Positions 1 through 64,000 of a stretch of DNA of 64,000 nucleotides are shown piece by piece. Position numbers and translations under genes: made by a program. The first letter of the stretch is position 1. Every line of letters begins with the position of its first letter. The notes beneath the pieces were generated by a model. It did no database searches. It worked only from the letters and a program-made list of their open reading frames with translations, and was not told the origin of the DNA. Source of the DNA: Bacillota bacterium (GTDB taxonomy: Bacteria; Bacillota; UBA994; PWPR01); the NCBI GenBank assembly GCA_028280325.1, contig JANQLZ010000116.1:1-64000 (forward strand). The letters are read 5' to 3'.

Positions 1-36
1 TGCAGGAATGTTTCTAGCTCTTTTTGATACCATCAT
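1..36 (-). CDS. N-terminal fragment of an unidentified gene, cut by the window edge
   Basis: Reading leftwards, an AGGAGG ribosome binding site (complement of 44-49) lies 7 nt before ATG at 36, followed by an open frame MMVSKRARNIPA that runs off the left end. A second in-frame ATG follows immediately. The start signal is convincing, so this is probably a real gene, but twelve residues are too few to name it; the basic start is vaguely like class I aminotransferases, which is only a guess. It lies downstream of the flavoprotein gene on the same strand, with a 61-bp gap. Confidence 0.5.
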   Translation of the reverse strand, partial: MMVSKRARNIPA

Positions 37-97
37 CACAAAACCTCCTATGGGTATGTATTTACATCAATCATTGTATGCTTATTTTTGACTAGCG

Positions 98-697
98 TCA
101 ATGCTTGTCAGCAAAGCTCCTGCTGGCTTTTTGAAATAATAGGAGGCCCCTTTCTTTAAGCTCTGTCTGCTTTTGAGCATTGTTGCCAAGGCTTAGAGTG
201 TCTGTATTATATACTATTAACTCATCTGTATATTGGGTATTTACCGCTTTAAAATACATATTTATTACGGTCCGTGCCACCATATTTGCATTCGAGCCTA
301 AAGAGGCGCCACCGGTGGCAATGAATACGCCTAAACGCTTTTTTTCTCTGTCAATGGCAGGGCTGTTAAGAATGTATTTACTGGCCCAAACAGCCTGGGT
401 TCTGTCGATAACCGCTTTGAGCTGAGCTGATACGGATAGAAAATAGATTGGCGATGCTGCTATTAAAATATCTGCTTTATCATAGTCCCGATATAGTGGT
501 GTAATATCATCTTTTAAAATGCATTCTCCGGTCTGATGACAGCTGCGACAGTCAATACATCCTGAGTATTTCAGCGACCTTAAGTTATAGGTTTTTATTC
601 TTGCTTGGTGAACTTTAAACTCGGACAGATACTTGTCTACTGCGATAGCTGTGTTACCGTCTTGGCGAGCACTGGCGTTGATGACGATTATGTTCAT
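98..697 (-). CDS. NADPH-dependent FMN reductase / iron-sulfur flavoprotein family
   Basis: A 199-aa flavodoxin-fold protein. The N-terminus has the FMN-phosphate loop (NASARQDGNT, residues 7-16) and a later SPIYF segment typical of NADPH-dependent FMN reductases. Cysteines 47, 50, 53 and 59 form a compact C-x2-C-x2-C-x5-C motif, the arrangement known from archaeal and clostridial iron-sulfur flavoproteins, which bind a 4Fe-4S cluster next to FMN. It is therefore probably a soluble electron-transfer or reductase protein of an anaerobe; the substrate cannot be told. The start is ATG at 697 with TAAGGAGG 5 nt upstream. It follows the YdcZ-type transporter gene by 10 nt, so the two are likely co-transcribed. 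Confidence 0.85.
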   Translation of the reverse strand: MNIIVINASARQDGNTAIAVDKYLSEFKVHQARIKTYNLRSLKYSGCIDCRSCHQTGECILKDDITPLYRDYDKADILIAASPIYFLSVSAQLKAVIDRTQAVWASKYILNSPAIDREKKRLGVFIATGGASLGSNANMVARTVINMYFKAVNTQYTDELIVYNTDTLSLGNNAQKQTELKERGLLLFQKASRSFADKH

Positions 698-707
698 GTC
701 AGCCTCC

Positions 708-1154
708 TTAGGTTGGTTTAATGGTCAGGTATGTTCCTAGGCCTAATAGAATAATACCAATAATCTTCCACATTGTTAATGGGCATTTCTCAAGGCCCAG
801 CCAACCCATGGAGTCTATGATAACAGCTGTGGTGACCTGGCCGGCAATTATAGCTGTAGTGGCAGATACTACTCCGCTTTTGCCAATTGCATTGGCTACT
901 AAATATATTATTGCTACTGAGAGTATTCCACCTAAGTAAGTAAATTTGGGGGCCTCAAAAACATGCCTTAACTCTGTCCAGCCAGACCTTATCACCAATA
1001 TAGCTGTAATAGTCAGCAGGCCAATGACATGAACAGTCAAGGTCGCGCCCAGTAAACCGGCAGTTTTGCTCAGAGTAGTATTCATAGATCCCTGAACAGC
1101 CATCAGCCCTCCCGCAATGGCTGCGATTATTACGGCATATATTAATTCTTTCAT
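708..1154 (-). CDS. YdcZ/DUF606-type small membrane transporter
   Basis: A 148-aa hydrophobic protein with about five predicted membrane segments, starting MKELIYAVIIAAIAGGLMAVQ and ending in a conserved-looking GIILLGLGTYL helix. Length and the early Gly-rich helix followed by QGSMNT match the YdcZ (DUF606) branch of the drug/metabolite transporter superfamily. Members are half-size transporters thought to work as dimers; substrates are mostly unknown. ATG at 1154 has GAAGGAGC upstream. It heads a two-gene unit with the flavoprotein gene and is divergent from nth, with a 91-bp shared upstream region. Confidence 0.8.
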   Translation of the reverse strand: MKELIYAVIIAAIAGGLMAVQGSMNTTLSKTAGLLGATLTVHVIGLLTITAILVIRSGWTELRHVFEAPKFTYLGGILSVAIIYLVANAIGKSGVVSATTAIIAGQVTTAVIIDSMGWLGLEKCPLTMWKIIGIILLGLGTYLTIKPT

Positions 1155-1245
1155 AAAAATAGCTCCTTCTCAATATAGTAAAAAATCGTTTCTTATGTTA
1201 GTATTGTGTGCAGTTACCTTGATTATAAGTAGAGGAGGGGCTTTC

Positions 1246-1887
1246 ATGAAAAATAAAGAGAGAATCGCTGCTGTTTTAGAGAAGTTAGAAAAGAAATATG
1301 GTTCCCCTGAGACAGCGTTGAATTATGCTAATCCACTGCAGCTACTAATCGCCACCATTCTTTCAGCTCAATGTACCGATATCCGGGTTAATAAAGTGAC
1401 AAAGGTTTTGTTTAAGAAGTACCAAAATGTCAATGATTATGCCAATGCCAATGAAAAAGAGCTGGCTGAAATTATCCGACCATGTGGCTTGTACAAGAAT
1501 AAAACACAATTCATTATGGCGACCTGCCAAAAAATTATTGCAGATTATGCCGGACAGGTTCCCAGAACCAGAGCAGAGCTGCAAACCCTGCCCGGGGTAG
1601 GCCGAAAAACAGCCAATGTTGTCTTAGCCAATGCCTTTAATGAACCGGCAATTGCTGTTGACACTCATGTTTTCAGGGTATCACGCAGATTGGGACTGGC
1701 TGAAAGCGAACAGGTTTTAAAAGTTGAACAGGAACTCATGGCAGTAATTCCCCAAAAAAAGTGGTCAGACGCGCATCATTGGCTGATTTACCATGGCCGG
1801 CAGGTGTGTAAAGCCCGAAAACCACTTTGCTCTGACTGCATGTTAACTAAAGAATGCTTATGGCTGGCACAACGGGATTTAATCTGA
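1246..1887 (+). CDS. nth: Endonuclease III (DNA glycosylase/AP lyase)
   Basis: A 213-aa base-excision repair enzyme that removes oxidised pyrimidines and cleaves the abasic site. Visible signatures: the helix-hairpin-helix LPGVGRKTANVV with the catalytic lysine, the catalytic aspartate in AVDTHVFRVSRR, and the C-terminal 4Fe-4S loop with spacing C-x6-C-x2-C-x5-C (CKARKPLCSDCMLTKEC). The open frame extends upstream to 1117, but the ATG at 1246 has AGAGGAGGGG just upstream and gives the usual family length, so that start is chosen. It stands alone between divergent transporter genes and a MATE exporter. Confidence 0.95.
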   Translation: MKNKERIAAVLEKLEKKYGSPETALNYANPLQLLIATILSAQCTDIRVNKVTKVLFKKYQNVNDYANANEKELAEIIRPCGLYKNKTQFIMATCQKIIADYAGQVPRTRAELQTLPGVGRKTANVVLANAFNEPAIAVDTHVFRVSRRLGLAESEQVLKVEQELMAVIPQKKWSDAHHWLIYHGRQVCKARKPLCSDCMLTKECLWLAQRDLI

Positions 1888-1975
1888 GCCCTTTTTTTGT
1901 TTGTCAGTCATGAACTTATCGAAGTAACAGCTGGTTATACAACAAGAATTTCTGCATAGCATTGGGGTGAACCAT

Positions 1976-3337
1976 ATGACAGAGAAAGAACAGGTAGCAC
2001 TGAGCAAGAAGCAATTGCAGCGGAATATTTTCAGTATGATCTGGCCGGCAACCATAGAAGCAGTTTTGCAAATGATGGTAGGTATTGTGGCAACAGCGAT
2101 GGTCGGAAGGCTGGGGGCAGTTGCCATCGGGGCTGTCGGATTAGGCAGCAGAATTGCCGGTATAGTTTGGGTAGTTTTTTCTGCGATTGGCACTGGGGCA
2201 ACTGTCTTTGTAGCACGGGCGATTGGAGCTAAAGATCACAGTACAGCTCGAAAGATTGCTTTTCAGGCTTTGTTACTGGGTGTTTTGCTGGTATTGGCCT
2301 TAACAATTGCAGTGTATTTCTTTGCCAGACCGATACTACAATGGTTTGGCTCCGATGGAGAGCTGCTGAAAGTGTCCTGGTCATATTTGCGGTTAGTGGT
2401 CTGGAGTATGCCATTTATGGCCATTATGCAGATAGTTGGAGCCTCATTAAGAGGTGCAGGTAATACTCGAACCCCGATGATTATTGCTTTTATCATGAAT
2501 ATCATCAACATTGCGGTTAGCTACTGTGTAATATTTGGCAATCTCGGATTTCCCAGACTGGGGGTGACCGGGGCTGCAGTCGGTGCTATAGTAGCCCAGG
2601 CTACCGGGGCGGCCATTGCCTTATGGGTTTTGTACAGACCTGATAAAACACTTTCGCTGTACTATTTAGAGAAGTATCAGGTCTCGCTTGCTGATATTAA
2701 ACGCATCTTAAATATCGGGGTGCCGGTTGCAGCGCAGTCGCTGTTTTGGCAGTTTGCCACAATTATTATTACCAGATGGATAGTGGGCTTTGGTACCGTG
2801 CCTTTAGCAGCTCACCAACTGGGATTAACAGCTGAATCATTATCTTTTATGCCTGGGGTGGGATTCAGTGTTGCAGCTACGGCCTTTGTGGGCCAGAGCT
2901 TAGGAAAAAAAGATACTGCTCTGGCAGAGCGCTATGTCAAAGAGATAAAAAAATGGTGTCTGATTCTGGTAACATTCACGGCATCTTGCCTGTTTTTTAT
3001 TCCCAGAGTTTTGTTAAGCCTGTTTACAAGCGATATAGCTGTGATAGAACTGGGCAAGTACTACCTGATGATGATGGCTTTAATTCAATTTCCCCAGCAG
3101 TTGTCTGATGTTATGATAGGTGCTTTAAGAGGAGCTGGTATGACCAGGCGACCCATGATTTATGCCGGCATAGGTTTATGGCTAATCCGTCTGCCCGGCT
3201 CATATTTTTTGGGTGTTGTTCTGGGCTATGGCGTTATCGGGGTGTGGTCAGCTATGATCATTGATATTATTACCAGGTTCTGCTTAAACCTGCGGCTGTT
3301 TAAAAAAGGCACCTGGAAAAACTCTGACCTGATATAA
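1976..3337 (+). CDS. MATE family multidrug/sodium antiporter
   Basis: About 453 aa with twelve predicted membrane helices in two similar halves, typical of MATE efflux proteins (NorM/DinF type), which export cationic compounds in exchange for sodium or protons. The first half shows the family pattern MIWPATIEAVLQMMVGIV, then GAVGLGSR and GASLRGAGNTRTPM; the second half repeats the pattern as IGALRGAGMTRRPM. The frame is open from a GTG at 1967, but ATG at 1976 has GGGGTGA at a better distance, so that start is preferred. The substrate cannot be inferred from context. Confidence 0.92.
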   Translation: MTEKEQVALSKKQLQRNIFSMIWPATIEAVLQMMVGIVATAMVGRLGAVAIGAVGLGSRIAGIVWVVFSAIGTGATVFVARAIGAKDHSTARKIAFQALLLGVLLVLALTIAVYFFARPILQWFGSDGELLKVSWSYLRLVVWSMPFMAIMQIVGASLRGAGNTRTPMIIAFIMNIINIAVSYCVIFGNLGFPRLGVTGAAVGAIVAQATGAAIALWVLYRPDKTLSLYYLEKYQVSLADIKRILNIGVPVAAQSLFWQFATIIITRWIVGFGTVPLAAHQLGLTAESLSFMPGVGFSVAATAFVGQSLGKKDTALAERYVKEIKKWCLILVTFTASCLFFIPRVLLSLFTSDIAVIELGKYYLMMMALIQFPQQLSDVMIGALRGAGMTRRPMIYAGIGLWLIRLPGSYFLGVVLGYGVIGVWSAMIIDIITRFCLNLRLFKKGTWKNSDLI

Positions 3338-3410
3338 ATCTCGCTTTATTTATCGACGGCTGCTGACCGGGAATGACACTTCAACTGATGATCAGGAAAT
3401 TCTCAGTAAA

Positions 3411-3440
3411 ATAATAAAGGCTGCTTAACGCAGCCTTTGT
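3411..3440 (-). terminator. Intrinsic terminator of the repeat-tailed SASP gene
   Basis: A 9-bp perfect stem (AAAGGCTGC / GCAGCCTTT, 3416-3424 and 3430-3438) with a 5-nt loop lies 11 bases past the SASP stop codon. On the minus strand the stem is followed by a T-rich tail. It could also end the convergent MATE transcript. Confidence 0.7.
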
Positions 3441-3448
3441 AATTTGCT

Positions 3449-4039
3449 TTACTGTTGTGTTTTACCAGATTTTTTACTTCCTGATTTCTTACTGCCAGAT
3501 GATGTACTTTGATCATTGCCAGAGTTGAAGGTATCTCCTTTACTCTGATTACTGGCAAACTGGTTCGGTGAAGTTGTAGAATTAGTATACTGATCATTAT
3601 ACGAGTTGTAAGTATTGCCCTGGCTTTGATTGCTTGCATAAGAACTTGGGGTTGTAGTACCTGTATATTGATCATTATAGGAATTATAGGTTGTTCCCTG
3701 ACTCTGGCTGCTACCATAGTTGCCGTAGCTGCCATAATTGCCTGTTTGACCTCCTGATCCCATAGTGCCACCACCGGTAGAACCCATAGTAGATCCTCCT
3801 GTAGAGCCCATCATTCCACCGCCAGCCATCTGTTGTTGAGCCATGGCTATCATCCGACGAACCATATTTCCACCAACGGCACCGCAATCACGTGATGATA
3901 CATTGCCCCAATAATCTTCACCGGAAGTTTTACTTACAGGTAATCCCAACTCTCCGGCTATTTCGTACTTAAAATTATCCATTGCCTGGTGGGCATGGGG
4001 TACAACATGCTGTTGTTTATTCCAGCTTCCTTTTGCCAT
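3449..4039 (-). CDS. Alpha/beta-type small acid-soluble spore protein with a repetitive low-complexity tail
   Basis: A 196-aa protein. Residues 1-75 are a normal alpha/beta-type SASP: a germination-protease-like segment FKYEIAGELGL, then YWGNVSSRDCGAVGGNMVRRMI, the helix-turn-helix that coats spore DNA. Typical family members end there at 60-95 aa. Here about 120 residues follow: a Gly/Ser/Met stretch (72-112), about three imperfect repeats of 25-27 residues rich in Ser, Gln, Asn, Tyr and Thr (111-180), and a Ser/Lys end. ATG at 4039 has AAGGAGGT 8 nt upstream; an in-frame TTG at 4045 is less likely. A weak sigma-G-like pair sits upstream (complement of 4093-4097 and 4069-4075). Made in the forespore if it behaves like its family. 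Confidence 0.88.
   Translation of the reverse strand: MAKGSWNKQQHVVPHAHQAMDNFKYEIAGELGLPVSKTSGEDYWGNVSSRDCGAVGGNMVRRMIAMAQQQMAGGGMMGSTGGSTMGSTGGGTMGSGGQTGNYGSYGNYGSSQSQGTTYNSYNDQYTGTTTPSSYASNQSQGNTYNSYNDQYTNSTTSPNQFASNQSKGDTFNSGNDQSTSSGSKKSGSKKSGKTQQ
3500..3709 (-). repeat. Coding tandem repeats in the SASP tail
   Basis: Encodes residues 111-180 of the SASP. Two full units share SQG-T-YNSYNDQYT and are 25-27 residues each; a third, degenerate unit reads SKGDTFNSGNDQST. The repeat is also visible at the DNA level (tgatcattata recurs), so it is a candidate length-variable locus. Confidence 0.75.
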
Positions 4040-4270
4040 TAACAACTACCTCCTTATATGTTTACTTTTATTTTGATAAGTTTTAGATTTTATATCCTGC
4101 AAAAAATACGGTTAGTAGTGAAATGTCAGGGTTTAGTGTTATTTTTTGTTAACGGCTTATCAGGTGGCTGAGTGATGATCTGATAATTGTTAGACAATAA
4201 TTATTGTTTGCAGTTTAATAAAAAAATATTGTAATTTAAGCTTGAGCTAATCAGCAGCTGCAGATTAAAA

Positions 4271-4298
4271 TTGATATTCAAAATAAAATTGATATAAT
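4271..4298 (+). promoter_or_regulatory. Candidate vegetative promoter of the AIR-synthase-like gene
   Basis: TTGATA (4271-4276), a 16-bp spacer and a perfect TATAAT (4293-4298) precede the ATG at 4351. It lies in a 311-bp intergenic stretch (4040-4350), the left part of which is the leader of the divergent SASP gene; nothing else was recognised there. Confidence 0.5.
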
Positions 4299-4350
4299 AG
4301 GATACAACACATTCAACCCTGAACAGGATAACAACGCAGAGGAGGATATT

Positions 4351-5334
4351 ATGGAGATTGGCAAGCTGCCCCCGGCTTTGTTAGAGGAACTCATCCTGAA
4401 TAAACTGACCACCAGAAGAAAGGAAGTACTGGTACGTTCTGCTACCGGTCAAGACAGCAGTATTTTGGCCACTGACCACAGGCCAGTTGTGCTTTCGACT
4501 GATCCTATTACTGGAGAGGTGGATCGGATTGGCTGGTTTGCAGTTCATGTAGCTTGTAATGATGTAGCAGCTAATGGTGCTGAGCCATTGGGAGTTCTGC
4601 TGACCTTATTATTACCTCCGGGTTGCGATAATCAGACTATTGCTGAAATTATGAATGATGCCGGTAAAGCAGCTGCAGAGCTCAATGTAGATATATTGGG
4701 AGGCCATACGGAATTGACCGACGCTGTCAACCGTCCGGTAGTATCGACTACAGCTGTTGGAGTTCTGCGTACTGATCAGTTAATTGTGTCATCAGCTGTC
4801 AGAGCCGGATTAGATATTGTCTTAACCAAGGGAGCTGGCATTGAAGGAACAGCGATTTTAGCAGGTTCGAAACTTCCAGAATTGGCCAGGATTGATCAGG
4901 AGCTGATGCAGCAGGCCAGAGATTTGTTCAGCCAGTTAAGCGTGGTGCCGGAAAGTGAGATTGCCGTAAGGCTGGGCGCTGTTGCCATGCATGATGTGAC
5001 TGAAGGCGGAGTATTAGGGGCTTTGTATGAGGTAGTCCAGGCCGGTAAGTGCGGATTTATGATTGATCTCAGTAAAATCCCAATATTACCTGCAACCCAA
5101 GAGATCTGCAGTGTTTTAAAAATTGATGCCCTGCGTCTAATTTCCAGCGGCTCGATGCTTATTTTTATCGAAAAAGCTGAAGATCTGGTGGATGAGTTGC
5201 AACGACGAGGGATTAAAGCTGCCTGTATTGGCAAAACTACGGTCAGCCAAAAATATCTTTTAAAACACCATCATAATGTGACAGAAGTTGATCCTCCAGA
5301 AAGCGATGAACTCTGGCGGGTTTTGAGTAGATAG
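4351..5334 (+). CDS. AIR synthase (PurM/HypE-like) family ATP-binding protein
   Basis: A 327-aa protein of the superfamily containing PurM, ThiL, SelD and HypE. Seen: the N-terminal metal/ATP region VLSTDPITG, then VACNDVAANGAEPLGVLL and GGHTELTDAV, and the C-terminal half with MHDVTEGGVLGALYE and ISSGSMLI. It lacks the C-terminal cysteine peptide of true HypE, which carries the cyanide group for NiFe-hydrogenase, and has no SelD-type N-terminal Cys/Sec loop. The substrate is therefore open; related genes are annotated only as AIR synthase-related. GAGGAGG lies just before ATG 4351. No hydrogenase or purine genes are nearby. Confidence 0.85.
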   Translation: MEIGKLPPALLEELILNKLTTRRKEVLVRSATGQDSSILATDHRPVVLSTDPITGEVDRIGWFAVHVACNDVAANGAEPLGVLLTLLLPPGCDNQTIAEIMNDAGKAAAELNVDILGGHTELTDAVNRPVVSTTAVGVLRTDQLIVSSAVRAGLDIVLTKGAGIEGTAILAGSKLPELARIDQELMQQARDLFSQLSVVPESEIAVRLGAVAMHDVTEGGVLGALYEVVQAGKCGFMIDLSKIPILPATQEICSVLKIDALRLISSGSMLIFIEKAEDLVDELQRRGIKAACIGKTTVSQKYLLKHHHNVTEVDPPESDELWRVLSR

Positions 5335-5338
5335 TTAA

Positions 5339-5356
5339 GGTGCCCATCCGGGCACC
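5339..5356. terminator. Hairpin between convergent genes, possible weak terminator
   Basis: GGTGCCC-ATCC-GGGCACC, a perfect 7-bp stem between the AIR-synthase-like gene (+) and the short SASP gene (-). It lacks a T-tract on either side, so intrinsic termination is uncertain. Confidence 0.4.
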
Positions 5357-5365
5357 TGCAATCAC

Positions 5366-5542
5366 CTATCGTTCGTTCAGTGTTCTTTCTGCGCGCTCAA
5401 GTGCTAATTTAACCAAATTACCACAATTTCTAGATGAAACTGAGCCCCAACCTTCTCTACTGACAGTATCGGCAACACCTAACTCTTTAGCAAGCTCATA
5501 TTTAAGCTTGTCAGACATCACTCGAGAACGGCGACGACTCAT
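5366..5542 (-). CDS. Short alpha/beta-type small acid-soluble spore protein
   Basis: A 58-aa protein starting MSRRRSRVMSDKLKYELAKE and containing the SASP signatures KYELAKELGV (germination-protease cleavage region) and GWGSVSSRNCGNLVKLALE (DNA-binding helix pair). It is a compact clostridial-type SASP with a basic start. ATG at 5542 has GGAG 9 nt upstream on the minus strand; the stop is at 5366-5368. An open frame on the opposite strand at 5340-5546 is only its shadow. It is the second of three SASP genes in the window and should coat DNA in the dormant spore and supply amino acids on germination. Confidence 0.9.
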   Translation of the reverse strand: MSRRRSRVMSDKLKYELAKELGVADTVSREGWGSVSSRNCGNLVKLALERAERTLNER

Positions 5543-5657
5543 TTAAATCAACTCCTGTTCTTAAGAAAAAGTGATTGCAGATATATTTTATGCTTTTTTG
5601 TAAAAAGTTAATCTCAAATTTTTATCCAATTAATACAAATTTTAAAGGATGGGTTAT

Positions 5658-6563
5658 ATGAAAGACTATTTAGTTAGAGGAATTGCTTTTCAGGGCTTGG
5701 TTAGAGCTGTGGCAGTCGATTTAACTAATACCGTTTATGAAGCTCAAAAAAGGCATGACAGTATGCCTACTGCTACAGCTGCTTTGGGCAGATTAATGGT
5801 GGCAGCCGCAGCGATGGGCAGTACTCTGAAAGACAAACAAAAAATCACTTTGTTGATTCGCAGTAATGGCCCGTTGGAAACGATCATTGCTGAATGCAAT
5901 TGCCAGGGTGAAATACGCGGCTACGTCAAAAACCCTCATCTTATTATTCCACCACTGACCGATACTAAGCTGAATGTAGCCGCTGGTGTTGGTCAGGGAA
6001 TGCTCTATGTCACCAAAGATTTGGGTTTTGGTGAGCCATACAGGGGTTCAGTAGAACTGATTTCTGGAGAAATTGCGCTGGATATTGCCCAGTATTATGT
6101 CGTTTCAGAGCAGATCCCGACTCTTTTTGCTGCCGGTGTACTGATTGGCAACGAAGGCCGGGTAAAACATGCTGGCGGTTATCTGGTACAATTGCTGCCT
6201 GGCGCAACAGATGAGATAATTGATATTTTAGAAAAAAAGATTGAGAAAGCGCTATCAGTAACCGCCTTGTTAAGCTCTGGTTACACCCCGGAAAAAATAC
6301 TGGCCTATATCTTAGGTAATAGCAATTTTCAGCTAATTGGGGACAAAACTCAGTTAAGGTTTCAATGCACATGCAATAAGCAGTACTTGGGGCAGGTATT
6401 GCAAACCTTGGGGTCAAGTGAGCTCAAAACACTTGTCGATCAAGAGACAACAGAGGTTTGCTGTCAGTTCTGTAATGAAACCTACAGCTTCAGCCAAGAT
6501 GATATTATGGAAATTTTAAAAGAAATACTAAAAAATGAGGAAACTTCTAATGAGAAAGATTGA
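5658..6563 (+). CDS. hslO: Hsp33 redox-regulated chaperone
   Basis: A 301-aa cytoplasmic holdase activated by oxidation. The N-terminal domain starts MKDYLVRGIAFQGLVRAVAVD, and the C-terminal zinc switch is present as CTC near residue 254 and CQFC near residue 286, matching the family pattern CxC-x(27-32)-CxxC. ATG at 5649 is also in frame but would overlap the ribosome binding site AAAGGATGGG, so ATG 5658 is preferred. The last 14 bases overlap the fumarase alpha gene, implying translational coupling. Confidence 0.93.
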   Translation: MKDYLVRGIAFQGLVRAVAVDLTNTVYEAQKRHDSMPTATAALGRLMVAAAAMGSTLKDKQKITLLIRSNGPLETIIAECNCQGEIRGYVKNPHLIIPPLTDTKLNVAAGVGQGMLYVTKDLGFGEPYRGSVELISGEIALDIAQYYVVSEQIPTLFAAGVLIGNEGRVKHAGGYLVQLLPGATDEIIDILEKKIEKALSVTALLSSGYTPEKILAYILGNSNFQLIGDKTQLRFQCTCNKQYLGQVLQTLGSSELKTLVDQETTEVCCQFCNETYSFSQDDIMEILKEILKNEETSNEKD

Positions 6564-7389
6564 TGTACATATCGTAGCTGATAAAATCAAACAGCTGCTG
6601 TTGACCTCCAATACAGATTTGCCTCAGGATTTGCTGATACTGCTCAAAGCAGCTGAACAGAGAGAGGAAAGCCGGTTAGCCAAATTCATGCTGGAGCAGA
6701 TTGTATCAAACGCAGCGATCGCCAAAGAAAATCAATGGCCGATGTGTCAGGATACCGGTATGGCAGTGATTTTTGTAGATATCGGTCAGGAGGTGCATCT
6801 TATCAATGGAGACATCAATCAGGCTATTAATGCCAAAGTAGCTGAAGCTTATCGGGAGGGGCATTTTAGAAATTCTGTAGCTTCACCTCTTGAGAGAGTA
6901 AATACGGCCAATAATACCCCGGCGATCATTCACTATCAGATTATTGAAGGCGATCAGGTACATCTTAAGGTTGCTCCTAAAGGTTTTGGAAGTGAAAATA
7001 TGAGCAGGCTTTATATGCTCAACCCCACAGCGGGAGCAGAGGGGGTAGTTAATGCCATTGTCGAGACCGTAAAACTGGCTGGGGGAAAGCCTTGTCCACC
7101 GCTGGTAGTCGGTGTGGGAGTAGGTGGAACAGTGGAAAAAGCAGCGCTATTGGCTAAACGATCCCTGTTCCGTCCAGTCGGCAGTCCGTCAGACGATGAT
7201 AAACTTGCCAAACTGGAAAAAACAGCGTTAGCCCGGATTAACGATCTGGGGATTGGTGCTCAGGGAGTTGGCGGCATAACTACTGCCCTGGCAGTACATA
7301 TCGAGAGCTTTCCCACCCATATTGCCGGCTTACCGGTAGTGATCAATATTCAATGCCATGCTGCCCGTCATGCTGAGGACGTAATATAA
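6550..7389 (+). CDS. Class I fumarate hydratase, alpha subunit
   Basis: A 279-aa protein equal to the N-terminal catalytic half of iron-sulfur fumarases, also close to L-tartrate dehydratase alpha. Seen: WPMCQDTGMAVIFVDIG with the first cluster cysteine, GVGVGGTVEKAALLAK, and the C-terminal INIQCHAARH segment with another ligand cysteine. It forms an oxygen-sensitive hydro-lyase with the beta subunit encoded 13 bp downstream, interconverting fumarate and malate; a tartrate substrate cannot be excluded. The frame opens at 6535, but ATG 6550 has GAGGA 8 nt upstream. Confidence 0.92.
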   Translation: MRKIDVHIVADKIKQLLLTSNTDLPQDLLILLKAAEQREESRLAKFMLEQIVSNAAIAKENQWPMCQDTGMAVIFVDIGQEVHLINGDINQAINAKVAEAYREGHFRNSVASPLERVNTANNTPAIIHYQIIEGDQVHLKVAPKGFGSENMSRLYMLNPTAGAEGVVNAIVETVKLAGGKPCPPLVVGVGVGGTVEKAALLAKRSLFRPVGSPSDDDKLAKLEKTALARINDLGIGAQGVGGITTALAVHIESFPTHIAGLPVVINIQCHAARHAEDVI

Positions 7390-7402
7390 AAGGAGAAGAC
7401 TG

Positions 7403-7921
7403 ATGAAAGTAAGCTTACCCTTAACCAAGGATACTGTCCGAGAATTGAAATCAGGACAGATAGTATATTTGACAGGTCCGGTGTTGACGGCCAGAGATGC
7501 CGCCCATCAAAGACTGGTGGCCAGCATTGCCTCAGGAGAGGAATTGCCAATTGATTTGACTGATCAAACTATTTATTATGTAGGGCCATGTCCAGCTCCT
7601 GATGATCATGTGATTGGGGCTGCCGGACCGACTACAGCAGCTCGAATGGATAAATTGACCATTCCGCTGTTAGAGAAAGGGCTGCTGGGCATGATTGGCA
7701 AAGGGCCCCGTTCGACAGAGATTGCTGAAGCTGTCAGGAAATACCGATGCGTGTATTTTATTGCCTGCGGGGGAGCAGGTGCCTTATTAGCTCGAAATAT
7801 ATCGCAAGTTGAGACCCTGGCTTACGCTGATTTAGATTCAGAAGCTATTAAAAGGATAGAAATAAATAATTTTCCAGTTATTGTGGCTATAGATTCTTAT
7901 GGCGATAGTTTGTTTGCTTAA
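7403..7921 (+). CDS. Class I fumarate hydratase, beta subunit
   Basis: A 172-aa protein equal to the C-terminal domain of class I fumarases. Signatures: LTGPVLTARDAAHQRL near the start, YVGPCPAP, AAGPTTAARMD and the conserved IGKGPRS loop followed by CGGAGALLA. It completes the heterodimeric enzyme with the alpha subunit just upstream. The start ATG 7403 follows AAAGGAGAAG. A terminator lies about 65 bp downstream, so the Hsp33-fumarase group is a separate transcript from the division cluster. Confidence 0.92.
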   Translation: MKVSLPLTKDTVRELKSGQIVYLTGPVLTARDAAHQRLVASIASGEELPIDLTDQTIYYVGPCPAPDDHVIGAAGPTTAARMDKLTIPLLEKGLLGMIGKGPRSTEIAEAVRKYRCVYFIACGGAGALLARNISQVETLAYADLDSEAIKRIEINNFPVIVAIDSYGDSLFA

Positions 7922-7987
7922 AAACAATCTGTTTTTATGTCGATAAAACTCATATTATAATAATGCAAACATGTGTTTGTTTGTAAA

Positions 7988-8018
7988 AATGTGTCATCTT
8001 ATTTGGCGCATTTTTTTT
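7988..8018 (+). terminator. Intrinsic terminator after the fumarase genes
   Basis: AATGTGTC (7988-7995) pairs with GGCGCATT (8005-8012) in an 8-bp stem with two G-U pairs, followed directly by a run of T to 8018. Confidence 0.7.
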
Positions 8019-8068
8019 GTCATAATAGTGTTTTTGCTATTTTAAGGCATTGATTAATTTAATTTATA

Positions 8069-8112
8069 GTGGTAAAGTGGTGGAAAGTGGTGGGTAGTGG
8101 TGAATTTGTGGT
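8069..8112 (+). promoter_or_regulatory. MraZ operator array upstream of mraZ
   Basis: GTGGT occurs five times, starting at 8069, 8077, 8087, 8097 and 8108 (spacings 8, 10, 10, 11), mostly as AAGTGGTGG or TAGTGGTGA. MraZ is known to bind directly repeated TGGG/GTGG motifs about one helical turn apart upstream of its own gene. TATAGT at 8065-8070 may be the -10 element, which would place the operators around the transcription start. Confidence 0.75.
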
Positions 8113-8130
8113 GACAGGGGTGAAGAACCT

Positions 8131-8562
8131 ATGCTAATGGGAGAATATCAACATAATATCGATACCAAAGGTCGGATAATTGTTCCAGCACGGTTTAGGG
8201 AACAACTGGGCGATAAATTCGTCATTGCCATGTGGTTAGACAAATGTTTAATGATGGTCTCTCCCGAGGAGTGGCATAAGATCTGTACCAATATGCAAGC
8301 CCTGTCATCCACTAAAAAAGAGAGCAGGGCATTTACCAGAATGTTGTTTTCCAGCGCAGTCGAGTGCGAATGCGACAAACAGGGTCGAATCCTGATTCCA
8401 GCCAAACTAAGAAATTATGGACAGCTTCAAAAAAGTGTCAGCTTTATTGGGGTATCGAATAGAGTAGAAATTTGGGCTTCTGAACTGTGGAATAATTACA
8501 GTGAACAGGCCGAAGAAGATTTTGTGGATAGCGCCGAGCAATTAGGGGATATTGTCTTTTAG
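8131..8562 (+). CDS. mraZ: Transcriptional regulator MraZ
   Basis: A 143-aa protein with two SpoVT-AbrB-like repeats: MLMGEYQHNIDTKGRIIVPARFRE at the start and CECDKQGRILIPAKLRNY in the middle. MraZ forms ring-shaped oligomers that bind direct repeats in the promoter of the division and cell-wall cluster; here such repeats lie directly upstream, so autoregulation of the whole operon is likely. ATG 8131 with GGGGTGA upstream matches the family start; ATG 8137 is the alternative. rsmH follows after 10 bp. Confidence 0.95.
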   Translation: MLMGEYQHNIDTKGRIIVPARFREQLGDKFVIAMWLDKCLMMVSPEEWHKICTNMQALSSTKKESRAFTRMLFSSAVECECDKQGRILIPAKLRNYGQLQKSVSFIGVSNRVEIWASELWNNYSEQAEEDFVDSAEQLGDIVF

Positions 8563-8572
8563 GTGATTAAAA

Positions 8573-9493
8573 ATGACTGAACATATCAGTGTATTACTGA
8601 CTGAAGCAGTTGAGCTGCTCAATATCTGTTCAACTGGAACTTATGTTGACGCCACATTGGGTCGAGGCGGCCATAGTAATCTGATTTTAACAAAGCTTTC
8701 TTCTTCGGGACGGTTAATTTGTTTTGATCAGGATGCCGATGCTATTTCATCAGCAGCGCAAAAATGGCAGGCGGATTCCCGGGTTACTTTAGTACACAGT
8801 AATTTTAGATATTTAAGAACTGAACTGAATAAGTTAAATCTATCTGAGGTAAACGGATTTATTTTTGATTTGGGCGTTTCATCTCCCCAGTTAGACCAGG
8901 CTCAACGCGGCTTCAGCTATCAGCACAGCGGCATTCTAGACATGAGAATGGATCAGAGGCAGGAGTTGACCGCTTATACAGTTGTCAACACTTTTACTGA
9001 AAGTAAATTAAGGGACTGTATCTATAAATATGGTGAGGAAAGAAAAGCAGCCAAGATTGCCAGGCTGATCTGCCAGGCTCGGGTGGAGCAGCCGATACAG
9101 ACAACAGCAGCATTAGCAGAAATAGTGAAGAGAGCTTTTTCTCGGCAGGAGAGACAGAGATCACATCCTGCCCGGCGAACGTTTCAGGCTTTAAGAATCC
9201 TGGTCAACGATGAACTGGGGTCTTTAGAAGAAGGACTTCCGCAAGCTATCGAAATGCTGAAAAAAGCGGGTAGGATTTGCGTTATTACTTTCCATTCCCT
9301 GGAAGACAGAATAGTAAAACAAATCTTTAAAAAGTATAGTGGCCAATGTACCTGTCCGCCCGGTATGCCAGTCTGCAGCTGTGGTCGGAATTCTGTAATA
9401 AAAACTGGTCCAGCTGTAGTGCCCGATGAACAGGAAGTCGTCAGAAATTTAAGAGCCAGAAGTGCACGTTTGCGCTGGGCAGTAAAATTATAA
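8573..9493 (+). CDS. rsmH: 16S rRNA m4C1402 methyltransferase RsmH
   Basis: A 306-aa SAM-dependent methyltransferase acting on C1402 of 16S rRNA in the ribosomal P site. Seen: start HISVLLTEAVELL, SAM-binding loop YVDATLGRGGHS, FDLGVSSPQLDQAQRGFSY, and the C-terminal HPARRTFQALRI and ITFHSLEDRIVKQ blocks. Length is normal. A C-terminal Cys cluster (CTCPPGMPVCSCG) is present, as in many Firmicute members. It is the second gene of the cluster, with AGGTGA before ATG 8573. Confidence 0.96.
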   Translation: MTEHISVLLTEAVELLNICSTGTYVDATLGRGGHSNLILTKLSSSGRLICFDQDADAISSAAQKWQADSRVTLVHSNFRYLRTELNKLNLSEVNGFIFDLGVSSPQLDQAQRGFSYQHSGILDMRMDQRQELTAYTVVNTFTESKLRDCIYKYGEERKAAKIARLICQARVEQPIQTTAALAEIVKRAFSRQERQRSHPARRTFQALRILVNDELGSLEEGLPQAIEMLKKAGRICVITFHSLEDRIVKQIFKKYSGQCTCPPGMPVCSCGRNSVIKTGPAVVPDEQEVVRNLRARSARLRWAVKL

Positions 9494-9522
9494 AGTTCTA
9501 TGATAACAGAGAGGTGAATAAA

Positions 9523-9867
9523 TTGGTAGTAGTTAAGAACCCAGCATTAAAAGGTTATGCAGTTGAAGCGCCAGCAAAGGCAAGAGCAAAGAGCAAGGTT
9601 TCGATAAAGAGCAGAGTAGTGATTTTAGCAGGTATAGCTGCGCTTGTTCTATTAATTTTTCTAATTCAGACTACTCAAATTTATTTAACTAAAAACCATA
9701 TTTTTCAGTTGGAAAGACAGTTGAATACGGTGCAGGAGTCTTATAACAGCATTAATCTGGAGGTTTCTCAATTAAAGAGACCTGATCGTATTATTCCGAT
9801 CGCTAAACAGAAATGTGGTCTGATAGTACCTGAAGAGGATCAGTTTGTAGCAGTATATTATAATTAA
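9523..9867 (+). CDS. ftsL: FtsL-like cell division protein
   Basis: About 114 aa: a basic, Ala/Lys-rich cytoplasmic start, one membrane segment (about residues 31-50, VILAGIAALVLLIFLI), then an extracellular coiled coil and a PDRI-x-A-x-x-x-GL-like end. This is the FtsL/DivIC layout, and the position between rsmH and ftsI supports FtsL, which joins DivIB and the septal transpeptidase. The start is inferred as TTG 9523 with AGAGGTG 6 nt upstream; GTG 9514 is also in frame but lies inside that site. Confidence 0.85.
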   Translation: MVVVKNPALKGYAVEAPAKARAKSKVSIKSRVVILAGIAALVLLIFLIQTTQIYLTKNHIFQLERQLNTVQESYNSINLEVSQLKRPDRIIPIAKQKCGLIVPEEDQFVAVYYN

Positions 9868-9882
9868 TACTGGAGGTTTATA

Positions 9883-11982
9883 ATGGCCAATGCCGGAATG
9901 ACAAATAGTAAGCACCGCAAAAGAATACTGTTTATGATGGCAATTTTCATTCTGCTGGCACTTTTAATGATTGGTCGTTTAGCTTATTGGCAGCTGTATA
10001 AAAGCAGTTGGCTGGAGAATAAAGCTTCAAGTCAGTGGACCTTAAGTGTATCTGTTCAACCTCGACGAGGCAATATAATCGATGCCAAAGGGCGGACCTT
10101 AGCCATTAATAAAAATGCAGATACCATCGCGGCCATCCCGCGGCAAATATCCAATCCGGAACAGGTCGCTGAAGTATTGGCACCAATACTGGAAATGAAT
10201 ATTGAAACTCTCTACTCCCGGCTTTCTGCCAATAAATCTCAGGTATATTTACGGCGATTGGTTAGCCCGGAAATATCCGCAGAAATCCAAGAGCAAAACT
10301 TGCAGGGTATTATCATTGTCAAAGAAAGTAAGAGATTTTATCCTAACGGAAGCTTGGCCTCTCATGTGCTGGGCTTTTCTGGCATTGATGAAGGTTGGGC
10401 TGGCTTAGAGCTGCAGTATGACAGCTACTTACAGGGAAAAAATGGCATAATGCGTTTTGGGGCAGATGAAGAGGGTAAAAAGACCAGTAGTGTAGAGTAT
10501 ATCCGGCCTGAAGACGGCCATACCCTGGAATTAACGCTTGACATAGCCATACAGAGCATTATTGAGCTTAACCTGGAAAAAGCCCTGGTTAAGAACCAGG
10601 CCGAATCGGTCCTGGGTATTGCAATGGATGTTAAAACCGGCGGTATTTTAGGGATAGCCGCCAAGCCAGACTTTGACCCCAATACTTACAATGATTATGA
10701 TGAAGAACTTTGGAGAAACCCGTTGGTCTCGGATGTATTTGAGCCCGGCTCGACATTTAAAATCATAACTATGACGGCAGCACTGGAAGAGGGACTGGTC
10801 AGCAAGCATGATCGATTTTATGACCCCGGTTATATTAATGTAGCCGGAAGCAGAATCCACTGTTGGAAACACGGGGGCCATGGCTCTCAGAGCTACGAAG
10901 AAATTATTCAGAACTCCTGTAATCCGGGTTTTGTGATGCTGGGTCAGAGGATTGGAGCGACTAAGCTCCACAAATACATTACTGATTTTGGATTTACGGA
11001 AAAAACCCTGATTGACCTGCCTGGAGAAGGCAAAGGTATCATGTTTAATCTCAATGATATGGGGCCGGTGGAACTGGCGACCACAGCATTTGGCCAGGGG
11101 CCGGCAGTGACGCCATTGCAGCAGATCAGGGCGATTTCAGCCTTAGCAAATGACGGCTTAATGACGACCCCGCATCTAGTCAAAAGCATAACTGACAAAG
11201 ATGATCAGCTGGTATACACTTTTGAAGACTCTAATAAAAAGCAGGTAGTCAGTTCGGAGACAGCGCAGCATATTTGCCGGTTGTTAGAAAGCGTAGTAAC
11301 CGATGGCACAGGCGGCAACGCCTATGTTGAGGGGTATCGAATCGGTGGTAAAACCGGTACGGCGCAAATACCCAAGCCTGGCGGTGGTTATTACAGCAAT
11401 AAATTCATGGCCTCGTTTATTGGTTTGGCTCCTGCCGACGATCCTCAGATTGCGCTGTATGTAGCTATCAGGGATCCCAAAAGCACTGATGGCCATACCG
11501 GTGGTCGAGTAGCTGCTCCGCTGTTTGGTGAAATGATGAAAGATATTTTGCGTTACCTGGATGTACCTACTCAGATTACTGCTGACAAGCCGAGCGGGGC
11601 AAATATTGTAGCTGTTCCCGATGTGTTGGGATTAACTGCTGAAAAGGCAGCCGCCCAATTATGGGCCCACGGCTTTGTATCCGAGCGCGACGGTATTGCC
11701 AATGGGGTTGTAGTATCCCAAACCCCGGCCCCGGGAATAGAGTTGGAACTGGGGCAAAAGGTGATTATTAAAACGGAGTCGGCCAGCAATCAGCCGGTCA
11801 GCCTTGATGTTGTGGTTCCGGATATTGTGGGGTTAACCATGAGAGATGCCGGCAATAAGCTGGGTATGTCAGGTTTGCGAATTGAAATTGAAGGCTCCGG
11901 TATTGCCGTTAAGCAGGACCCTCCGGCTGGAGAAGTTGTCCGGCGTTTCAGTGTAGTAAATGTGACTTTTGAGAAAAAATAA
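9883..11982 (+). CDS. ftsI: Class B penicillin-binding protein, FtsI/SpoVD type, with two PASTA domains
   Basis: A 699-aa septal peptidoglycan transpeptidase. Order: N-terminal membrane anchor (about 15-35), dimerisation domain with PRRGNIIDAKGR, then the transpeptidase domain with active-site S290-T-F-K293, S345-C-N347 and K490-T-G-T493. Two PASTA domains follow, starting near VPDVLGLTAEKA and VPDIVGLTMRDA, and run to the C-terminus. PASTA-bearing versions include vegetative PBP2B and sporulation SpoVD; only one copy lies in this window, so which role applies, or both, cannot be decided. It may serve with FtsW encoded downstream. Confidence 0.93.
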   Translation: MANAGMTNSKHRKRILFMMAIFILLALLMIGRLAYWQLYKSSWLENKASSQWTLSVSVQPRRGNIIDAKGRTLAINKNADTIAAIPRQISNPEQVAEVLAPILEMNIETLYSRLSANKSQVYLRRLVSPEISAEIQEQNLQGIIIVKESKRFYPNGSLASHVLGFSGIDEGWAGLELQYDSYLQGKNGIMRFGADEEGKKTSSVEYIRPEDGHTLELTLDIAIQSIIELNLEKALVKNQAESVLGIAMDVKTGGILGIAAKPDFDPNTYNDYDEELWRNPLVSDVFEPGSTFKIITMTAALEEGLVSKHDRFYDPGYINVAGSRIHCWKHGGHGSQSYEEIIQNSCNPGFVMLGQRIGATKLHKYITDFGFTEKTLIDLPGEGKGIMFNLNDMGPVELATTAFGQGPAVTPLQQIRAISALANDGLMTTPHLVKSITDKDDQLVYTFEDSNKKQVVSSETAQHICRLLESVVTDGTGGNAYVEGYRIGGKTGTAQIPKPGGGYYSNKFMASFIGLAPADDPQIALYVAIRDPKSTDGHTGGRVAAPLFGEMMKDILRYLDVPTQITADKPSGANIVAVPDVLGLTAEKAAAQLWAHGFVSERDGIANGVVVSQTPAPGIELELGQKVIIKTESASNQPVSLDVVVPDIVGLTMRDAGNKLGMSGLRIEIEGSGIAVKQDPPAGEVVRRFSVVNVTFEKK

Positions 11983-12027
11983 GGTTGTTGAATAACTCAG
12001 TTATTGAATGACATAAAGGAGGATGAA

Positions 12028-13512
12028 ATGGTCAGGTTATCTGAGCTGGTAGAGACTCTGCCACAATACGAATTATATAATTTTATCCCCGACCTATACA
12101 TTGATAAGATAGCAGTAGATTCCAGAAAGGCTGAAGCCAACGACTTATTTGCCTGTATTATCGGGGAGAAGCACAATGGCCACGATTTTGTTGAGGACGC
12201 TATGCGCAATGGAGCCATAGCGATTGTCTGCGAGCATTATTTGAGCTACAATATTCCGCAAATCGTCGTGCCCTGCACCAAAACAGCAGTATCTCAATTA
12301 GCCGCTGCCTATTATAGTTTTCCCAGCAGCAAGCTTAAGGTAATTGGAATAACAGGTACAAACGGCAAGACCACCACGACTTATATTGTCAGACATATCT
12401 TTAATGAAACCAATAATAAATGCGGATTAATCGGCACCGTGGAGATAGATGACGGTTTGACCATAGAAACGGCAAACCTGACTACACCGCAGCCTCTGGA
12501 GTTACAGTCGCATCTCAGTAAAATGGAAAAGAACGGCTGCAGATATGTTGTAATGGAAGTCTCCTCCCACGCTTTAGCTTTGCATCGGGTGGACAATGTT
12601 GTCTTTCAGGTAGCCGGATTCACTAACCTGACTCAGGATCACCTTGATTACCATGGTACTATGGAGAACTATAAACAGGCTAAAGGCCAGCTGTTCCAAA
12701 AGGCAGAGCTGGGAGTAGTAATTAACAGCGATGATCAACAGGGCAAATATATGGCCTCGCATGCCGATGTACCAGTCTTGTATTACAGCTGTAATCAGAT
12801 GTTGGCAGATGGTATCTATATTACAGGTATGAAAATGGGCAGTAAAGGCACGGAATTCACCTTGCATTATCGTAACATTGATTACCAGGTTAAAAGCAAG
12901 CTGATCGGTAAATTTAACGTTTACAATATGCTTTTGGCTTTTGGTATAGCCGTAACATTGGGGCTGGCTCCCACTGATATAGTTAAGGCCATAGCCACCT
13001 TCGAGCCGGTACCTGGCCGGTTTGCATCTCTGAGTAGCAGTGACTTCACAGTGATAGTAGATTTTGCCCACTCCCCTGATGCTTTGGCCAATGTGCTGAA
13101 AACTGCTCGATCTATTTCTAAAAACAGGTTGATAGTAGTCTTTGGCTGCGGAGGAGACCGTGACAGGGAAAAGCGTCCCCTGATGGGAAGGATAGCGCTG
13201 GAGTATGCAGATTTTGCCATAATAACTTCAGACAATCCCCGAACCGAGGACCCGTTGGCAATTATTGATGATATCTGTGCCGGGATCAATCATCGCCGGT
13301 CTGCTTTTGAGGTGGAAGTTGACCGCAAAACAGCAATTGAAAGATCAATAACCTTGGCCCAGCCAGGTGATGTAATCTTAATCGCCGGAAAAGGGCATGA
13401 AACTTATCAGATTATTGGTGAGGAGGTTTTGCCCTTCGATGATAAACTAATAGCGGAACAGAAGCTTAGTGAGGTGAATAGTAAGTGCAACAATGGAGCA
13501 TTACGGAAATAG
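12028..13512 (+). CDS. murE: UDP-MurNAc-tripeptide synthetase MurE, meso-diaminopimelate type
   Basis: A 494-aa cytoplasmic Mur ligase adding the third residue of the peptidoglycan peptide. Seen: N-terminal VDSRKAEANDLF, ATP loop GITGTNGKTTTTY, and the substrate-selecting DNPR motif (TSDNPRTEDP), which is characteristic of enzymes using meso-diaminopimelate rather than lysine. Start ATG 12028 has AAAGGAGG 5 nt upstream; a TTG at 12004 is in frame but unlikely. It overlaps murF by 28 bases. Confidence 0.95.
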   Translation: MVRLSELVETLPQYELYNFIPDLYIDKIAVDSRKAEANDLFACIIGEKHNGHDFVEDAMRNGAIAIVCEHYLSYNIPQIVVPCTKTAVSQLAAAYYSFPSSKLKVIGITGTNGKTTTTYIVRHIFNETNNKCGLIGTVEIDDGLTIETANLTTPQPLELQSHLSKMEKNGCRYVVMEVSSHALALHRVDNVVFQVAGFTNLTQDHLDYHGTMENYKQAKGQLFQKAELGVVINSDDQQGKYMASHADVPVLYYSCNQMLADGIYITGMKMGSKGTEFTLHYRNIDYQVKSKLIGKFNVYNMLLAFGIAVTLGLAPTDIVKAIATFEPVPGRFASLSSSDFTVIVDFAHSPDALANVLKTARSISKNRLIVVFGCGGDRDREKRPLMGRIALEYADFAIITSDNPRTEDPLAIIDDICAGINHRRSAFEVEVDRKTAIERSITLAQPGDVILIAGKGHETYQIIGEEVLPFDDKLIAEQKLSEVNSKCNNGALRK

Positions 13513-14861
13513 CAGATATTGTTAGTGGAAAAATTTTAGGAGTATCCGATATAATAGTAGAGGGTCTTGCCGTCGATTCGCGGAAAGTAAAGTTCGGCGA
13601 TTTATTTGTTCCTTTGGTTGGGGAGAATGTTGATGGCCATCAGTTTATTGCAGATGCCTTCAGGAATGGGGCTGTGGCCGCTTTAGCTGCCAGGAAAGCA
13701 GTCAATTTGCCACAAGGAACTCTAATTATTGTTGACGATCCTCTGACTGCCTTACAGAGTTTGGGAATTACAGCCCTGCAAAGAGTAAACCCTCAGGTCA
13801 TAGCGGTTACCGGCAGTACCGGTAAGACCAGCACTAAAGAGATGATAGCTTCGATCTTGGCTCAGAAATACGAGACCTTTAAAACTAAAGGGAATTTGAA
13901 CAGCGAGTCCGGCCTGCCAATGGCCCTGTATTCTTTAAGTGATGATGATCAAATTGCTGTTTTGGAAATGGGCATGCGAGGCCGAGGACAGATCGCTGAA
14001 TTAGTGAACATTGCTCCTCCAGATATAGCTGTTATAACCAATATCGGCCAGGTGCATTTAGAGCTGTTGGGTACCCAGGAAAACCTGGCACTGGCTAAAG
14101 GTGAGATATTAGAGGGCCTCAAGGATGGCGGCTTGGCGGTTTTAAATGGCGATGATAAGTGGTGTCGTTGGCTAAGTGAAAATTATTCGGGAGAAACTCT
14201 GTTCTTTGGGCAGACGCCAGGCTGTGATTTTCAGGCAGTGGATCTGACTGTTAATGAAACTGGCTATTACAGCTATACCGTTAAAACAGGAGCAGACCAG
14301 GTCCGGGTCAATCTGCCCGTTGCCGGTAAACACCAGGTTTATAACTCGCTGGTCGGCATAACTTTAGGGCGCTATCTGGGGATGTCCTGGGCAGAAATTT
14401 TAAACGGCATTGCCTCATATCAAACGATAAAAGGCCGGCAGTATCTGCGAGAATGCCGGGGCGCAAAAATAATTGACGACACCTATAATTCCAACCCTGA
14501 TTCGATCAGAACCATGCTGGAACTACTCAAATTCCACCCCTGTCAGGGACGCAGGATTGCTGTTCTGGGGGATATGAGAGAGCTGGGCAGCCAGGAAAAA
14601 GACCTGCACCTGCTGGTCGGAAGAGAAATAAAAAAATATAATGTTGATATTTTAATATGCAATGGGCGGTTAGCTGCATATATTGGACAAGGGGCATCTG
14701 AAATGCCAGGGCAACAGATTACAGTATTTTATGCCATGAGCAATAGTGATGTTCTCAGTATTATGGTGAATCAGGTTGAGGAACATGATGTTGTCTTGAT
14801 CAAGGGTTCACGGGGATTAGGGATGGAGCAAATAGTACATGACTTCTGCAAAGGAAATTAG
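13485..14861 (+). CDS. murF: UDP-MurNAc-pentapeptide synthetase MurF
   Basis: A 458-aa Mur ligase adding D-Ala-D-Ala to UDP-MurNAc-tripeptide. Seen: VDSRKVKFGDLFVPLVGENVDGH at the start (read with the preceding text as the usual MurF N-domain), ATP loop VTGSTGKTSTKEM, NIGQVHLELLG, and DDTYNSNPDS. The start is GTG 13485 with GAGGTG 8 nt upstream, inside the end of murE, so the two are translationally coupled. No ddl gene for its D-Ala-D-Ala substrate lies in this cluster. mraY follows after 3 bp. Confidence 0.95.
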   Translation: MQQWSITEIADIVSGKILGVSDIIVEGLAVDSRKVKFGDLFVPLVGENVDGHQFIADAFRNGAVAALAARKAVNLPQGTLIIVDDPLTALQSLGITALQRVNPQVIAVTGSTGKTSTKEMIASILAQKYETFKTKGNLNSESGLPMALYSLSDDDQIAVLEMGMRGRGQIAELVNIAPPDIAVITNIGQVHLELLGTQENLALAKGEILEGLKDGGLAVLNGDDKWCRWLSENYSGETLFFGQTPGCDFQAVDLTVNETGYYSYTVKTGADQVRVNLPVAGKHQVYNSLVGITLGRYLGMSWAEILNGIASYQTIKGRQYLRECRGAKIIDDTYNSNPDSIRTMLELLKFHPCQGRRIAVLGDMRELGSQEKDLHLLVGREIKKYNVDILICNGRLAAYIGQGASEMPGQQITVFYAMSNSDVLSIMVNQVEEHDVVLIKGSRGLGMEQIVHDFCKGN

Positions 14862-14864
14862 ATT

Positions 14865-15842
14865 ATGTTAAGGCGATTATTACTTCTGGGAGGTTCTTCC
14901 CTGGCGATAGCTTTGGTTATCGGCCCTTTAACGATTAAGGCTTTAAAAAGATTAAAAGCAGGGGCAACAATTCAAGAGGAACTTTCTTCCGAGCATCAGC
15001 AAAAAGCAGGCACTCCGTTAATGGGTGGTATTATCTTTATTATTCCCGTTACTTTACTCAGCATATTAACTTGGATTTTGGACTTATGCGATTGGAGAGT
15101 AGTATTTGCCTTTTTAGTTTATTTCCTTGGCTATGCCTCGATCGGTTTTATGGATGATTATTTAAAGGTAGTAAAAAAGCAGTCTCTGGGACTGCGGGCT
15201 CGTCATAAACTGCTGGGACAGAGCGTGATATTTTTAATCTATCTGTTGATATTTTACGGCCAGCAGTTGGATACCAGCCTGTCAATTCCATTTACTCGCT
15301 GGGGTATAACCTTAGGGTATGCCTATATACCATTCCTGCTGTTTATTTCAGTTGGCTTTTCCAATGCAGTCAATCTGACTGACGGGATGGATGGACTGTT
15401 GTCGGGCTGTATGATTGCCAGCTGCTGGAGTTACTTATTTGTCAGCATAATTGCCGGTAACACAGGCTTAGCTCTGATAATCGCTATTGTCCTTGGGTCG
15501 TTAGTAGGTTATTTAGTTTATAATTACTACCCGGCCAGGGTTTTCATGGGAGATACCGGCTCATTAGGATTAGGGGGAGCTTTAACTGCGATAGCTATCC
15601 TGACCAAAACAGAACTGGTCTTGGTTATTATTGGTGCTGTATATGTAATTGAAACAATTTCTGTTATTTTGCAGGTTTCCTATTTTAAGCTGACCTCAGG
15701 CCAAAGAATATTTAAAATGGCACCGCTGCATCATCATTTTAGCCTATCTGGCTGGACAGAACCACAGGTTGTTTGGTCGTTTTGGATGGTCAGCGCCTTG
15801 TTCGGATTAATTGGATTATTGAGCTATATATATACGATTTAA
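14865..15842 (+). CDS. mraY: Phospho-MurNAc-pentapeptide transferase MraY
   Basis: A 325-aa integral membrane enzyme that makes lipid I from UDP-MurNAc-pentapeptide and undecaprenyl phosphate. Seen: TPLMGG, the Mg-binding pair in FMDDYLKVVKK, NLTDGMDGL, RVFMGDTGSLGLGG, and the HHHF loop (APLHHHFSLSGW). About ten membrane helices. Normal length for Firmicutes. In most genomes murD would follow; here ftsW follows after 12 bp. Confidence 0.96.
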   Translation: MLRRLLLLGGSSLAIALVIGPLTIKALKRLKAGATIQEELSSEHQQKAGTPLMGGIIFIIPVTLLSILTWILDLCDWRVVFAFLVYFLGYASIGFMDDYLKVVKKQSLGLRARHKLLGQSVIFLIYLLIFYGQQLDTSLSIPFTRWGITLGYAYIPFLLFISVGFSNAVNLTDGMDGLLSGCMIASCWSYLFVSIIAGNTGLALIIAIVLGSLVGYLVYNYYPARVFMGDTGSLGLGGALTAIAILTKTELVLVIIGAVYVIETISVILQVSYFKLTSGQRIFKMAPLHHHFSLSGWTEPQVVWSFWMVSALFGLIGLLSYIYTI

Positions 15843-15854
15843 GGAGGCTGTTTT

Positions 15855-16955
15855 ATGCGATCAACAAACCAGGCTCCAGATAAGACGATTATGTTTATAA
15901 CATTAGCACTGGTAGTATTCGGTGTTATCATGGTGTATAGTTCCAGTTCTTTTTTCGCTGATATTAATTTTGGAGACCAGTTTCATTTTTTCAAACGCCA
16001 GTTGGCCTGGGCAGTGCTGGGATTTATCGGGATGCAGATGACGACAAGAATCAAGTATTGGAAATATAAAGATTTAATACCATTAATCGCAATGATCTGT
16101 TTCTCAACTTTAATACTCGTCCTGATACCGGGTATCGGAGTAAAGATTAATGATGCCCGTAGATGGATAAGCCTCGGTATTACCAGATTTCAGCCCAGTG
16201 AATTGAGTAAAATATGTATTGTAATAATCTTAGCCTGGCTGCTTGAGCGCAAAGGAAAAAAGATCAGCAGCTTTAAACAGGGCGTATTACCAGCCCTGAT
16301 GATTATCGGCCTGGCCAGTGTTCTAATTCTGGTGCAACCTGATTTGGGGACGTCCGTTATTGTCGCGTTTACTGGATTTGGTATGCTCTTTGTTGCCGGT
16401 CTGACAGTGCCTCATATGATGGGTTTGATAGTCAGTGGTGCCGGGATAATAGTTGCAGCTATCGCATTTAAGCCGTATCGGATGAGAAGATTTTTAACTT
16501 TTCTTGACCCTTGGGCGGACCCTTCAAATGCTGGCTATCAAATAATTCAGGCTCTGTATGCTTTAGGGCCGGGGGGGTTAATTGGCTTAGGCCTGGGAAA
16601 CAGTCGCCAGAAACTGCTGTATCTACCGGAAAGGCATACGGACTTTATTTTGAGCATTATCGGGGAGGAGCTGGGGTTTATAGCTACAGCTCTGGTGGTC
16701 TTAGCCTTTATTGTATTGGCTATAAGGGGCTTTAGAATAGCTATGCGGGCGCCAGATACATTCGGCATGCTGCTGGCGGCAGGAATAACTTTAATGATTA
16801 CCATTCAGGCCTCCATAAATATCCTGGTAGTCACTGCTACTATACCAGTAACCGGTATGACCTTGCCATTTATCAGCTCAGGAGGGTCATCGCTATTTAT
16901 TTCAATGACATCAATAGGTATTTTACTTAACATTTCACGCTATATCAGAGTCTGA
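15855..16955 (+). CDS. ftsW: FtsW/SpoVE-type septal peptidoglycan glycosyltransferase
   Basis: A 366-aa SEDS-family polymerase with ten predicted helices. Seen: VYSSSSFFA, the FQPSELSKI segment, QPDLGTSVIVA, LGNSRQKLLYLPERHTDFILSIIGEELG and the final TLPFISSGGSSL. It polymerises lipid II at the septum with the class B PBP encoded at 9883. FtsW and the sporulation paralogue SpoVE cannot be separated from sequence alone. SD AAGGAGG precedes ATG 15855. No murG follows, unlike most relatives. Confidence 0.94.
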   Translation: MRSTNQAPDKTIMFITLALVVFGVIMVYSSSSFFADINFGDQFHFFKRQLAWAVLGFIGMQMTTRIKYWKYKDLIPLIAMICFSTLILVLIPGIGVKINDARRWISLGITRFQPSELSKICIVIILAWLLERKGKKISSFKQGVLPALMIIGLASVLILVQPDLGTSVIVAFTGFGMLFVAGLTVPHMMGLIVSGAGIIVAAIAFKPYRMRRFLTFLDPWADPSNAGYQIIQALYALGPGGLIGLGLGNSRQKLLYLPERHTDFILSIIGEELGFIATALVVLAFIVLAIRGFRIAMRAPDTFGMLLAAGITLMITIQASINILVVTATIPVTGMTLPFISSGGSSLFISMTSIGILLNISRYIRV

Positions 16956-17015
16956 TTCACACCTCTATTTTACTGTGCATAAAATATAGAGCACATGATA
17001 AGCGGGGGTGTCGCC

Positions 17016-18266
17016 ATGGAGCGTTTCTTTGTTGCCGGGGGTTACCCGTTGAGGGGGGCACTACATATTGACGGCGCAAAAAATGCAATACTGCCTATTT
17101 TAGGGGCAAGTTTGTTAGTTAACGGACCAGTAATACTACACAAAGTACCTGATTTATCTGATGTTCATACCATGTGTAATATTTTACAGTCTCTTGGTGT
17201 GGAGATTATTGCAGATAAAAATAGCTTTATACTTGATACTAGCAGTTTATACAGTCATGCAGTACCAGACAACTTGATGAGTGAAATGAGATCGTCAATT
17301 TTTCTAATGGGTGCTTTACTTGGCTGTTGTGGTGCAGCCAGGGTTTCTTACCCGGGCGGGTGTAATATTGGATCTCGTCCTATTGATTTGCATTTAATGG
17401 GATTGAGAGCATTAGGAGCAGAAATTGAAGAGAAGCATGGGTATATTGAGGCCAGGGCAGCCAGATTAGTTGGGACAGAGATATTTTTGGATTTTCCCAG
17501 CGTAGGTGCCACTGAGAATATTATGCTGGCTGCAGTAAAAGCTCAAGGGGAGACAGTTATACATAATGCGGCTAAAGAACCTGAAATTGTTGATTTGCAA
17601 GTGTTTTTAAATGCAGCTGGGGCCAATATCAAAGGTGCAGGTACCGATACGCTGGTCATTGAGGGAGTACGTACTCTCCACCAGGTCGAACATAATGTAC
17701 TGCCAGATCGAATTGTTACCGGCACTTATCTGCTGGCAACGGCGATTACATCTGGTGAAATAGATCTGGTCAACACCAATCCTGCCCACCTGGTCTCCCT
17801 GATTTTTAAGGGAAGGCAGATGGGGCTTGATATCAGGTATGGTAATGATTTTATTACCGTCAGAGCTCCCCAAAAACTCAGGCAGGTTAGCCAGATCAGG
17901 ACCTCACCTTATCCGGGATTTCCAACGGATTTGCAGTCGCCAATGATGGTTGCGATGACACAGGCTGAAGGAACAGGTATGATAATCGAAGGTATTTTTG
18001 ACGGTAGATTCAACCATGTCAAAGAGTTGAGTAAAATGGGAGCTCAGATCAAAATTAACAGGAGAACAGCTGTTGTAGCCGGAAAAACACCATTAACGAG
18101 TTCAGTTGTAAAAGCTACAGATTTAAGGGCTGGAGCAGCCTTAATACTGGCAGGTCTGGCAGCTGATGGCACAACTGTCGTAGAAGATATCCATCATATT
18201 GACCGCGGCTATGCCTCAATAGAGAAAAAACTTAGGGAACTTGGAGCGCATATTGAGAGAAAGTAA
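17016..18266 (+). CDS. murA: UDP-GlcNAc enolpyruvyl transferase MurA
   Basis: A 416-aa enzyme for the first committed step of peptidoglycan precursor synthesis. Seen: start region GGYPLRGALHIDGAKNA with the conserved lysine, and the catalytic loop YPGGCNIGSRPIDLH with Cys116, the residue modified by fosfomycin. The C-terminal RAGAALILAGL motif is intact. ATG 16995 is in frame, but ATG 17016 has GGGGGTG 5 nt upstream and gives the usual length. It sits where murG-murC-murB normally lie. A 60-bp gap separates it from ftsW. Confidence 0.96.
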   Translation: MERFFVAGGYPLRGALHIDGAKNAILPILGASLLVNGPVILHKVPDLSDVHTMCNILQSLGVEIIADKNSFILDTSSLYSHAVPDNLMSEMRSSIFLMGALLGCCGAARVSYPGGCNIGSRPIDLHLMGLRALGAEIEEKHGYIEARAARLVGTEIFLDFPSVGATENIMLAAVKAQGETVIHNAAKEPEIVDLQVFLNAAGANIKGAGTDTLVIEGVRTLHQVEHNVLPDRIVTGTYLLATAITSGEIDLVNTNPAHLVSLIFKGRQMGLDIRYGNDFITVRAPQKLRQVSQIRTSPYPGFPTDLQSPMMVAMTQAEGTGMIIEGIFDGRFNHVKELSKMGAQIKINRRTAVVAGKTPLTSSVVKATDLRAGAALILAGLAADGTTVVEDIHHIDRGYASIEKKLRELGAHIERK

Positions 18267-18278
18267 GGAGAGCAAAAG

Positions 18279-19001
18279 ATGAAAGCCTTTTTCAGGGAAA
18301 GATTAAGAATTACAGTATTTATAGCTATAATTTTTTTGCTGACAATATTTGCTCTGCAGATAGTTTTTAAACCACTTTTTTTTGTGGTTCATGGGGTATC
18401 TGTAAGTGGACAAGCTTACTTATCAGAAAGCGAAGTCTTTAAAAGCTCCGGTATAGTCAGGGGTGAATCTCTGATAACCCTGTCGTGTAAACAGGCAGTT
18501 AGACTGCTGGAGGCAAATCCCTGGATTAAAAAAGCTGAGGTATTAAAAGAATGGCCAACATCTGTAACAATAACCATTGAAGAGAGAGTTCCCTGCTTAG
18601 CAATTCCATATCATAATAATTTCATTTTGGTCAGTGATGATGGGGTTGCTCTGGATGTCAGGAATGATTTTTCAAGTATTAATCTGCCCATTCTCAATGG
18701 CTATGTGCTTGATGAGGTGGAGACCAACAGCAGCATAATGAGTGAGGAGCAGTGGCAAAAGGTAAAAAAAGTTTATGAAAATATCCCCGATAACTTTATG
18801 CTTCAACTCTCAGAAATATATTGGTATCGGGATCAGATGTCGTTAATTACTGTAGGAGGATTGGAGATCAGTTTAGGTAATATCAACGAATTTGATCATG
18901 TCAGATTAAAGATGCTGCCTGAAATTTTGAAAAACATTCCAGATGAGAAAAGTGGTTTTTTAGATTTAAGCGGGATATATGCTGTATTTCGGAAATTATA
19001 A
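18279..19001 (+). CDS. ftsQ: Cell division protein FtsQ/DivIB
   Basis: A 240-aa bitopic membrane protein: short basic start, one membrane segment (about residues 11-31), then a POTRA domain beginning FFVVHGVSVSGQAYLSE and ending in ITIEERVPCL, and an extracellular FtsQ domain. With FtsL it forms the complex that activates the septal synthase. It follows murA by 12 bp with GTAAGGAG upstream of ATG 18279. The low sequence conservation of the family leaves the DivIB/FtsQ naming conventional. Confidence 0.9.
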   Translation: MKAFFRERLRITVFIAIIFLLTIFALQIVFKPLFFVVHGVSVSGQAYLSESEVFKSSGIVRGESLITLSCKQAVRLLEANPWIKKAEVLKEWPTSVTITIEERVPCLAIPYHNNFILVSDDGVALDVRNDFSSINLPILNGYVLDEVETNSSIMSEEQWQKVKKVYENIPDNFMLQLSEIYWYRDQMSLITVGGLEISLGNINEFDHVRLKMLPEILKNIPDEKSGFLDLSGIYAVFRKL

Positions 19002-19053
19002 CTAAATTATCAGTAATCAGAGTGTTTCCAGGCAGGAATCTGTGTTATTATAG

Positions 19054-19083
19054 TTGAAATTATAGTCATTAATACGGTATAGA
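19054..19083 (+). promoter_or_regulatory. Candidate promoter of ftsA-ftsZ
   Basis: TTGAAA (19054-19059), 18-bp spacer, TATAGA (19078-19083), in the 105-bp gap between ftsQ and ftsA. An internal promoter for ftsAZ is common in Firmicutes. Confidence 0.45.
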
Positions 19084-19106
19084 TATTGCTTTCAGGAGGG
19101 ACTTGG

Positions 19107-20333
19107 ATGAGCAGAAGGGAAATAATAGCCGGTCTAGATATTGGGACTTCTGAGGTTAAGGTAGTCATCGGTGAAATAGATCCAGATAATGAGAGAGTAA
19201 ATATAATCGGGTATGCCCAGGTGGCCAGCTCAGGGGTAGATAAAAGCGATATTATTGATATTGACGATGTCGCCACATCTATCAGAGAAGCGGCGGAATA
19301 TGCTGAGAGAATGGCAGGAGTTCAGGTTGAAGGATTTTACGTAGGACTGCCTGTGCAGCATGTTTCAATCATACATAATAGTGGCGCCGTTGCCGTCAGC
19401 GGGAAAGAGAGAATTGTTTTAGAAGAAGATGTCGAGAGGGTTTTGCATGCTGCCCAGGTAGTGGCTATTCCTCCTGAGAAAAAAATAATTGATATCATTC
19501 CCTGTCAGTTTAAGATTGATAATAAAACTGGCATTCAGCGTCCGGTAGGTATGGCCGGAGTGAGGCTGGAAGTAGAGGCGATGTTGATAGCTTTAGATCG
19601 CAGTGTTGAGCAAAATATCTCCAGATGCCTGGAAGAAGCCGGCTATGAATTGTTTCAGTTTATTCTGAATCCTTTGGCATGTGCCAATGAGGTTTTGAAG
19701 GAAGCTGAAAAAGAAGTAGGGGTTATTCTATTAGACATTGGAGCGGGAACAACGGAATTAAGCTATTTCAATCATGGAACACTGTTAGAAACTGTCAGTA
19801 TACCCATTGGAGGCAATCATATTACAGCTGATCTGGCGACCGTATTAAAAATTCCCCAGCGTCAAGCTGAAGAGTTAAAGTTTAGATTTGTGGACCTGGC
19901 TAATGAAGAAGATGATGAAGTAGTTGATATGGAGCTGGAGGTTGGCGACTATGGCTTTGATTACAATGAGCCGATTAACCGTAAGCTTATCAAAGATATT
20001 ATCAGCTTCCGGTTGGCCGAGGTATTTGATATGGCCATTGATGAGATAGTCCGCATTGGTTTTAAAGAGCCGCCACCAGCAGGCATTAAGGTATTAGGTG
20101 GAGTTAGTTCAATGCCTGGTTTTGCGGAGTTTGCCAGTGAGTGTCTGTATGCAAACGTTCGTTATGCTTATGATAACACTGATGATCAGTCTTTTATTAT
20201 TGCCAAAGGCATTATTAATTACGTCTATCATCACAATTTTAACTATGTTGAATATGACTCAAGAGATAGACAGGGTAAAAGAGCAATCGGTGGTATCTGG
20301 CGTTGGTTTAAAGACTTATTTGAAATGGAATAG
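19107..20333 (+). CDS. ftsA: Cell division protein FtsA
   Basis: A 408-aa actin-like protein that tethers FtsZ filaments to the membrane. Seen: phosphate-1 loop AGLDIGTSEVKVVIGE, phosphate-2 loop ILLDIGAGTTELSYF, the adenosine motif VLGGVSSMPGF, and a C-terminal amphipathic helix (GGIWRWFKDLFEME) that should insert into the membrane. The frame opens at a TTG at 19086, but ATG 19107 has AGGAGGG 6 nt upstream. ftsZ follows after 20 bp. Confidence 0.95.
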   Translation: MSRREIIAGLDIGTSEVKVVIGEIDPDNERVNIIGYAQVASSGVDKSDIIDIDDVATSIREAAEYAERMAGVQVEGFYVGLPVQHVSIIHNSGAVAVSGKERIVLEEDVERVLHAAQVVAIPPEKKIIDIIPCQFKIDNKTGIQRPVGMAGVRLEVEAMLIALDRSVEQNISRCLEEAGYELFQFILNPLACANEVLKEAEKEVGVILLDIGAGTTELSYFNHGTLLETVSIPIGGNHITADLATVLKIPQRQAEELKFRFVDLANEEDDEVVDMELEVGDYGFDYNEPINRKLIKDIISFRLAEVFDMAIDEIVRIGFKEPPPAGIKVLGGVSSMPGFAEFASECLYANVRYAYDNTDDQSFIIAKGIINYVYHHNFNYVEYDSRDRQGKRAIGGIWRWFKDLFEME

Positions 20334-20353
20334 CAGTTGAGGAGGCGTAGAAT

Positions 20354-21556
20354 TTGTTAGAAATGGACTTCAATTCGAGTATTGCTTGTATCAAAGTAAT
20401 AGGTGTTGGTGGGGGCGGCGGTAATGCAGTAAACCGCATGATAGAATCTGGCGTGCGTAATGTTGAGTTTATTGCTGTAAATACTGATGCTCAAGCATTA
20501 TTGAATAACAGGGCTCCTCTTAAACTGCAAATAGGAGAAAAATTAACCAGGGGCCTGGGCGCTGGAGCAAGGCCAAGTATTGGTGAAGAGGCTGCTAAAG
20601 AGAGTATAGAATCCATTAAAAAAGAGCTGATGGGCGCTGATATGGTTTTTATTACTGCAGGTATGGGCGGTGGTACCGGAACTGGTGCTGCTCCAGTTAT
20701 TGCGGCAGCTGCCAAAGAAATAGGCGCTCTGACTGTGGCAGTCGTCACCAAGCCCTTTACTTTTGAGGGACGTCAGCGAATGAATATCGCTGAAAACGGT
20801 ATTTCCAAACTCAAAGAAGCGGTAGACACGATTATTACGATCCCTAATAATCGGCTGTTGCAGTATGTTGGCCAAAAGGCATCATTTATTGATGCGTTCA
20901 GAGTTGCTGATGATGTACTGCACAAAGGTGTACAAGGTATATCTGATTTAATCGCAGTACCGGGATTGATAAATTTGGACTTTGCAGATGTTAAAACAAT
21001 CATGCAGGGTAAAGGCACAGCAATGATGGGGATAGGTCAGTGCAATGGTGACGGGAGAGCCGGCGACGCAGCTAAAATGGCCATTTCAAGCCCTATCTTA
21101 GAAATATCTATTGAAGGGGCTACTGATGTTCTGGTCAGTATTACCGGCAGTGCGGATTTGACCCTGTTTGAAATTAATGATGCTATGGAAATTATTTATA
21201 CATCGGTTGACCCCAATGCCAATGTTATCTTTGGAGCGACTATAGATGATAGTTTAGGTGATGAGGTCAGGATAACGGCAATCGCCACCGGTTTTGATGA
21301 TGCGACAAAGTCAAACAAGCGTGGCCCTGGTTCTAATCCTCGTAAGAAAAACCCCTGGTCGATAAAGCCGTTTCCTTTATCTGAAGAAAAAGAAAATGAG
21401 GTAGCAGCCTATTCAAAAAAAAGGGGACATGACAGTAATCTAAGTGTGCCTGCCTATAACCGCCGAGATATGCGAAGTATGCGGCGCAATCCTTTTCAGC
21501 GTGATGAACAGGAATCCTCTGGAAAAAGGGACAGCAGCCTGGAAGAAGACTCCTGA
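20354..21556 (+). CDS. ftsZ: Cell division GTPase FtsZ with an extended C-terminus
   Basis: A 400-aa tubulin homologue that forms the Z-ring. Seen: [13 protein letters not shown] at the start, the GTP-binding signature [10 protein letters not shown], and the T7-type region near residue 205. Globular part to about residue 315, then a linker. The conserved C-terminal peptide that binds FtsA and SepF appears as [10 protein letters not shown] at 362-371, but 29 further residues, first basic then acidic, follow it. In most species the peptide is close to the very end. Start TTG 20354 has GAGGAGG 8 nt upstream; ATG 20363 is the alternative. Confidence 0.96.
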
Positions 21557-21648
21557 TTAAGAGATGTAAGCTGCTGGGGTATAATGCCCTGACAAAAACA
21601 ATTATTTAATGATAATATTAAACAATGGATATCCTTTAACATATTCAG

Positions 21649-21686
21649 CCTAATACGTGAGCTGCTGCTCAGTTATTAGGTTTTTT
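21649..21686 (+). terminator. Intrinsic terminator of the division cluster
   Basis: CCTAATA (21649-21655) pairs with TATTAGG (21674-21680), with an inner TGAG/CTCA stem, followed by six T. It separates ftsZ from spoIIGA. The rest of the 21557-21800 gap holds the spoIIGA leader. Confidence 0.85.
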
Positions 21687-21740
21687 GCTTTCTGAGAAAG
21701 GGATATTCATTTTTTTATTTTAAACAAAAATCATGTCATG

Positions 21741-21775
21741 TTAAGACAAATATTGCATCAAAAAAATAATATACT
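21741..21775 (+). promoter_or_regulatory. Possible Spo0A-type promoter of spoIIGA-sigE
   Basis: A good -10, TATACT (21770-21775), is preceded by TTAAGACA (21741-21748) at an unusually long distance of about 22 bp. The spoIIG promoter of Bacillus subtilis is known for a 22-bp spacer and Spo0A boxes over its -35. The match of TTAAGACA to a reversed 0A box is weak, so this is only a suggestion. Confidence 0.25.
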
Positions 21776-21800
21776 TAAATAAAAAAAGGTGGGGGGTTCA

Positions 21801-22748
21801 TTGTGGTTATATGTTGATGTATTTGTTATCCAGAATATGATGGTAAATTGCTTTGCTATCTATTTGGCTTTGCAGGTAACAGGTGCCAAAAGGATTATAT
21901 GGCGCATTGTCTTAGCTGGCCTGTTGGGAGCAGTATATGCTTTAGTAGTTATTATCACTGACAATGTTATTGCCAAAAGTGTTGTTACAAAAGTGATAGT
22001 AGCCCTGGCTATGATTAAAGCAGTCACCCCCAATAACAATATGGTTTTATATGCCCAAACCGTAATCAGCTTTTTTATAATTGCTGCCGTCATATCCGGC
22101 CTGCTATCATTTGTCAGTCCTCAAATAACTAGAACCTATGTACTAAAAGATTACTTTATAGTAACTGATCGTTCAGAATGGACTCTGTTTTTTTTATTAC
22201 CTTTTTTACTGTTAATAAAATGGATTAGCAAGAATTATTTAGTATTTAAGGAATGGGTCTCTGCGACCTCGATTACTGTATCTGCCAGTATTGGCAGCAA
22301 GAAACTTCAGGTTAAGACCGTTTTAGATACTGGAAATAATCTGGCTAATACATTTAATAAGGCCCCGGTAATTGTTATCAACAGAGAGGTGCTGTTGGAA
22401 CAGGGATTTGGTGAGCTTTACGGCACAGCATGCCAGATACAGGACTATGGGATGTTATCAGCTGAGCAGGAGAGGCTATGGGAAAAGTACGGAAACATCA
22501 TACCATATCAGACAGTGGGTTCCGAAGTGAGTATTTTACCAGCCATCAAGCCTGACAGTATTGAATACTCCTACCAGAATAGACTGTATCGTGGAAGTCC
22601 GGCAGTTATCGCTTTAGCACCAAATAAATTCTTTAATCGTCCTGAGATCGAGGGGCTATTGCATCCAGTTGTATATAAGTCAATAATAATTGAAGCAAGA
22701 GAGGGATTACAAAATGGATCTACTGAAGTGGTTAAGAGAATGTTATAG
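21801..22748 (+). CDS. spoIIGA: Sigma-E processing aspartic protease SpoIIGA
   Basis: A 315-aa septal membrane protease of the mother cell. About five N-terminal helices (to about residue 145) are followed by a cytoplasmic domain with the retroviral-type active site LDTGNN ([12 protein letters not shown]). It cleaves pro-sigma-E when signalled by SpoIIR from the forespore. The frame opens at GTG 21789, but TTG 21801 gives [12 protein letters not shown], aligned with the family start, and has AGGTGGGGGG just upstream. It overlaps sigE by 35 bases, so enzyme and substrate are co-expressed. Confidence 0.92.
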
Positions 22749-23448
22749 AAATTTTAGGCTTTATATTATCAAGGCCATTGCCAAAATCAATCCTCAGTTT
22801 ATTGGATATATCAGTGGAGCTGAGACCTTGCCTCCGCCGTTATCAGCGGAAGAAGAGAGTGCCTTGTTAAAAAAACTGGAGTTGGGCGATACCTCTGTTC
22901 AGCGCACTCTGATCGAGCGAAATCTAAGACTGGTTGTTTACATTGCTCGGAAGTTTGACAATACTGGGATACCAATAGACGATCTTGTTTCAATTGGTTC
23001 AATTGGCTTGATCAAAGCTGTTAATACCTTTGACGTGACTAAAAGAATTAAGCTGGCAACTTATGCCTCAAGATGTATTGAAAATGAGATATTAATGCTG
23101 TTACGCCGTAATAACAAGCGCAGATATGAGATCTCACTTGACGAGCCTCTAAACGTAGACTGGGATGGAAATGAACTGTTGCTGTCAGATGTACTGGTGG
23201 GTACAGAAGGAGATTTAGTTTATAAAAACCTGGAAAACGAAGTGGATTTAAAATTACTGGAGAAAGCTTTAACTTCTTTGAAACTGCGCGAAAGGATTAT
23301 AATTGAACTTCGATATGGCATAAACAGGGTCAATTGTGCAACCCAAAAAGAGGTTGCCGACCAATTGGGAATCTCCCAGTCCTATGTTTCCCGTTTAGAA
23401 AAAAGAATTATTAAACGGTTAAAACAGGAAATGGAGAAAATAGGATAA
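22714..23448 (+). CDS. sigE: RNA polymerase sigma-E factor precursor
   Basis: A 244-aa sporulation sigma factor for the mother cell. The N-terminal pro-sequence (about 1-40) contains the expected [12 protein letters not shown] processing region. Then region 2 ([45 protein letters not shown]), the [20 protein letters not shown] linker, and region 4 with [20 protein letters not shown] 22714 has AGAGAGGG upstream; the in-frame TTG at 22690 is less likely. Cleavage by SpoIIGA activates it. Confidence 0.97.
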
Positions 23449-23605
23449 TAGCGCATGTTGGGTAGTCTGTGTCTTTATAAACGCCAAATAGTTACCTAAA
23501 TAAAAATAATTAATCAATAATGATCCGGGCAATGAGGCTTGGCTAAAATTATTATTAAAAACCTTGTGTATATATAACATTTACTGTAATGGAATATAAT
23601 GTATA

Positions 23606-23640
23606 TTGGAATCAACTATTTGGTTGATTCCAAATTTTTT
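23606..23640 (+). terminator. Intrinsic terminator after sigE
   Basis: An 11-bp perfect stem, TTGGAATCAAC (23606-23616) with GTTGATTCCAA (23623-23633), 6-nt loop, followed by six T. The preceding 157 bp (23449-23605) show no gene. Confidence 0.85.
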
Positions 23641-23670
23641 AAAAGCAGCCTGGCAGGTTGCTTTTTTTTT
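23641..23670 (+). terminator. Second terminator directly before the sigG promoter
   Basis: AAAAGCAGCC (23641-23650) pairs with GGTTGCTTTT (23656-23665), 5-nt loop, then a T-run to 23670. It abuts the first terminator, giving a double block between sigE and sigG. Confidence 0.8.
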
Positions 23671-23671
23671 G

Positions 23672-23701
23672 GTATATCTCTAAATATTGACGGCAATACT
23701 T
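23672..23701 (+). promoter_or_regulatory. Forespore-type (sigma-F/sigma-G) promoter of sigG
   Basis: GTATA (23672-23676), 15-bp spacer, GGCAATACTT (23692-23701). This fits the forespore sigma-F pattern GYWTA and GGNRANANTW. Transcription would start near 23708, about 24 nt before the sigG ATG. Confidence 0.55.
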
Positions 23702-23731
23702 ATAACAATTGTTGAGAGAGTGAGGATTGCT

Positions 23732-24511
23732 ATGCATCTGAATAAAGTTGAGATTACTAGTGTTAATACATCTGAACTGCCAGTATTGAGTAATAAAGAA
23801 ATGAAAAAACTCTTTATAGAATTGCAAAGTGGAAAAGAAGAGAACCGAGAAAAGCTAGTAACTTGCAACTTGAGACTTGTATTAAGTGTTATCCAGAGAT
23901 TTGGCAATAGAGGAGAGAACCCGGATGATTTGTTTCAAGTTGGGTGTATTGGTTTAATCAAAGCCATAGATAATTTTGATTTATCGCAAAATGTACGGTT
24001 TTCTACCTATGCCGTTCCGATGATCATCGGTGAAATTAGAAGATACCTAAGAGATAACAATGTGATACGAGTAAGCAGGTCACTGCGTGACATAGCTTAC
24101 AAGGCTTTACAGATCAGAGATAAACTTGTTACTCAAAACAGAAGAGAACCTACTATTGAAGAGATTTCAGAGGTGCTGGAGGTCAAACCCGAACAGATAA
24201 CTTTAGCGCTGGATGCTATTCAGGAACCGGTATCTCTCTTTGATCCCATTTATCAGGATGGCGGTGATCCGATTTTTATCATGGATCAAATCAGTGATGA
24301 AAAATCAAAAGACATAACCTGGATTGAAGGCATTGCCATCAGAGAAGCTTTACAAAAGTTAAATGAACGGGAGAAAAAAATACTTAAGATGCGTTTCTTT
24401 GCTGGTAAAACACAAATGGAGGTTGCAGAAGAAATCGGCATTTCTCAGGCTCAGGTTTCCCGACTGGAGAAAAATGCCTTAAACAGAATGAAAAAATTTA
24501 TAAGTGTGTGA
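23732..24511 (+). CDS. sigG: RNA polymerase sigma-G factor
   Basis: A 259-aa late forespore sigma factor. Very close to the family: start NKVEITSVNTSELPVLSN, region 2 LRLVLSVIQRFGNRGENPDDLFQVGCIGL, then FSTYAVPMIIGEIRRYLRD, VSRSLRDIAYKALQIRD, and region 4 ISQAQVSRLEKNAL. ATG 23732 has GTGAGGA upstream and gives the normal length; the frame extends back to 23687 through the promoter, which is not credible. It should switch on SASP genes such as the one at 49987. spoIIR follows after 7 bp. Confidence 0.97.
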   Translation: MHLNKVEITSVNTSELPVLSNKEMKKLFIELQSGKEENREKLVTCNLRLVLSVIQRFGNRGENPDDLFQVGCIGLIKAIDNFDLSQNVRFSTYAVPMIIGEIRRYLRDNNVIRVSRSLRDIAYKALQIRDKLVTQNRREPTIEEISEVLEVKPEQITLALDAIQEPVSLFDPIYQDGGDPIFIMDQISDEKSKDITWIEGIAIREALQKLNEREKKILKMRFFAGKTQMEVAEEIGISQAQVSRLEKNALNRMKKFISV

Positions 24512-24518
24512 GGAGTTT

Positions 24519-25100
24519 ATGAAGCTAAAAATTATTGCCTGTTGTTTACTGATAATCTTTTCAGGGGTGTTAGCTGGTGCATCTGAAAAGCTTAAGATTA
24601 ATGACCAGATCATTAGATTACATATTGTGGCAGCTAACATGTCGCCAGAGGCAGGACAGGCTAAACTGGCAGTTCGCCAGGAAGTGGCTGATTGGCTTGG
24701 CCAACAGCAGATTAGCAAACTTGGTACTGCAGATGCTGTCAGTTTTTTGGCTAATCGACTGGGCAAAATAAAACATCTGTCGCAAAAAGCATTAAGTAGC
24801 TCGGGTGTTTCGCAGCCAATAGCGATTGCCCTGGGCCCAGCAAATCTACCAGCAAAAATGTATCAGGAAATAGGTTTTTCTCTACCGGCCGGCAAGTATC
24901 TGACTTTAAACATTATTATTGGTGAAGGTAAAGGGCAAAACTGGTGGTGTATAGCTTATCCCGATCAGTGTTTGACAAAAAATACAGTTAGCCAGGTTAA
25001 TGATCAGGATAAGATAGAATTAAAGCTCAAATTTGTGGAATGGTTGAAGCAAAACAGAAAAAAATATAGCAATAATTATCAGGATACTTTAATGTTTTAG
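24519..25100 (+). CDS. spoIIR: Stage II sporulation protein R (forespore signal)
   Basis: A 193-aa secreted signal protein. An N-terminal hydrophobic segment (about 1-20) is followed by the SpoIIR hallmark IRLHIVAANMSPEAGQAKLAVRQ and later GPANLPAKMYQ and GQNWWCIAYPDQC. SpoIIR is made in the forespore, crosses into the intermembrane space and triggers SpoIIGA. Its ATG is 7 bp after sigG with GTGAGGAG upstream, so both are probably on one forespore transcript. Confidence 0.9.
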   Translation: MKLKIIACCLLIIFSGVLAGASEKLKINDQIIRLHIVAANMSPEAGQAKLAVRQEVADWLGQQQISKLGTADAVSFLANRLGKIKHLSQKALSSSGVSQPIAIALGPANLPAKMYQEIGFSLPAGKYLTLNIIIGEGKGQNWWCIAYPDQCLTKNTVSQVNDQDKIELKLKFVEWLKQNRKKYSNNYQDTLMF

Positions 25101-25119
25101 CTCTTACTGTAATATATTT

Positions 25120-25146
25120 AAACCGGAGGATTCCGGTTTTTTTATT
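25120..25146 (+). terminator. Intrinsic terminator after spoIIR
   Basis: AACCGGA (25121-25127) pairs with TCCGGTT (25132-25138), 4-nt loop, then a T-rich run to 25146. Confidence 0.85.
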
Positions 25147-25167
25147 TTAGGGAATGGAAGTGTGATT

Positions 25168-25422
25168 ATGAAACTGTCATCTTTAAGGTCACAGGTGGTC
25201 ATTGATATCCACAGTGGAGAACGTCTGGGAAATGTAATAGACTTAGATGTCGATTTTAAAACGGGCTTTATTACTGGTTTGGTTGTAGGTTCGGAAAACA
25301 GCTTTATGTCTTTTTTTGGAAAGGAACAGGATAAAATTGTGCCTTGGCACAGCATAGCAAAAATCGGAAAGGATGCTGTACTGATAAATCGCGGTAATGA
25401 TCATAATGATAATGCAGAATGA
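25168..25422 (+). CDS. PRC-barrel protein of the YlmC/YmxH family
   Basis: An 84-aa single-domain PRC-barrel protein: LRSQVVIDIHSGERLGNVIDLDVDFKTGFITGLVV and later DKIVPWHSIAKIGKDAVLI. The family is found across spore-forming Firmicutes close to sporulation or division genes (sigG-ylmC in Bacillus), and its role is not firmly known. The position just after the sigE-sigG-spoIIR group repeats that order. ATG 25168 is preferred; GTG 25162 is in frame. Confidence 0.85.
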   Translation: MKLSSLRSQVVIDIHSGERLGNVIDLDVDFKTGFITGLVVGSENSFMSFFGKEQDKIVPWHSIAKIGKDAVLINRGNDHNDNAE

Positions 25423-25484
25423 TGGACAACCAAAAATAAAAACTTTATAATATTCAATAACAGCCAAGGAAAAGAGGGGCTTTG

Positions 25485-25958
25485 ATGCGTTGTCCATTTT
25501 GTCAATTTATAGAGACAAAGGTAATAGATAGCAGAACGACCGATGATCGGCAATCTGTTCGCCGCAGGCGGGAGTGTCTGGAATGTGGAAAGAGATTTAC
25601 TACATATGAGAGAGTCTATGAACTTCCAGTGATCATAATAAAAAACGATGGACGTCGTGAATCCTTTAACCGTAATAAAATTATTCACGGTTTAATTAAG
25701 GCCTGCGAGAAACGTCCAGTTTCTATTGCCACAATTGAAGAAATAGCAAGCAAGGTTGAACTTAAAATAAGGAATTCAATGATGGAAGAAATATCATCTA
25801 ACCTGGTCGGCGAGGCAGTAATGGACGAGCTTTATGAGGTAGATGAAGTTGCTTATGTCCGGTTTGCCAGTGTTTATCGGGAGTTTGCCGATTTGGAGCG
25901 GTTTAAAGAAGAGTTAGATCAATTATTGAGGCGTAAGCAAGCGGATTCCAATCAATAA
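25485..25958 (+). CDS. nrdR: Transcriptional repressor NrdR
   Basis: A 157-aa repressor of ribonucleotide reductase genes. Zinc ribbon with Cys3-x2-Cys6 and Cys31-x2-Cys34, the basic VRRRRECLECGKRFTTYERV segment, then an ATP-cone domain (VIIIKNDGRRESFNRNKI). Size and sequence match the family. AGAGGGG precedes ATG 25485. A perfect 16-bp palindrome, TACCAAAATTTTGGTA (25959-25974), follows the stop codon directly; its role is unknown. Confidence 0.96.
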   Translation: MRCPFCQFIETKVIDSRTTDDRQSVRRRRECLECGKRFTTYERVYELPVIIIKNDGRRESFNRNKIIHGLIKACEKRPVSIATIEEIASKVELKIRNSMMEEISSNLVGEAVMDELYEVDEVAYVRFASVYREFADLERFKEELDQLLRRKQADSNQ

Positions 25959-26060
25959 TACCAAAATTTTGGTAAATGGCAGGCTAACATACCTGTAGCG
26001 CATGTCATGTATAAAATTCCTTTAGGGGCAATCATAATAAAAGAATAACGAGGAAGATGA

Positions 26061-27296
26061 ATGAGGAGAAAATCAAGGGTGACATCTTATCGCCCTAGAC
26101 GCAACAAAAGAAAAAGGCGCAAGTCAAAATTAATATTTTTGCTGATTCTTTTAAGTATTATGCTGCTGGGCACAGTGTCCTTTATAGTTTGGCGGCAGTT
26201 TTTTTACCAACCGGTAATCAATGTCCAGGCTTCCATTTGGGGGGACAGGCAGGAGTTTGAAGCGGCGGTCATTTATAATGCCGAACTGATACCAGCGCCT
26301 GAAGGCGGACTGCTTCACCAAAGCATCAGCCACGGAGAGCCTGTTAAATCTGGACAAGTTATAGCTACGGTAATTGATGAACTGCAGTCCACTGAACTGC
26401 AGCAGCAAATCGATGATATAAAGTCTGAATTAGGAAAATACACTATCCAAAATGACGGCGAAGGGAACGAGGTTATTACCGGTGAGACGGAGGCTATTCG
26501 TAATCAGTTGCGCACCCTGATTTACAATTACAGCCTCTACCGCAGCTTCAGAGATGAAAAGGGTATGAGCAAATCCTTTGCTGATTTAGATTCACTGGTA
26601 AAGGATTATTACATAACGCAGGAAGCAAGTAATCAAGATCAGCAACGATACCTGGATCTGAAAGAACAGTTAGCAGTAGCTGAAGCTGATTATGAACATT
26701 GCCTGCAAGAGATTACTGCCAGTTTCAACGGGATGGTCAGTTATCAGCTTGACAATCTGGATCAAACCTTGAATCCAGAAGGCTTTCCATTGGAGGACTA
26801 CAACTGGTTTGATGAAAGGCTGCAGATCAGCAGCTTTGATGAGGATAGTTCTGTGACAGTGGGACAAAACATTGTCAAACTGATTCGGAAAGATAAGTGG
26901 TGGCTGATTGTTAATGTACCACAGAAAAAAAGTGATATATTTCTGAAGGCAACAGAATTTGAGATTAAAATTGCTGAAGAAACATATCAGGCTGCCTACC
27001 TGTACCATAATCAGGAAAAAAGAGACTTGTACTTTTATTTTGAAATAGAGGAAGTTCCAGAGCTGTTCGAAAGGTTTACTACAGTAGAACTAGCGACTGA
27101 AGAAATCGAATGTATGGAACTGCCGATATCAGCTATTGAATATGAAAGTGAAAAAGCTTATGTTTACCTGAAAAATGGTCGAACGGCAGAGAAAACTGAG
27201 GTGAGAGTTTTAAGGGAGTTAATTGATACAGTCTTAATTGAGCAGTTGGCAGACACTGCTGAAATTATTGCCGATGTTTCACAGGTGAGGAGGTAA
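26061..27296 (+). CDS. HlyD-like membrane-anchored protein
   Basis: A 411-aa protein with a very basic N-terminus (about 1-22), one membrane helix (about 23-44) and an extracellular part resembling HlyD/membrane-fusion adaptors: a split lipoyl-like segment (ISHGEPVKSGQVIATV), a coiled coil rich in Gln/Leu/Glu (about 110-220), and a beta-barrel C-terminal region. No transporter partner is adjacent. Similar genes occur at this spot, before yggS, in other Clostridia as I recall; function unknown, possibly envelope- or sporulation-linked. The SD is GAGGAAG before ATG 26061. yggS starts 4 bp downstream. Confidence 0.7.
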   Translation: MRRKSRVTSYRPRRNKRKRRKSKLIFLLILLSIMLLGTVSFIVWRQFFYQPVINVQASIWGDRQEFEAAVIYNAELIPAPEGGLLHQSISHGEPVKSGQVIATVIDELQSTELQQQIDDIKSELGKYTIQNDGEGNEVITGETEAIRNQLRTLIYNYSLYRSFRDEKGMSKSFADLDSLVKDYYITQEASNQDQQRYLDLKEQLAVAEADYEHCLQEITASFNGMVSYQLDNLDQTLNPEGFPLEDYNWFDERLQISSFDEDSSVTVGQNIVKLIRKDKWWLIVNVPQKKSDIFLKATEFEIKIAEETYQAAYLYHNQEKRDLYFYFEIEEVPELFERFTTVELATEEIECMELPISAIEYESEKAYVYLKNGRTAEKTEVRVLRELIDTVLIEQLADTAEIIADVSQVRR

Positions 27297-27300
27297 AATA

Positions 27301-27969
27301 GTGCAGGAAAGAATACGGCAGGTCAGAGAAAATATTCGTCAATCTGCAATTAAAAGTGGAAGAAAGCCGAGCGACATATCTTTAGTAGCCGTATCAAAAA
27401 CCAGATCTGTAACCGAGATAGAAGCAGCCTATGCTCATGGAATAAAGAATTTTGGTGAGAACAGAGTCCAGGAACTCCGCAATAAACTCGAGCAGTTGCC
27501 CGATTTTAATTGGCATATGGTAGGCAGTCTGCAAACGAACAAGGTAAAATATATTGTCGATAAGATAAAACTGCTACATAGCCTGGATCGGCTTTCCTTA
27601 GCTGAGGAAATCGACAAAAGGGCCCGGCAAAAGGGGATAGTTGTGCCGGTTCTGGTCCAGGTTAACGTAGCAAAAGAGGCCTCCAAGTCAGGACTGGCTT
27701 GTGAAGAAGCTTATGACTTTTGTGTGGCTGTCAGTGATTACACCAATCTTAGGGTTGAGGGTTTGATGACAATGGCACCTTATTGCCGTAATCCGGAGCA
27801 GGTGAGAGTTGTTTTCAGAGAGTTGGCTCAGTTGAGAGCACGTTTACAACACAAGGTACCCCGAAATATAGGTTTATCTGAACTGTCAATGGGCATGAGC
27901 GGCGATTATCAGGTTGCTATCGAAGAAGGAGCCACGATAATCAGAGTGGGTACAGCTATTTTTGGGTAA
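27301..27969 (+). CDS. PLP homeostasis protein, YggS/YlmE family
   Basis: A 222-aa alanine-racemase-fold protein that binds pyridoxal phosphate and influences vitamin B6 and amino-acid balance. Seen: LVAVSKTRSVTEIEAAY with the PLP lysine, FGENRVQEL, WHMVGSLQTNKVKYI, VNVAKEASKSGL, GLMTMAPY and LSMGMSGDYQVAIEEGATIIRVGTAIFG. The start is GTG 27301 with GTGAGGAGG upstream. In many Firmicutes sepF lies between this gene and yggT; here it does not. Confidence 0.95.
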   Translation: MQERIRQVRENIRQSAIKSGRKPSDISLVAVSKTRSVTEIEAAYAHGIKNFGENRVQELRNKLEQLPDFNWHMVGSLQTNKVKYIVDKIKLLHSLDRLSLAEEIDKRARQKGIVVPVLVQVNVAKEASKSGLACEEAYDFCVAVSDYTNLRVEGLMTMAPYCRNPEQVRVVFRELAQLRARLQHKVPRNIGLSELSMGMSGDYQVAIEEGATIIRVGTAIFG

Positions 27970-27992
27970 AATACTTAAGGAGTGACAGGATA

Positions 27993-28262
27993 ATGATTAT
28001 CACAACACTAAATTTTATTTTAGATGCATATTCATTTCTATTATTGGTTAGAATACTGTTTTCTTTTGTCAATCAGGGGAATCAGGGTAGAAGGCCTCAT
28101 CAGATTATAGTCTTTGTCTACAGGATAACTGATGTAATTTTAAAACCGGTGCAAAAAGTAATTAAACCGGTCTTGGTTGGCAACATGTATTTGGATTTTG
28201 CCCCGCTGATTGTACTGTTTCTTATAAATATGCTGCAACGATATCTTATCAGGTTAGTATAA
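27993..28262 (+). CDS. YggT/YlmG family membrane protein
   Basis: An 89-aa protein with two predicted membrane helices at the ends (about 5-25 and 60-85) and a polar centre with TDVILKPVQKVIKP, the YggT signature. The family is linked by gene neighbourhood to cell division and, in chloroplast relatives, to nucleoid distribution; the molecular role is unknown. AAGGAGTGA precedes the ATG; lspA begins 2 bp after the stop. Confidence 0.9.
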   Translation: MIITTLNFILDAYSFLLLVRILFSFVNQGNQGRRPHQIIVFVYRITDVILKPVQKVIKPVLVGNMYLDFAPLIVLFLINMLQRYLIRLV

Positions 28263-28264
28263 AT

Positions 28265-28705
28265 ATGATTTATATCGTTGCTTTCCTGATTTGGGCAGCT
28301 GACAGAGCTACTAAAATAATGATCAGCAATAACTACGCACTGCATGAAACCAGGCCAATCCTGGGCAGATTGATGTCTTTTACTCATGTCCGCAACTTTG
28401 GCGCGGCATTTAGTATTTTACAAGGTAAAAGGCTGTTTATAATAGCTTCAACAGTGGTATTAATCGGAATCATAATTTATATATATTATAAAATAATTCC
28501 CCGAACTACTTTTTCAACTGTAATTGTTGGAATGATCCTGGGCGGGGCACTCGGCAATTTTTACGATCGAATACGGTTTGCGTACGTCATTGACTTTATT
28601 GATTTTCATTTTTTCCCAGTATTTAATATAGCAGACAGTGTAGTGGTGATCGGCTCTTTTTTACTGGCCTGGCAACTATGGCAGATTCCCGAGGCAGGTA
28701 AATAA
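28265..28705 (+). CDS. lspA: Lipoprotein signal peptidase
   Basis: A 146-aa integral membrane aspartic peptidase that removes lipoprotein signal peptides. Seen: AADRATKIMI at the start, VRNFGAAFSILQG, the catalytic-aspartate segments GGALGNFYDRIRF and VIDFIDFHF, and FNIADSVVVIG. Four membrane helices. It would process the NikA-like lipoprotein at 60473. rluD starts directly after the stop codon. Confidence 0.95.
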   Translation: MIYIVAFLIWAADRATKIMISNNYALHETRPILGRLMSFTHVRNFGAAFSILQGKRLFIIASTVVLIGIIIYIYYKIIPRTTFSTVIVGMILGGALGNFYDRIRFAYVIDFIDFHFFPVFNIADSVVVIGSFLLAWQLWQIPEAGK

Positions 28706-29665
28706 ATGACTGAAACAGTATTGGAGTTAACAGTAGACAGTGCAGCAGCTAAACAACGCCTGGATACCTACATTACCAAAAACTCAGAGCTCAGCCGTTC
28801 TCGAGTTCAGCAGTTGATAGAGGAGGGCCGGGTTCGGATTGACCGGCAGCTGGCTGGTAAAGCCGGCGCAAAAGTGAAAGCATCGCAAAAAATAACAGTG
28901 GAGATTCCCGAACTGGTTGAGTTGAAATTAGCAGCAGAAGATATTGAGCTGGATATTGCTTATGAAGATAAGGATCTGGTTGTAGTCAACAAACCTGCAA
29001 ATATGGTTGTTCACCCGGCGCCAGGCCATTTTTCCGGCACCCTGGTCAATGCCCTGCTCTACCATTGCCAGGATTTATCTGGCATTAACGGGGTTTTAAG
29101 GCCTGGTATTGTACACCGTTTAGACAAAGATACCAGCGGACTGATTATTGTAGCCAAGAATGATTTTGCTCATGCCTCGTTAAGTGCTCAGTTGAAACAG
29201 CGGCTGGTTTCACGACATTATTGGGCTATAGTTCAGGGGCACTTGACTCCTCAAAAAGGAATTATTAACACCCTAATCGGCAGAAGCCGTACTAATCGCT
29301 TAAAAATGAGTGTTTTACAGCAGAGAGGCAAACCGGCAGTTACAGCTTATCAGACTTTAGCTGAGTTCAAAGCTTACTCACTGGTTGAGCTCAAGCTCGG
29401 CACTGGCAGAACCCATCAAATCAGGGTGCATCTAAAACATATTGGGCATCCTGTGGTTGGCGATCCATTATACGGATCGGCCAATAAAAATTTATGCGAT
29501 TCAGGGCAATGGCTTCATGCTGCAAAATTAAGTTTTATTCATCCCCGGCTGCAAAAAGAAATAAAACTGACCTGCCTGCCGCCAGCAGCTAGAATGGCAT
29601 TGCTGGTCGATCTGTCAGCAGCGGCTGGTATTGACATCGATATTGGCAGTTTGATAGAATTTTGA
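28706..29665 (+). CDS. RluD-like 23S rRNA pseudouridine synthase
   Basis: A 319-aa enzyme with an N-terminal S4 RNA-binding domain (SRSRVQQLIEEGRVRI) and a catalytic domain with IVHRLDKDTSGLIIVAKND, which carries the catalytic aspartate, and GTGRTHQIRVHLKHIGHPVVGDPLY. RluC/RluD-family subtype cannot be settled from sequence. The lspA-rluD-pyrR-uraA order is common in Firmicutes. It runs into the PyrR attenuator leader. Confidence 0.94.
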   Translation: MTETVLELTVDSAAAKQRLDTYITKNSELSRSRVQQLIEEGRVRIDRQLAGKAGAKVKASQKITVEIPELVELKLAAEDIELDIAYEDKDLVVVNKPANMVVHPAPGHFSGTLVNALLYHCQDLSGINGVLRPGIVHRLDKDTSGLIIVAKNDFAHASLSAQLKQRLVSRHYWAIVQGHLTPQKGIINTLIGRSRTNRLKMSVLQQRGKPAVTAYQTLAEFKAYSLVELKLGTGRTHQIRVHLKHIGHPVVGDPLYGSANKNLCDSGQWLHAAKLSFIHPRLQKEIKLTCLPPAARMALLVDLSAAAGIDIDIGSLIEF

Positions 29666-29670
29666 TGATC

Positions 29671-29754
29671 ATCCTTTAATATGTCCAGTGAGGCATAAAG
29701 GGTAGTGCAATGACATATCAGAATGGGCTACCCTTAGGGGTAGCTGTTTTATTT
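29671..29754 (+). promoter_or_regulatory. PyrR-binding attenuator of pyrR-uraA
   Basis: The leader contains the PyrR-binding hairpin with the conserved core GTCCAGTGAGGC (29683-29694) between CCTTTA and AAAGGG arms. The segment AAGGGTAG (29698-29705) is exactly complementary to CTACCCTT (29728-29735), forming the antiterminator, while GCTACCC (29727-29733) pairs with GGGTAGC (29738-29744), followed by TGTTTTATTT, forming the terminator. With UMP or UTP bound, PyrR should stabilise the upstream hairpin and so favour termination. Confidence 0.88.
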
Positions 29755-29829
29755 AGCAATTCGAATTGCAGTAGATTCACCGGCATTTTAAATGCCAACC
29801 TAAGTAGTATTTGAATGTAACAGTAATAG

Positions 29830-30375
<546 letters not shown>

Positions 30376-30392
30376 AGATAGGGGATTGAATA

Positions 30393-31631
30393 ATGAGAGA
30401 TAAAATTAGCCTGAAGCGGCTGTTGCCGTTGGGTTTGCAGCATGTTTTTGCCATGTTTGGCGCCACTGTATTTGTACCGTTAGCGACTGGTCTTAACCCT
30501 TCTGTAGCCTTATTTACCTCTGCTGTGGGGACATTATTATTTCATATTATCACTGGAGGAAAAGTGCCGGCGTATTTAGGCTCTTCGTTTGCTTTTATTG
30601 CGCCCATAATAGCTGCCTCTACAGAATATGGAGCTGCTGCCGCTTTAGGTGGCTGTGTAGTTGCCGGCTTGCTCTATGTGGCAATTGGTTATCTGATCAA
30701 GCAAATTGGTACTGATATCATTCATAGATTTGTACCTCCTGTAGTTATCGGGCCGATGATTATGGTTATTGGCCTCAAACTAGCCGAAGTGGCCAGAGAG
30801 TTTTCAGAGCAGCACTATTTAACAGCATTTTTTACTTTAGCAGTAGTGATCGTAGTCAGCATGTATGCCAAAGGATTTTTTAAGGTAATTCCAGTGCTGT
30901 GTGGAATTGCAGCAGGGTATATATTTGCCCTGATCATGCAAGAAACCGGTATTGGCCCCCAAATGATAGATTTCAGTGAGGTTGTCAAGGCCCAATGGGC
31001 TCCAGCTTTACCGGTGTTTACTTTGCCGAAGTTCAATCTCAACGCAATCCTGATAGTTGCTCCGGTTGCGTTAGTGACCATGATCGAGCATTTGGGAGAT
31101 ATGATGGCTATCAGCCGAACCGTGGGCCATGATTACATTGAAGACCCCGGTATTCATCGGACCTTATGGGGCGATGGCCTGGCAACAGCGTTAGCCGGGG
31201 TGTTAGGCGGGCCGCCGAACACCACTTATGGTGAAAATGTCGGTATTCTGGCTTTAACAAAGGTGTATAATCCGATCGTAGTCGAGGCAGCTGCCGGTAT
31301 CGTGCTGATACTAAGCCTGCTTCCCAAGTTCGGAGAATTTATCCGCACTATCCCCATGGCAGTAATGGGCGGCGTTCTGATCCTGGTTTTAGGAATGATA
31401 GCCAGTGTCGGTCTGCGAACCCTGATCGAAAAACAGGTGAATCTAATGAAAACCCGCAACCTGATCATTGTTTCAGTGGTCCTGGTCTTAGGCCTGAGTG
31501 GCATCAAACTGCTGGGGCTGGACGGTATGGGCCTGGCTGCTATTGTCGGCATACTCTTAAATCAGGTGCTGCCTGATGAGGATGATGACGATCGTAGGGA
31601 GGTGGAACTGGACCCCGAACTACCTATTTAG
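30393..31631 (+). CDS. uraA: Uracil permease, NCS2 family
   Basis: A 412-aa uracil/proton symporter with about 14 helices. Seen: LPLGLQHVFAMFGATVFVP at the start, YLGSSFAFIAP, the substrate-site region LVTMIEHLGDMMAISRTVG, and GGPPNTTYGENVGILALTKV. Its place after pyrR and its leader attenuator show it belongs to the pyrimidine regulon. The C-terminus is acidic (DEDDDDRREVE). Confidence 0.95.
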   Translation: MRDKISLKRLLPLGLQHVFAMFGATVFVPLATGLNPSVALFTSAVGTLLFHIITGGKVPAYLGSSFAFIAPIIAASTEYGAAAALGGCVVAGLLYVAIGYLIKQIGTDIIHRFVPPVVIGPMIMVIGLKLAEVAREFSEQHYLTAFFTLAVVIVVSMYAKGFFKVIPVLCGIAAGYIFALIMQETGIGPQMIDFSEVVKAQWAPALPVFTLPKFNLNAILIVAPVALVTMIEHLGDMMAISRTVGHDYIEDPGIHRTLWGDGLATALAGVLGGPPNTTYGENVGILALTKVYNPIVVEAAAGIVLILSLLPKFGEFIRTIPMAVMGGVLILVLGMIASVGLRTLIEKQVNLMKTRNLIIVSVVLVLGLSGIKLLGLDGMGLAAIVGILLNQVLPDEDDDDRREVELDPELPI

Positions 31632-31636
31632 TTATT

Positions 31637-31798
31637 GCTTCTTTCCACGGAGGCTCACATAATCGGGCTAACTCGGCGTCATACGTAAAAATCTGCTAAA
31701 AGATATACTACTCGTATTATCTTTGTAGCGGATTTTTTCTATTCCTTGATTTAGCACCAATTCTGTGAGCCACGTTATGCCCAGCGTTTCGTCGTTTA
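31637..31798. repeat. Structured intergenic repeat, copy 1
   Basis: A 162-bp unit with the same ends as copy 2 (begins CTTCTTTCCACGGAGGCT, ends TTTCGTCGTTTA). Outer stem GGCTCACA (31652-31659) with TGTGAGCC (31764-31771); inner stem AAAAATCTGCT (31687-31697) with AGCGGATTTTT (31727-31737), prolonged by AAAGATA/TATCTTT. GCGTCATACG and CTATTCCTTGAT are conserved in both copies. Confidence 0.8.
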
Positions 31799-31801
31799 GG
31801 A

Positions 31802-31965
31802 GCTTCTTTCCACGGAGGCTTTCATAATCATACCCATATCTGCGTCATACGAAGAAATTTTCTCAAAGATATACTGGTTGTATTATCCTTGCAGAAAATT
31901 TCTTCTATTCCTTGATCTGAGCATAATTCTGAAAGCCACGGTATTGCCTTATGTTTCGTCGTTTA
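31802..31965. repeat. Structured intergenic repeat, copy 2
   Basis: A 164-bp unit 165 bp downstream of copy 1. Outer stem GGCTTTCA (31817-31824) with TGAAAGCC (31930-31937); inner stem GAAGAAATTTTCT (31851-31863) with AGAAAATTTCTTC (31893-31905), a perfect 13-bp stem. Stem sequences differ from copy 1 but pairing is kept. Confidence 0.8.
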
Positions 31966-31991
31966 TTCACTCTTTCTACTCTGAATAATTC

Positions 31992-32182
31992 GTGTTACGA
32001 GAGTAACACTTCATGCCGGAGGCGCTTCATATTGCGAAGCATGCTTCATGTTGTGATAACAACACTTCATTGAGCGAGGTCGTGATTGGGCTTATTTAAA
32101 CTATATAGGAGTCAGCAACCAGAAAAGCAATCGCCCAACTATTGCAAAAACCCTACTGGAACCCGCTTGCCGAACGGCAAGC
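31992..32182. repeat. Array of short hairpins separated by CTTCAT and other spacers
   Basis: GTGTTAC-GAGA-GTAACAC (31992-32009), GCC-GGA-GGC (32015-32023), the palindrome GAAGCATGCTTC (32036-32047) and GTTGT-GATA-ACAAC (32050-32063) alternate with CTTCAT at 32009, 32025, 32044 and 32065. Further right lies GCTTGCC-GAAC-GGCAAGC (32165-32182). No open frame explains it. Confidence 0.6.
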
Positions 32183-32245
32183 CCAAACCGTTTACGCAGT
32201 AAATCCATCCCACTATTTGGAAGCAAGCCAGTAATCCAAGTAAAA

Positions 32246-32299
32246 CAATAGTTCAGCAATAGTTAAAGCAATCGTTCCAGCAATCGTTCAGCTATTGCA
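32246..32299. repeat. Four short direct repeats, 11-12 bp period
   Basis: CAATAGTT, CAATAGTT, CAATCGTT, CAATCGTT start at 32246, 32257, 32269 and 32281, followed by the inverted form CTATTGC. It sits at the end of the rqcH gene (minus strand). Confidence 0.6.
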
Positions 32300-34006
32300 T
32301 TACGAAGTAAGCCCATCTCGGTCTGCTGATTCCGGAAGCAGGCTGGCATCTGGTGTTACGTAAATGGTTTTCTGATGAGTGTACAGGACTTGTCCGGGAT
32401 GGGCACCGCGTTGCTTAAATACCCTTTTTACGGTTGTATAATCTACTGGAACATTGGCAGACTTGCTGGCTTTACTGAAATAGGCAGCCAGGTTAGCAGC
32501 CTGCAGCAGGGTTGTATCTGGCAGCTTGGCACCTTTGTTTCTGATAACTACATGGGCTCCGGGAATATCTTTGGCATGCAGCCAGCAGTCCTCTTTATCA
32601 GCCTTTTTTAAGGTTAAATGATCATTTTGACGATTATTCCTGCCGACTTCAATAATAAAATTATCTGCTGAGATGTAGCGACGCGGCCAGCTTTCCTGGT
32701 TTTGTTTTGGGTTTTTCCTGCCTTTTAACGACTTGGGCGGCTGGTAATAGCCCTCCTCAATTAATTCTTCCTTAATCTGATCTACATCAGATACCTGTAA
32801 TGAGGTGTCCACCAGAGCTAAAAGGCTCTCCAGATAGGTGATCTCCTTACTGTTTTTATCAATGCGCTTTTCCAGATTTTCCTGAGCCCGAAGTGCTTTT
32901 TCATACTTTTTATATAGGGTAGTCAGGTTTTTACTGGGAGACAGCTGGGGGTCTAGTTTGATCGTAATCCTGGGCATTTCAGGGTGATAATAATCTACGA
33001 CAGTGACCTGATCGACATTGGGTTTAATTTGATATAGATTGGCTTTTATCAGGTCCGCATTGCGTTTATACCGGTCTGCTTTTTGGGCAGCCGACAACTC
33101 TTTTTGCTGTTTGCTTAGGGTCCGCTTATTTTTAGTCAGTACTTTATTAATAATCTTGGTTAACCCCTGTTTAGCATTGCGCAGATTTTTGGCCATATTT
33201 TTGTTCATAAAGTAGTGATCTAAGGCCTCGTTTATACTGGCAAACTGTTTGTATTTTGCAGACAAATGGGTATAGGGAAGAACCCCACACCATTGCTTGC
33301 CTGATTCACTGGTGGTAATACTGGGCTGGTAATCGCAATTTGCTACCATTTCAGTGACATATCGAATAATATTGGGATAAGTATGTTTTCTAAAAACTAA
33401 TTCTCTGGCCATTAACGGGCTGATGCCGGTAAACGTTTTGACCAGTGTTGTTTCCAGATCATTGTCTGGCAGATCAATGATCTCGTGCTCAAAAATCGAG
33501 GATTTAGTTGTGGGAGGCAGCTGATAGCTAAACCCGGGTAAAATTTGTCGTACGCTGCTTACTCCATACGGCACTCTTTTTACCGCATCGATTATTTTAT
33601 GATTTGCAGCATGAGCCAGGATGATATTGCTGTGCTTGCCCATTAGTTCAGCGATTAAAACCTTTTCAATCGGATTGCCCAGTTCATCACGGCTACTGAT
33701 ATAGATTTTGACTACTCGCTCTAAATCAGGCTGTTCAATTTTAATAATTCTCCCATTGTCCAGATGCTTTCTTAAAAGCATACAGAATAAAGGTGCCTGC
33801 AATGGATTGGGCGAAGTGTGTGAGGTCAGGTGAAGCCGATAGTTCTCTGCATTACAGTTAATCAGCAAGCGGTAATTTTTTTTATTATATATTTGTAAAA
33901 TAATCTCATCTTTTTGGGGCTGGTAAGATTTTTGCAGTTTACCCCCGATTATAGTTTGCTGCAGTTCAGAAACCACAGATTTTAAGCTTAAGCCATCGAT
34001 AGCCAA
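32300..34006 (-). CDS. rqcH: Ribosome quality control factor RqcH (NFACT / Rqc2 homologue)
   Basis: A 568-aa cytoplasmic protein that binds stalled 50S subunits and adds C-terminal alanine tails to stuck chains. Seen: NFACT-N start MAIDGLSLKSVVSELQ, a long coiled-coil middle (about 270-400), and the NFACT-R domain with DCWLHAKDIPGAHVVIRN and HPGQVLYT. Older annotations call it a fibronectin-binding protein. It is convergent with uraA. Its 3' end abuts the repeat-rich gap. Confidence 0.94.
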   Translation of the reverse strand: MAIDGLSLKSVVSELQQTIIGGKLQKSYQPQKDEIILQIYNKKNYRLLINCNAENYRLHLTSHTSPNPLQAPLFCMLLRKHLDNGRIIKIEQPDLERVVKIYISSRDELGNPIEKVLIAELMGKHSNIILAHAANHKIIDAVKRVPYGVSSVRQILPGFSYQLPPTTKSSIFEHEIIDLPDNDLETTLVKTFTGISPLMARELVFRKHTYPNIIRYVTEMVANCDYQPSITTSESGKQWCGVLPYTHLSAKYKQFASINEALDHYFMNKNMAKNLRNAKQGLTKIINKVLTKNKRTLSKQQKELSAAQKADRYKRNADLIKANLYQIKPNVDQVTVVDYYHPEMPRITIKLDPQLSPSKNLTTLYKKYEKALRAQENLEKRIDKNSKEITYLESLLALVDTSLQVSDVDQIKEELIEEGYYQPPKSLKGRKNPKQNQESWPRRYISADNFIIEVGRNNRQNDHLTLKKADKEDCWLHAKDIPGAHVVIRNKGAKLPDTTLLQAANLAAYFSKASKSANVPVDYTTVKRVFKQRGAHPGQVLYTHQKTIYVTPDASLLPESADRDGLTS

Positions 34007-34126
34007 AATAATCTCTCCTCAATAAAAAGTTTAGCAAATAAATTTAAGTCAATAATATTATAAAGTATTTCGGGTTTACTTAACACCACATAAATATTTA
34101 GCTGGCAAAGTACTTCGAAGTAATGA

Positions 34127-34132
34127 TATAAT
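34127..34132 (+). promoter_or_regulatory. Candidate -10 element of the yicC operon
   Basis: TATAAT, 38 bp before the yicC ATG. The palindrome TACTTCGAAGTA (34111-34122) sits directly upstream, in the spacer, and may be an operator; no clear -35 was found. Confidence 0.4.
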
Positions 34133-34169
34133 ACTGGACAAACATATATTGAAAACAGGGAGTTATGAT

Positions 34170-35051
34170 ATGTTACAGAGCATGACAGGATATGGCAGTA
34201 GCACAGTTGACATTGGAAACAGAAGCTTTTCAATTGAATTAAAGGGTGTGAATCATCGTTATTTAGACATTAAGATACGTCTGCCAAGGGAGTACTTCCA
34301 ATTAGAGGAAGGAATACGGAAAGAGATCTCCAAATATATTTCAAGAGGACGAGTCGATGTGTACATCCACTATGAAAAAGGACTGGAGGAAGATAAAGAG
34401 CTAATTATCGATAAGAAACTGGCTAAAGTATATTTTGAACGCTTGTCAGAACTGGCCAGAGAGTTTAATATTGAGAAGAATCCTTCCGTTGAATTCATCG
34501 CCAGCAGGCCAGATGTAACTATTCTTCAGGAATCAGAGCAGGATTTGGAGTTTATCAATGCTAAACTGTTGCCTGCGGTTCAAAAAGCCTGTACCATGTT
34601 TTCGAGTATGCGTTCGACTGAAGCAAAAGTACTGACTGAGGCCATGATTTCTCAATTAGCTGAGCTGGAGGTTTATCGTAAATCGGTTGCCAAACGTTCT
34701 CCGGAAGTGGTGAAAGAGTATCAGATTAAACTACATGACAGAATTAAACAGTTGATAGACAAAAATGTTGAGTTTAATCAAGATAAATTGTGTAATGAGG
34801 TAGCCTATTTTGCTGACCGGGCCAGTATAGATGAAGAAGTAGTAAGACTGAAAAGCCATATCAAACAGTTTAAAGATATTTTGCATAAGGGAGGAGCTGC
34901 CGGGCGTAAGCTAGACTTTCTGGTGCAGGAAATGAATAGAGAGGTTAACACTATTGGCTCCAAATCATCAGACATTGTGATCAGCAATTCGGTAGTTGAA
35001 ATGAAGTCTATTATAGAAAAAATACGGGAGCAAGTTCAAAATATTGAATGA
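34170..35051 (+). CDS. YicC/YloC family endoribonuclease
   Basis: A 293-aa protein with the YicC start MLQSMTGYGSSTVDIGNRSF, the conserved VNHRYLDIKIRLPREY, and the DUF1732 C-terminus KLDFLVQEMNREVNTIGSKS. E. coli YicC and B. subtilis YloC are reported RNases; the target here is unknown. ATG 34170 has GGGAG 7 nt upstream; the TTG at 34149 is unlikely. It is followed by gmk without the remA gene that often lies between them. Confidence 0.92.
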   Translation: MLQSMTGYGSSTVDIGNRSFSIELKGVNHRYLDIKIRLPREYFQLEEGIRKEISKYISRGRVDVYIHYEKGLEEDKELIIDKKLAKVYFERLSELAREFNIEKNPSVEFIASRPDVTILQESEQDLEFINAKLLPAVQKACTMFSSMRSTEAKVLTEAMISQLAELEVYRKSVAKRSPEVVKEYQIKLHDRIKQLIDKNVEFNQDKLCNEVAYFADRASIDEEVVRLKSHIKQFKDILHKGGAAGRKLDFLVQEMNREVNTIGSKSSDIVISNSVVEMKSIIEKIREQVQNIE

Positions 35052-35064
35052 TTAGGAGGCCATA

Positions 35065-35664
35065 ATGTCAGAAGGTATTTTGTTGGTTCTTTGTGGACCT
35101 TCTGGTGTGGGTAAAGGAGCTATAAAATGTACTTTGCTGAAGAGATTTAGTAACCTGGTACACTCAGTTTCAGCAACCACCAGAAAGGCGCGGGTAGGTG
35201 AAGTGGAAGGTAAGGACTATTATTTCATTTCTGAGAAGGAATTTAATCACTTTATTGATAATGAGGAGCTCTTGGAGTGGGCGATGGTTCATGATTACTA
35301 TTACGGTACTCCCAAAAAGCCTGTCTGCCAGGCCTTAGAACAGGGTAAAGACGTTTTACTGGAAATTGATGTTCAAGGGGCTTTGCAGATAAAAGAGAAT
35401 TTTGAAAAAGCGGTCCTAATCTTTTTGCTGCCGCCGAGTGTTGAGGAGCTGGAACGTCGTCTGCGTCTGAGAGGTACCGAAAATGAAGATCAAATACAAA
35501 GACGGTTAAAAACAGCAAAGTGGGAGCTGACTATGGTCAATAAATTTGATTATGTTATAATTAATACAGTTCTAGAGTCTGCCTGTGAAGATGTTGCAGC
35601 TATTTTAAGGGCAGAAAAATTACAAAGCCAGGATAATAAAGGAGTGGGTACTTTTGCTCATTAA
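35065..35664 (+). CDS. gmk: Guanylate kinase
   Basis: A 199-aa kinase converting GMP to GDP. P-loop GPSGVGKGAIKCTL, GMP-binding SVSATTRKARVGEVEGKDY, the TPKKPV and EIDVQGALQI segments, and the lid RLRLRGTENEDQIQRRL are all present. The P-loop has Gly-Ala after the Lys in place of the usual Gly/Ser-Thr. TTAGGAGG precedes the ATG. The stop overlaps the start of rpoZ. Confidence 0.95.
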   Translation: MSEGILLVLCGPSGVGKGAIKCTLLKRFSNLVHSVSATTRKARVGEVEGKDYYFISEKEFNHFIDNEELLEWAMVHDYYYGTPKKPVCQALEQGKDVLLEIDVQGALQIKENFEKAVLIFLLPPSVEELERRLRLRGTENEDQIQRRLKTAKWELTMVNKFDYVIINTVLESACEDVAAILRAEKLQSQDNKGVGTFAH

Positions 35665-36010
35665 ACCGTCGATAGATCACTTATTAGAAAAAGTTGATAG
35701 CAAATATACTTTAGTTATTGCTGCAGCTCAACGAGGAAGGCAAATCAGGGCTCAGGAAAACAGCAGAAAAAATGAAGAGAAATTTGCCAATGTCAATAGT
35801 AATGAGCTAAAAGAGGTTTCAGTTGCTTTAAAAGAAATTGAACTCGATAAAATAGAGTGCCATTATAAGACCAGCCAGGAGCAGCTGGAAGATATCTTAA
35901 ATGAAAAGGTCAATGAAGAGATGGCCATGTTTGGTCAAACAGATATCGACGAAGAAGAACCTCAAGGTGAAGTACCTGAAATTAATGCTGTAAAAGAGCA
36001 GCCGGCTTAA
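35654..36010 (+). CDS. rpoZ: RNA polymerase omega subunit
   Basis: A 118-aa small polymerase subunit: PSIDHLLEKVDSKYTLVIAAAQRGRQI is the omega core (about residues 4-35), followed by a Glu/Lys-rich helical stretch with a long acidic end. Typical omega is 65-90 aa, so the tail is somewhat extended. The start is TTG 35654 inside the end of gmk with GGAGTGG 6 nt upstream. coaBC, the usual next gene, is missing; a terminator and priA follow. Confidence 0.9.
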   Translation: MLIKPSIDHLLEKVDSKYTLVIAAAQRGRQIRAQENSRKNEEKFANVNSNELKEVSVALKEIELDKIECHYKTSQEQLEDILNEKVNEEMAMFGQTDIDEEEPQGEVPEINAVKEQPA

Positions 36011-36058
36011 TCATTTTGCTGGACACTACACTTTAATTAATAAGGACATTATTAATTA

Positions 36059-36083
36059 AAAGGCATGGCTCAGCCATGCCTTT
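36059..36083 (+). terminator. Hairpin terminator after rpoZ
   Basis: AAAGGCATGGC (36059-36069) pairs perfectly with GCCATGCCTTT (36073-36083) over a 3-nt loop. The T-tract after it is only three bases plus the stem end, so efficiency is uncertain. Confidence 0.65.
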
Positions 36084-36154
36084 GATGTGCTTCCGGTGAA
36101 ATCAATAAACAGGGTTTTTAGAGCTTGGCTAAACCAGAAGAGGGAGGGATGAAA

Positions 36155-38401
36155 ATGGCTATTGCTGAAGTCGTGGTTAATATCGTTCATAGCGACGTTG
36201 ACCGCCTCTTTGATTACAAGATTCCTTCCAGTTTATCGTCTGTGACAGTTGGCGTTGAAGTACTGATTCCGTTTGGTCACCGACTGTTAACCGGTTTTGT
36301 CGTTGGCCTAAAAGAAACCAGTGAGCTGCAAGAAAACAGACTCAGGGATATTAAAGCTGTTTTACATGATGGTCTGATTCTGTTGAACCGGGATTTGATT
36401 TCATTGGCTAAAAGAATGGCCCAATATTACCTGGTTCCGTTAGCTATGGCCCTTGACTGTGTTGTTCCTGGAGGTTTAAGAGGTTTAGGCCGAAAAGTCA
36501 GCATCAGCAGGCAGCAAATTATCAGCCTTAGTCCAGAATTTGCCAAAGGGTATGGTAATCTCTCAATTCGGGGCAGAAAGCAGATTGAGATTGTCAAATT
36601 GTTAGAGCAGCACGGGACTTTGGAAATTAAGAAATTGCGGAACGCTGCCAATCTAAAAACAGATTCTCCGCTCAAAGCTTTAATAAATAAAAATATTGTC
36701 ATAAAACAGTATCAGGAAGTATTTAGAAGTCCGCTGTCAGATAAAACGATTACCAGTCAGGCAGTCGGCAAGTTGAAGCTTAATCTGTATCAGGCAGCAG
36801 CAGTTGACACTATTTGTCAGAGCCTGATAAACAACAGGTACCAATCATTCCTGTTACATGGGGTGACCGGAAGCGGTAAGACAGAGGTTTATATCAGGTG
36901 CATCGAAAAAGGGATCGCCCAGGGCAAACAGGCAATTATGCTGGTACCTGAAATAACCTTAACTCCCCAAACTATTGATCGTCTGACCCAAAATTTTGGC
37001 TCCAGCATTGCTGTTCTGCACAGCTCGCTGTCCCAAGGTGAGAGGTTTGATGAATGGCGGAGAATAGCCAGTGGTCGGGTAAAGGTTGTAGTAGGAGCCC
37101 GCAGTGCAATTTTTGCACCTCTGGCTGAAATAGGTGTTATAATAATCGATGAGGAACACGAAGCCAATTATAAGCAGCAGGACCATTTAAGGTATGATAC
37201 ACGTCAAATAGCTGAGTGGCGAGCCCAAATGCATCAGGCGGTAGTTGTCTCAGGCAGCGCCACCCCGGCAGTAACCAGTTATTACCGCGCACTGACAGGT
37301 CGGACAAAATTGCTGGTGCTGCCAGATAGAATTACAGCTAATTCATTACCGGAAGTTAATATTGTGGATATGAGACAGGAGCTAAAATCGGGAAACACGG
37401 CGATTTTTAGCAGAGCACTGCAACGGGAGCTAGGCAGCAGGGTACAGGAAAAAGGTGAAAAGGCAATAATCCTGTTAAATAGAAGAGGACATGCCCGGTA
37501 TCTGCAATGTGCGGCCTGCGGCGATGTTCCCCAGTGCCCAAATTGCAATGTTTCACTTACCTATCACTCTTTTGATCGGGCCTTGAAATGCCATTACTGT
37601 GGTGTCAGGCTTCCGGCCGGCAAGACCTGCTTGGTCTGCCAAAGTCCGAATCTGAAGCTGATGGGCAGTGGAACGCAGCAAGTTGAGTTATTCTTAAAAA
37701 AACTGCTGCCCAATGTCGATATAATCAGAATGGATTCGGATACAACCCAGCATAAGAACGCTCACTACCACCTGTTAGAAAGGTTTTGCAGGGCTAAAAC
37801 AGCAATCTTACTGGGCACCCAAATGATAGCTAAGGGCTTGGATATTCCAGAGATAACTCTGGTAGGTGTAGTCGACGCTGATACAGGATTAAATCTACCT
37901 GATTACCGAGCTGATGAGAGAACATTCCAGCTCTTAACTCAGGTAGCCGGTCGGTCAGGACGGGGGAAAATTCCCGGCCAGGTAATTATTCAGACCTACT
38001 CCCCGCAGCATTACAGCATTGTCAATGCCTGCAGGCATGATTATCTGGGTTTCTACCAAAGCGAGATCAAGTATCGGCAGCAGTATCTGTATCCGCCTTT
38101 TAAACTATTAATCAGGGTTGTTTGTGCCCATGAAGAGGAGCGAATTGCGCGCAGAGGCGTATTATTTATTAGCAGGCAATTGCAGCAGGCCGGGGGAGAA
38201 TATACGGTGTTGAACCCCTCTCCTGCACCACTTAACAGAATAAACAATCTGTTCAGATGGCATATAATGATAAAGTATTCAGCAGAATATGCCGTACACG
38301 ACACCCTACTGCAGATTGTTTCAGATTTGCGTAAAAGAAGTACAAAGATTGAGAGGCCTTTGAAAGTGATTATTGATATTGATCCTGAAAATATAATATA
38401 A
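36155..38401 (+). CDS. priA: Primosomal replication restart helicase PriA
   Basis: A 748-aa superfamily 2 helicase that reloads the replisome at stalled forks. Order: N-terminal 3'-DNA-binding domain (DRLFDYKIP), Walker A HGVTGSGKTEVYI, DEEH box in IIIDEEHEANYKQ, then paired zinc motifs (CAACGDVPQCPNC and CHYCGVRLPAGKTCLVC) and motifs V-VI (GTQMIAKGLDIP, QVAGRSGRG). The frame extends to TTG 36125; ATG 36155 has AGGGAGGG 6 nt upstream and is preferred over ATG 36149. def follows after 14 bp. Confidence 0.95.
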   Translation: MAIAEVVVNIVHSDVDRLFDYKIPSSLSSVTVGVEVLIPFGHRLLTGFVVGLKETSELQENRLRDIKAVLHDGLILLNRDLISLAKRMAQYYLVPLAMALDCVVPGGLRGLGRKVSISRQQIISLSPEFAKGYGNLSIRGRKQIEIVKLLEQHGTLEIKKLRNAANLKTDSPLKALINKNIVIKQYQEVFRSPLSDKTITSQAVGKLKLNLYQAAAVDTICQSLINNRYQSFLLHGVTGSGKTEVYIRCIEKGIAQGKQAIMLVPEITLTPQTIDRLTQNFGSSIAVLHSSLSQGERFDEWRRIASGRVKVVVGARSAIFAPLAEIGVIIIDEEHEANYKQQDHLRYDTRQIAEWRAQMHQAVVVSGSATPAVTSYYRALTGRTKLLVLPDRITANSLPEVNIVDMRQELKSGNTAIFSRALQRELGSRVQEKGEKAIILLNRRGHARYLQCAACGDVPQCPNCNVSLTYHSFDRALKCHYCGVRLPAGKTCLVCQSPNLKLMGSGTQQVELFLKKLLPNVDIIRMDSDTTQHKNAHYHLLERFCRAKTAILLGTQMIAKGLDIPEITLVGVVDADTGLNLPDYRADERTFQLLTQVAGRSGRGKIPGQVIIQTYSPQHYSIVNACRHDYLGFYQSEIKYRQQYLYPPFKLLIRVVCAHEEERIARRGVLFISRQLQQAGGEYTVLNPSPAPLNRINNLFRWHIMIKYSAEYAVHDTLLQIVSDLRKRSTKIERPLKVIIDIDPENII

Positions 38402-38415
38402 GGAGATGATAAACG

Positions 38416-38919
38416 ATGGCTTTTCGTGAAGTTAGGACCAGAAAAGATTCTGTTCTGCTGAAAAAGGCACTTCCAGTTAAAAGGTTTGGGGCTTGGTTAA
38501 TCAGACTGTTAGATGATATGGAAGAAACCATGTCCTTAGCTGACGGAGTAGGTTTAGCGGCCCCGCAGGTGGGTATTAGCAAAAGAGTAATCGTAATTAT
38601 GGAAGAAGAAAGGAATCTGCGGTTAATTAACCCGGAAATTATAAGTTTAGAAGGTGAATCAGTAGATATTGAGGGCTGTTTAAGCGTTCCTGAATTTTTA
38701 GGTAAAGTAAAGAGGGCTGAAAAGGTGGTAGTTAAAGCCTTGAATGAGTATGGTAAAGAGATAACTATTGAAGCAGAGGGGCGGTTAGCACGGGCGCTGC
38801 AACATGAAATTGACCATTTGGATGGCGTATTATTTATAGATAAGGCCATTGAAATATACAGCAACAATCCGCTTCCCAATATTGAGGCAGTAGAATTAAT
38901 AGAAGGAAATCTAGAATGA
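38416..38919 (+). CDS. def: Peptide deformylase
   Basis: A 167-aa metallohydrolase that removes the formyl group from nascent proteins. All three motifs are intact: GVGLAAPQVG, EGCLSVPE with the metal-binding Cys, and QHEIDHLDG with the two metal histidines and the catalytic Glu. The N-terminal region is slightly unusual (EVRTRKDSVLLKKALPVKRF) relative to the family's common RXXGDPVLR. The stop overlaps the fmt start by 4 bases, giving tight coupling of deformylase and formyltransferase. Confidence 0.95.
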   Translation: MAFREVRTRKDSVLLKKALPVKRFGAWLIRLLDDMEETMSLADGVGLAAPQVGISKRVIVIMEEERNLRLINPEIISLEGESVDIEGCLSVPEFLGKVKRAEKVVVKALNEYGKEITIEAEGRLARALQHEIDHLDGVLFIDKAIEIYSNNPLPNIEAVELIEGNLE

Positions 38920-39854
38920 GAATAATTTTTATGGGTACCCCTGAGTTTGCGGTGCCTTGCCTGGAAGCATTGCTTGATGAGCATGAGGTGGTGACTGTAG
39001 TTTCTCAGCCAGATAAGGCTCAGGGGCGAGGAAGAAAAATTACGGCTACACCCGTCAAAAAGTTTGCTCAGGAACACGATTTGGTAGTAATTCAACCAGA
39101 AAACATTAATTGCAGTGATGCCGTGGAGTTTCTCCACGGCCTTCAACCTGATGTGCTGGTAGTAGTGGCCTACGGTCAGCTTTTAAAGAGAAAAGTATTA
39201 AACTTAGCCAAGTGGGGGGCCATCAACGTTCACGCTTCATTATTGCCAAAACTGAGGGGTGGTGCTCCGATTCATCGAGCCTTGATGAACGGTGATAAAG
39301 AATCCGGGATTACAATTATGAAGATTGAGCCTAAATTAGACAGTGGCCCTATCTTAATGCAAAAAGCGGTGCAAATTGATGTAGATGAAACCCTGGCCTC
39401 TTTGCATAACAGGCTGGCCAGCTTAGGGGCTGAAATGCTGTTAGAAACCCTGCAGCGGATCGATGAGATTATTCCGCAAGCTCAAAAGCATGCTGAGGCA
39501 ACTTATGCATCTTTAATAACTAAACAGGACCGGATTATTGACTGGTCAAAATCTGCTGAGCAAACCTTTAATCAGATCAGAGGGTTGAATCCCTGGCCAA
39601 CTGCTTTTACGTATTACCGTGGCAAGCAAATCCAAATTTGGGAATCAAAAAAAATTAATCAAAAAGAGTTAAAAAAAATGGCTTTTGGGCAAATAATAGA
39701 TATAACACCTGATGGCCCGGTTGTCTTATGTGGAAACAATGCTGTTGTTTTAACCAGAGTACAGCCTGCCGGCAAGCGCAAGATGACTGGCAGTGAGTTT
39801 TGCCGCGGCTATCGGTGTACGACTGATGATATCTTCGGAGAAAGAGAGGAATAA
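38916..39854 (+). CDS. fmt: Methionyl-tRNA formyltransferase
   Basis: A 312-aa enzyme that formylates initiator Met-tRNA using 10-formyl-THF. Seen: MGTPEFAVPCLEALL, the catalytic-site stretch INVHASLLPKLRGGAPI (Asn, His) and GITIMKIEPKLDSGPIL with the catalytic Asp. The C-terminal oligonucleotide-binding domain has the RGLNPWPTAFT block. The operon continues with the zinc protease 5 bp downstream. Confidence 0.96.
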   Translation: MRIIFMGTPEFAVPCLEALLDEHEVVTVVSQPDKAQGRGRKITATPVKKFAQEHDLVVIQPENINCSDAVEFLHGLQPDVLVVVAYGQLLKRKVLNLAKWGAINVHASLLPKLRGGAPIHRALMNGDKESGITIMKIEPKLDSGPILMQKAVQIDVDETLASLHNRLASLGAEMLLETLQRIDEIIPQAQKHAEATYASLITKQDRIIDWSKSAEQTFNQIRGLNPWPTAFTYYRGKQIQIWESKKINQKELKKMAFGQIIDITPDGPVVLCGNNAVVLTRVQPAGKRKMTGSEFCRGYRCTTDDIFGEREE

Positions 39855-39859
39855 AATAC

Positions 39860-40537
39860 ATGTTTTATAGCTCTTATTTTGTTTACATCTTACCAGCTTT
39901 AATATTAGCGATGTTTGCTCAATCCAGAATCAGATCTGCTTATGCTAAATACTCTCAGGTGCGAACCAGGTCGGGCTTAACCGGAGCTGAGGTAGCTCAA
40001 AAGATCATGCGTAATGCCGGAATCACTGATGTTGGGGTTGAGCTAAGTAAAGGACGACTGTCTGATCATTTCGACCCGCGTTCCAAGGTAGTGCGCTTGT
40101 CTTCTGAGGTGTATCATGGCAATTCAGTAGCTGCCTTTGGCATAGCCGCTCACGAGGTGGGGCATGTTCTGCAGCATCAGAGAGGTTATGCCCCGATTCA
40201 AATTCGGAATGGAATTTTGCCTGTGGTTCAGCTGGGTTCAGGAGCAGCCATGCCGTTGTTTATTGTTGGGCTGTTGTTTAATTCAGGATTAATGCTTAAT
40301 ATTGGCATTATCCTGTTCAGCGCGGTGGTCGTATTCCACTTTGTTACTCTCCCGGTGGAGTTTAATGCCAGTAACAGAGCAATAGCTGTTTTAGAAGGTG
40401 AAGGATATCTGCAGCCCCAGGAGATTCAGGGAGTAAAAAAGGTTTTGAGAGCAGCTGCATTCACTTATGTAGCTTCAGCGATTATGGCTGTAGCTCAGCT
40501 GTTAAGACTATTGGCGCTTTCTTCCAGGAGACGCTGA
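39860..40537 (+). CDS. YugP-family zinc metallopeptidase
   Basis: A 225-aa membrane protein of the neutral zinc metallopeptidase family (DUF/YugP). The zinc motif HEVGH (AAHEVGHVLQH) is in the first half, after an N-terminal helix and a DHFDPRSKVVRLS segment; further helices follow, with LPVEFNASNRAIAVL. Function unknown, conserved at this spot in Clostridia between fmt and rsmB. It overlaps rsmB by one base. Confidence 0.92.
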   Translation: MFYSSYFVYILPALILAMFAQSRIRSAYAKYSQVRTRSGLTGAEVAQKIMRNAGITDVGVELSKGRLSDHFDPRSKVVRLSSEVYHGNSVAAFGIAAHEVGHVLQHQRGYAPIQIRNGILPVVQLGSGAAMPLFIVGLLFNSGLMLNIGIILFSAVVVFHFVTLPVEFNASNRAIAVLEGEGYLQPQEIQGVKKVLRAAAFTYVASAIMAVAQLLRLLALSSRRR

Positions 40538-41835
40538 TGAGCAAAAAAAATAATGTCAGAGATATTGCCTTAGATGTGCTGTTGCAGTGCGAGCAACGGC
40601 ACATCTTTGTCAATTTGGCTTTAAAAAATGATCGAAATTTTAACAAATTGAAAGCAATAGATAAAGCTTTTGGATATCGGCTGATCTACGGGGTGCTGCA
40701 AAACAGGCTGCTGATAGATTATCAGATCTCCAGATATTTGAAAGATACCACCAAAAAGATCCATCCAGTTGTTAAAAATATTCTCAGGCTGGCTGGATAT
40801 CAGCTTTTAATGATGGACAAAGTCCCAGCTCATGCTGTCTGCAATGAGTCAGTTAAGCAGTGTAAAAGCAGAGGGTTTAGCGGAATGGCCAGTTTTGTCA
40901 ATGCCATTACCCGTAAACTGGCAACAGCTCAGACTGGCCTGCACCTACCGCCAGAGAGTAAAAATCAGCTGGACTTTCTGACAATAAAGTATTCCCATCC
41001 CCCATGGCTGGTTAAAAAATGGCTGGCTGATAGAGGGTCAATCGTTACCCAGAAAATTTTAAAGGCCAATAATAAAATTGTTCCGCCTGCTATCAGGATT
41101 AATCCTGCCAAAACTAATATTGATCAGATCACTGAGCAGCTGACCAGCAATGGTCTCACTGTTACCAAAGGAAAACTGGAACCAAAACTCAGTCTCTATC
41201 TGGCAGGTGGTGGGGATATTACCGCAACTGAGCAGTTTCAACAGGGCCAGATCACCATTCAAGACGAAGGTGCTGTTCATGCAGTTACCAGGCTGCAGGT
41301 GGCTCCAGGTATGCGGGTGCTGGATATGTGCAGCGCTCCAGGGGGTAAGGCAGCCCTGATCAGTAATTTAATCAGAAATACAGGAGAGATTTTGGCTGTC
41401 GACATTCATCAGCATCGTCTAAATTTAATCCGGGAAGTCAGCCAAAGAATGGAGGCCACTAATATTCGGCCCCTGTTAGCAGATGCAACTGAACTGGACT
41501 TTAAAGAAGTAGGGCTATTCGACAGAATACTGTTGGACGCTCCCTGTACTGGTTTAGGTACCCTGAGGACTAAACCAGAGATAAGATGGTACCGCCAATA
41601 CCCTGATATTGAGGCAGCAGCAGCGCTGCAAACCAGATTATTATCAACGGCTGCTACCTTGTTAAAACCTGATGGCCTGATGGTTTACTGCACCTGCTCT
41701 AATGAAAAAGAAGAAACATCGCACATTGTTAAAAAATGTGCTAAACTTAGCTTGGTAAGTGAAGAGCAACTGCTGCCGTTCCAGTATGGCACAGAAGGGT
41801 TTTATATAGCTGTATTGACCAGCAGCAGCTGTTAA
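40537..41835 (+). CDS. rsmB: 16S rRNA m5C967 methyltransferase RsmB
   Basis: A 432-aa protein: an N-terminal NusB-like RNA-binding domain (about 1-150) and a SAM methyltransferase domain with QDEGAVHAVTRL, MCSAPGGKAALI (SAM loop), LLDAPCTGLGTLR and the catalytic-cysteine motif VYCTCSNEKEE. Both catalytic cysteines (PC and TC) are intact. rlmN follows after 12 bp. Confidence 0.94.
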   Translation: MSKKNNVRDIALDVLLQCEQRHIFVNLALKNDRNFNKLKAIDKAFGYRLIYGVLQNRLLIDYQISRYLKDTTKKIHPVVKNILRLAGYQLLMMDKVPAHAVCNESVKQCKSRGFSGMASFVNAITRKLATAQTGLHLPPESKNQLDFLTIKYSHPPWLVKKWLADRGSIVTQKILKANNKIVPPAIRINPAKTNIDQITEQLTSNGLTVTKGKLEPKLSLYLAGGGDITATEQFQQGQITIQDEGAVHAVTRLQVAPGMRVLDMCSAPGGKAALISNLIRNTGEILAVDIHQHRLNLIREVSQRMEATNIRPLLADATELDFKEVGLFDRILLDAPCTGLGTLRTKPEIRWYRQYPDIEAAAALQTRLLSTAATLLKPDGLMVYCTCSNEKEETSHIVKKCAKLSLVSEEQLLPFQYGTEGFYIAVLTSSSC

Positions 41836-41847
41836 AGTGGGGATAAT

Positions 41848-42876
41848 GTGAGAAAAAGCTTATTAGAATACAATCGTCAAGAACTTAATACCCTGTTTCA
41901 AGAGCTTTCCCAGCCGCAGTTTCGGACCCGGCAGTTACGGGAATGGCTGGTTGATAAGTATTGCAGTGATTTTTCCAAAATGATTAATCTACCACGTCAG
42001 CTGAGAGAAATACTATCATCGCAGTACCAGGCTTATCCCTTAGAGATTTCCACTATCCAGCGTTCAAAAGACAAAAATACCATAAAATTTGCTGCTGGCA
42101 CCCTTGATAATCAAATCATTGAAGTGGTATTGTTAAAGTACAGCTATGGCTATAGTGTCTGTCTGTCTACCCAGATCGGCTGTGCCATGGGTTGTGTATT
42201 TTGTGCCTCTGCCCGTGGCGGCCTGGTACGGAATTGTACTGCTAATGAAATGCTGGCTCAGGTCTTGTTGGCTGAGCAGCTTGTTGGGGGAAGGATAGGC
42301 CGGGTAGTCTTAATGGGTATGGGTGAACCCCTTCTTAACTATGACCAGGTGGTTGAGTTTCTCCGTTTGTGCCAGGATCAGGATTTCGGGTTAGGTTTGG
42401 GATTGCGCCACGTGACTATCTCAACCTGTGGTATAGTTCCCAAGATAAAGCAGCTGGCCCATGAGAGGATGCCGGTTACTTTAGCTTTGTCCCTGCATGC
42501 TCCAAATGATCATATTAGAAAAAAAATATTGCCCGTTGCTCAAAATTATTCTTTGGATGAAGTGTTAGATGCCTGTCGATACTTTTTTCAAAAAACCGAT
42601 CGGCGGGTCTCCTGTGAATATATCTTAATTAAGGATGTCAATGACTCAAGATCATGTGCAAAACAGCTGGCAGAGCTGTTGAAAAATGAGCAAATGCATA
42701 TTAACCTTATTCCCTATAACCCGGTTGACTTTCTGGATTGGCAGGCTCCTTCCCGCAAACAGATAGAGCTATTTGCTGATATACTGCGGAAGGCTAAACT
42801 GGCTGTAACTGTCAGGAGGCAATTGGGAAACGATATTGATGCAGCTTGTGGTCAGCTGCGTAGAAGAGAGCAATAG
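41848..42876 (+). CDS. rlmN: Dual-specificity 23S rRNA/tRNA m2A methyltransferase RlmN
   Basis: A 342-aa radical-SAM enzyme methylating A2503 of 23S rRNA and A37 of some tRNAs. The iron-sulfur motif C-x3-C-x2-C is seen in IGCAMGCVFCASARGG; also VLMGMGEPLLNYD, STCGIVPKI and the C-terminal methyl-carrying cysteine region GNDIDAACGQL. The start is GTG 41848. This is RlmN rather than Cfr by length and neighbours. Confidence 0.95.
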   Translation: MRKSLLEYNRQELNTLFQELSQPQFRTRQLREWLVDKYCSDFSKMINLPRQLREILSSQYQAYPLEISTIQRSKDKNTIKFAAGTLDNQIIEVVLLKYSYGYSVCLSTQIGCAMGCVFCASARGGLVRNCTANEMLAQVLLAEQLVGGRIGRVVLMGMGEPLLNYDQVVEFLRLCQDQDFGLGLGLRHVTISTCGIVPKIKQLAHERMPVTLALSLHAPNDHIRKKILPVAQNYSLDEVLDACRYFFQKTDRRVSCEYILIKDVNDSRSCAKQLAELLKNEQMHINLIPYNPVDFLDWQAPSRKQIELFADILRKAKLAVTVRRQLGNDIDAACGQLRRREQ

Positions 42877-42891
42877 TGAGGTGGATGAAAC

Positions 42892-43635
42892 ATGGCTCTG
42901 CGGATACATAAAGTTACTGATGTTGGACTTGTCAGAGAGAATAATGAGGACAGTATTAAAACCTTTACTTTCTCTCACTGTGGAAGAGATATTTTTTGTT
43001 TAGCTGTGGCCGACGGGGTAGGCGGCCATCAGGCCGGTGATGTTGCCAGTAAGCTGGCAGTATTGAAACTTGAGGAATTACTAAAACAAGAGGCCTGCCC
43101 GGAAGAATTGGATAAACTGCTATACCGGATAATAAAAAAAATAAATAAATACGTTTATCGGCAATCACAGCTGCATCAAAATTACGACGGAATGGGTACG
43201 ACATTGACAGTAGCTTTAATTGACAGCAAAGAGTTGATAATTGGGCATGTTGGTGACAGCCGAGCCTATCAATATAGTGATAATGTCTTGAAGTGCATTA
43301 CCAGCGACCACTCTTTAGTAGGTGAATTGGTCAAAAATGGCCAGCTCAGCAGAGAGGAAGCGCGCAATCACCCGCGCCGCAACATTATTCTGCAGGCCAT
43401 AGGACTGGAGGAAGACGTTGAGGTAGATATATATACCGAGAAATTTGGCGAGTTAGATATCCTGCTGTTGTGTACAGATGGCTTAAGTGATTTAGTTAGT
43501 GAGAGTGAGATTTTAAATATTTTTAATGGGGGTAGTGATCAAAGGGAGATATTATCAACACTTAAAGATATGGCAGTATCTCGGGGAGCACATGACAATT
43601 TTAGCATCATTACTGCACATCGAGTCGGGGAGTGA
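42892..43635 (+). CDS. PP2C-family serine/threonine phosphatase (PrpC/Stp type)
   Basis: A 247-aa metal-dependent phosphatase with the family metal-site motifs VGLVRENNEDS, VADGVGGHQAGDVAS, GMGTTLTVALI, GHVGDSRAY, CTDGLSDLV and DNFSIITA. It reverses phosphorylation by the PASTA kinase encoded 6 bp downstream; the pair is standard in Firmicutes and controls cell-wall and translation targets. Confidence 0.95.
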   Translation: MALRIHKVTDVGLVRENNEDSIKTFTFSHCGRDIFCLAVADGVGGHQAGDVASKLAVLKLEELLKQEACPEELDKLLYRIIKKINKYVYRQSQLHQNYDGMGTTLTVALIDSKELIIGHVGDSRAYQYSDNVLKCITSDHSLVGELVKNGQLSREEARNHPRRNIILQAIGLEEDVEVDIYTEKFGELDILLLCTDGLSDLVSESEILNIFNGGSDQREILSTLKDMAVSRGAHDNFSIITAHRVGE

Positions 43636-43641
43636 GTTTGA

Positions 43642-45276
43642 ATGATCGGCAAACTGTTAAATAATAGATATCTGATTGAAGAAAGAATTGGCAGTGGGGG
43701 CATGGCCACAGTGTATAAAGCCATGGATCAACTACTGGACAGGGTAGTAGCCATCAAAGTCCTTAACCAGGATGATTTACATGATGAGGATTCAATCAGA
43801 AAATTTCGAAGAGAAGCCCGAGCAGCTGGTAGTTTATCACATTACAATATAGTAGGGGTTTATGATGTCGGTCAACAGGACGATATCCATTATATTGTAA
43901 TGGAACTGGTTGTGGGCAAAACCCTGAAAGAATACATTAAGCAGCAGGGCAAATTGCTTACCAGCGATGCGCTGAATATTGCTATCCAAATTTGTGATGC
44001 TCTCAGACATGCGCATAATAACGGGGTAATTCATCGAGATATCAAACCTCAGAACATCATCCTGTCTAAAGACAAAAACATTAAGGTAGCAGATTTTGGG
44101 ATAGCCCGGGCGGTCAGCTCCGATACTTTGACCAAGAGTAAGGATATATATGGATCAGTGCGCTACTTTTCACCGGAACAAGCCAGCGGAGATACAGTTG
44201 GTGTAAAATCAGATATGTACAGTTTGGGGATTGTCATTTACGAAATGCTGAGCGGCAGGCTGCCGTTTAACGGAGATACCCCTATTGCCTGGGCCATGAA
44301 GCATATTAATGACGATCCAATTGAACTTTCAGAAATCGATCCGAATATACCTAAATCCTTATCTGATATTGTGCAAAAGACTATTCAAAAAGACCCTGAT
44401 GACAGGTTTGAAAACATAGATGAACTGAGAGATTCATTGCAAAAATTTAAGGAAGGATTGCCGGTTGAAATTGAAATGGTGAAGAAAAAACAAACTATCT
44501 CCAGACATACGAAGCGATCTGCAGCTAAGAAACCATCTAAGGTTAAAGCAAACTCCAAAAAGCGGATAATCACGATTGTTGCTGTTGCGGCAGTACTTTT
44601 GCTAGTAGGTGGCTATTTTGGTTTTACCTGGATCAGGGAGTATCTGGATGTTCCTGAAATCACTGTCCCTGATGTCACTGAGCTGCATTTGCAGGTGGCC
44701 AAAGCCAAATTCGAAGAGCTTGGTCTGAAGGTCGATGTCGTTGCTACCCGCAACCATCCGACAATAGCTGCAAATCATGTTATTAGTCAAAGCCCGGTTG
44801 GAGGTAATAAAGTTAAAAAAGGAAGAACTATCGAAGTGATCCTAAGCGAGGGGCTGGAATTTGGCCAAGTGCCGGATGTAATCGGCTTATCCAAAAATGA
44901 GGCTGAGGTTACCCTGTTCAATGCCGGGTACCTGCTGGGTGATATATTTGAGGAACATAGTGATACTGTAGCTGTCGGTGATGTCATAAATCAGAACCCC
45001 CGACCAGGAACAGAAGTGAAAACAAACACAGCAGTTGATTTAGTTATCAGCAAAGGAAAGAAGCAGACTAATGTAGAAATGCCTCAGTTGGTAGGCTTAA
45101 CTTCACAAATAGCAATGCAGACCATTGTTGATAATCAACTGGCCGTTGGGGCGATAACTGAGGAACGCTCCACTGAGCCAGCTGGAGTTGTTATTTCCCA
45201 GGAGATTGAGAAGGGGACAACAGTGGATATTGGTACTGAAATAAATTTTGTGGTGAGCAATGGCAGAACACCATAA
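43642..45276 (+). CDS. prkC: PASTA-domain serine/threonine protein kinase PrkC
   Basis: A 544-aa membrane kinase. N-terminal kinase domain (about 10-270) with GSGGMATVYKA, VVAIKVL (ATP lysine), VIHRDIKPQNI (catalytic loop) and VADFGIAR; a basic juxtamembrane region; one membrane helix (about 310-331); then three extracellular PASTA domains starting near ITVPDVTELH, GQVPDVIGLS and VEMPQLVGLT. PASTA domains of PrkC bind muropeptides and in Bacillus spores trigger germination. It lies between its phosphatase and rsgA. Confidence 0.95.
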   Translation: MIGKLLNNRYLIEERIGSGGMATVYKAMDQLLDRVVAIKVLNQDDLHDEDSIRKFRREARAAGSLSHYNIVGVYDVGQQDDIHYIVMELVVGKTLKEYIKQQGKLLTSDALNIAIQICDALRHAHNNGVIHRDIKPQNIILSKDKNIKVADFGIARAVSSDTLTKSKDIYGSVRYFSPEQASGDTVGVKSDMYSLGIVIYEMLSGRLPFNGDTPIAWAMKHINDDPIELSEIDPNIPKSLSDIVQKTIQKDPDDRFENIDELRDSLQKFKEGLPVEIEMVKKKQTISRHTKRSAAKKPSKVKANSKKRIITIVAVAAVLLLVGGYFGFTWIREYLDVPEITVPDVTELHLQVAKAKFEELGLKVDVVATRNHPTIAANHVISQSPVGGNKVKKGRTIEVILSEGLEFGQVPDVIGLSKNEAEVTLFNAGYLLGDIFEEHSDTVAVGDVINQNPRPGTEVKTNTAVDLVISKGKKQTNVEMPQLVGLTSQIAMQTIVDNQLAVGAITEERSTEPAGVVISQEIEKGTTVDIGTEINFVVSNGRTP

Positions 45277-45298
45277 ACCAGGAAAGGTTAGTGTTTGA

Positions 45299-46171
45299 AT
45301 GGCCCAAGGTAGAATTATTAACTCAGTGGCAGGAACCTATACAGTAATAGTTGGTGATAGTACTTTTCAATGCAAACCACGGGGCAGGTTTCGTTTTGAA
45401 GGGATTTCGCCTGTTACTGGCGATCTGGTAGAGATTAAAATTGGACCTGATAGCACTGGAGTCATTGAACAGATTCTACCCAGGAGGAACATCCTGACCA
45501 GGCCAACGATTGCCAATATAGATCAAGTAATAGTTGTTCTCGCACCCCAGCCTAAGCCAAACTTTTATCTGGTCGACAAGGTCTTAATTTCTGCTGAACA
45601 TCTGGAATTAAATTGTGTAGTAGTAGTCAATAAAACAGATTTGGGCGATCAGGTAAAAGACTTTCTGGACTATTATCGAAAGACGAATTACAACCTTTTC
45701 GCTATCTCTGTCCACAGAAAAGAAGGTCTGGAAGAATTAGAACAGGTTTGTCAAGGCCATATCAGTGTTCTGGCTGGTCAATCAGGGGTTGGTAAGTCAT
45801 CTATAATAAATCACTTTTGCCCGGAACTAAACCTGACTACTCAGGAGGTCAGCCCTAAACGTGGTTTTGGCCGTCATACCACTCGCAATGTACGCCTGCT
45901 GCAGCTGCCTGGTGGCGGACTGCTGGCCGATACCCCTGGCTTTAGCAAATTCGATATTGCCAATATTGACAAGGAAAGGCTGGCGGCTCACTTCCCGGAG
46001 ATGGTCGAGTTTCTGGGGCAGTGCCGTTACACAGCTTGTCTGCATAAATCTGAACCGGATTGTGCCGTAATTAAAGCCTTAAGCAATAGTCATATTCATC
46101 AGCAGCGGTACGAAAGTTATCTGGCAGTGCTCAATGATCTGATAGAAAGCGAAAAGAGGAAGTATTCATGA
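45299..46171 (+). CDS. rsgA: Ribosome small-subunit GTPase RsgA
   Basis: A 290-aa circularly permuted GTPase for late 30S assembly. An OB-fold start, GTPase motifs in permuted order (NKTD, then P-loop AGQSGVGKSSIINHF, then DTPGFSKFD), and a C-terminal zinc motif with CRYTACLHKSEPDCAV (Cys-His-Cys). The usual G2 segment GFGRHTTRNV is present. It is co-transcribed with rpe, which overlaps it by 4 bases. Confidence 0.95.
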   Translation: MAQGRIINSVAGTYTVIVGDSTFQCKPRGRFRFEGISPVTGDLVEIKIGPDSTGVIEQILPRRNILTRPTIANIDQVIVVLAPQPKPNFYLVDKVLISAEHLELNCVVVVNKTDLGDQVKDFLDYYRKTNYNLFAISVHRKEGLEELEQVCQGHISVLAGQSGVGKSSIINHFCPELNLTTQEVSPKRGFGRHTTRNVRLLQLPGGGLLADTPGFSKFDIANIDKERLAAHFPEMVEFLGQCRYTACLHKSEPDCAVIKALSNSHIHQQRYESYLAVLNDLIESEKRKYS

Positions 46172-46848
46172 TCCAAATAGCGCCATCACTGTTATCTGCA
46201 GATTTTTTAAATTTAAATCAAGATTTACAAAAAATAGAAAAAAGTGCTGATTGGCTGCATTTAGATATAATGGATGGGTGTTTTGTACCCAACATTAGCT
46301 ACGGTGTGTCGATTGTAAAGGCTGTTCGAGAGGCCACTTCATTGCCATTAGATGCTCATTTAATGATTGTCAAGCCCGACAGGTATCTGGAACAGTTTGC
46401 CAGGGCCGGTGTTAATCTGATAACTGTTCATGTGGAAACCTGTGATCATCTGCATCGTACGCTAATGCGCATCAAAGAATTAGGCTGTAAAGCAGGTGTA
46501 GCCTTAAATCCGCACATCGATCCGGGTTTTTTAAAGTTTTTGATTAAAGACTTAGATCTGGTTTTAGCCATGAGTGTTAACCCAGGTTTTGGCGGACAGT
46601 CATTTATAGCCAGCACAGTCGAGAAAATTAAACAGATTAAACAGATAATAAATGAATCGGCTAGTGCTGCAAGGCCGGTAATTGCTGTCGATGGCGGAAT
46701 TAATTTAGAAAACATAGCAGAAGTTGCAGCCGCAGGTGCAGAGCATTTTGTGGCTGGTTCTGCAGTGTTTAAGTCTGAAGATCCTGCAGGTGCTGTTGCT
46801 GAGCTCAGAAGGAAGGCTATGTTCAAGAAATACCATGACTATATTTAG
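46168..46848 (+). CDS. rpe: Ribulose-phosphate 3-epimerase
   Basis: A 226-aa TIM-barrel enzyme of the pentose phosphate pathway. Seen: IAPSLLSADFLNL, LHLDIMDGCFVPNIS with the metal and catalytic residues, LDAHLMIVKPDRY, MSVNPGFGGQSF and VDGGINLENI. This is the last gene of the run that starts at yicC; a bidirectional hairpin follows. The usual thiN gene between rpe and spoVM is absent. Confidence 0.96.
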   Translation: MIQIAPSLLSADFLNLNQDLQKIEKSADWLHLDIMDGCFVPNISYGVSIVKAVREATSLPLDAHLMIVKPDRYLEQFARAGVNLITVHVETCDHLHRTLMRIKELGCKAGVALNPHIDPGFLKFLIKDLDLVLAMSVNPGFGGQSFIASTVEKIKQIKQIINESASAARPVIAVDGGINLENIAEVAAAGAEHFVAGSAVFKSEDPAGAVAELRRKAMFKKYHDYI

Positions 46849-46878
46849 CATGTTTAGCTGAGAAAATGAAATAATAAG

Positions 46879-46905
46879 AAAGAGGCTATTGCAATAGCCT
46901 CTTTT
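46879..46905. terminator. Bidirectional terminator between rpe and spoVM
   Basis: A perfect palindrome, AAAGAGGCTATT-GC-AATAGCCTCTTT (46879-46904), with T-rich sequence on both outgoing strands. It can end rpe on the + strand and spoVM on the - strand. Confidence 0.8.
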
Positions 46906-46948
46906 ACAGGTAAGTGAAATGCTATTGTTGTAGTGGGAGTTGGTTAAG

Positions 46949-47023
46949 TTATTTTTTGGGTTTGTAAAATATTTTAACAATAGCGCTGAGAAATGAAGGT
47001 AGTTTAATGGCAACAATACGCAT
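46949..47023 (-). CDS. spoVM: Stage V sporulation protein M (SpoVM), 24 aa
   Basis: A 24-aa open frame MRIVAIKLPSFLSAIVKIFY-KPKK. It matches the amphipathic SpoVM peptide, which senses membrane curvature on the forespore and anchors SpoIVA for coat and cortex assembly: KLP at 7-9, with the proline essential in Bacillus, FL at 11-12, IV at 15-16 and a basic tail. ATG 47023 has AAAGGAG 8 nt upstream; ATG 47029 is in frame but too close. The spot between rpe and rpmB is the same as in Bacillus subtilis. The preceding small membrane gene ends in the ribosome binding site, implying one transcript. Confidence 0.85.
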   Translation of the reverse strand: MRIVAIKLPSFLSAIVKIFYKPKK

Positions 47024-47035
47024 AGTCATTCTCCT

Positions 47036-47224
47036 TTAATACCTAATTAGAATAAGTCCGCAAACGATCAAAATTGCACCGACTAGAAACATCCAGGCCC
47101 AGATCGGGACATTGAAGAATATCAGACAACCACCTACAACAACCATAACGATTCCAAGGAACGTAGGAGGTTTGTAACGATTGAAATTCCATTTAAAATC
47201 AAAAAATTTATTCGTAATAACCAC
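47036..47224 (-). CDS. Small two-helix membrane protein upstream of spoVM
   Basis: About 62 aa. A polar, aromatic start (about 1-20, DFKWNFNRYKPP) is followed by two hydrophobic helices (about 22-37 and 41-60). I do not recognise the family. The start is uncertain: GTG 47224 lies inside the AGGAGGTGG ribosome binding site, so a later non-ATG start is possible. Its stop (TAA) is part of the spoVM ribosome binding site, so it is translated with spoVM and may be a sporulation membrane protein. Confidence 0.65.
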   Translation of the reverse strand: MVITNKFFDFKWNFNRYKPPTFLGIVMVVVGGCLIFFNVPIWAWMFLVGAILIVCGLILIRY

Positions 47225-47244
47225 CTCCTAAATATGTACTGCTG

Positions 47245-47273
47245 TAGTATATGAAACGGCAACTTGTCAGGTG
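47245..47273 (-). promoter_or_regulatory. Candidate mother-cell (sigma-K- or sigma-E-like) promoter
   Basis: On the minus strand: CACC (47273-47270), 16-bp spacer, CATATACTA (47253-47245), matching the sigma-K pattern mACm-N16-CATAnnnTA. The -10 also fits sigma-E at seven of eight positions, but no sigma-E -35 is evident. It would start the small membrane protein-spoVM transcript. Confidence 0.4.
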
Positions 47274-47297
47274 TTGAATAAATTTAAAGTTTATTAT

Positions 47298-47450
47298 GGT
47301 AGCAATTTGTATTACAAATTGCATTATTGTGTGATTATAAGGTAGCAATTTGTATTACAAATTGCATTATTGTGTGATTATAAGGTAACAATTTGCTATG
47401 CAAATTGCATTATTGTGGAGTTGTAAGGTAACAATTTGCTATTCAATTGT
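47298..47450. repeat. Tandem 43-bp hairpin repeats, three and a half copies
   Basis: Copies at 47298-47340, 47341-47383 and 47384-47426 and a partial fourth to about 47450. Each holds an inverted repeat: CAATTTGT-AT-TACAAATTG in copies 1-2, CAATTTGC-TAT-GCAAATTG in copy 3. It lies between the rpmB terminator and the spoVM promoter region. Confidence 0.85.
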
Positions 47451-47461
47451 CTATTTAAAAT

Positions 47462-47484
47462 AAAAAAGAGCGGAAACGCCCTTT
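47462..47484 (-). terminator. Intrinsic terminator of rpmB
   Basis: On the minus strand, AAAGGGCG pairs with CGCTCTTT over a TTTC loop (47484-47465), followed by more T. Confidence 0.75.
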
Positions 47485-47499
47485 ATTAACAGCTTATAT

Positions 47500-47691
47500 T
47501 TAGATAGCACGAGTAATCTTGCCAGATTTAATGCATTTTGTGCATACATTGCGGCGCAACTTGCGACCATTTTCAACAACTCTGATGCTCTGAATATTGG
47601 CGTTCCAGACCCTTCTGGTATGACGGTTTGAATGGCTTACATTATTCCCTGTAGTTGGGCCTTTGCCACATATCTCACAACGTCTGGCCAT
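47500..47691 (-). CDS. rpmB: 50S ribosomal protein L28
   Basis: A 63-aa ribosomal protein: [21 protein letters not shown], then [12 protein letters not shown] and [12 protein letters not shown]. Both CxxC pairs are kept (CEIC, CTKC), so this is the zinc-binding form. AGGAGGTG precedes the ATG. The gene is divergent from the asp23-like gene, as in Bacillus. Confidence 0.97.
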
Positions 47692-47824
47692 TGTAAATGC
47701 ACCTCCTTTAAAAGTAGCTGTTTAATCTTTAATGACGAACGCAAACCATTATACCTTAAAAACTATTGTTTTGCAATGATAAATAGTATAATATAAAACG
47801 TACCTAGATTTAGGGGGTAAGATT

Positions 47825-48184
47825 GTGTCAAAAATAATTGTTCAGAATGATTTGGGGAATATTGTAGTAAGCGATGAAGTTATTGCTCAATTGAGTGGCA
47901 TCTCAGCAGTAGAAAGCTATGGAATAGTGGGGATGTGTTCTCGCAGCAAGTTAAAAGACAGCATTGTCGAACTTTTAGGTAAAGATAATATTTCCAGAGG
48001 AGTAGAAGTACATTCCGAAGGAGATGGAGTAAATATTGACCTTTTCGTAATTGTCGCGTATGGTATTAGAGTTTCTGAAGTTGCTCATAACATTATGCAT
48101 AAAGTAAAATACATAGTTGAAAGCATTGTCGGCATTGAGGTTAACAGCGTAAATATCAATGTTGAAGGTGTTCGTGACAAGTAG
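47825..48184 (+). CDS. Asp23/Gls24 family envelope protein (YloU-like)
   Basis: A 119-aa protein: NIVVSDEVIAQLSGISAVESYGIVGM, then VNIDLFVIVAYGIRVSEVAHNIMHKVKYIVES. It is the standard partner of yloV/fakA (6 bp downstream). Asp23 proteins associate with the membrane and act in envelope stress; this one's role is not established. The start is GTG 47825 after TAGGGGG. TATAAT at 47787-47792 is a candidate -10. Confidence 0.92.
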   Translation: MSKIIVQNDLGNIVVSDEVIAQLSGISAVESYGIVGMCSRSKLKDSIVELLGKDNISRGVEVHSEGDGVNIDLFVIVAYGIRVSEVAHNIMHKVKYIVESIVGIEVNSVNINVEGVRDK

Positions 48185-48199
48185 CGGGGAGTGGAAGCA

Positions 48200-49837
48200 A
48201 TGACTGATCTAAGAAGAATAGGATGCTCTGAATTTATGAACATGTGGGTAATTGCCTGCCAAAATTTAAAGCAGCATATAGAAGAAGTAAACAGCTTGAA
48301 TGTGTTTCCAGTACCGGATGGTGATACTGGAACAAATATGTACCTGACATTGCAGTCAGCAGTGGGCCATATGAGTGAACAGGACCAGGATTTAGGTGTG
48401 GTGGCAGCTAAGATTGCCAAAGGATCTTTGATGGGAGCCCGAGGCAATTCCGGTGTTATTCTGTCTCAGATTTTTAGAGGTGTTGGTGAAGCACTGGCCC
48501 ATAAAAAATATCTGGATACAGAGGGTCTGGCTCTGGCTTTAAATGCCGGTGTCGTTACTGCTTACAAGGCTGTAATGCGTCCGGTAGAAGGTACCATATT
48601 AACAGTGTGTAAAGATGCAGCCAAGCAGGCTGATATCTCATTTTCAGAGAATAAGAATCTGGCTGAGGCGTTGGAGGACATTCTGCTGGCCGCCTCAGAG
48701 TCATTAAAACGAACCCCTGATCTACTGCCGATTTTGAAAAAAGCAGGCGTAGTTGATGCGGGTGGCAAAGGGTTGTTATTAATTATGGAAGGCTGGTATA
48801 AGGCACTTACTGGTGCTGAAATAGACTTGAAAGATCAAGATAATGTGACAGAGACATTGCCATCATTATCTCAACCTGAATTCTATGAAAATGATGGGGA
48901 TGAGTTTGGCTATTGTACTGAGTTTTTTATAAAAACAGGTGAATACAATGTTCCTGCTTTAATTGCCAGGTTTGAAAAGTACGGAGATTCGTTAGTAGTA
49001 GTGGGAGCCGGAGACATTGTTAAAGTCCATATCCACACCATGCATCCTGGCACGGTGTTAGAGATCGCCTTAAAATACGGGGAGTTAAGTAAAATTAAAA
49101 TTGATAATATGCAGGAACAGCATTCCCACCTGATTGCCAAAGATGAGGAAGTCAGAAAAGCCAAAGCTCAGGCAAAAAAAGAAACAGCGGTTATTGCGGT
49201 GAGTGTCGGCGAAGGCTTGTCTGAGATTTTTAACAGTATGGGGGTGGACTCCATTATCCGGGGCGGTCAGACCATGAATCCCAGTACCGAGGATATGGTC
49301 AAGGCTATCAAGGCACTCAATGCCAATAACGTGATAATACTACCCAACAATTCTAATGTTATTTTAACTGCGATGCAGGTTAAGGATTTGGTATCAGCCA
49401 CAGTACATGTGGTCCCGAGCAAGACGATTCCTCAGGGATTTGCAGCGCTGATGGCCTATGATCAGGAATCTAAAGATGTCGAGTTTACAGTAGAAAACAT
49501 GAAGGTAAACATGCAGTATGTAGACAGTGGAGAAGTAACTTTTGCAACCAGAGATTATGACGCAGAATGTGGGGATATTGTTAAAGGCGATATTATTGGT
49601 ATCAATGATGGTGAGATTGTCGCTGTTAACAATAGTCCGAGATCAGTGTTATTTGAGATGCTGGCAGGCATGATTAAAGATGATACAGAAGTAATATCTA
49701 TTTTTACCGGTCAGGATATCACCCCGGCTGAAAAAGATGAGCTAAGCAGTGATTTGTGCTCTCAATACCCCGAGTTTGAGATAGAGGTTCACTTTGGAGG
49801 GCAGCCGCTGTACTATTATTTAGTAGCTGTTGAATAA
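48200..49837 (+). CDS. DAK2-domain fatty acid kinase subunit, FakA/YloV family
   Basis: A 545-aa protein. The N-terminal DhaL-like kinase domain (about 1-200) has NVFPVPDGDTGTNMYLT, with the metal-binding aspartates, and GSLMGARGNSGVILSQIFRG. A middle domain and a C-terminal DegV-like region follow (VIILPNNSNVILTA, IPQGFAALMAYD). Known members phosphorylate fatty acids bound by FakB. No FakB gene lies in the window. Start ATG 48200 has GGAG 8 nt upstream; GTG 48191 is in frame. In many Clostridia recG comes next; here a SASP gene does. Confidence 0.93.
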   Translation: MTDLRRIGCSEFMNMWVIACQNLKQHIEEVNSLNVFPVPDGDTGTNMYLTLQSAVGHMSEQDQDLGVVAAKIAKGSLMGARGNSGVILSQIFRGVGEALAHKKYLDTEGLALALNAGVVTAYKAVMRPVEGTILTVCKDAAKQADISFSENKNLAEALEDILLAASESLKRTPDLLPILKKAGVVDAGGKGLLLIMEGWYKALTGAEIDLKDQDNVTETLPSLSQPEFYENDGDEFGYCTEFFIKTGEYNVPALIARFEKYGDSLVVVGAGDIVKVHIHTMHPGTVLEIALKYGELSKIKIDNMQEQHSHLIAKDEEVRKAKAQAKKETAVIAVSVGEGLSEIFNSMGVDSIIRGGQTMNPSTEDMVKAIKALNANNVIILPNNSNVILTAMQVKDLVSATVHVVPSKTIPQGFAALMAYDQESKDVEFTVENMKVNMQYVDSGEVTFATRDYDAECGDIVKGDIIGINDGEIVAVNNSPRSVLFEMLAGMIKDDTEVISIFTGQDITPAEKDELSSDLCSQYPEFEIEVHFGGQPLYYYLVAVE

Positions 49838-49927
49838 GAAATAAAAGCCAATTGTTCATATAAATTAAAAAATTGGTCTATCGATTGAGATAGAGGCAAC
49901 AGTCCTTTAACCTAGATACATTTGCCA

Positions 49928-49957
49928 GCATAAGCACTCCTGATTCAAGTCATAATA
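49928..49957 (+). promoter_or_regulatory. Sigma-G-type promoter of the SASP gene
   Basis: GCATA (49928-49932), 18-bp spacer, CATAATA (49951-49957), close to the forespore sigma-G consensus. It lies 30 bp upstream of the SASP start codon. Confidence 0.65.
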
Positions 49958-49986
49958 ATGACACCAAATAAAAGGAGGTGCTTAGC

Positions 49987-50250
49987 ATGGCTAAAGGCAG
50001 TTATAATTCCGGACAACACGTAGTACCTAGCGCTTATAAAGCTATGGAGCAATTCAAATACGAAATTGCTAACGAATTAGGTTTGCAAAGTGGAATACAA
50101 AACGGTTATTGGGGTAATTTATCTTCACGCGATTGCGGTACAGTAGGCGGACACATGGTACGTCGAATGATCGAAATGGCTGAACAGCAATTAGCTGGTG
50201 GTACAGGTACTACTAGTGGTACTACTACCAGAGGTGGCGGCACTTACTAA
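49987..50250 (+). CDS. Alpha/beta-type small acid-soluble spore protein
   Basis: An 87-aa spore DNA-binding protein: FKYEIANELGLQ (germination-protease site region), YWGNLSSRDCGTVGGHMVRRMIEMAEQQ (helix-turn-helix, in full a 28-residue block). A short Gly/Thr tail (GGTGTTSGTTTRGGG) ends it, an early version of the longer tail on its paralogue at 3449-4039. AAAGGAGGTG precedes ATG 49987, with a sigma-G-like promoter upstream. It occupies the usual recG position in the yloV-rsmD-coaD neighbourhood. Confidence 0.95.
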   Translation: MAKGSYNSGQHVVPSAYKAMEQFKYEIANELGLQSGIQNGYWGNLSSRDCGTVGGHMVRRMIEMAEQQLAGGTGTTSGTTTRGGGTY

Positions 50251-50272
50251 ATTACAATACATGATCGGTACT

Positions 50273-50305
50273 AAGGTAGGAGAAATCCTACCTTTTATAT
50301 TTTTT
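50273..50305 (+). terminator. Intrinsic terminator of the SASP gene
   Basis: AAGGTAGGA (50273-50281) pairs with TCCTACCTT (50286-50294) over a GAAA loop, then a T-rich tail. A second hairpin, ACTGGCG / CGCCAGT, follows at about 50330-50350. The rest of the 50251-50635 gap shows no gene. Confidence 0.85.
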
Positions 50306-50635
50306 CTTTTTTTCAGTCAAAAAAAAGAACTGGCGTTTTTTGCGCCAGTCCAATTGGGAGAGGAGAAACCGGAGGAAGAGTAATGGGGAAAACTCTTGTC
50401 GTATAAATAATATGCTCATCTCAAAACAGTTTTATACTTCAAAAAGGTGTCACAAATAATGTACTATGTTACAATATTTCTAGCGTGCTTGAAATTGTGC
50501 TATAAACATGAAAAAAAATTCTTTTTTCATTAGCAAAAAGGCCTGATCTAGGCCCCAGTTTGAAAAAATACCCCGGTATGGATACAAACGAAGAGTAAAA
50601 TTTATTAATGATATTTGACTAAGGTTGGTGGTGAA

Positions 50636-51178
50636 ATGCGGATAGTTAGTGGCAAAGCCCGCGGTCACAGCCTGTATATGGTTAAAAGTACGGCAACTCG
50701 ACCGACAGCAGACCGGATTAAGGAAGCACTGTTTAATATCCTGGGCCAGGATTTAACAGGTTATCAGGTGTTGGATCTGTTTGCGGGGATTGGCAGTATT
50801 GGCTTGGAAGCATTGAGCAGGGGGGCAGCAAGCGTGACGTTTGTTGACGTTCAACAGGCATGTACTGATATCATAAAACGCAATATTGCCCATACAAAAT
50901 TAGATAATGGTCGGGTCAGTATTATTAACAGTGACTATCAGCAGGTATTAAAAAACACCTTAGAAAAATTTGATTTGATATATCTTGATCCCCCGTATGC
51001 CTCAAACTACGCAGCTGTTGCATTGGAGTTGATACGGGGTTATAATCTTCTCAAAGAAAATGGAATAGCAGTTGTTGAGCATGATAAAAATCTCATAACT
51101 GACAGCTGGCAGCCATATAGACAAAAAAAATATGGACAGATCTATCTATCTTTTTTTAGAATAGAAGAAGGAGAATGA
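50636..51178 (+). CDS. rsmD: 16S rRNA m2G966 methyltransferase RsmD
   Basis: A 180-aa SAM methyltransferase: start MRIVSGKARGHSL, the conserved TRPTADRIKEALFNIL, SAM loop LDLFAGIGSIGLEALSRGA, and catalytic DPPYAS. ATG 50636 has GGTGGTG upstream; TTG 50615 is unlikely. Its last bases overlap the upstream edge of coaD. This rsmD-coaD pair is near universal in Firmicutes. Confidence 0.95.
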   Translation: MRIVSGKARGHSLYMVKSTATRPTADRIKEALFNILGQDLTGYQVLDLFAGIGSIGLEALSRGAASVTFVDVQQACTDIIKRNIAHTKLDNGRVSIINSDYQQVLKNTLEKFDLIYLDPPYASNYAAVALELIRGYNLLKENGIAVVEHDKNLITDSWQPYRQKKYGQIYLSFFRIEEGE

Positions 51179-51180
51179 AC

Positions 51181-51669
51181 ATGAGAATAGCAGTTTATCC
51201 GGGCAGTTTTGACCCATTGACTAAAGGTCATTTGGACGTAATAGTAAGGGCTGCTAAACAATTTGACAAGCTGATTGTCTCTGTTGTTCGCAACCCATCA
51301 AAAAGCCCTCTTTTTTCAGTATCAGAGCGCGTGGACATCATTGAACATGCTACCAAAGATATCCCCAACATCGAGGTAAGCCATTTTGAGGGTCTGTTAA
51401 CATCCTATGTCGCCGGCAAAGGAGCACAAGCAATTGTCAAGGGCTTGCGAGCTATTACGGATTTTGAATATGAGTTTCAGATGGCTTTAATGAACAGACA
51501 GCTAAATCCTGATATAGAAACCATGTTTTTAATGACCCACAGCAAATATGCTTATTTAAGCTCAAGTATGGTCAAAGAAGTATTCAAACTCGGGGGAGAT
51601 GTGTCAGAGCTGGTTATTCCCTATGTCTGCAAAAAGCTGTCTCAAAAAGTAAAGGTGGTTAACAACTGA
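51181..51669 (+). CDS. coaD: Phosphopantetheine adenylyltransferase
   Basis: A 162-aa coenzyme A biosynthesis enzyme. Seen: YPGSFDPLTKGHLDVI with the TxGH nucleotidyl-transferase motif, GLRAITDFEYEFQMALMN and the C-terminal YAYLSSSMVKEV. ATG 51181 is preferred over ATG 51175, which sits too close to AAGGAG. It is convergent with ylbJ, with only 10 bp between the stop codons. Confidence 0.96.
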   Translation: MRIAVYPGSFDPLTKGHLDVIVRAAKQFDKLIVSVVRNPSKSPLFSVSERVDIIEHATKDIPNIEVSHFEGLLTSYVAGKGAQAIVKGLRAITDFEYEFQMALMNRQLNPDIETMFLMTHSKYAYLSSSMVKEVFKLGGDVSELVIPYVCKKLSQKVKVVNN

Positions 51670-51679
51670 CAGAACCGCA

Positions 51680-52885
51680 TTATTTCTTAAACAAGAACCT
51701 GACGGGTATTCTGAAGCATTGAATCATCATCCCTGCAGTAAACAGGAAAAAGCAAAGCAGTACAAATGCTTTTATTCCAAAAACCAGAGAACTGCTGACT
51801 GAAATGTTGGTGACCATATCAAAGCCCGCACTTGTTTCAATGGCAAAATCTCGCAGCAACAGTAACCAGGTAAATATTCCGGCTAAAAAGGCCTGCCAGA
51901 TCCGGGCCAGGATGTAAGGCCTGATGTCTATATCGGTGTCGTGAGTGATAGCTGCAACCTGAGCATGAACGCTGAAGCCACTCCAGGCGATAATTGTACC
52001 AGCTATTATCAGCTGTTGGAACAAAGGTGCGGCAGCAATACTACATAGCTTGGTGCCCATTGAAATTTCAAAAATACCGCTGGCCGCTGCATTAGCTAAG
52101 TTTGGTGATAAACCAAAGGTTGTCATTAAAATCCCAATTGCCCTGGTTATTGGCGTGATCATACCTGATACAGTTGATATTTTAATGATAACTGAAAAAA
52201 AGATGATAAATCCACCGATCATCAGCAGTGAATTAACAGATTGTTTAATGGAATCACCTAAAAGCTCACCCAACGGGCGGCCGTCATTTTCCCGGGCAAT
52301 AACTAATGATTTGACTGCCCGGGTTAAAAAGAAACTTCCTTTTTCCTGAGGGCGAGGAGATTTGGGAGCCTGGGGTTTATAAAAACGCATAGTTAAGCCA
52401 ACTGCCAGGGCAGACAGATAGTGAGCTGCTGCAATTAAAACACCCAGCTTAACATCGTGAAAAAAGCCGACCGCAACCGCCCCGAACATGAATAATGGAT
52501 CTGCCGTGTTTGCCATTGAGATCAAACGCTCTGCTTCTGTTTTATTGACAATATTTTTTCGACGCAGTTTAGCTGTTAGGATAGCCCCGATCGGGTAGCC
52601 TGAGGCGAGACCCATTGCCAAGACAAAAGATCCTTCTCCCGGTACATTAAACAGGGGCCGCATTAAGGGCTCCAAAAGGCTGCCCATAAAGTTAACAACA
52701 CCTAAACCCATTAACATTTCTGAACCGATGAAAAATGGCAGTAAAGCTGGAAATACGACGTTCCACCAAATCTTTAAGCCATCTTGGGCCGCTTCAAAAG
52801 CAGATTCAGGGAATAATATCATTGAAATTGTCAGAGTAATACCTGCTAGCGCCAGGAGATAAGTTCTGAGTTTTGGTTGTGGCAT
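51680..52885 (-). CDS. ylbJ: Sporulation integral membrane protein YlbJ
   Basis: A 401-aa membrane protein with about nine helices, containing two nucleoside-transporter-gate-like segments. Signatures: LFPESAFEAAQDGLKIWWN, the conserved FPALLPFFIGSEMLMGLGVV and GLASGYPIGA, plus the TEAERLISMANTADPLFMFGAVAVG block. In Bacillus it is made in the mother cell under sigma-E and needed for cortex formation. It keeps its usual position next to coaD, here on the opposite strand. Confidence 0.93.
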   Translation of the reverse strand: MPQPKLRTYLLALAGITLTISMILFPESAFEAAQDGLKIWWNVVFPALLPFFIGSEMLMGLGVVNFMGSLLEPLMRPLFNVPGEGSFVLAMGLASGYPIGAILTAKLRRKNIVNKTEAERLISMANTADPLFMFGAVAVGFFHDVKLGVLIAAAHYLSALAVGLTMRFYKPQAPKSPRPQEKGSFFLTRAVKSLVIARENDGRPLGELLGDSIKQSVNSLLMIGGFIIFFSVIIKISTVSGMITPITRAIGILMTTFGLSPNLANAAASGIFEISMGTKLCSIAAAPLFQQLIIAGTIIAWSGFSVHAQVAAITHDTDIDIRPYILARIWQAFLAGIFTWLLLLRDFAIETSAGFDMVTNISVSSSLVFGIKAFVLLCFFLFTAGMMIQCFRIPVRFLFKK

Positions 52886-52984
52886 ACAATCTGTCCTTTC
52901 GCAACGGTCATGCTATATCTATACGTTGGAACAAGGCTGAATAATTACTTTTTTGGAACTAAAAATTATAATTAGGAGAAAATT

Positions 52985-53230
52985 ATGTTTAAAAAAATTT
53001 CAGAAATGTTTGATCTGCGAACTAACAACAAATATCTGAATGTGCTGATTTCCGGCATAATCAGTATAATAATTGCCTGGTCAGTCAGTGTGCTGTTTTA
53101 TGGTACTGCCAAAACTACCTTCACTTTCATTATGTTTTCAGTGCTGTGGGCTCCGCTGGTCGTGCTTGAACTGCGCGGAAAGAATAAAGAAAAAGATGTT
53201 GACAGTGATAATCAACATCGGGAGGAATAG
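52985..53230 (+). CDS. Hypothetical small membrane protein
   Basis: An 81-aa protein with two predicted helices (about 21-42 and 45-62) and a charged C-terminus (KNKEKDVDSDNQHREE). TTAGGAG lies just upstream of ATG 52985, so it looks translated. I do not recognise the family. It is divergent from ylbJ and convergent with the disrupted regulator at 53243. Confidence 0.6.
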   Translation: MFKKISEMFDLRTNNKYLNVLISGIISIIIAWSVSVLFYGTAKTTFTFIMFSVLWAPLVVLELRGKNKEKDVDSDNQHREE

Positions 53231-53242
53231 TTTTCAGATTAC

Positions 53243-53564
53243 TTAAATATTTAGGATATTGAGCATACTCTCCTTGTATACCTCATATGCTGTTCTACCC
53301 TGGGTGGTTATGGACAGCATTGTATGGGGTATTTTTTTTTGATAACTTTTACTGACCAATACCAGTTTTTTGGCTTCTAACTTGGCCAGGTGAGAGGAGA
53401 GATTGCCCTTGGTTAATCCTGTTTCATTGAGCAGAAAGTTAAAATCAGCCTTGGCAATCAGGTATAAGACAGTGAGAATCTTTAATCGCGCCGGCTCGTG
53501 AATTATTTTATCAACCTCAAACCCTTTGACTCCAAAATATACAGTTTTTCCTATTTCAGATCAT
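53243..53564 (-). pseudogene. Winged-helix transcriptional regulator lacking a usable start
   Basis: On the minus strand a 105-codon open frame (53560-53243) encodes a coherent winged-helix regulator resembling the ArsR/MarR-like HTH_34 group: VDKIIHEPARLKILTVLYLI, then LLNETGLTKGNLSSHLAKLE and KIPHTMLSITTQGRTAYE. There is no in-frame ATG, GTG or TTG before the DNA-binding helices. The expected ATG at 53564, with AAAGGG before it, is in another frame and reads ATG ATC TGA. Either a small indel has broken the gene or a rare start codon is used. The body has no stops, so any damage is recent. Confidence 0.65.
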
Positions 53565-53843
53565 TCCCTTTATTATTATTGATATTGTATTGATTCTAAT
53601 GCCAAATTTGCTTAATCAATTTGCAATGAAAACAAGTTTGCAGAGCAAACCACTTACCATTTTAAATTATTTTGAGTAAATTTACAAGTATAATTGTTAT
53701 CAGTTAAACAGGAACAAGCTATATCTTAATAAAGGATTAAATGTAAATAATAACCATGATGCAATATAATATGATTAATGCTATAAAACCAGTGACCAGC
53801 AACTGATTTTTTTAGAAGAAATGCGGCGTCATTCTGCAGAATG

Positions 53844-53876
53844 AAAAAACAGCAAAATCGAACTATAATAGTTCGA
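53844..53876 (-). terminator. Intrinsic terminator of the arsenic operon
   Basis: The perfect inverted repeat TCGAACTAT-A-ATAGTTCGA (53858-53876) is followed on the minus strand by TTTTGCTGTTTTTT. A further 14-bp palindrome, CATTCTGCAGAATG (53830-53843), abuts it. The remaining gap 53565-53829 shows no gene. Confidence 0.6.
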
Positions 53877-53923
53877 GATCACTGTTAGACATTTAGGTAA
53901 AATTTTAATTACAGTTTTTTAAG

Positions 53924-54418
53924 CTATAGCAGTTTTTCCATTATGGTTACATCAACCCATTTGCCATCTAAGATACCCTGCCTGATGTAGGTGCCAACTT
54001 TCCTGAAGCTATGTGCTTTGTAAAGACCCTGACCCAGTTTGTTAAAGTCAAAGGTGCTCAATACCAGCTTAGTAAAGCCCTGTTCTTTGGCAACCTCAAT
54101 TAATCTGCCAAGCAGAATCTTACCTAAGCCTTTTCCACGCATATTTCTCTCAATATAGATAGAAACATCAGCTACCCCGCTGTAACAGCATCTTGAGTTA
54201 AACTCATTTAAGGATGCCCAGCCCACAACAGTGTTGTTTTCAGCGGTAATAACTAAAACCTTATGACGATCGCTTTTGCTTTTCAACCATTTTTTCATCT
54301 CTTCAGTGGTTCTCAGTTCGGTTTCCAGAGTGGCAATCCTGTCTTCAATGCCTTGGTTATAAATAGTTTTGATACCATGGATATCTTCTAGAGTAGCCAG
54401 ACGGGTTGTGTATTTCAT
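53924..54418 (-). CDS. GNAT N-acetyltransferase, ArsN1-like
   Basis: A 164-aa acetyltransferase: RLATLEDIHGIKTIYNQGIEDRIATLE, the acetyl-CoA loop RNMRGKGLGKILL, and AHSFRKVGTYIRQG. The start NQGIEDRxATxET and overall size resemble ArsN1, which acetylates the organoarsenical antibiotic arsinothricin, and the related phosphinothricin acetyltransferases. The neighbouring arsM gene, 4-10 bp upstream, supports an arsenic role, but another amine substrate cannot be excluded. ATG 54418 has AGGAG 7 nt upstream. Confidence 0.8.
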   Translation of the reverse strand: MKYTTRLATLEDIHGIKTIYNQGIEDRIATLETELRTTEEMKKWLKSKSDRHKVLVITAENNTVVGWASLNEFNSRCCYSGVADVSIYIERNMRGKGLGKILLGRLIEVAKEQGFTKLVLSTFDFNKLGQGLYKAHSFRKVGTYIRQGILDGKWVDVTIMEKLL

Positions 54419-54428
54419 AATCAATCTC

Positions 54429-55211
54429 CTATTTGTAAGCTATAACAGAAGCGCTGGCAAAAGCAGCATCCAGTTGAGCAAAATCCTCTTCTTTCATGAC
54501 AGTATTAGACATACTCCTGATATGCTCTTTAGTATAAATATTAATCGGCTTAATTTCAATGCCTTTAAAACCAATTTCTTTTAATATTTCTTTGTAGGTA
54601 TCTGTTTTTATGGTGCCAGCAATACAGCCTAACCATAGCTCAACATCTTTTTTGATACTGTCATCAACATCTTTTAGAGCCACCATGTCTGCAATGGCAA
54701 TGCGGCCGTTATCTTTAAGCACCCGATACGCCTCTGCCAGTGCAATACTTTTATCTTCTGTCAGGTTGATGACACAATTAGATATAATTACATCAATGGA
54801 GTTGTCTGCAAGCGGAATATCCTCAAGGCAGCCTTTAATAAATTCAATATTATTCAGGCCTGATGCCTCTTTGTTCTTATTAGCCAACTCCAACATTTGA
54901 TCAGTCATATCCAGTCCATATACTTTACCTTGCTCTCCTACCAGCTGGGCTGCCTGTAAAACATCGATACCCCCGCCGCTGCCTAGATCTAAGACAACTT
55001 CACCGACTTGAAGATCAGCAAAGAGCAGCGGAGCAGCACAGCCTAATGAAGCGATAACGGCCTCTTTCGGCAGCCCTTTTACACTGTCTGTACTATACAG
55101 GTTAGATGATATATCTGCACAGGAGCAACAACCTGCTTTGTGCCCTTTAATTACCTTGCTGGCAATCTTACCATAATGTTTCCTGACGCTATTTTTTAGC
55201 TTGCTATCCAT
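54429..55211 (-). CDS. arsM: Arsenite S-adenosylmethionine methyltransferase ArsM
   Basis: A 260-aa methyltransferase. SAM site VVLDLGSGGGIDVLQAA, then GLDMTDQMLELA. The arsenic-binding cysteines expected in ArsM are visible: an N-terminal GCCSC cluster, LGCAAP, SNCVINLTEDK and LGCIAGT. It would methylate arsenite to volatile or more toxic methylarsenicals. The frame extends to 55253, but ATG 55211 has GAGAGGTGA 5 nt upstream, 4 bp after the MarR gene stop. It is in an operon with the MarR gene and the GNAT gene. Confidence 0.9.
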   Translation of the reverse strand: MDSKLKNSVRKHYGKIASKVIKGHKAGCCSCADISSNLYSTDSVKGLPKEAVIASLGCAAPLLFADLQVGEVVLDLGSGGGIDVLQAAQLVGEQGKVYGLDMTDQMLELANKNKEASGLNNIEFIKGCLEDIPLADNSIDVIISNCVINLTEDKSIALAEAYRVLKDNGRIAIADMVALKDVDDSIKKDVELWLGCIAGTIKTDTYKEILKEIGFKGIEIKPINIYTKEHIRSMSNTVMKEEDFAQLDAAFASASVIAYK

Positions 55212-55215
55212 TAAA

Positions 55216-55665
55216 TCACCTCTCACAGCATTTATTGATTTTGATTGCCTCAATCAGCAGATTAAGGCTTTCGAGTATTTGAGCTTGTTTTGCTCTTGGC
55301 AGGGACCTTAAAATATCTGAATAGTACTGATTCATACTGGTTTCAATAGTTTTAAATACATTGGTACCAGAAGCGGTTAGGTTTATGGTTACAAACCTTC
55401 TGTCACTGGAATTGATGTTTCTTTTGACAAAGCCCTGTTTTACCAGAGTATCTACTGCTCTGCTGGCAGAGCTCTTATTCAGACCTAAACGGGAGGCTAA
55501 GTCGTTTAAAGACAATTCACTGGCTCTACCGATTTCAACCAGGGTATGACACTGAGCAATTGTGATGCCACAACATGCTGCTTCATCTTTTTCTAATACC
55601 CCCAAACCTCTGACCAGAACCCTGATCAGCTCCCGAAGTGTATTGGCCTTAGTATTTTCAGTCAT
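55216..55665 (-). CDS. Cysteine-rich MarR-family regulator of the arsenic operon
   Basis: A 149-aa winged-helix repressor: LSLNDLASRLGLNKSSASRAVDTLVKQGFVKR is the DNA-reading helix region, followed by the wing (SSDRRFVTINLT). It carries Cys31, Cys32 and Cys39 near the start and a C-terminal Cys146-Cys147 pair, which could bind arsenite across the dimer; that is inference. Two matching palindromes in its own promoter (55684-55714) suggest autoregulation. ATG 55665 has a GAGGTGA site. Confidence 0.88.
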   Translation of the reverse strand: MTENTKANTLRELIRVLVRGLGVLEKDEAACCGITIAQCHTLVEIGRASELSLNDLASRLGLNKSSASRAVDTLVKQGFVKRNINSSDRRFVTINLTASGTNVFKTIETSMNQYYSDILRSLPRAKQAQILESLNLLIEAIKINKCCER

Positions 55666-55683
55666 GAAATCACCTCGTTACTA

Positions 55684-55714
55684 TTGTAATATACAACAGT
55701 TGCAAAATGCAACT
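55684..55714 (-). promoter_or_regulatory. Tandem MarR operators over the arsenic-operon promoter
   Basis: TTGTA-ATA-TACAA (55684-55696) and AGTTGCA-AAA-TGCAACT (55698-55714), centres 16 bp apart. On the minus strand they overlap a -35/-10 pair TTGCAT-N18-TACAAT. This is what a MarR-type repressor would need to shut off its operon. Confidence 0.7.
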
Positions 55715-55889
55715 ATATTGAGAATATATTTTGAAAATTAATAAAAGACTGTTGAGAATATCCAGAACGGACAGCAATAGCAGTAAACAGGCTGTGTGTT
55801 TAGCTGCAGCTCGATTGTGTGTAGTAGGCTTTAATCCAGTAAGTATTTTATTTGCAAAGATAAAAACAGAGAAAGGGAAGTTGCTATTT

Positions 55890-55936
55890 AATAATGATAA
55901 TCAATATTGAAATATAGTGATATATAGTATTATAAT
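55890..55936 (+). promoter_or_regulatory. Fur-box-like operator and promoter of the AraC gene
   Basis: AATAATGATAATCAATATT (55890-55908) matches the 19-bp Fur consensus GATAATGATWATCATTATC at 16 positions. It overlaps the -35 of TTGAAA (55907-55912), N18, TATAAT (55931-55936). The rest of the 55715-55889 gap shows nothing else. Confidence 0.65.
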
Positions 55937-55966
55937 TAAAGTATCAATAAGAAAGAGTGTTATCAT

Positions 55967-56938
55967 ATGTGTACAATTGAGGCAGATTCATTTTATATCA
56001 ATAAATTTTCGCAATTAATTAAATCGGATGAGGGCTCTTTTACCTATGCCGTCTTACCAGAGTATGGCAGGGGATATTTTACTATTTTTAATATAGTTCC
56101 AGGGTTTAAACTAGCTCATAATAAGTTTTGCATATGCAACAAGATCGTCAATCGTATTGATCAATACCGCTATTTCTCCAAGCCTATTCTAAAAATCAAT
56201 TACTGTATAAAAGGCAAGATGCTGGCCTACAATACTTTTGGCAGAGTGTGCATTTCCGATAAAGGCAGCACTGCCTATTATACCGGTATTGAAAACATTG
56301 ATACTGTCGAGCATTTTGATCAAAACTATGAAAGCATAACTATGTTTGGCTACATTGACCAGGTAGTTAATATTTTTTCTGAGGTTTTCGGGATCAAAAA
56401 ACTTTTATTCCAAAACTTTTTTAATCAGATAAATCACAGTAATGATTTTATTGTAATTAAGAGTAATGCTCAGGTATTACGGTTGGTTAACGAGATTCTT
56501 GATGCTGTTAAAACAAAAAATATCGATAAAATTAAGCTTAAATCTATAGAACTGCTTTTACATGAGTTGAAAAATATTGAACAGAATAAAGCAAAAAAAG
56601 AATTCTACTATAGCAGATCAACATTAGATAAGATCATTAGAGTGGAAAAGTATGTTAGCAGCAATGTCGACAAAAAAATAACCATTAAAGAGCTATGTGT
56701 TGACTTTGATATCTCATTAGATACCTTGAAACGATGTTTTAAACAAATGTACTCCAACAGCATATATGCTTACATTAAGAATAAAAGAATGGAAAAAGGG
56801 AAGCAGCTGCTGGAGCAGAGTGATAAAAGTATTACCGAGATAGCTTTAATGTGTGGCTACAGCAACCATCATAGTTTTGGTAAAGCATTTAAACAACAGT
56901 ACAAAATTCCTCCCAAAGATATGCGCAAAATATATTAA
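55967..56938 (+). CDS. AraC-family transcriptional regulator of the metal-uptake genes
   Basis: A 323-aa regulator: an N-terminal effector domain (about 1-200) without a recognisable subtype and a C-terminal AraC DNA-binding domain (about 225-323) with ITIKELCVDFDISLDTLKRCFKQMYS and the second helix-turn-helix region SITEIALMCGYSNHHSFGKAFKQQYKIPP. In siderophore systems such as PchR and YbtA, AraC regulators sense the metallophore and activate uptake genes. Its Fur-box promoter fits that model. The ribosome binding site is weak (GAGTG). Downstream, the Nik/Opp genes are its likely targets. Confidence 0.9.
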   Translation: MCTIEADSFYINKFSQLIKSDEGSFTYAVLPEYGRGYFTIFNIVPGFKLAHNKFCICNKIVNRIDQYRYFSKPILKINYCIKGKMLAYNTFGRVCISDKGSTAYYTGIENIDTVEHFDQNYESITMFGYIDQVVNIFSEVFGIKKLLFQNFFNQINHSNDFIVIKSNAQVLRLVNEILDAVKTKNIDKIKLKSIELLLHELKNIEQNKAKKEFYYSRSTLDKIIRVEKYVSSNVDKKITIKELCVDFDISLDTLKRCFKQMYSNSIYAYIKNKRMEKGKQLLEQSDKSITEIALMCGYSNHHSFGKAFKQQYKIPPKDMRKIY

Positions 56939-57040
56939 GGGCCTGCTTCGTTTATTGGGCAGGCCTAAAAAAATCCCCTTTTGGAACCCTTTTGCCCATT
57001 TTTAATGAGAAATAAATAATAATGTATGTTAGACTATCAC

Positions 57041-57058
57041 AGTTAGGTTGAACTAACT
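57041..57058 (+). promoter_or_regulatory. Hairpin in the leader of the importer operon
   Basis: AGTTAG (57041-57046) pairs with CTAACT (57053-57058), followed by TTTATTTTG and then the ribosome binding site. It could be a weak terminator/attenuator or an operator. The AraC gene is followed by another hairpin, GGCCTGC (56940-56946) with GCAGGCC (56959-56965), which has no T-tract. Confidence 0.35.
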
Positions 57059-57083
57059 TTATTTTGCTTTGGAGGCCATTGAG

Positions 57084-58025
57084 GTGTTTAGATATATTAG
57101 AAACAGGCTTTTAGGTTTAATCGTAGTTCTGCTTGGAGTAACAATTCTTACTTTTGTGTTCTCCAATATTTCAAGTGTTGATCCGGCAGAGGCTTATGCC
57201 CTGAGACATATCTTAAATCCAACTCCTAATCAAATAGCTGCCATCAGAACAGAAATGGGCATGGATTTGCCTCTGTATCGTCAGTATATTAACTGGATAG
57301 GTGGCTGCCTGCAAGGAGATTTGGGAACTTCATTGATAACTAAAAATCCAGTGAGTGCAGATATTGCACATAAGATGCCAGCAACTTTAAAGGTTGTTAT
57401 GATGGCATTTTTTTGGGTTGTCATTTTTACCTTGCCTGTTAGCATTCTGGCAGCAGTTTACAAGGACAGTATCTTTGATAACATCGCCAAGTTTATAACC
57501 ATCGTCGGAATCTCAATTCCTAATTTTTGGCTGGGTTTTATTCTGTTGGTTGCTTTTGCAGTTAACATACCGCTGTTTAAGGTAGTTGGATATGGAGATT
57601 TTAAAAGCTTAATATTACCGTCTTTAACCATTGCCATACCGATATCTTCGATGTCAATCAGGCTGTTTAGGGCTACTATTCTTTCCAATATGAATCAAGA
57701 TTTTGTCATATATGCTCAGGCTCGTGGTATTCCAAAAGCCAGGATTATCTGGGGGCATGTAGTCAAGAATTCACTTCCTCCGATGATAACTGTTTTTTGT
57801 CAGTATCTGGGTTATATGATTGCCGGCAGCGCCATTGTAGAGAGCGTATTTTCCTGGCCGGGAATCGGCAGCCATCTGGTTAGTGCGATTGTTGGCCGCG
57901 ACCTGCCGACAATAAATGGTTGTGTGCTGGTTATTGCCGTAATATTTACTTTGCTCAATTTACTGGCTGACTTATTAAATATTGTGATTAATCCTAAAAT
58001 GCTCAATGAACGGGGGGAAATTTAA
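57084..58025 (+). CDS. Nickel/peptide ABC importer permease, NikB/DppB-like
   Basis: A 313-aa inner membrane permease with six helices. Start MFRYIRNRLLGLIVVLLGVTILTFVF, then AIRTEMGMDLPLYRQYINWI, and the ATPase-contact loop YAQARGIPKARIIWGHVVKNSL. GTG 57084 has GGAGG 8 nt upstream; a TTG at 57069 is unlikely. Together with the following three genes it forms a NikBCDE/DppBCDF-type importer; nickel, another metal-chelate or peptide are possible cargoes. The next gene starts directly after its stop. Confidence 0.92.
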   Translation: MFRYIRNRLLGLIVVLLGVTILTFVFSNISSVDPAEAYALRHILNPTPNQIAAIRTEMGMDLPLYRQYINWIGGCLQGDLGTSLITKNPVSADIAHKMPATLKVVMMAFFWVVIFTLPVSILAAVYKDSIFDNIAKFITIVGISIPNFWLGFILLVAFAVNIPLFKVVGYGDFKSLILPSLTIAIPISSMSIRLFRATILSNMNQDFVIYAQARGIPKARIIWGHVVKNSLPPMITVFCQYLGYMIAGSAIVESVFSWPGIGSHLVSAIVGRDLPTINGCVLVIAVIFTLLNLLADLLNIVINPKMLNERGEI

Positions 58026-58844
58026 ATGGCAGCAAAAATAATTAAAAGCAAACAGGCCGTACTGGGACTGTTCATAATACTGATTGTTTTATTAACTGCA
58101 GTTTTTGCTCCTTTAATAGCTACTAATGACCCTCAGGAGATTGATCCCAGGCTCAAATTTAAAGGCAGTGAAGCCTTATATCCATTGGGAACTGACCAGT
58201 TAGGCAGATGTGTCTTTTCACGCTTGATTTACGGCGCTCGTTACTCTTTAGGTATTTCACTGCCAACAATGCTGGTAGTCGCCGTGCTCAGTATTTTTCT
58301 GGGAACTTTTTCTGCTTTCTATGGGGGGATAGTTGATCGGGTTTTCTCTATAATCTGCGATATCTTTATGTCTTTTCCACCGTTGCTGGTGGTGTTATCG
58401 CTGATTGGTGCTTTAGGGCAGGGGATAGCTAATATTGTTATCGCTGTTGTCTTTTCAGTGTGGGTCTGGTATGCCAAGGTTGTCAGAAGCTTTGTAATCT
58501 TGGAAAAGAAAAAGGGCTATGTAATGGCTGCAGTCTTATCGGGGTGCAGTGATATGCAGGTCATAGTAAAGCATATTGTACCCAATATCCTGCCTTCGCT
58601 GATCGTATATTTCAGCACTGGTGTAGCTGGCATGATTCTGATGATATCTGGATTTTCATTTTTAGGTTTGGGCTTGGAAAGTGGGGTGCCGGAATGGGGA
58701 GCAATGCTTAGCAATGGCAAAGCTTACATCTACTCGTATCCCAATTTAATAATTTACCCTGGGTTGTTTATTCTGTTAACAGCTGGGGGCTTTAATCTGT
58801 TTGGTGAGGCTTTGAGAGATATTGTTTCACCTAAGGAGGTATAG
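58026..58844 (+). CDS. Nickel/peptide ABC importer permease, NikC/DppC-like
   Basis: A 272-aa permease with an N-terminal helix followed by ATNDPQEIDPRLKFKGSEALYPLGTDQLGRCVFSRLIYGARYSL (read in parts), the signature of NikC/DppC. The coupling loop is GYVMAAVLSGCSDMQVIVKHIVPNILPSLI, and it ends in GGFNLFGEALRDI. It pairs with the NikB-like permease. It overlaps no neighbour; the ATPase gene starts 2 bp later. Confidence 0.92.
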   Translation: MAAKIIKSKQAVLGLFIILIVLLTAVFAPLIATNDPQEIDPRLKFKGSEALYPLGTDQLGRCVFSRLIYGARYSLGISLPTMLVVAVLSIFLGTFSAFYGGIVDRVFSIICDIFMSFPPLLVVLSLIGALGQGIANIVIAVVFSVWVWYAKVVRSFVILEKKKGYVMAAVLSGCSDMQVIVKHIVPNILPSLIVYFSTGVAGMILMISGFSFLGLGLESGVPEWGAMLSNGKAYIYSYPNLIIYPGLFILLTAGGFNLFGEALRDIVSPKEV

Positions 58845-58846
58845 CT

Positions 58847-59656
58847 ATGGAGACTGTATTAGCAGTAAACAACCTCAAAGTGTCATTAAAAAATCAGGCA
58901 CCGCTAGTCAAGAATATCAGTTTGAGTATTAAAAAAGGTAAAGTGTTGGGTATTATCGGAGAAAGTGGCAGCGGCAAGACTTTAACCTGTAAAGCTATCA
59001 TGCAAATCCTCAATAAACGGTCATTCACAGTATCAGGTCAGATTCTGCTGCACAACACAGATTTATTAAAGATGAGTGAGAAGCAGGTGAGAACAGTTAT
59101 CGGCAAAGATATCTCGATGATTATGCAGAATCCAATGACAGCATTTGATCCAATGATGAAAATCGGCAGACATATTACTGATACTCTCCGAGCCCATACT
59201 TCTCTCACCAGGAAGCAGGCCCATAAGGTAGGGCAGAATCAGTTGAAAAAAATGAACCTGATTCGGGTTTCAGATATTATGAATAGCTATCCCCATCAAC
59301 TGAGCGGGGGAATGTTGCAAAGAGTGATGATTGCCATATCTTTAATGTTGAAACCCAGTATTATCATTGCTGACGAAGCCACAACTGCGCTTGATGTCAA
59401 GAATCAGGCCATAATTTTAACAGAATTCCAACGAATACGCAGTAGCGGAGTGGGCTTGCTGGTAGTCACCCACGATTTTGGGGTAATTGCCAAGATTGCC
59501 GATGATGTACTGGTAATGAAAGATGGAGAAGTGGTAGAGAGCGGAACGGTGTATAAAATCTTTCATAATCCGCAGGAGGTTTATACTAAGGAACTGCTCC
59601 AGGCCAGATTTCTCGTTGATGAGGTGGACCATGCTCTCAGTAAAGAATCTATCTAA
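58847..59656 (+). CDS. ABC importer ATPase, NikD/OppD-like
   Basis: A 269-aa ATP-binding subunit: Walker A GESGSGKTLTCKA, Q-loop MIMQNPMTAFDPM, signature LSGGMLQRVMIA, Walker B IIADEATTALDV and switch THDFG. It works with the second ATPase to drive the permease pair. It lacks a long C-terminal OppD iron-sulfur extension. It overlaps the next gene by 26 bases. Confidence 0.92.
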   Translation: METVLAVNNLKVSLKNQAPLVKNISLSIKKGKVLGIIGESGSGKTLTCKAIMQILNKRSFTVSGQILLHNTDLLKMSEKQVRTVIGKDISMIMQNPMTAFDPMMKIGRHITDTLRAHTSLTRKQAHKVGQNQLKKMNLIRVSDIMNSYPHQLSGGMLQRVMIAISLMLKPSIIIADEATTALDVKNQAIILTEFQRIRSSGVGLLVVTHDFGVIAKIADDVLVMKDGEVVESGTVYKIFHNPQEVYTKELLQARFLVDEVDHALSKESI

Positions 59657-60416
59657 AAAGTATAACTGGAAAAATGAAAATGGAAAGAGGGTAACTGTGA
59701 CAGCTGTCAACAGTGTTTCTTTCAATATTGTGGAAAATCAAACCTATTCCTTAGTAGGGGAAAGTGGGAGTGGGAAAAGTACCTTGGCTCGTTTAATAAT
59801 GCGCCTTGAAGAACCCACTGCAGGAGATATCCTGCTGGACAATATCAATTTATCTAAAATGAGCAGGCAGGAGTTAAGAAAAAAAAGAGCAGAGTTTCAA
59901 ATGGTTATGCAGGATGGGCAGGGCTCTTTAAATCCGCAGATGACGATATACGATATCATTGTCGAACCTATTAAAAACTTTTTAAGCCTGAGTAGAACAG
60001 AAGAGCAGCGGCGTGTTCAGGAACTGGCGACACAGGTCGAATTGCCGCTGCAGGTTTTATCACGCTTGCCGCATCAATTGAGCGGCGGGCAGCAAAAGAG
60101 GGTGTGCATTGCCAGAGCAATTAGTATTAATCCCCGACTAATTGTATTTGATGAGGTAGCCAGCGGGCTGGATACGACGATAAAAAAGAAAGTTCTGGAT
60201 TTACTGTTGCGTTTGAGACAGCAGATTTCATCCTCATATTTGTTTATAACACACGATATTGATGTTGCCGTGTACATGGCTAAAAATATTATGGTGATGA
60301 AGGACGGTATGATAGTTGAAAGTATTGAAGGCCTTAAGTCCTTTGCTGATTTTCAGCATGAATATTCTAAAATGCTCATTCAGTTTTTACCTCCAAAATC
60401 TCCTGAAAATAGATAA
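59631..60416 (+). CDS. ABC importer ATPase, NikE/OppF-like
   Basis: A 261-aa ATP-binding subunit: Walker A GESGSGKSTLARLIM, Q-loop MQDGQGSLNPQM, signature LSGGQQKRVCIARA, Walker B LIVFDEVASGLD, switch THDID. Walker B is followed by Val-Ala-Ser-Gly in place of the usual Ala-Thr-Ser-Ala; the catalytic Glu is present. Start ATG 59631 has GAGGTGG upstream; earlier in-frame starts at 59616 and 59619 are less likely. The operon continues after 56 bp with the binding protein. Confidence 0.92.
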   Translation: MLSVKNLSKKYNWKNENGKRVTVTAVNSVSFNIVENQTYSLVGESGSGKSTLARLIMRLEEPTAGDILLDNINLSKMSRQELRKKRAEFQMVMQDGQGSLNPQMTIYDIIVEPIKNFLSLSRTEEQRRVQELATQVELPLQVLSRLPHQLSGGQQKRVCIARAISINPRLIVFDEVASGLDTTIKKKVLDLLLRLRQQISSSYLFITHDIDVAVYMAKNIMVMKDGMIVESIEGLKSFADFQHEYSKMLIQFLPPKSPENR

Positions 60417-60472
60417 GTGTTATTATTAATTTTTATTGCAATATAAAAGTTGAAAAGAGAAAGGAAAAAAAG

Positions 60473-62098
60473 ATGAAAAAGATTTTTTTAAGTTTTATAA
60501 CAGTGATGTTAGTGCTGGTATTGGCCGCAGGATGTGCCAATAATGAAGTTGACCCGAGCAGTACGGGAGATAAAAGCAGGGAAATAACTGTTTGTGAAAA
60601 CTGGGGATTCGAAGATGGCTTCCATACCATATTTACCCCCAGCAAAAATTCCAACCTGGGCCTGGGTTTTTACCTGATAAATTTCTATGATACGTTGGTC
60701 AAAATAGAAAACGGACAGATAGTTCCCGGTTTGGCAGAATCCTGGAGTATCTCAGGTGATGGATTGGTTTATACCTTTAATTTGAAAAAGAATATTAAGT
60801 TTTCTGATGGATCAGACCTTAATGCTGCTGTCGTTAAAAGGAATCTGGAAATGATTCCTGTGATACTTGATGATCATAATGGTTCTTTTGGTCTGGTTAC
60901 AACCCTGTTCCAGCAAATAGTGGATGTCGATGAACATACTGTTGAAGTTCATTTAACATCTCCATATTACGCAGCGTTGTACGATTTTGCTACCCCCATG
61001 CCCATGAGCATTATGGCCGCCAGTGCTTATACTGAAAATAATAGCTTGTCGGAAAAGCTGAAAACAGCAACCCTGGGTACCGGACCATATATGTTTGAAA
61101 GCAAGGCAGACAATTTATATAGCTTTGTAATCAATCCTTACTACTCAGGTCCCAAACCAGATGTTGAAAAGTTTAATGTAAGAGTTATTCCGGACAATGA
61201 AGCCAAAGCTTTAGCATTGAGAAGTGGTGAAGTTGATCTGATCTTTGGCTTTGAAAAAATCGGTTATGGCAGATTTGATGAGTTTGCCAAAGACCTCGAT
61301 TATAATGCTAAAACCTCTGATGCCGCAATTAGAACCCGTTTATTGGGCTTTAATATGGCTGAACAGCCGGTTGATGATATCCGGGTCAGACAATCGATAG
61401 CTTATGCGCTGAATAAGCAGGAATTATGTGACGGTTTACTCTACGGTATCGATGGAAAAGCAGACACTGCTTTATCTCAGACTTTGCCGTATTGTGATGT
61501 AGATATCGAACCCTATGAATTTAACTTAACCAAGGCTAACAGTTTATTAGAGGAAGCCGGTTGGGTAGATAACGATGGTGATGGAGTAAGAGAGAAAAAC
61601 GGTCAGAAACTGAAACTTGAGTTTCTATATATGACTGGTTCAACAACTACTGATGATATTGTGCTGGGGATCAAGTCTGCTTTAGAAAAAATAGGAATGG
61701 AAATAAAGGTTTCAGGGCTGGAGTTGCTGGCCTATTATGCAGAAACACAGCAGAGTAAATACACAATTACTTATAAAGAAACTTATGGCCTGCCTTATGA
61801 TCCCTTTGTGTTCTTCGGTAATATGGACTCTGAATACATGGTAGACAATGTTTTGGTTCAGGGATTTATCCATATGGAAAATGGCAACCAGTTGATCAGA
61901 GAATTAACTGGCATGGTAAATCCGCAGGAGATTAGAGATAGGTATGAACTGATTCTCAAAGAGCTTCACGACAATGTTTCCTTTGTGCCGATCGCTGAAA
62001 TGAAAGAGCTGGCTGTATACAATGCCGAAAAGATTGCCGACTACACCTTCTTTGGCCTGACATCGAATCTTAACATCGCCGGAATCAGGCTCAAATAA
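60473..62098 (+). CDS. NikA-like substrate-binding lipoprotein
   Basis: A 541-aa extracellular solute-binding protein (SBP family 5). The signal peptide ends in a lipobox LAAG-Cys21, so it is lipid-anchored, and LspA is encoded in this window. The body matches NikA/DppA: FYDTLVKIENGQIVPGLAESW, GDGLVYTFNLKKNIKFSDG, GTGPYMF and VIPDNEAKALALRSGEVDLIFG, the last especially NikA-like. Nickel with or without a metallophore is the first guess, iron-chelate the second. It follows the NikE-like ATPase by 56 bp and precedes the YbtPQ-like pair. Confidence 0.9.
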   Translation: MKKIFLSFITVMLVLVLAAGCANNEVDPSSTGDKSREITVCENWGFEDGFHTIFTPSKNSNLGLGFYLINFYDTLVKIENGQIVPGLAESWSISGDGLVYTFNLKKNIKFSDGSDLNAAVVKRNLEMIPVILDDHNGSFGLVTTLFQQIVDVDEHTVEVHLTSPYYAALYDFATPMPMSIMAASAYTENNSLSEKLKTATLGTGPYMFESKADNLYSFVINPYYSGPKPDVEKFNVRVIPDNEAKALALRSGEVDLIFGFEKIGYGRFDEFAKDLDYNAKTSDAAIRTRLLGFNMAEQPVDDIRVRQSIAYALNKQELCDGLLYGIDGKADTALSQTLPYCDVDIEPYEFNLTKANSLLEEAGWVDNDGDGVREKNGQKLKLEFLYMTGSTTTDDIVLGIKSALEKIGMEIKVSGLELLAYYAETQQSKYTITYKETYGLPYDPFVFFGNMDSEYMVDNVLVQGFIHMENGNQLIRELTGMVNPQEIRDRYELILKELHDNVSFVPIAEMKELAVYNAEKIADYTFFGLTSNLNIAGIRLK

Positions 62099-62156
62099 AT
62101 CTGAGTAAATCTGCAATTGACTATCTTAACAACTATGGCTGAGGAGGGGTTTAGTT

Positions 62157-63911
62157 ATGGGTGCATTTAAAAGAATCCTGGTTTACGCTGAGGAATATAA
62201 AAATAAGATCTATCTCGCTGCTTTTCTTATTTTTTTAAGTGTTATTATGGGCATCATTCCATATTTAATTACTAACGATATTATCGTAAACTTTATGACA
62301 AACGGTGAGATCAGTTTGGGCTATCTGATGCTGATGTCCTGTGGCGTGGTTGTCAGTCTGTTTCTACAGTCGTTTCTGTACTTTAGGGGGCTTTCAGCTT
62401 CTCATAAAGCGGCTTTTGATACTTTGATGGGCATTAGAGTAAGATTCGCTGATAAAATGACTAAACTGCCGCTGGGAGACATTACGGCTAAAGGCACTGG
62501 CAGTTATAAGAAAAACTTCGTTGATGATATTGAAGCAATAGAGGCTTTAATAGCCCACTTTATTCCAGAGGGCATACCTTATGTGATTGTTCCAATAATT
62601 GTATTCATAATATTATTCGCGATTGATTGGCGATTGGCATTATTGGCTATGGCTTCAATTCCAGTTGGGACTATGGCTATGGCTATAATGCTGAAAACCG
62701 GTAAGAGCAGAATGCGGGCCTACTATCAATCAGCTCAAAAAATGAACTCCATTATCGTTGAGTATGTTTCGGGAATGGAAGTAATTAAAATCTTTAATCG
62801 TACCGCTAAATCTTTTGAGAAGTATACCTCATCGGTTGAGAACTACAAGAAATACACCCTGGCCTGGGTCAAAGATTCCTGGACTTACATGGCTATATAT
62901 GGCGCAGTTTTGCCCTGCACCGTAATATTGCTGCTTCCTGTAGGTACCCTGTTCTACATCAATGGGACTCTGTCGCTTCCGACTTTTGTCTTTTCACTAA
63001 TGTTAACCATGAGTCTGAGCCTGCCATTGGTGCGGCTGGTCGAGTTTTTTCCATTAATTCCAATACTGAGTTATAAAATTGAGCAATTAGAAAATACCTT
63101 CTCAGGTGAGGAATTGAAGACAGCTGCTACCAGTGCTGTGGTAGATGGCCATGATGTGGCATTTCATAATGTCACTTTTGCCTATAACCAGCAAGAGGTT
63201 ATCAAAGATGTCTCTTTTGTGGCAAAAGAAAACAATGTAACAGCGATAGTAGGGGAATCAGGTAGTGGCAAGAGTACCCTGGCCAGGCTGCTGGTCCATT
63301 ATTGGGACGTCAAAGAGGGTCAGATATCAGTTGGGGGAGTTAATATAAACCAATTGCCTTTTGCTAAATTAATGGATCTTATCAGCTATGTTTCTCAGGA
63401 TACCTTTCTTTTCAATGACTCGATCATGGAGAATATTCGGATTGGCAAACCAGATGCTACTGATGAAGAAATTATCGAGGTGGCCAAACTGGCCAGGTGC
63501 CATGACTTTATTGTAAAGATGCCGGATGGCTATCATACTAAAGTAGGTGACTCCGGCAATAAACTTTCCGGGGGAGAGAAACAGAGAATTACTATTGCCA
63601 GAGCAATTATTAAGAATGCTCCGATTATTGTTCTGGACGAAGCCACAGCTGCCACAGATTTAGAAAACGAAGATAAAATCCAGGAGGCACTCAATAAGCT
63701 GATCGTCGGCAAAACTTTAATTGTAATAGCCCATAGATTATCTACAATTGTTGAAGCAGATAACATCATAGTGATGAAAGCCGGACAGGTAGTAATGCAG
63801 GGCAGTCATCAACAGCTGCTGGAGAAATCAGCTGAGTATCAAACCTTATGGAACGCTCATATCCAATCAGTAAATTGGGATATTGTAGTTAAGGAGGAGC
63901 AAAATGCTTAA
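62157..63911 (+). CDS. ABC transporter with fused membrane and ATPase domains, YbtP/IrtA-like
   Basis: A 584-aa type IV ABC half-transporter: six-helix membrane domain (about 1-320) and an ATPase domain with Walker A GESGSGKSTLARLL, YVSQDTFLFNDSIMENIRIG, signature LSGGEKQRITIARA, Walker B IIVLDEATAATD and H-loop IAHRLSTI. The segment ASHKAAFDTLMGIRVRFADK is typical of YbtPQ/IrtAB-like proteins that import ferric or metal-siderophore complexes. AGGAGGGG precedes ATG 62157. The following gene overlaps by 8 bases, giving a heterodimer. Confidence 0.9.
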   Translation: MGAFKRILVYAEEYKNKIYLAAFLIFLSVIMGIIPYLITNDIIVNFMTNGEISLGYLMLMSCGVVVSLFLQSFLYFRGLSASHKAAFDTLMGIRVRFADKMTKLPLGDITAKGTGSYKKNFVDDIEAIEALIAHFIPEGIPYVIVPIIVFIILFAIDWRLALLAMASIPVGTMAMAIMLKTGKSRMRAYYQSAQKMNSIIVEYVSGMEVIKIFNRTAKSFEKYTSSVENYKKYTLAWVKDSWTYMAIYGAVLPCTVILLLPVGTLFYINGTLSLPTFVFSLMLTMSLSLPLVRLVEFFPLIPILSYKIEQLENTFSGEELKTAATSAVVDGHDVAFHNVTFAYNQQEVIKDVSFVAKENNVTAIVGESGSGKSTLARLLVHYWDVKEGQISVGGVNINQLPFAKLMDLISYVSQDTFLFNDSIMENIRIGKPDATDEEIIEVAKLARCHDFIVKMPDGYHTKVGDSGNKLSGGEKQRITIARAIIKNAPIIVLDEATAATDLENEDKIQEALNKLIVGKTLIVIAHRLSTIVEADNIIVMKAGQVVMQGSHQQLLEKSAEYQTLWNAHIQSVNWDIVVKEEQNA

Positions 63912-64000
63912 GATAGTCAGTCGCATCTTTAATTTAGCTGATGATTATGCCATAAAACTTAAAATGGCTGTCGTTTTTAGTTTTTTTGAAGCAATTTTTA
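63904..64000 (+). CDS. Second ABC half-transporter, YbtQ/IrtB-like, cut by window edge
   Basis: An open frame starting ATG 63904 inside the end of the previous gene: MLKIVSRIFNLADDYAIKLK then a hydrophobic helix. AAGGAGG lies just upstream. Position and overlap make it almost certainly the partner subunit of the YbtP-like protein. Only 32 codons are visible, so the ATPase domain cannot be checked. Confidence 0.75.
   Translation, partial: MLKIVSRIFNLADDYAIKLKMAVVFSFFEAIF

Follow-up and report, generated by a model that had tools for sequence, protein, structure and literature searches.

Two hairpin units between uraA and rqcH

The window (the whole 64,000-nucleotide stretch analyzed) contains a gap at positions 31632-32299 between the convergent genes uraA (ending at 31631 with the stop codon TAG) and rqcH (ending at 32300). 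Directly behind uraA stand two repeat units of approximately 167 bp, with a period of 165-167 bp and without an open frame. The features of this region are as follows.

31588..31610, + strand, G/T-rich tract within the final codons of uraA (-53 to -31 relative to the unit)
31629..31631, + strand, uraA stop codon TAG (9 nt 5' of the first unit core)
31632..31798, + strand, unit 1, beginning with the variable G/T-rich 5' junction and ending in the fixed sequence GTCGTTTA
31641..31775, + strand, unit 1 core hairpin (R1 match, 149 bits)
31676..31685, + strand, unit 1 internal-loop motif, 5' side, GCGTCATACG (superfamily form CTGCGTYAT)
31739..31750, + strand, unit 1 internal-loop motif, 3' side, CTATTCCTTGAT (superfamily form YATKCCTTGAT)
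31799..31965, + strand, unit 2, of a subtype other than that of unit 1, ending in CGTTTA
31806..31941, + strand, unit 2 core hairpin (R1 match, 150 bits)
31842..31851, + strand, unit 2 internal-loop motif, 5' side, GCGTCATACG
31905..31916, + strand, unit 2 internal-loop motif, 3' side, CTATTCCTTGAT

Each unit has the architecture of a single long imperfect hairpin. Its outer and inner stems are separated by an asymmetric internal loop, whose unpaired blocks are CTGCGTCATACG and CTATTCCTTGAT, and a small loop closes the apical stem. The outer stem of unit 1 is formed by GGCTCACA (31652-31659) and TGTGAGCC (31764-31771), that of unit 2 by GGCTTTCA (31817-31824) and TGAAAGCC (31931-31938), and the inner stems pair in both units. 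Folding of the region gave a minimum free energy of -97.5, compared with a mean of -69.2 for shuffled sequences (z = -5.7). As the preliminary description had recognized, the two copies lie at these places, share the blocks GCGTCATACG and CTATTCCTTGAT, and differ in both outer and inner stems while keeping the pairing. It had also described the copies as filling the gap; they do lie inside it, but occupy only about half and are followed by small hairpins.

The two units are only 75% identical to each other and belong to separate subtypes. Unit 2 is most similar to a unit on another contig (96% identity) and unit 1 to units elsewhere (93% identity). Tandem duplication as the origin of the pair was rejected because each unit is closer to other loci than to its partner.

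A chain of small hairpins follows the units directly (31992-32078), with the stems GTGTTAC/GTAACAC, GAAGCA/TGCTTC and TGTTGT/ACAACA separated by CTTCAT spacers. The piece GTGTTACxAGAGTAACACTTCATTGAG also occurs behind units at three other loci of this genome (L022, L025 and L034). A second repeat type, consisting of arrays of 6-8 bp stems (GCTTGCCG-AA-CGGCAAGC, AATTGCGTAGCAATT, GTTTACGAAGTAAAC), is found at 32160-32320 and at loci L010, L018, L023 and L136. Its A/C-rich linkers (CCAAACC or CCACCCC) are constant and its stems vary. A scan of 31400-32320 found no intrinsic terminator with a GC-rich stem and T-run.

Distribution, arrays and turnover

In the genome of the window (G000), a blastn search with the repeat gave 89 matches. 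The preliminary description had proposed a covariance-model search of the genome and its relatives; a model built from 46 units identified at least 149 units in G000 and 54 in the one congener compared (G001), as well as homologues in other families. Thirteen further genomes of the class yielded no unit. In another family of the phylum, genome G074 was matched with an E-value of 4e-7 (covariance-model E-values being rough), and its own repeat has 53 matches. A joint model applied to 300 genomes of the phylum detected the family in five: G000, G074, G199 (a sister of G074), G293 and G208. The core common to G000 and G074 consists of CTGCGTTAT facing ATGCCTTGATCT, with the inner stem between them and GTAC...GTAC at the tip. 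The unpaired internal-loop motifs rank with the best-conserved positions and are kept across families, whereas the arms diverge freely.

Only 6 of the 45 units standing in arrays have their array partner as nearest relative; arrays are thus assembled from subtypes that arrived separately or were shuffled. Many G000 contigs end in these units. Orthologs of unit-bearing G000 genes were located in G001 using a query of 35 concatenated C-termini. A unit was present at the orthologous gene end in just 1 of 31 comparisons, that of formate-THF ligase. An intrinsic terminator lies within 70 nt of the stop codon in 11 of the 31 G001 comparisons, whereas terminator-like sites are rare behind G000 arrays (8/110). 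By these comparisons, units are gained and lost rapidly and frequently occupy the place of a former terminator. Because native terminators have been lost at these genes, the comparison also suggests that some copies took over 3'-end duty as a secondary role.

Placement at gene ends

Of 105 G000 arrays that were read, nine were too near a contig edge, leaving 96; genes were called by a simple longest-ORF rule. An upstream stop codon on the same strand is present at the array start (-42 to +30 nt) in 67 of the 96 arrays, and the gap between stop codon and first unit is 2-17 nt in most. No units on the opposite strand were found within 70 nt of a gene end in G000. TAG is the stop codon of 40 of 57 unit-bearing genes, compared with 31 of 131 other genes at the same loci (p = 3e-9). 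The upstream genes, read by eye from the sequence, include uraA, formate-THF ligase, RNase J, valyl-tRNA synthetase, HtpG and FtsY among others, with no common function evident. Some arrays follow other features: a tRNA gene at G000 loci L101 and L024, and the T-run of a complete terminator at G000 loci L013, L115 and L149 and G001 loci L052 and L089. The gene-end rule also holds in G208 and G293, where most re-read units start 0-7 nt past the stop codon (mostly TAG), contain it or follow a terminator.

Units keep a constant distance between their core and their 3' end, which is GTTTA or GGTTA (individual ends include CGTTTA and CATTTA); the GTTTA end is followed by G. On the 5' side, TAG or TAA is followed by a G/T-rich junction of variable length (2-17 nt), and the spacing is alike behind genes and between tandem units. 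At loci L098, L126 and L132 this junction carries runs of six to nine G, as if these had been added or had slipped during insertion. Downstream of many arrays (G000 loci L026, L027, L030, L043 and L046) there are G/T-rich tandem repeats of roughly 11 bp (GGTTGGCAATAGGTTGGCAGTTG).

Unit-bearing genes of both G000 and G001 share a G/T-rich tract at a constant distance from the unit (-53 to -31), with a G content of 0.3-0.43 and a C content of about 0.1. The tract is codon-silent. At codons -5 to -15, the G+T content of third positions is 0.75-0.85, compared with 0.56-0.58 in 118 background genes; codons nearer to or farther from the stop have normal third positions. The tract was absent by eye in G208 and G293. 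It could be either a target preference or a later signal, G001 orthologs being too diverged to decide, and it is without explanation in the mobile-element model discussed below.

Covariation and the folding strand

Across 46 units, 94.3% of the cells at paired positions are complementary, compared with 81.7% in shuffled alignments and about 40% when the pairing is slid. Double-sided changes were found in 28 of 37 pairs, against 15.5 in shuffles; none of 500 shuffles reached this number and no slid version came near it. The claim that a folded molecule is maintained, and not a simple duplication, is borne out both by these changes and by the greater similarity of each partner to other loci. Nearly all stem changes are from one Watson-Crick pair to another, with few intermediates.

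The few imperfect pairs are strongly asymmetric. Counted as cells and not as independent events, A-C mismatches outnumber G-U pairs in G000 (125 units; 113 cells, 2.5%, vs. 43 cells, 0.9%), in G001 (30 vs. 4) and in G074 (34 vs. 9, leaving out one invariant G-T pair; pairing from RNAalifold on trimmed units). A-C mismatches are thus 2.6-7.5 times commoner in three lineages. Under selection on a sense RNA, G-U pairs should outnumber A-C mismatches. Because an A-C mismatch on one strand is a tolerated wobble on the other, it is apparently the complement strand that has to fold. The fold of the sense mRNA is accordingly disfavored as the selected form, and two roles proposed in the preliminary description, a small RNA and a transcript-end structure, are not supported as the reason for the pairing. 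G074 elements are mostly antisense to neighboring genes (13 of 19 are in a -/- context) and have this asymmetry too; it therefore goes with the element and is not caused by transcription of the host gene. Strand-biased mutation could contribute to the A-C excess. Such a wobble-asymmetry test offers an easy means of asking which of the two strands is functional in a palindromic repeat.

Insertion into terminators in related genomes

In G074, many elements lie inside intrinsic terminators and are flanked by an exact direct copy of the hairpin, 21-25 bp in length and specific to the locus. At locus L201, for example, GGCCCCCTGTTCACAGCAGGGGTCC is found on either side of the element. G199 is about 93% identical to G074 and has three empty sites (L250, L251 and L259). 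Each consists of one intact terminator where G074 has hairpin, element and hairpin, a net gain of 169-182 bp. Read together, the flanking copies and the empty sites show insertion with duplication of the target hairpin in the G074 genus. Target-site duplications, a check suggested in the preliminary description, are therefore present at hairpin length in G074; in G000 and G001, direct duplications were not above control. Elements of the G074 genus have short inverted ends (TCAG...CTGA). Further palindromic inserts have invaded the stems of some of them (G199 L249, L253 and L255; G074 L205, L214, L216 and L222).

Proposed model for a mobile hairpin element

The pair behind uraA probably arose by two independent arrivals of a non-autonomous mobile hairpin element of approximately 167 bp that targets gene ends. 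Of the roles considered in the preliminary description, that of a mobile non-autonomous element is supported by the high copy number, the near-complete turnover between congeners, and the empty sites and target duplications in relatives.

The proposed model is as follows. A putative enzyme acting in trans would recognize the folded complement strand (the hairpin with its internal-loop motif) and join the element to a target at a gene end. In G074 and G199, this target would be a terminator hairpin that is cut at both of its ends, once on each strand, and so becomes duplicated. If the cuts fall at the two bases of an extruded hairpin, the terminator-targeting lineage would acquire a duplication matching the hairpin in length. 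In the G000 genus, the target would be a TA(G) site directly behind the gene. As the fixed GTTTA end is followed by G, an inserted unit would rebuild the TTTAG target, and arrays could grow by further insertions. For G000 and G001 we infer insertion, rather than see it, because no target duplication was found there. Target choice differs between the lineages, which counts against the model. No enzyme or transposase was linked to the family, and the Y1 transposase loci that were checked have no unit nearby.

It is possible, as a tentative extension, that these elements form a separate class in which a putative recombinase reads the folded element strand through the internal-loop motif and places it at gene ends, with duplication of the terminator hairpin where one is present. 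Both partners in the reaction would then be folded DNA, and whole gene 3' ends would be remodeled. If the mobile-element interpretation holds, a whole superfamily of small elements has come to target gene 3' ends and terminators as a safe harbor, and insertion can duplicate or replace terminators. The family would also provide a testable system for how an enzyme chooses gene ends and would account for a large class of intergenic repeats that break assemblies.

Alternative explanations

A somewhat unlikely alternative is an ordinary MITE, derived by internal deletion from a DDE insertion sequence with a transposase that happens to favor palindromes, including terminators. The units are small, noncoding (no open frame), numerous (at least 149 copies) and evidently mobile in relatives, where G074 and G199 provide target duplications, empty sites and the short inverted ends TCAG...CTGA. 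However, the fixed-length duplication with terminal inverted repeats typical of MITEs was not found: the length in G074 varies with the terminator (21-25 bp or more), and G000 and G001 have no duplication above control. Moreover, conservation across lineages lies in the internal-loop motif and not in the ends. No full-length relative was identified, and no autonomous parent insertion sequence was seen in the unit flanks that were read.

Alternatively, the units may be functional 3'UTR modules whose fold in the mRNA after the stop codon serves as a terminator substitute or exonuclease block, and which spread by recombination because they are useful. The sense orientation 2-17 nt from stop codons, the terminators in 11 of 31 G001 ortholog comparisons that are rare (8/110) behind G000 arrays, and the synonymous-site selection upstream would all be explained in this way. 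Even so, this origin is quite unlikely, as G-U pairs are rarer than A-C in three lineages and most G074 copies are antisense to neighboring genes. Transcription would scarcely reach those units that stand past a tRNA gene or a complete terminator. The gap behind uraA, which has no T-run terminator, also counts against this explanation.

The double changes themselves could have another source, template-switch correction of imperfect palindromes during replication. That this process produced them with no selection on folding is likewise quite unlikely: it would explain why almost every change is Watson-Crick to Watson-Crick with few intermediates, but not why unpaired motifs are among the most conserved positions in several families or why three lineages share one strand asymmetry of mismatches. 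Template switching could also act together with selection, keeping the arms complementary.

Least likely of all are REP/BIME-like palindromes moved as single-stranded hairpins by a Y1 (RAYT/IS200-IS605) transposase, which would match the bottom-strand folding signature, the intergenic location downstream of genes and the Y1 genes of G000 (4) and G001 (9), but Y1 elements leave no target duplication as G074 does, the units are 4-8 times the length of a REP and lack a terminal GTAG/CGTC-tagged short hairpin, and none of the five Y1 loci scanned with R1 (of 13 in G000 and G001) has a unit nearby.

Comparison with known repeats

Against Rfam 15, the window gave no match at the gathering score and only chance-level matches at a relaxed threshold. 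The annotated phage and plasmid records searched gave no match, nor did viral contigs for the G074 core pattern; viral contigs did contain two exact matches to a CTATTCC...CAATTCTG pattern, which were not recovered by the covariance model. In the open literature on terminator-targeting small repeats, no earlier description of the superfamily was found, although absence there is no proof. The element family is best classified as a variant, not previously described in the literature searched, of known small palindromic repeats. PATEs, which derive from IS200/IS605 elements, insert 3' of a fixed tetra- or pentanucleotide without duplication. In G000 the left junction is TA(G)-like and no duplication exceeded the control; G074 does duplicate its target.

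REP/BIME and the GTAG- and CGTC-tagged repeats are short palindromes found mostly downstream of coding regions, limited to a genus and present in tens to hundreds of copies (PMC3733652). The CGTC superfamily is also without a known transposase (PMC3733652). The present family is similar in being palindromic, downstream of genes, genus-limited and of comparable copy range. However, its units measure approximately 167 bp with a conserved asymmetric internal loop, compared with tagged hairpins of 20-40 bp, and CGTC occurs only within the internal-loop motif GCGTCATACG. The units also form head-to-tail arrays of one orientation, target stop codons or terminators and, in a relative, duplicate at hairpin length. 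ERIC/RU-1 and RU-2 are MITE-like, non-autonomous intergenic palindromes of 100-200 bp, often in UTRs (PMC2759123, PMC2229807), and so are the bcr repeats of the Bacillus cereus group (cited in PMC3446304). Unlike these, the present family has no fixed-length duplication in G000, is strictly placed and oriented at gene ends, and has a core common to distant families while its arms diverge freely.

Integron attC sites are recognized as a folded single strand, with structure outweighing arm sequence, and lie just behind stop codons in one orientation. The units resemble attC (PMC3053210) in the importance of structure over arm sequence and in their position behind stop codons, and may also share a folded bottom strand, as the excess of A-C over G-U points to the complement. 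Membership was rejected, as the GTTRRRY/RYYYAAC boxes are absent: the 3' ends read CGTTTA, CATTTA, GGTTA and the like, and the 5' side has no AAC box. Cassettes and an integrase are likewise lacking, and the units stand behind housekeeping genes scattered on the chromosome. Group IIC introns share the targeting of terminator hairpins and also use attC-like hairpins as targets, but the units are far too short, have no intron domains or reverse transcriptase and, in relatives, duplicate the hairpin. Insertion sequences of the IS1634/IS1549 type produce long target duplications of variable length. The likeness would lie in these long variable duplications, whereas the duplication in G074 equals the terminator hairpin.
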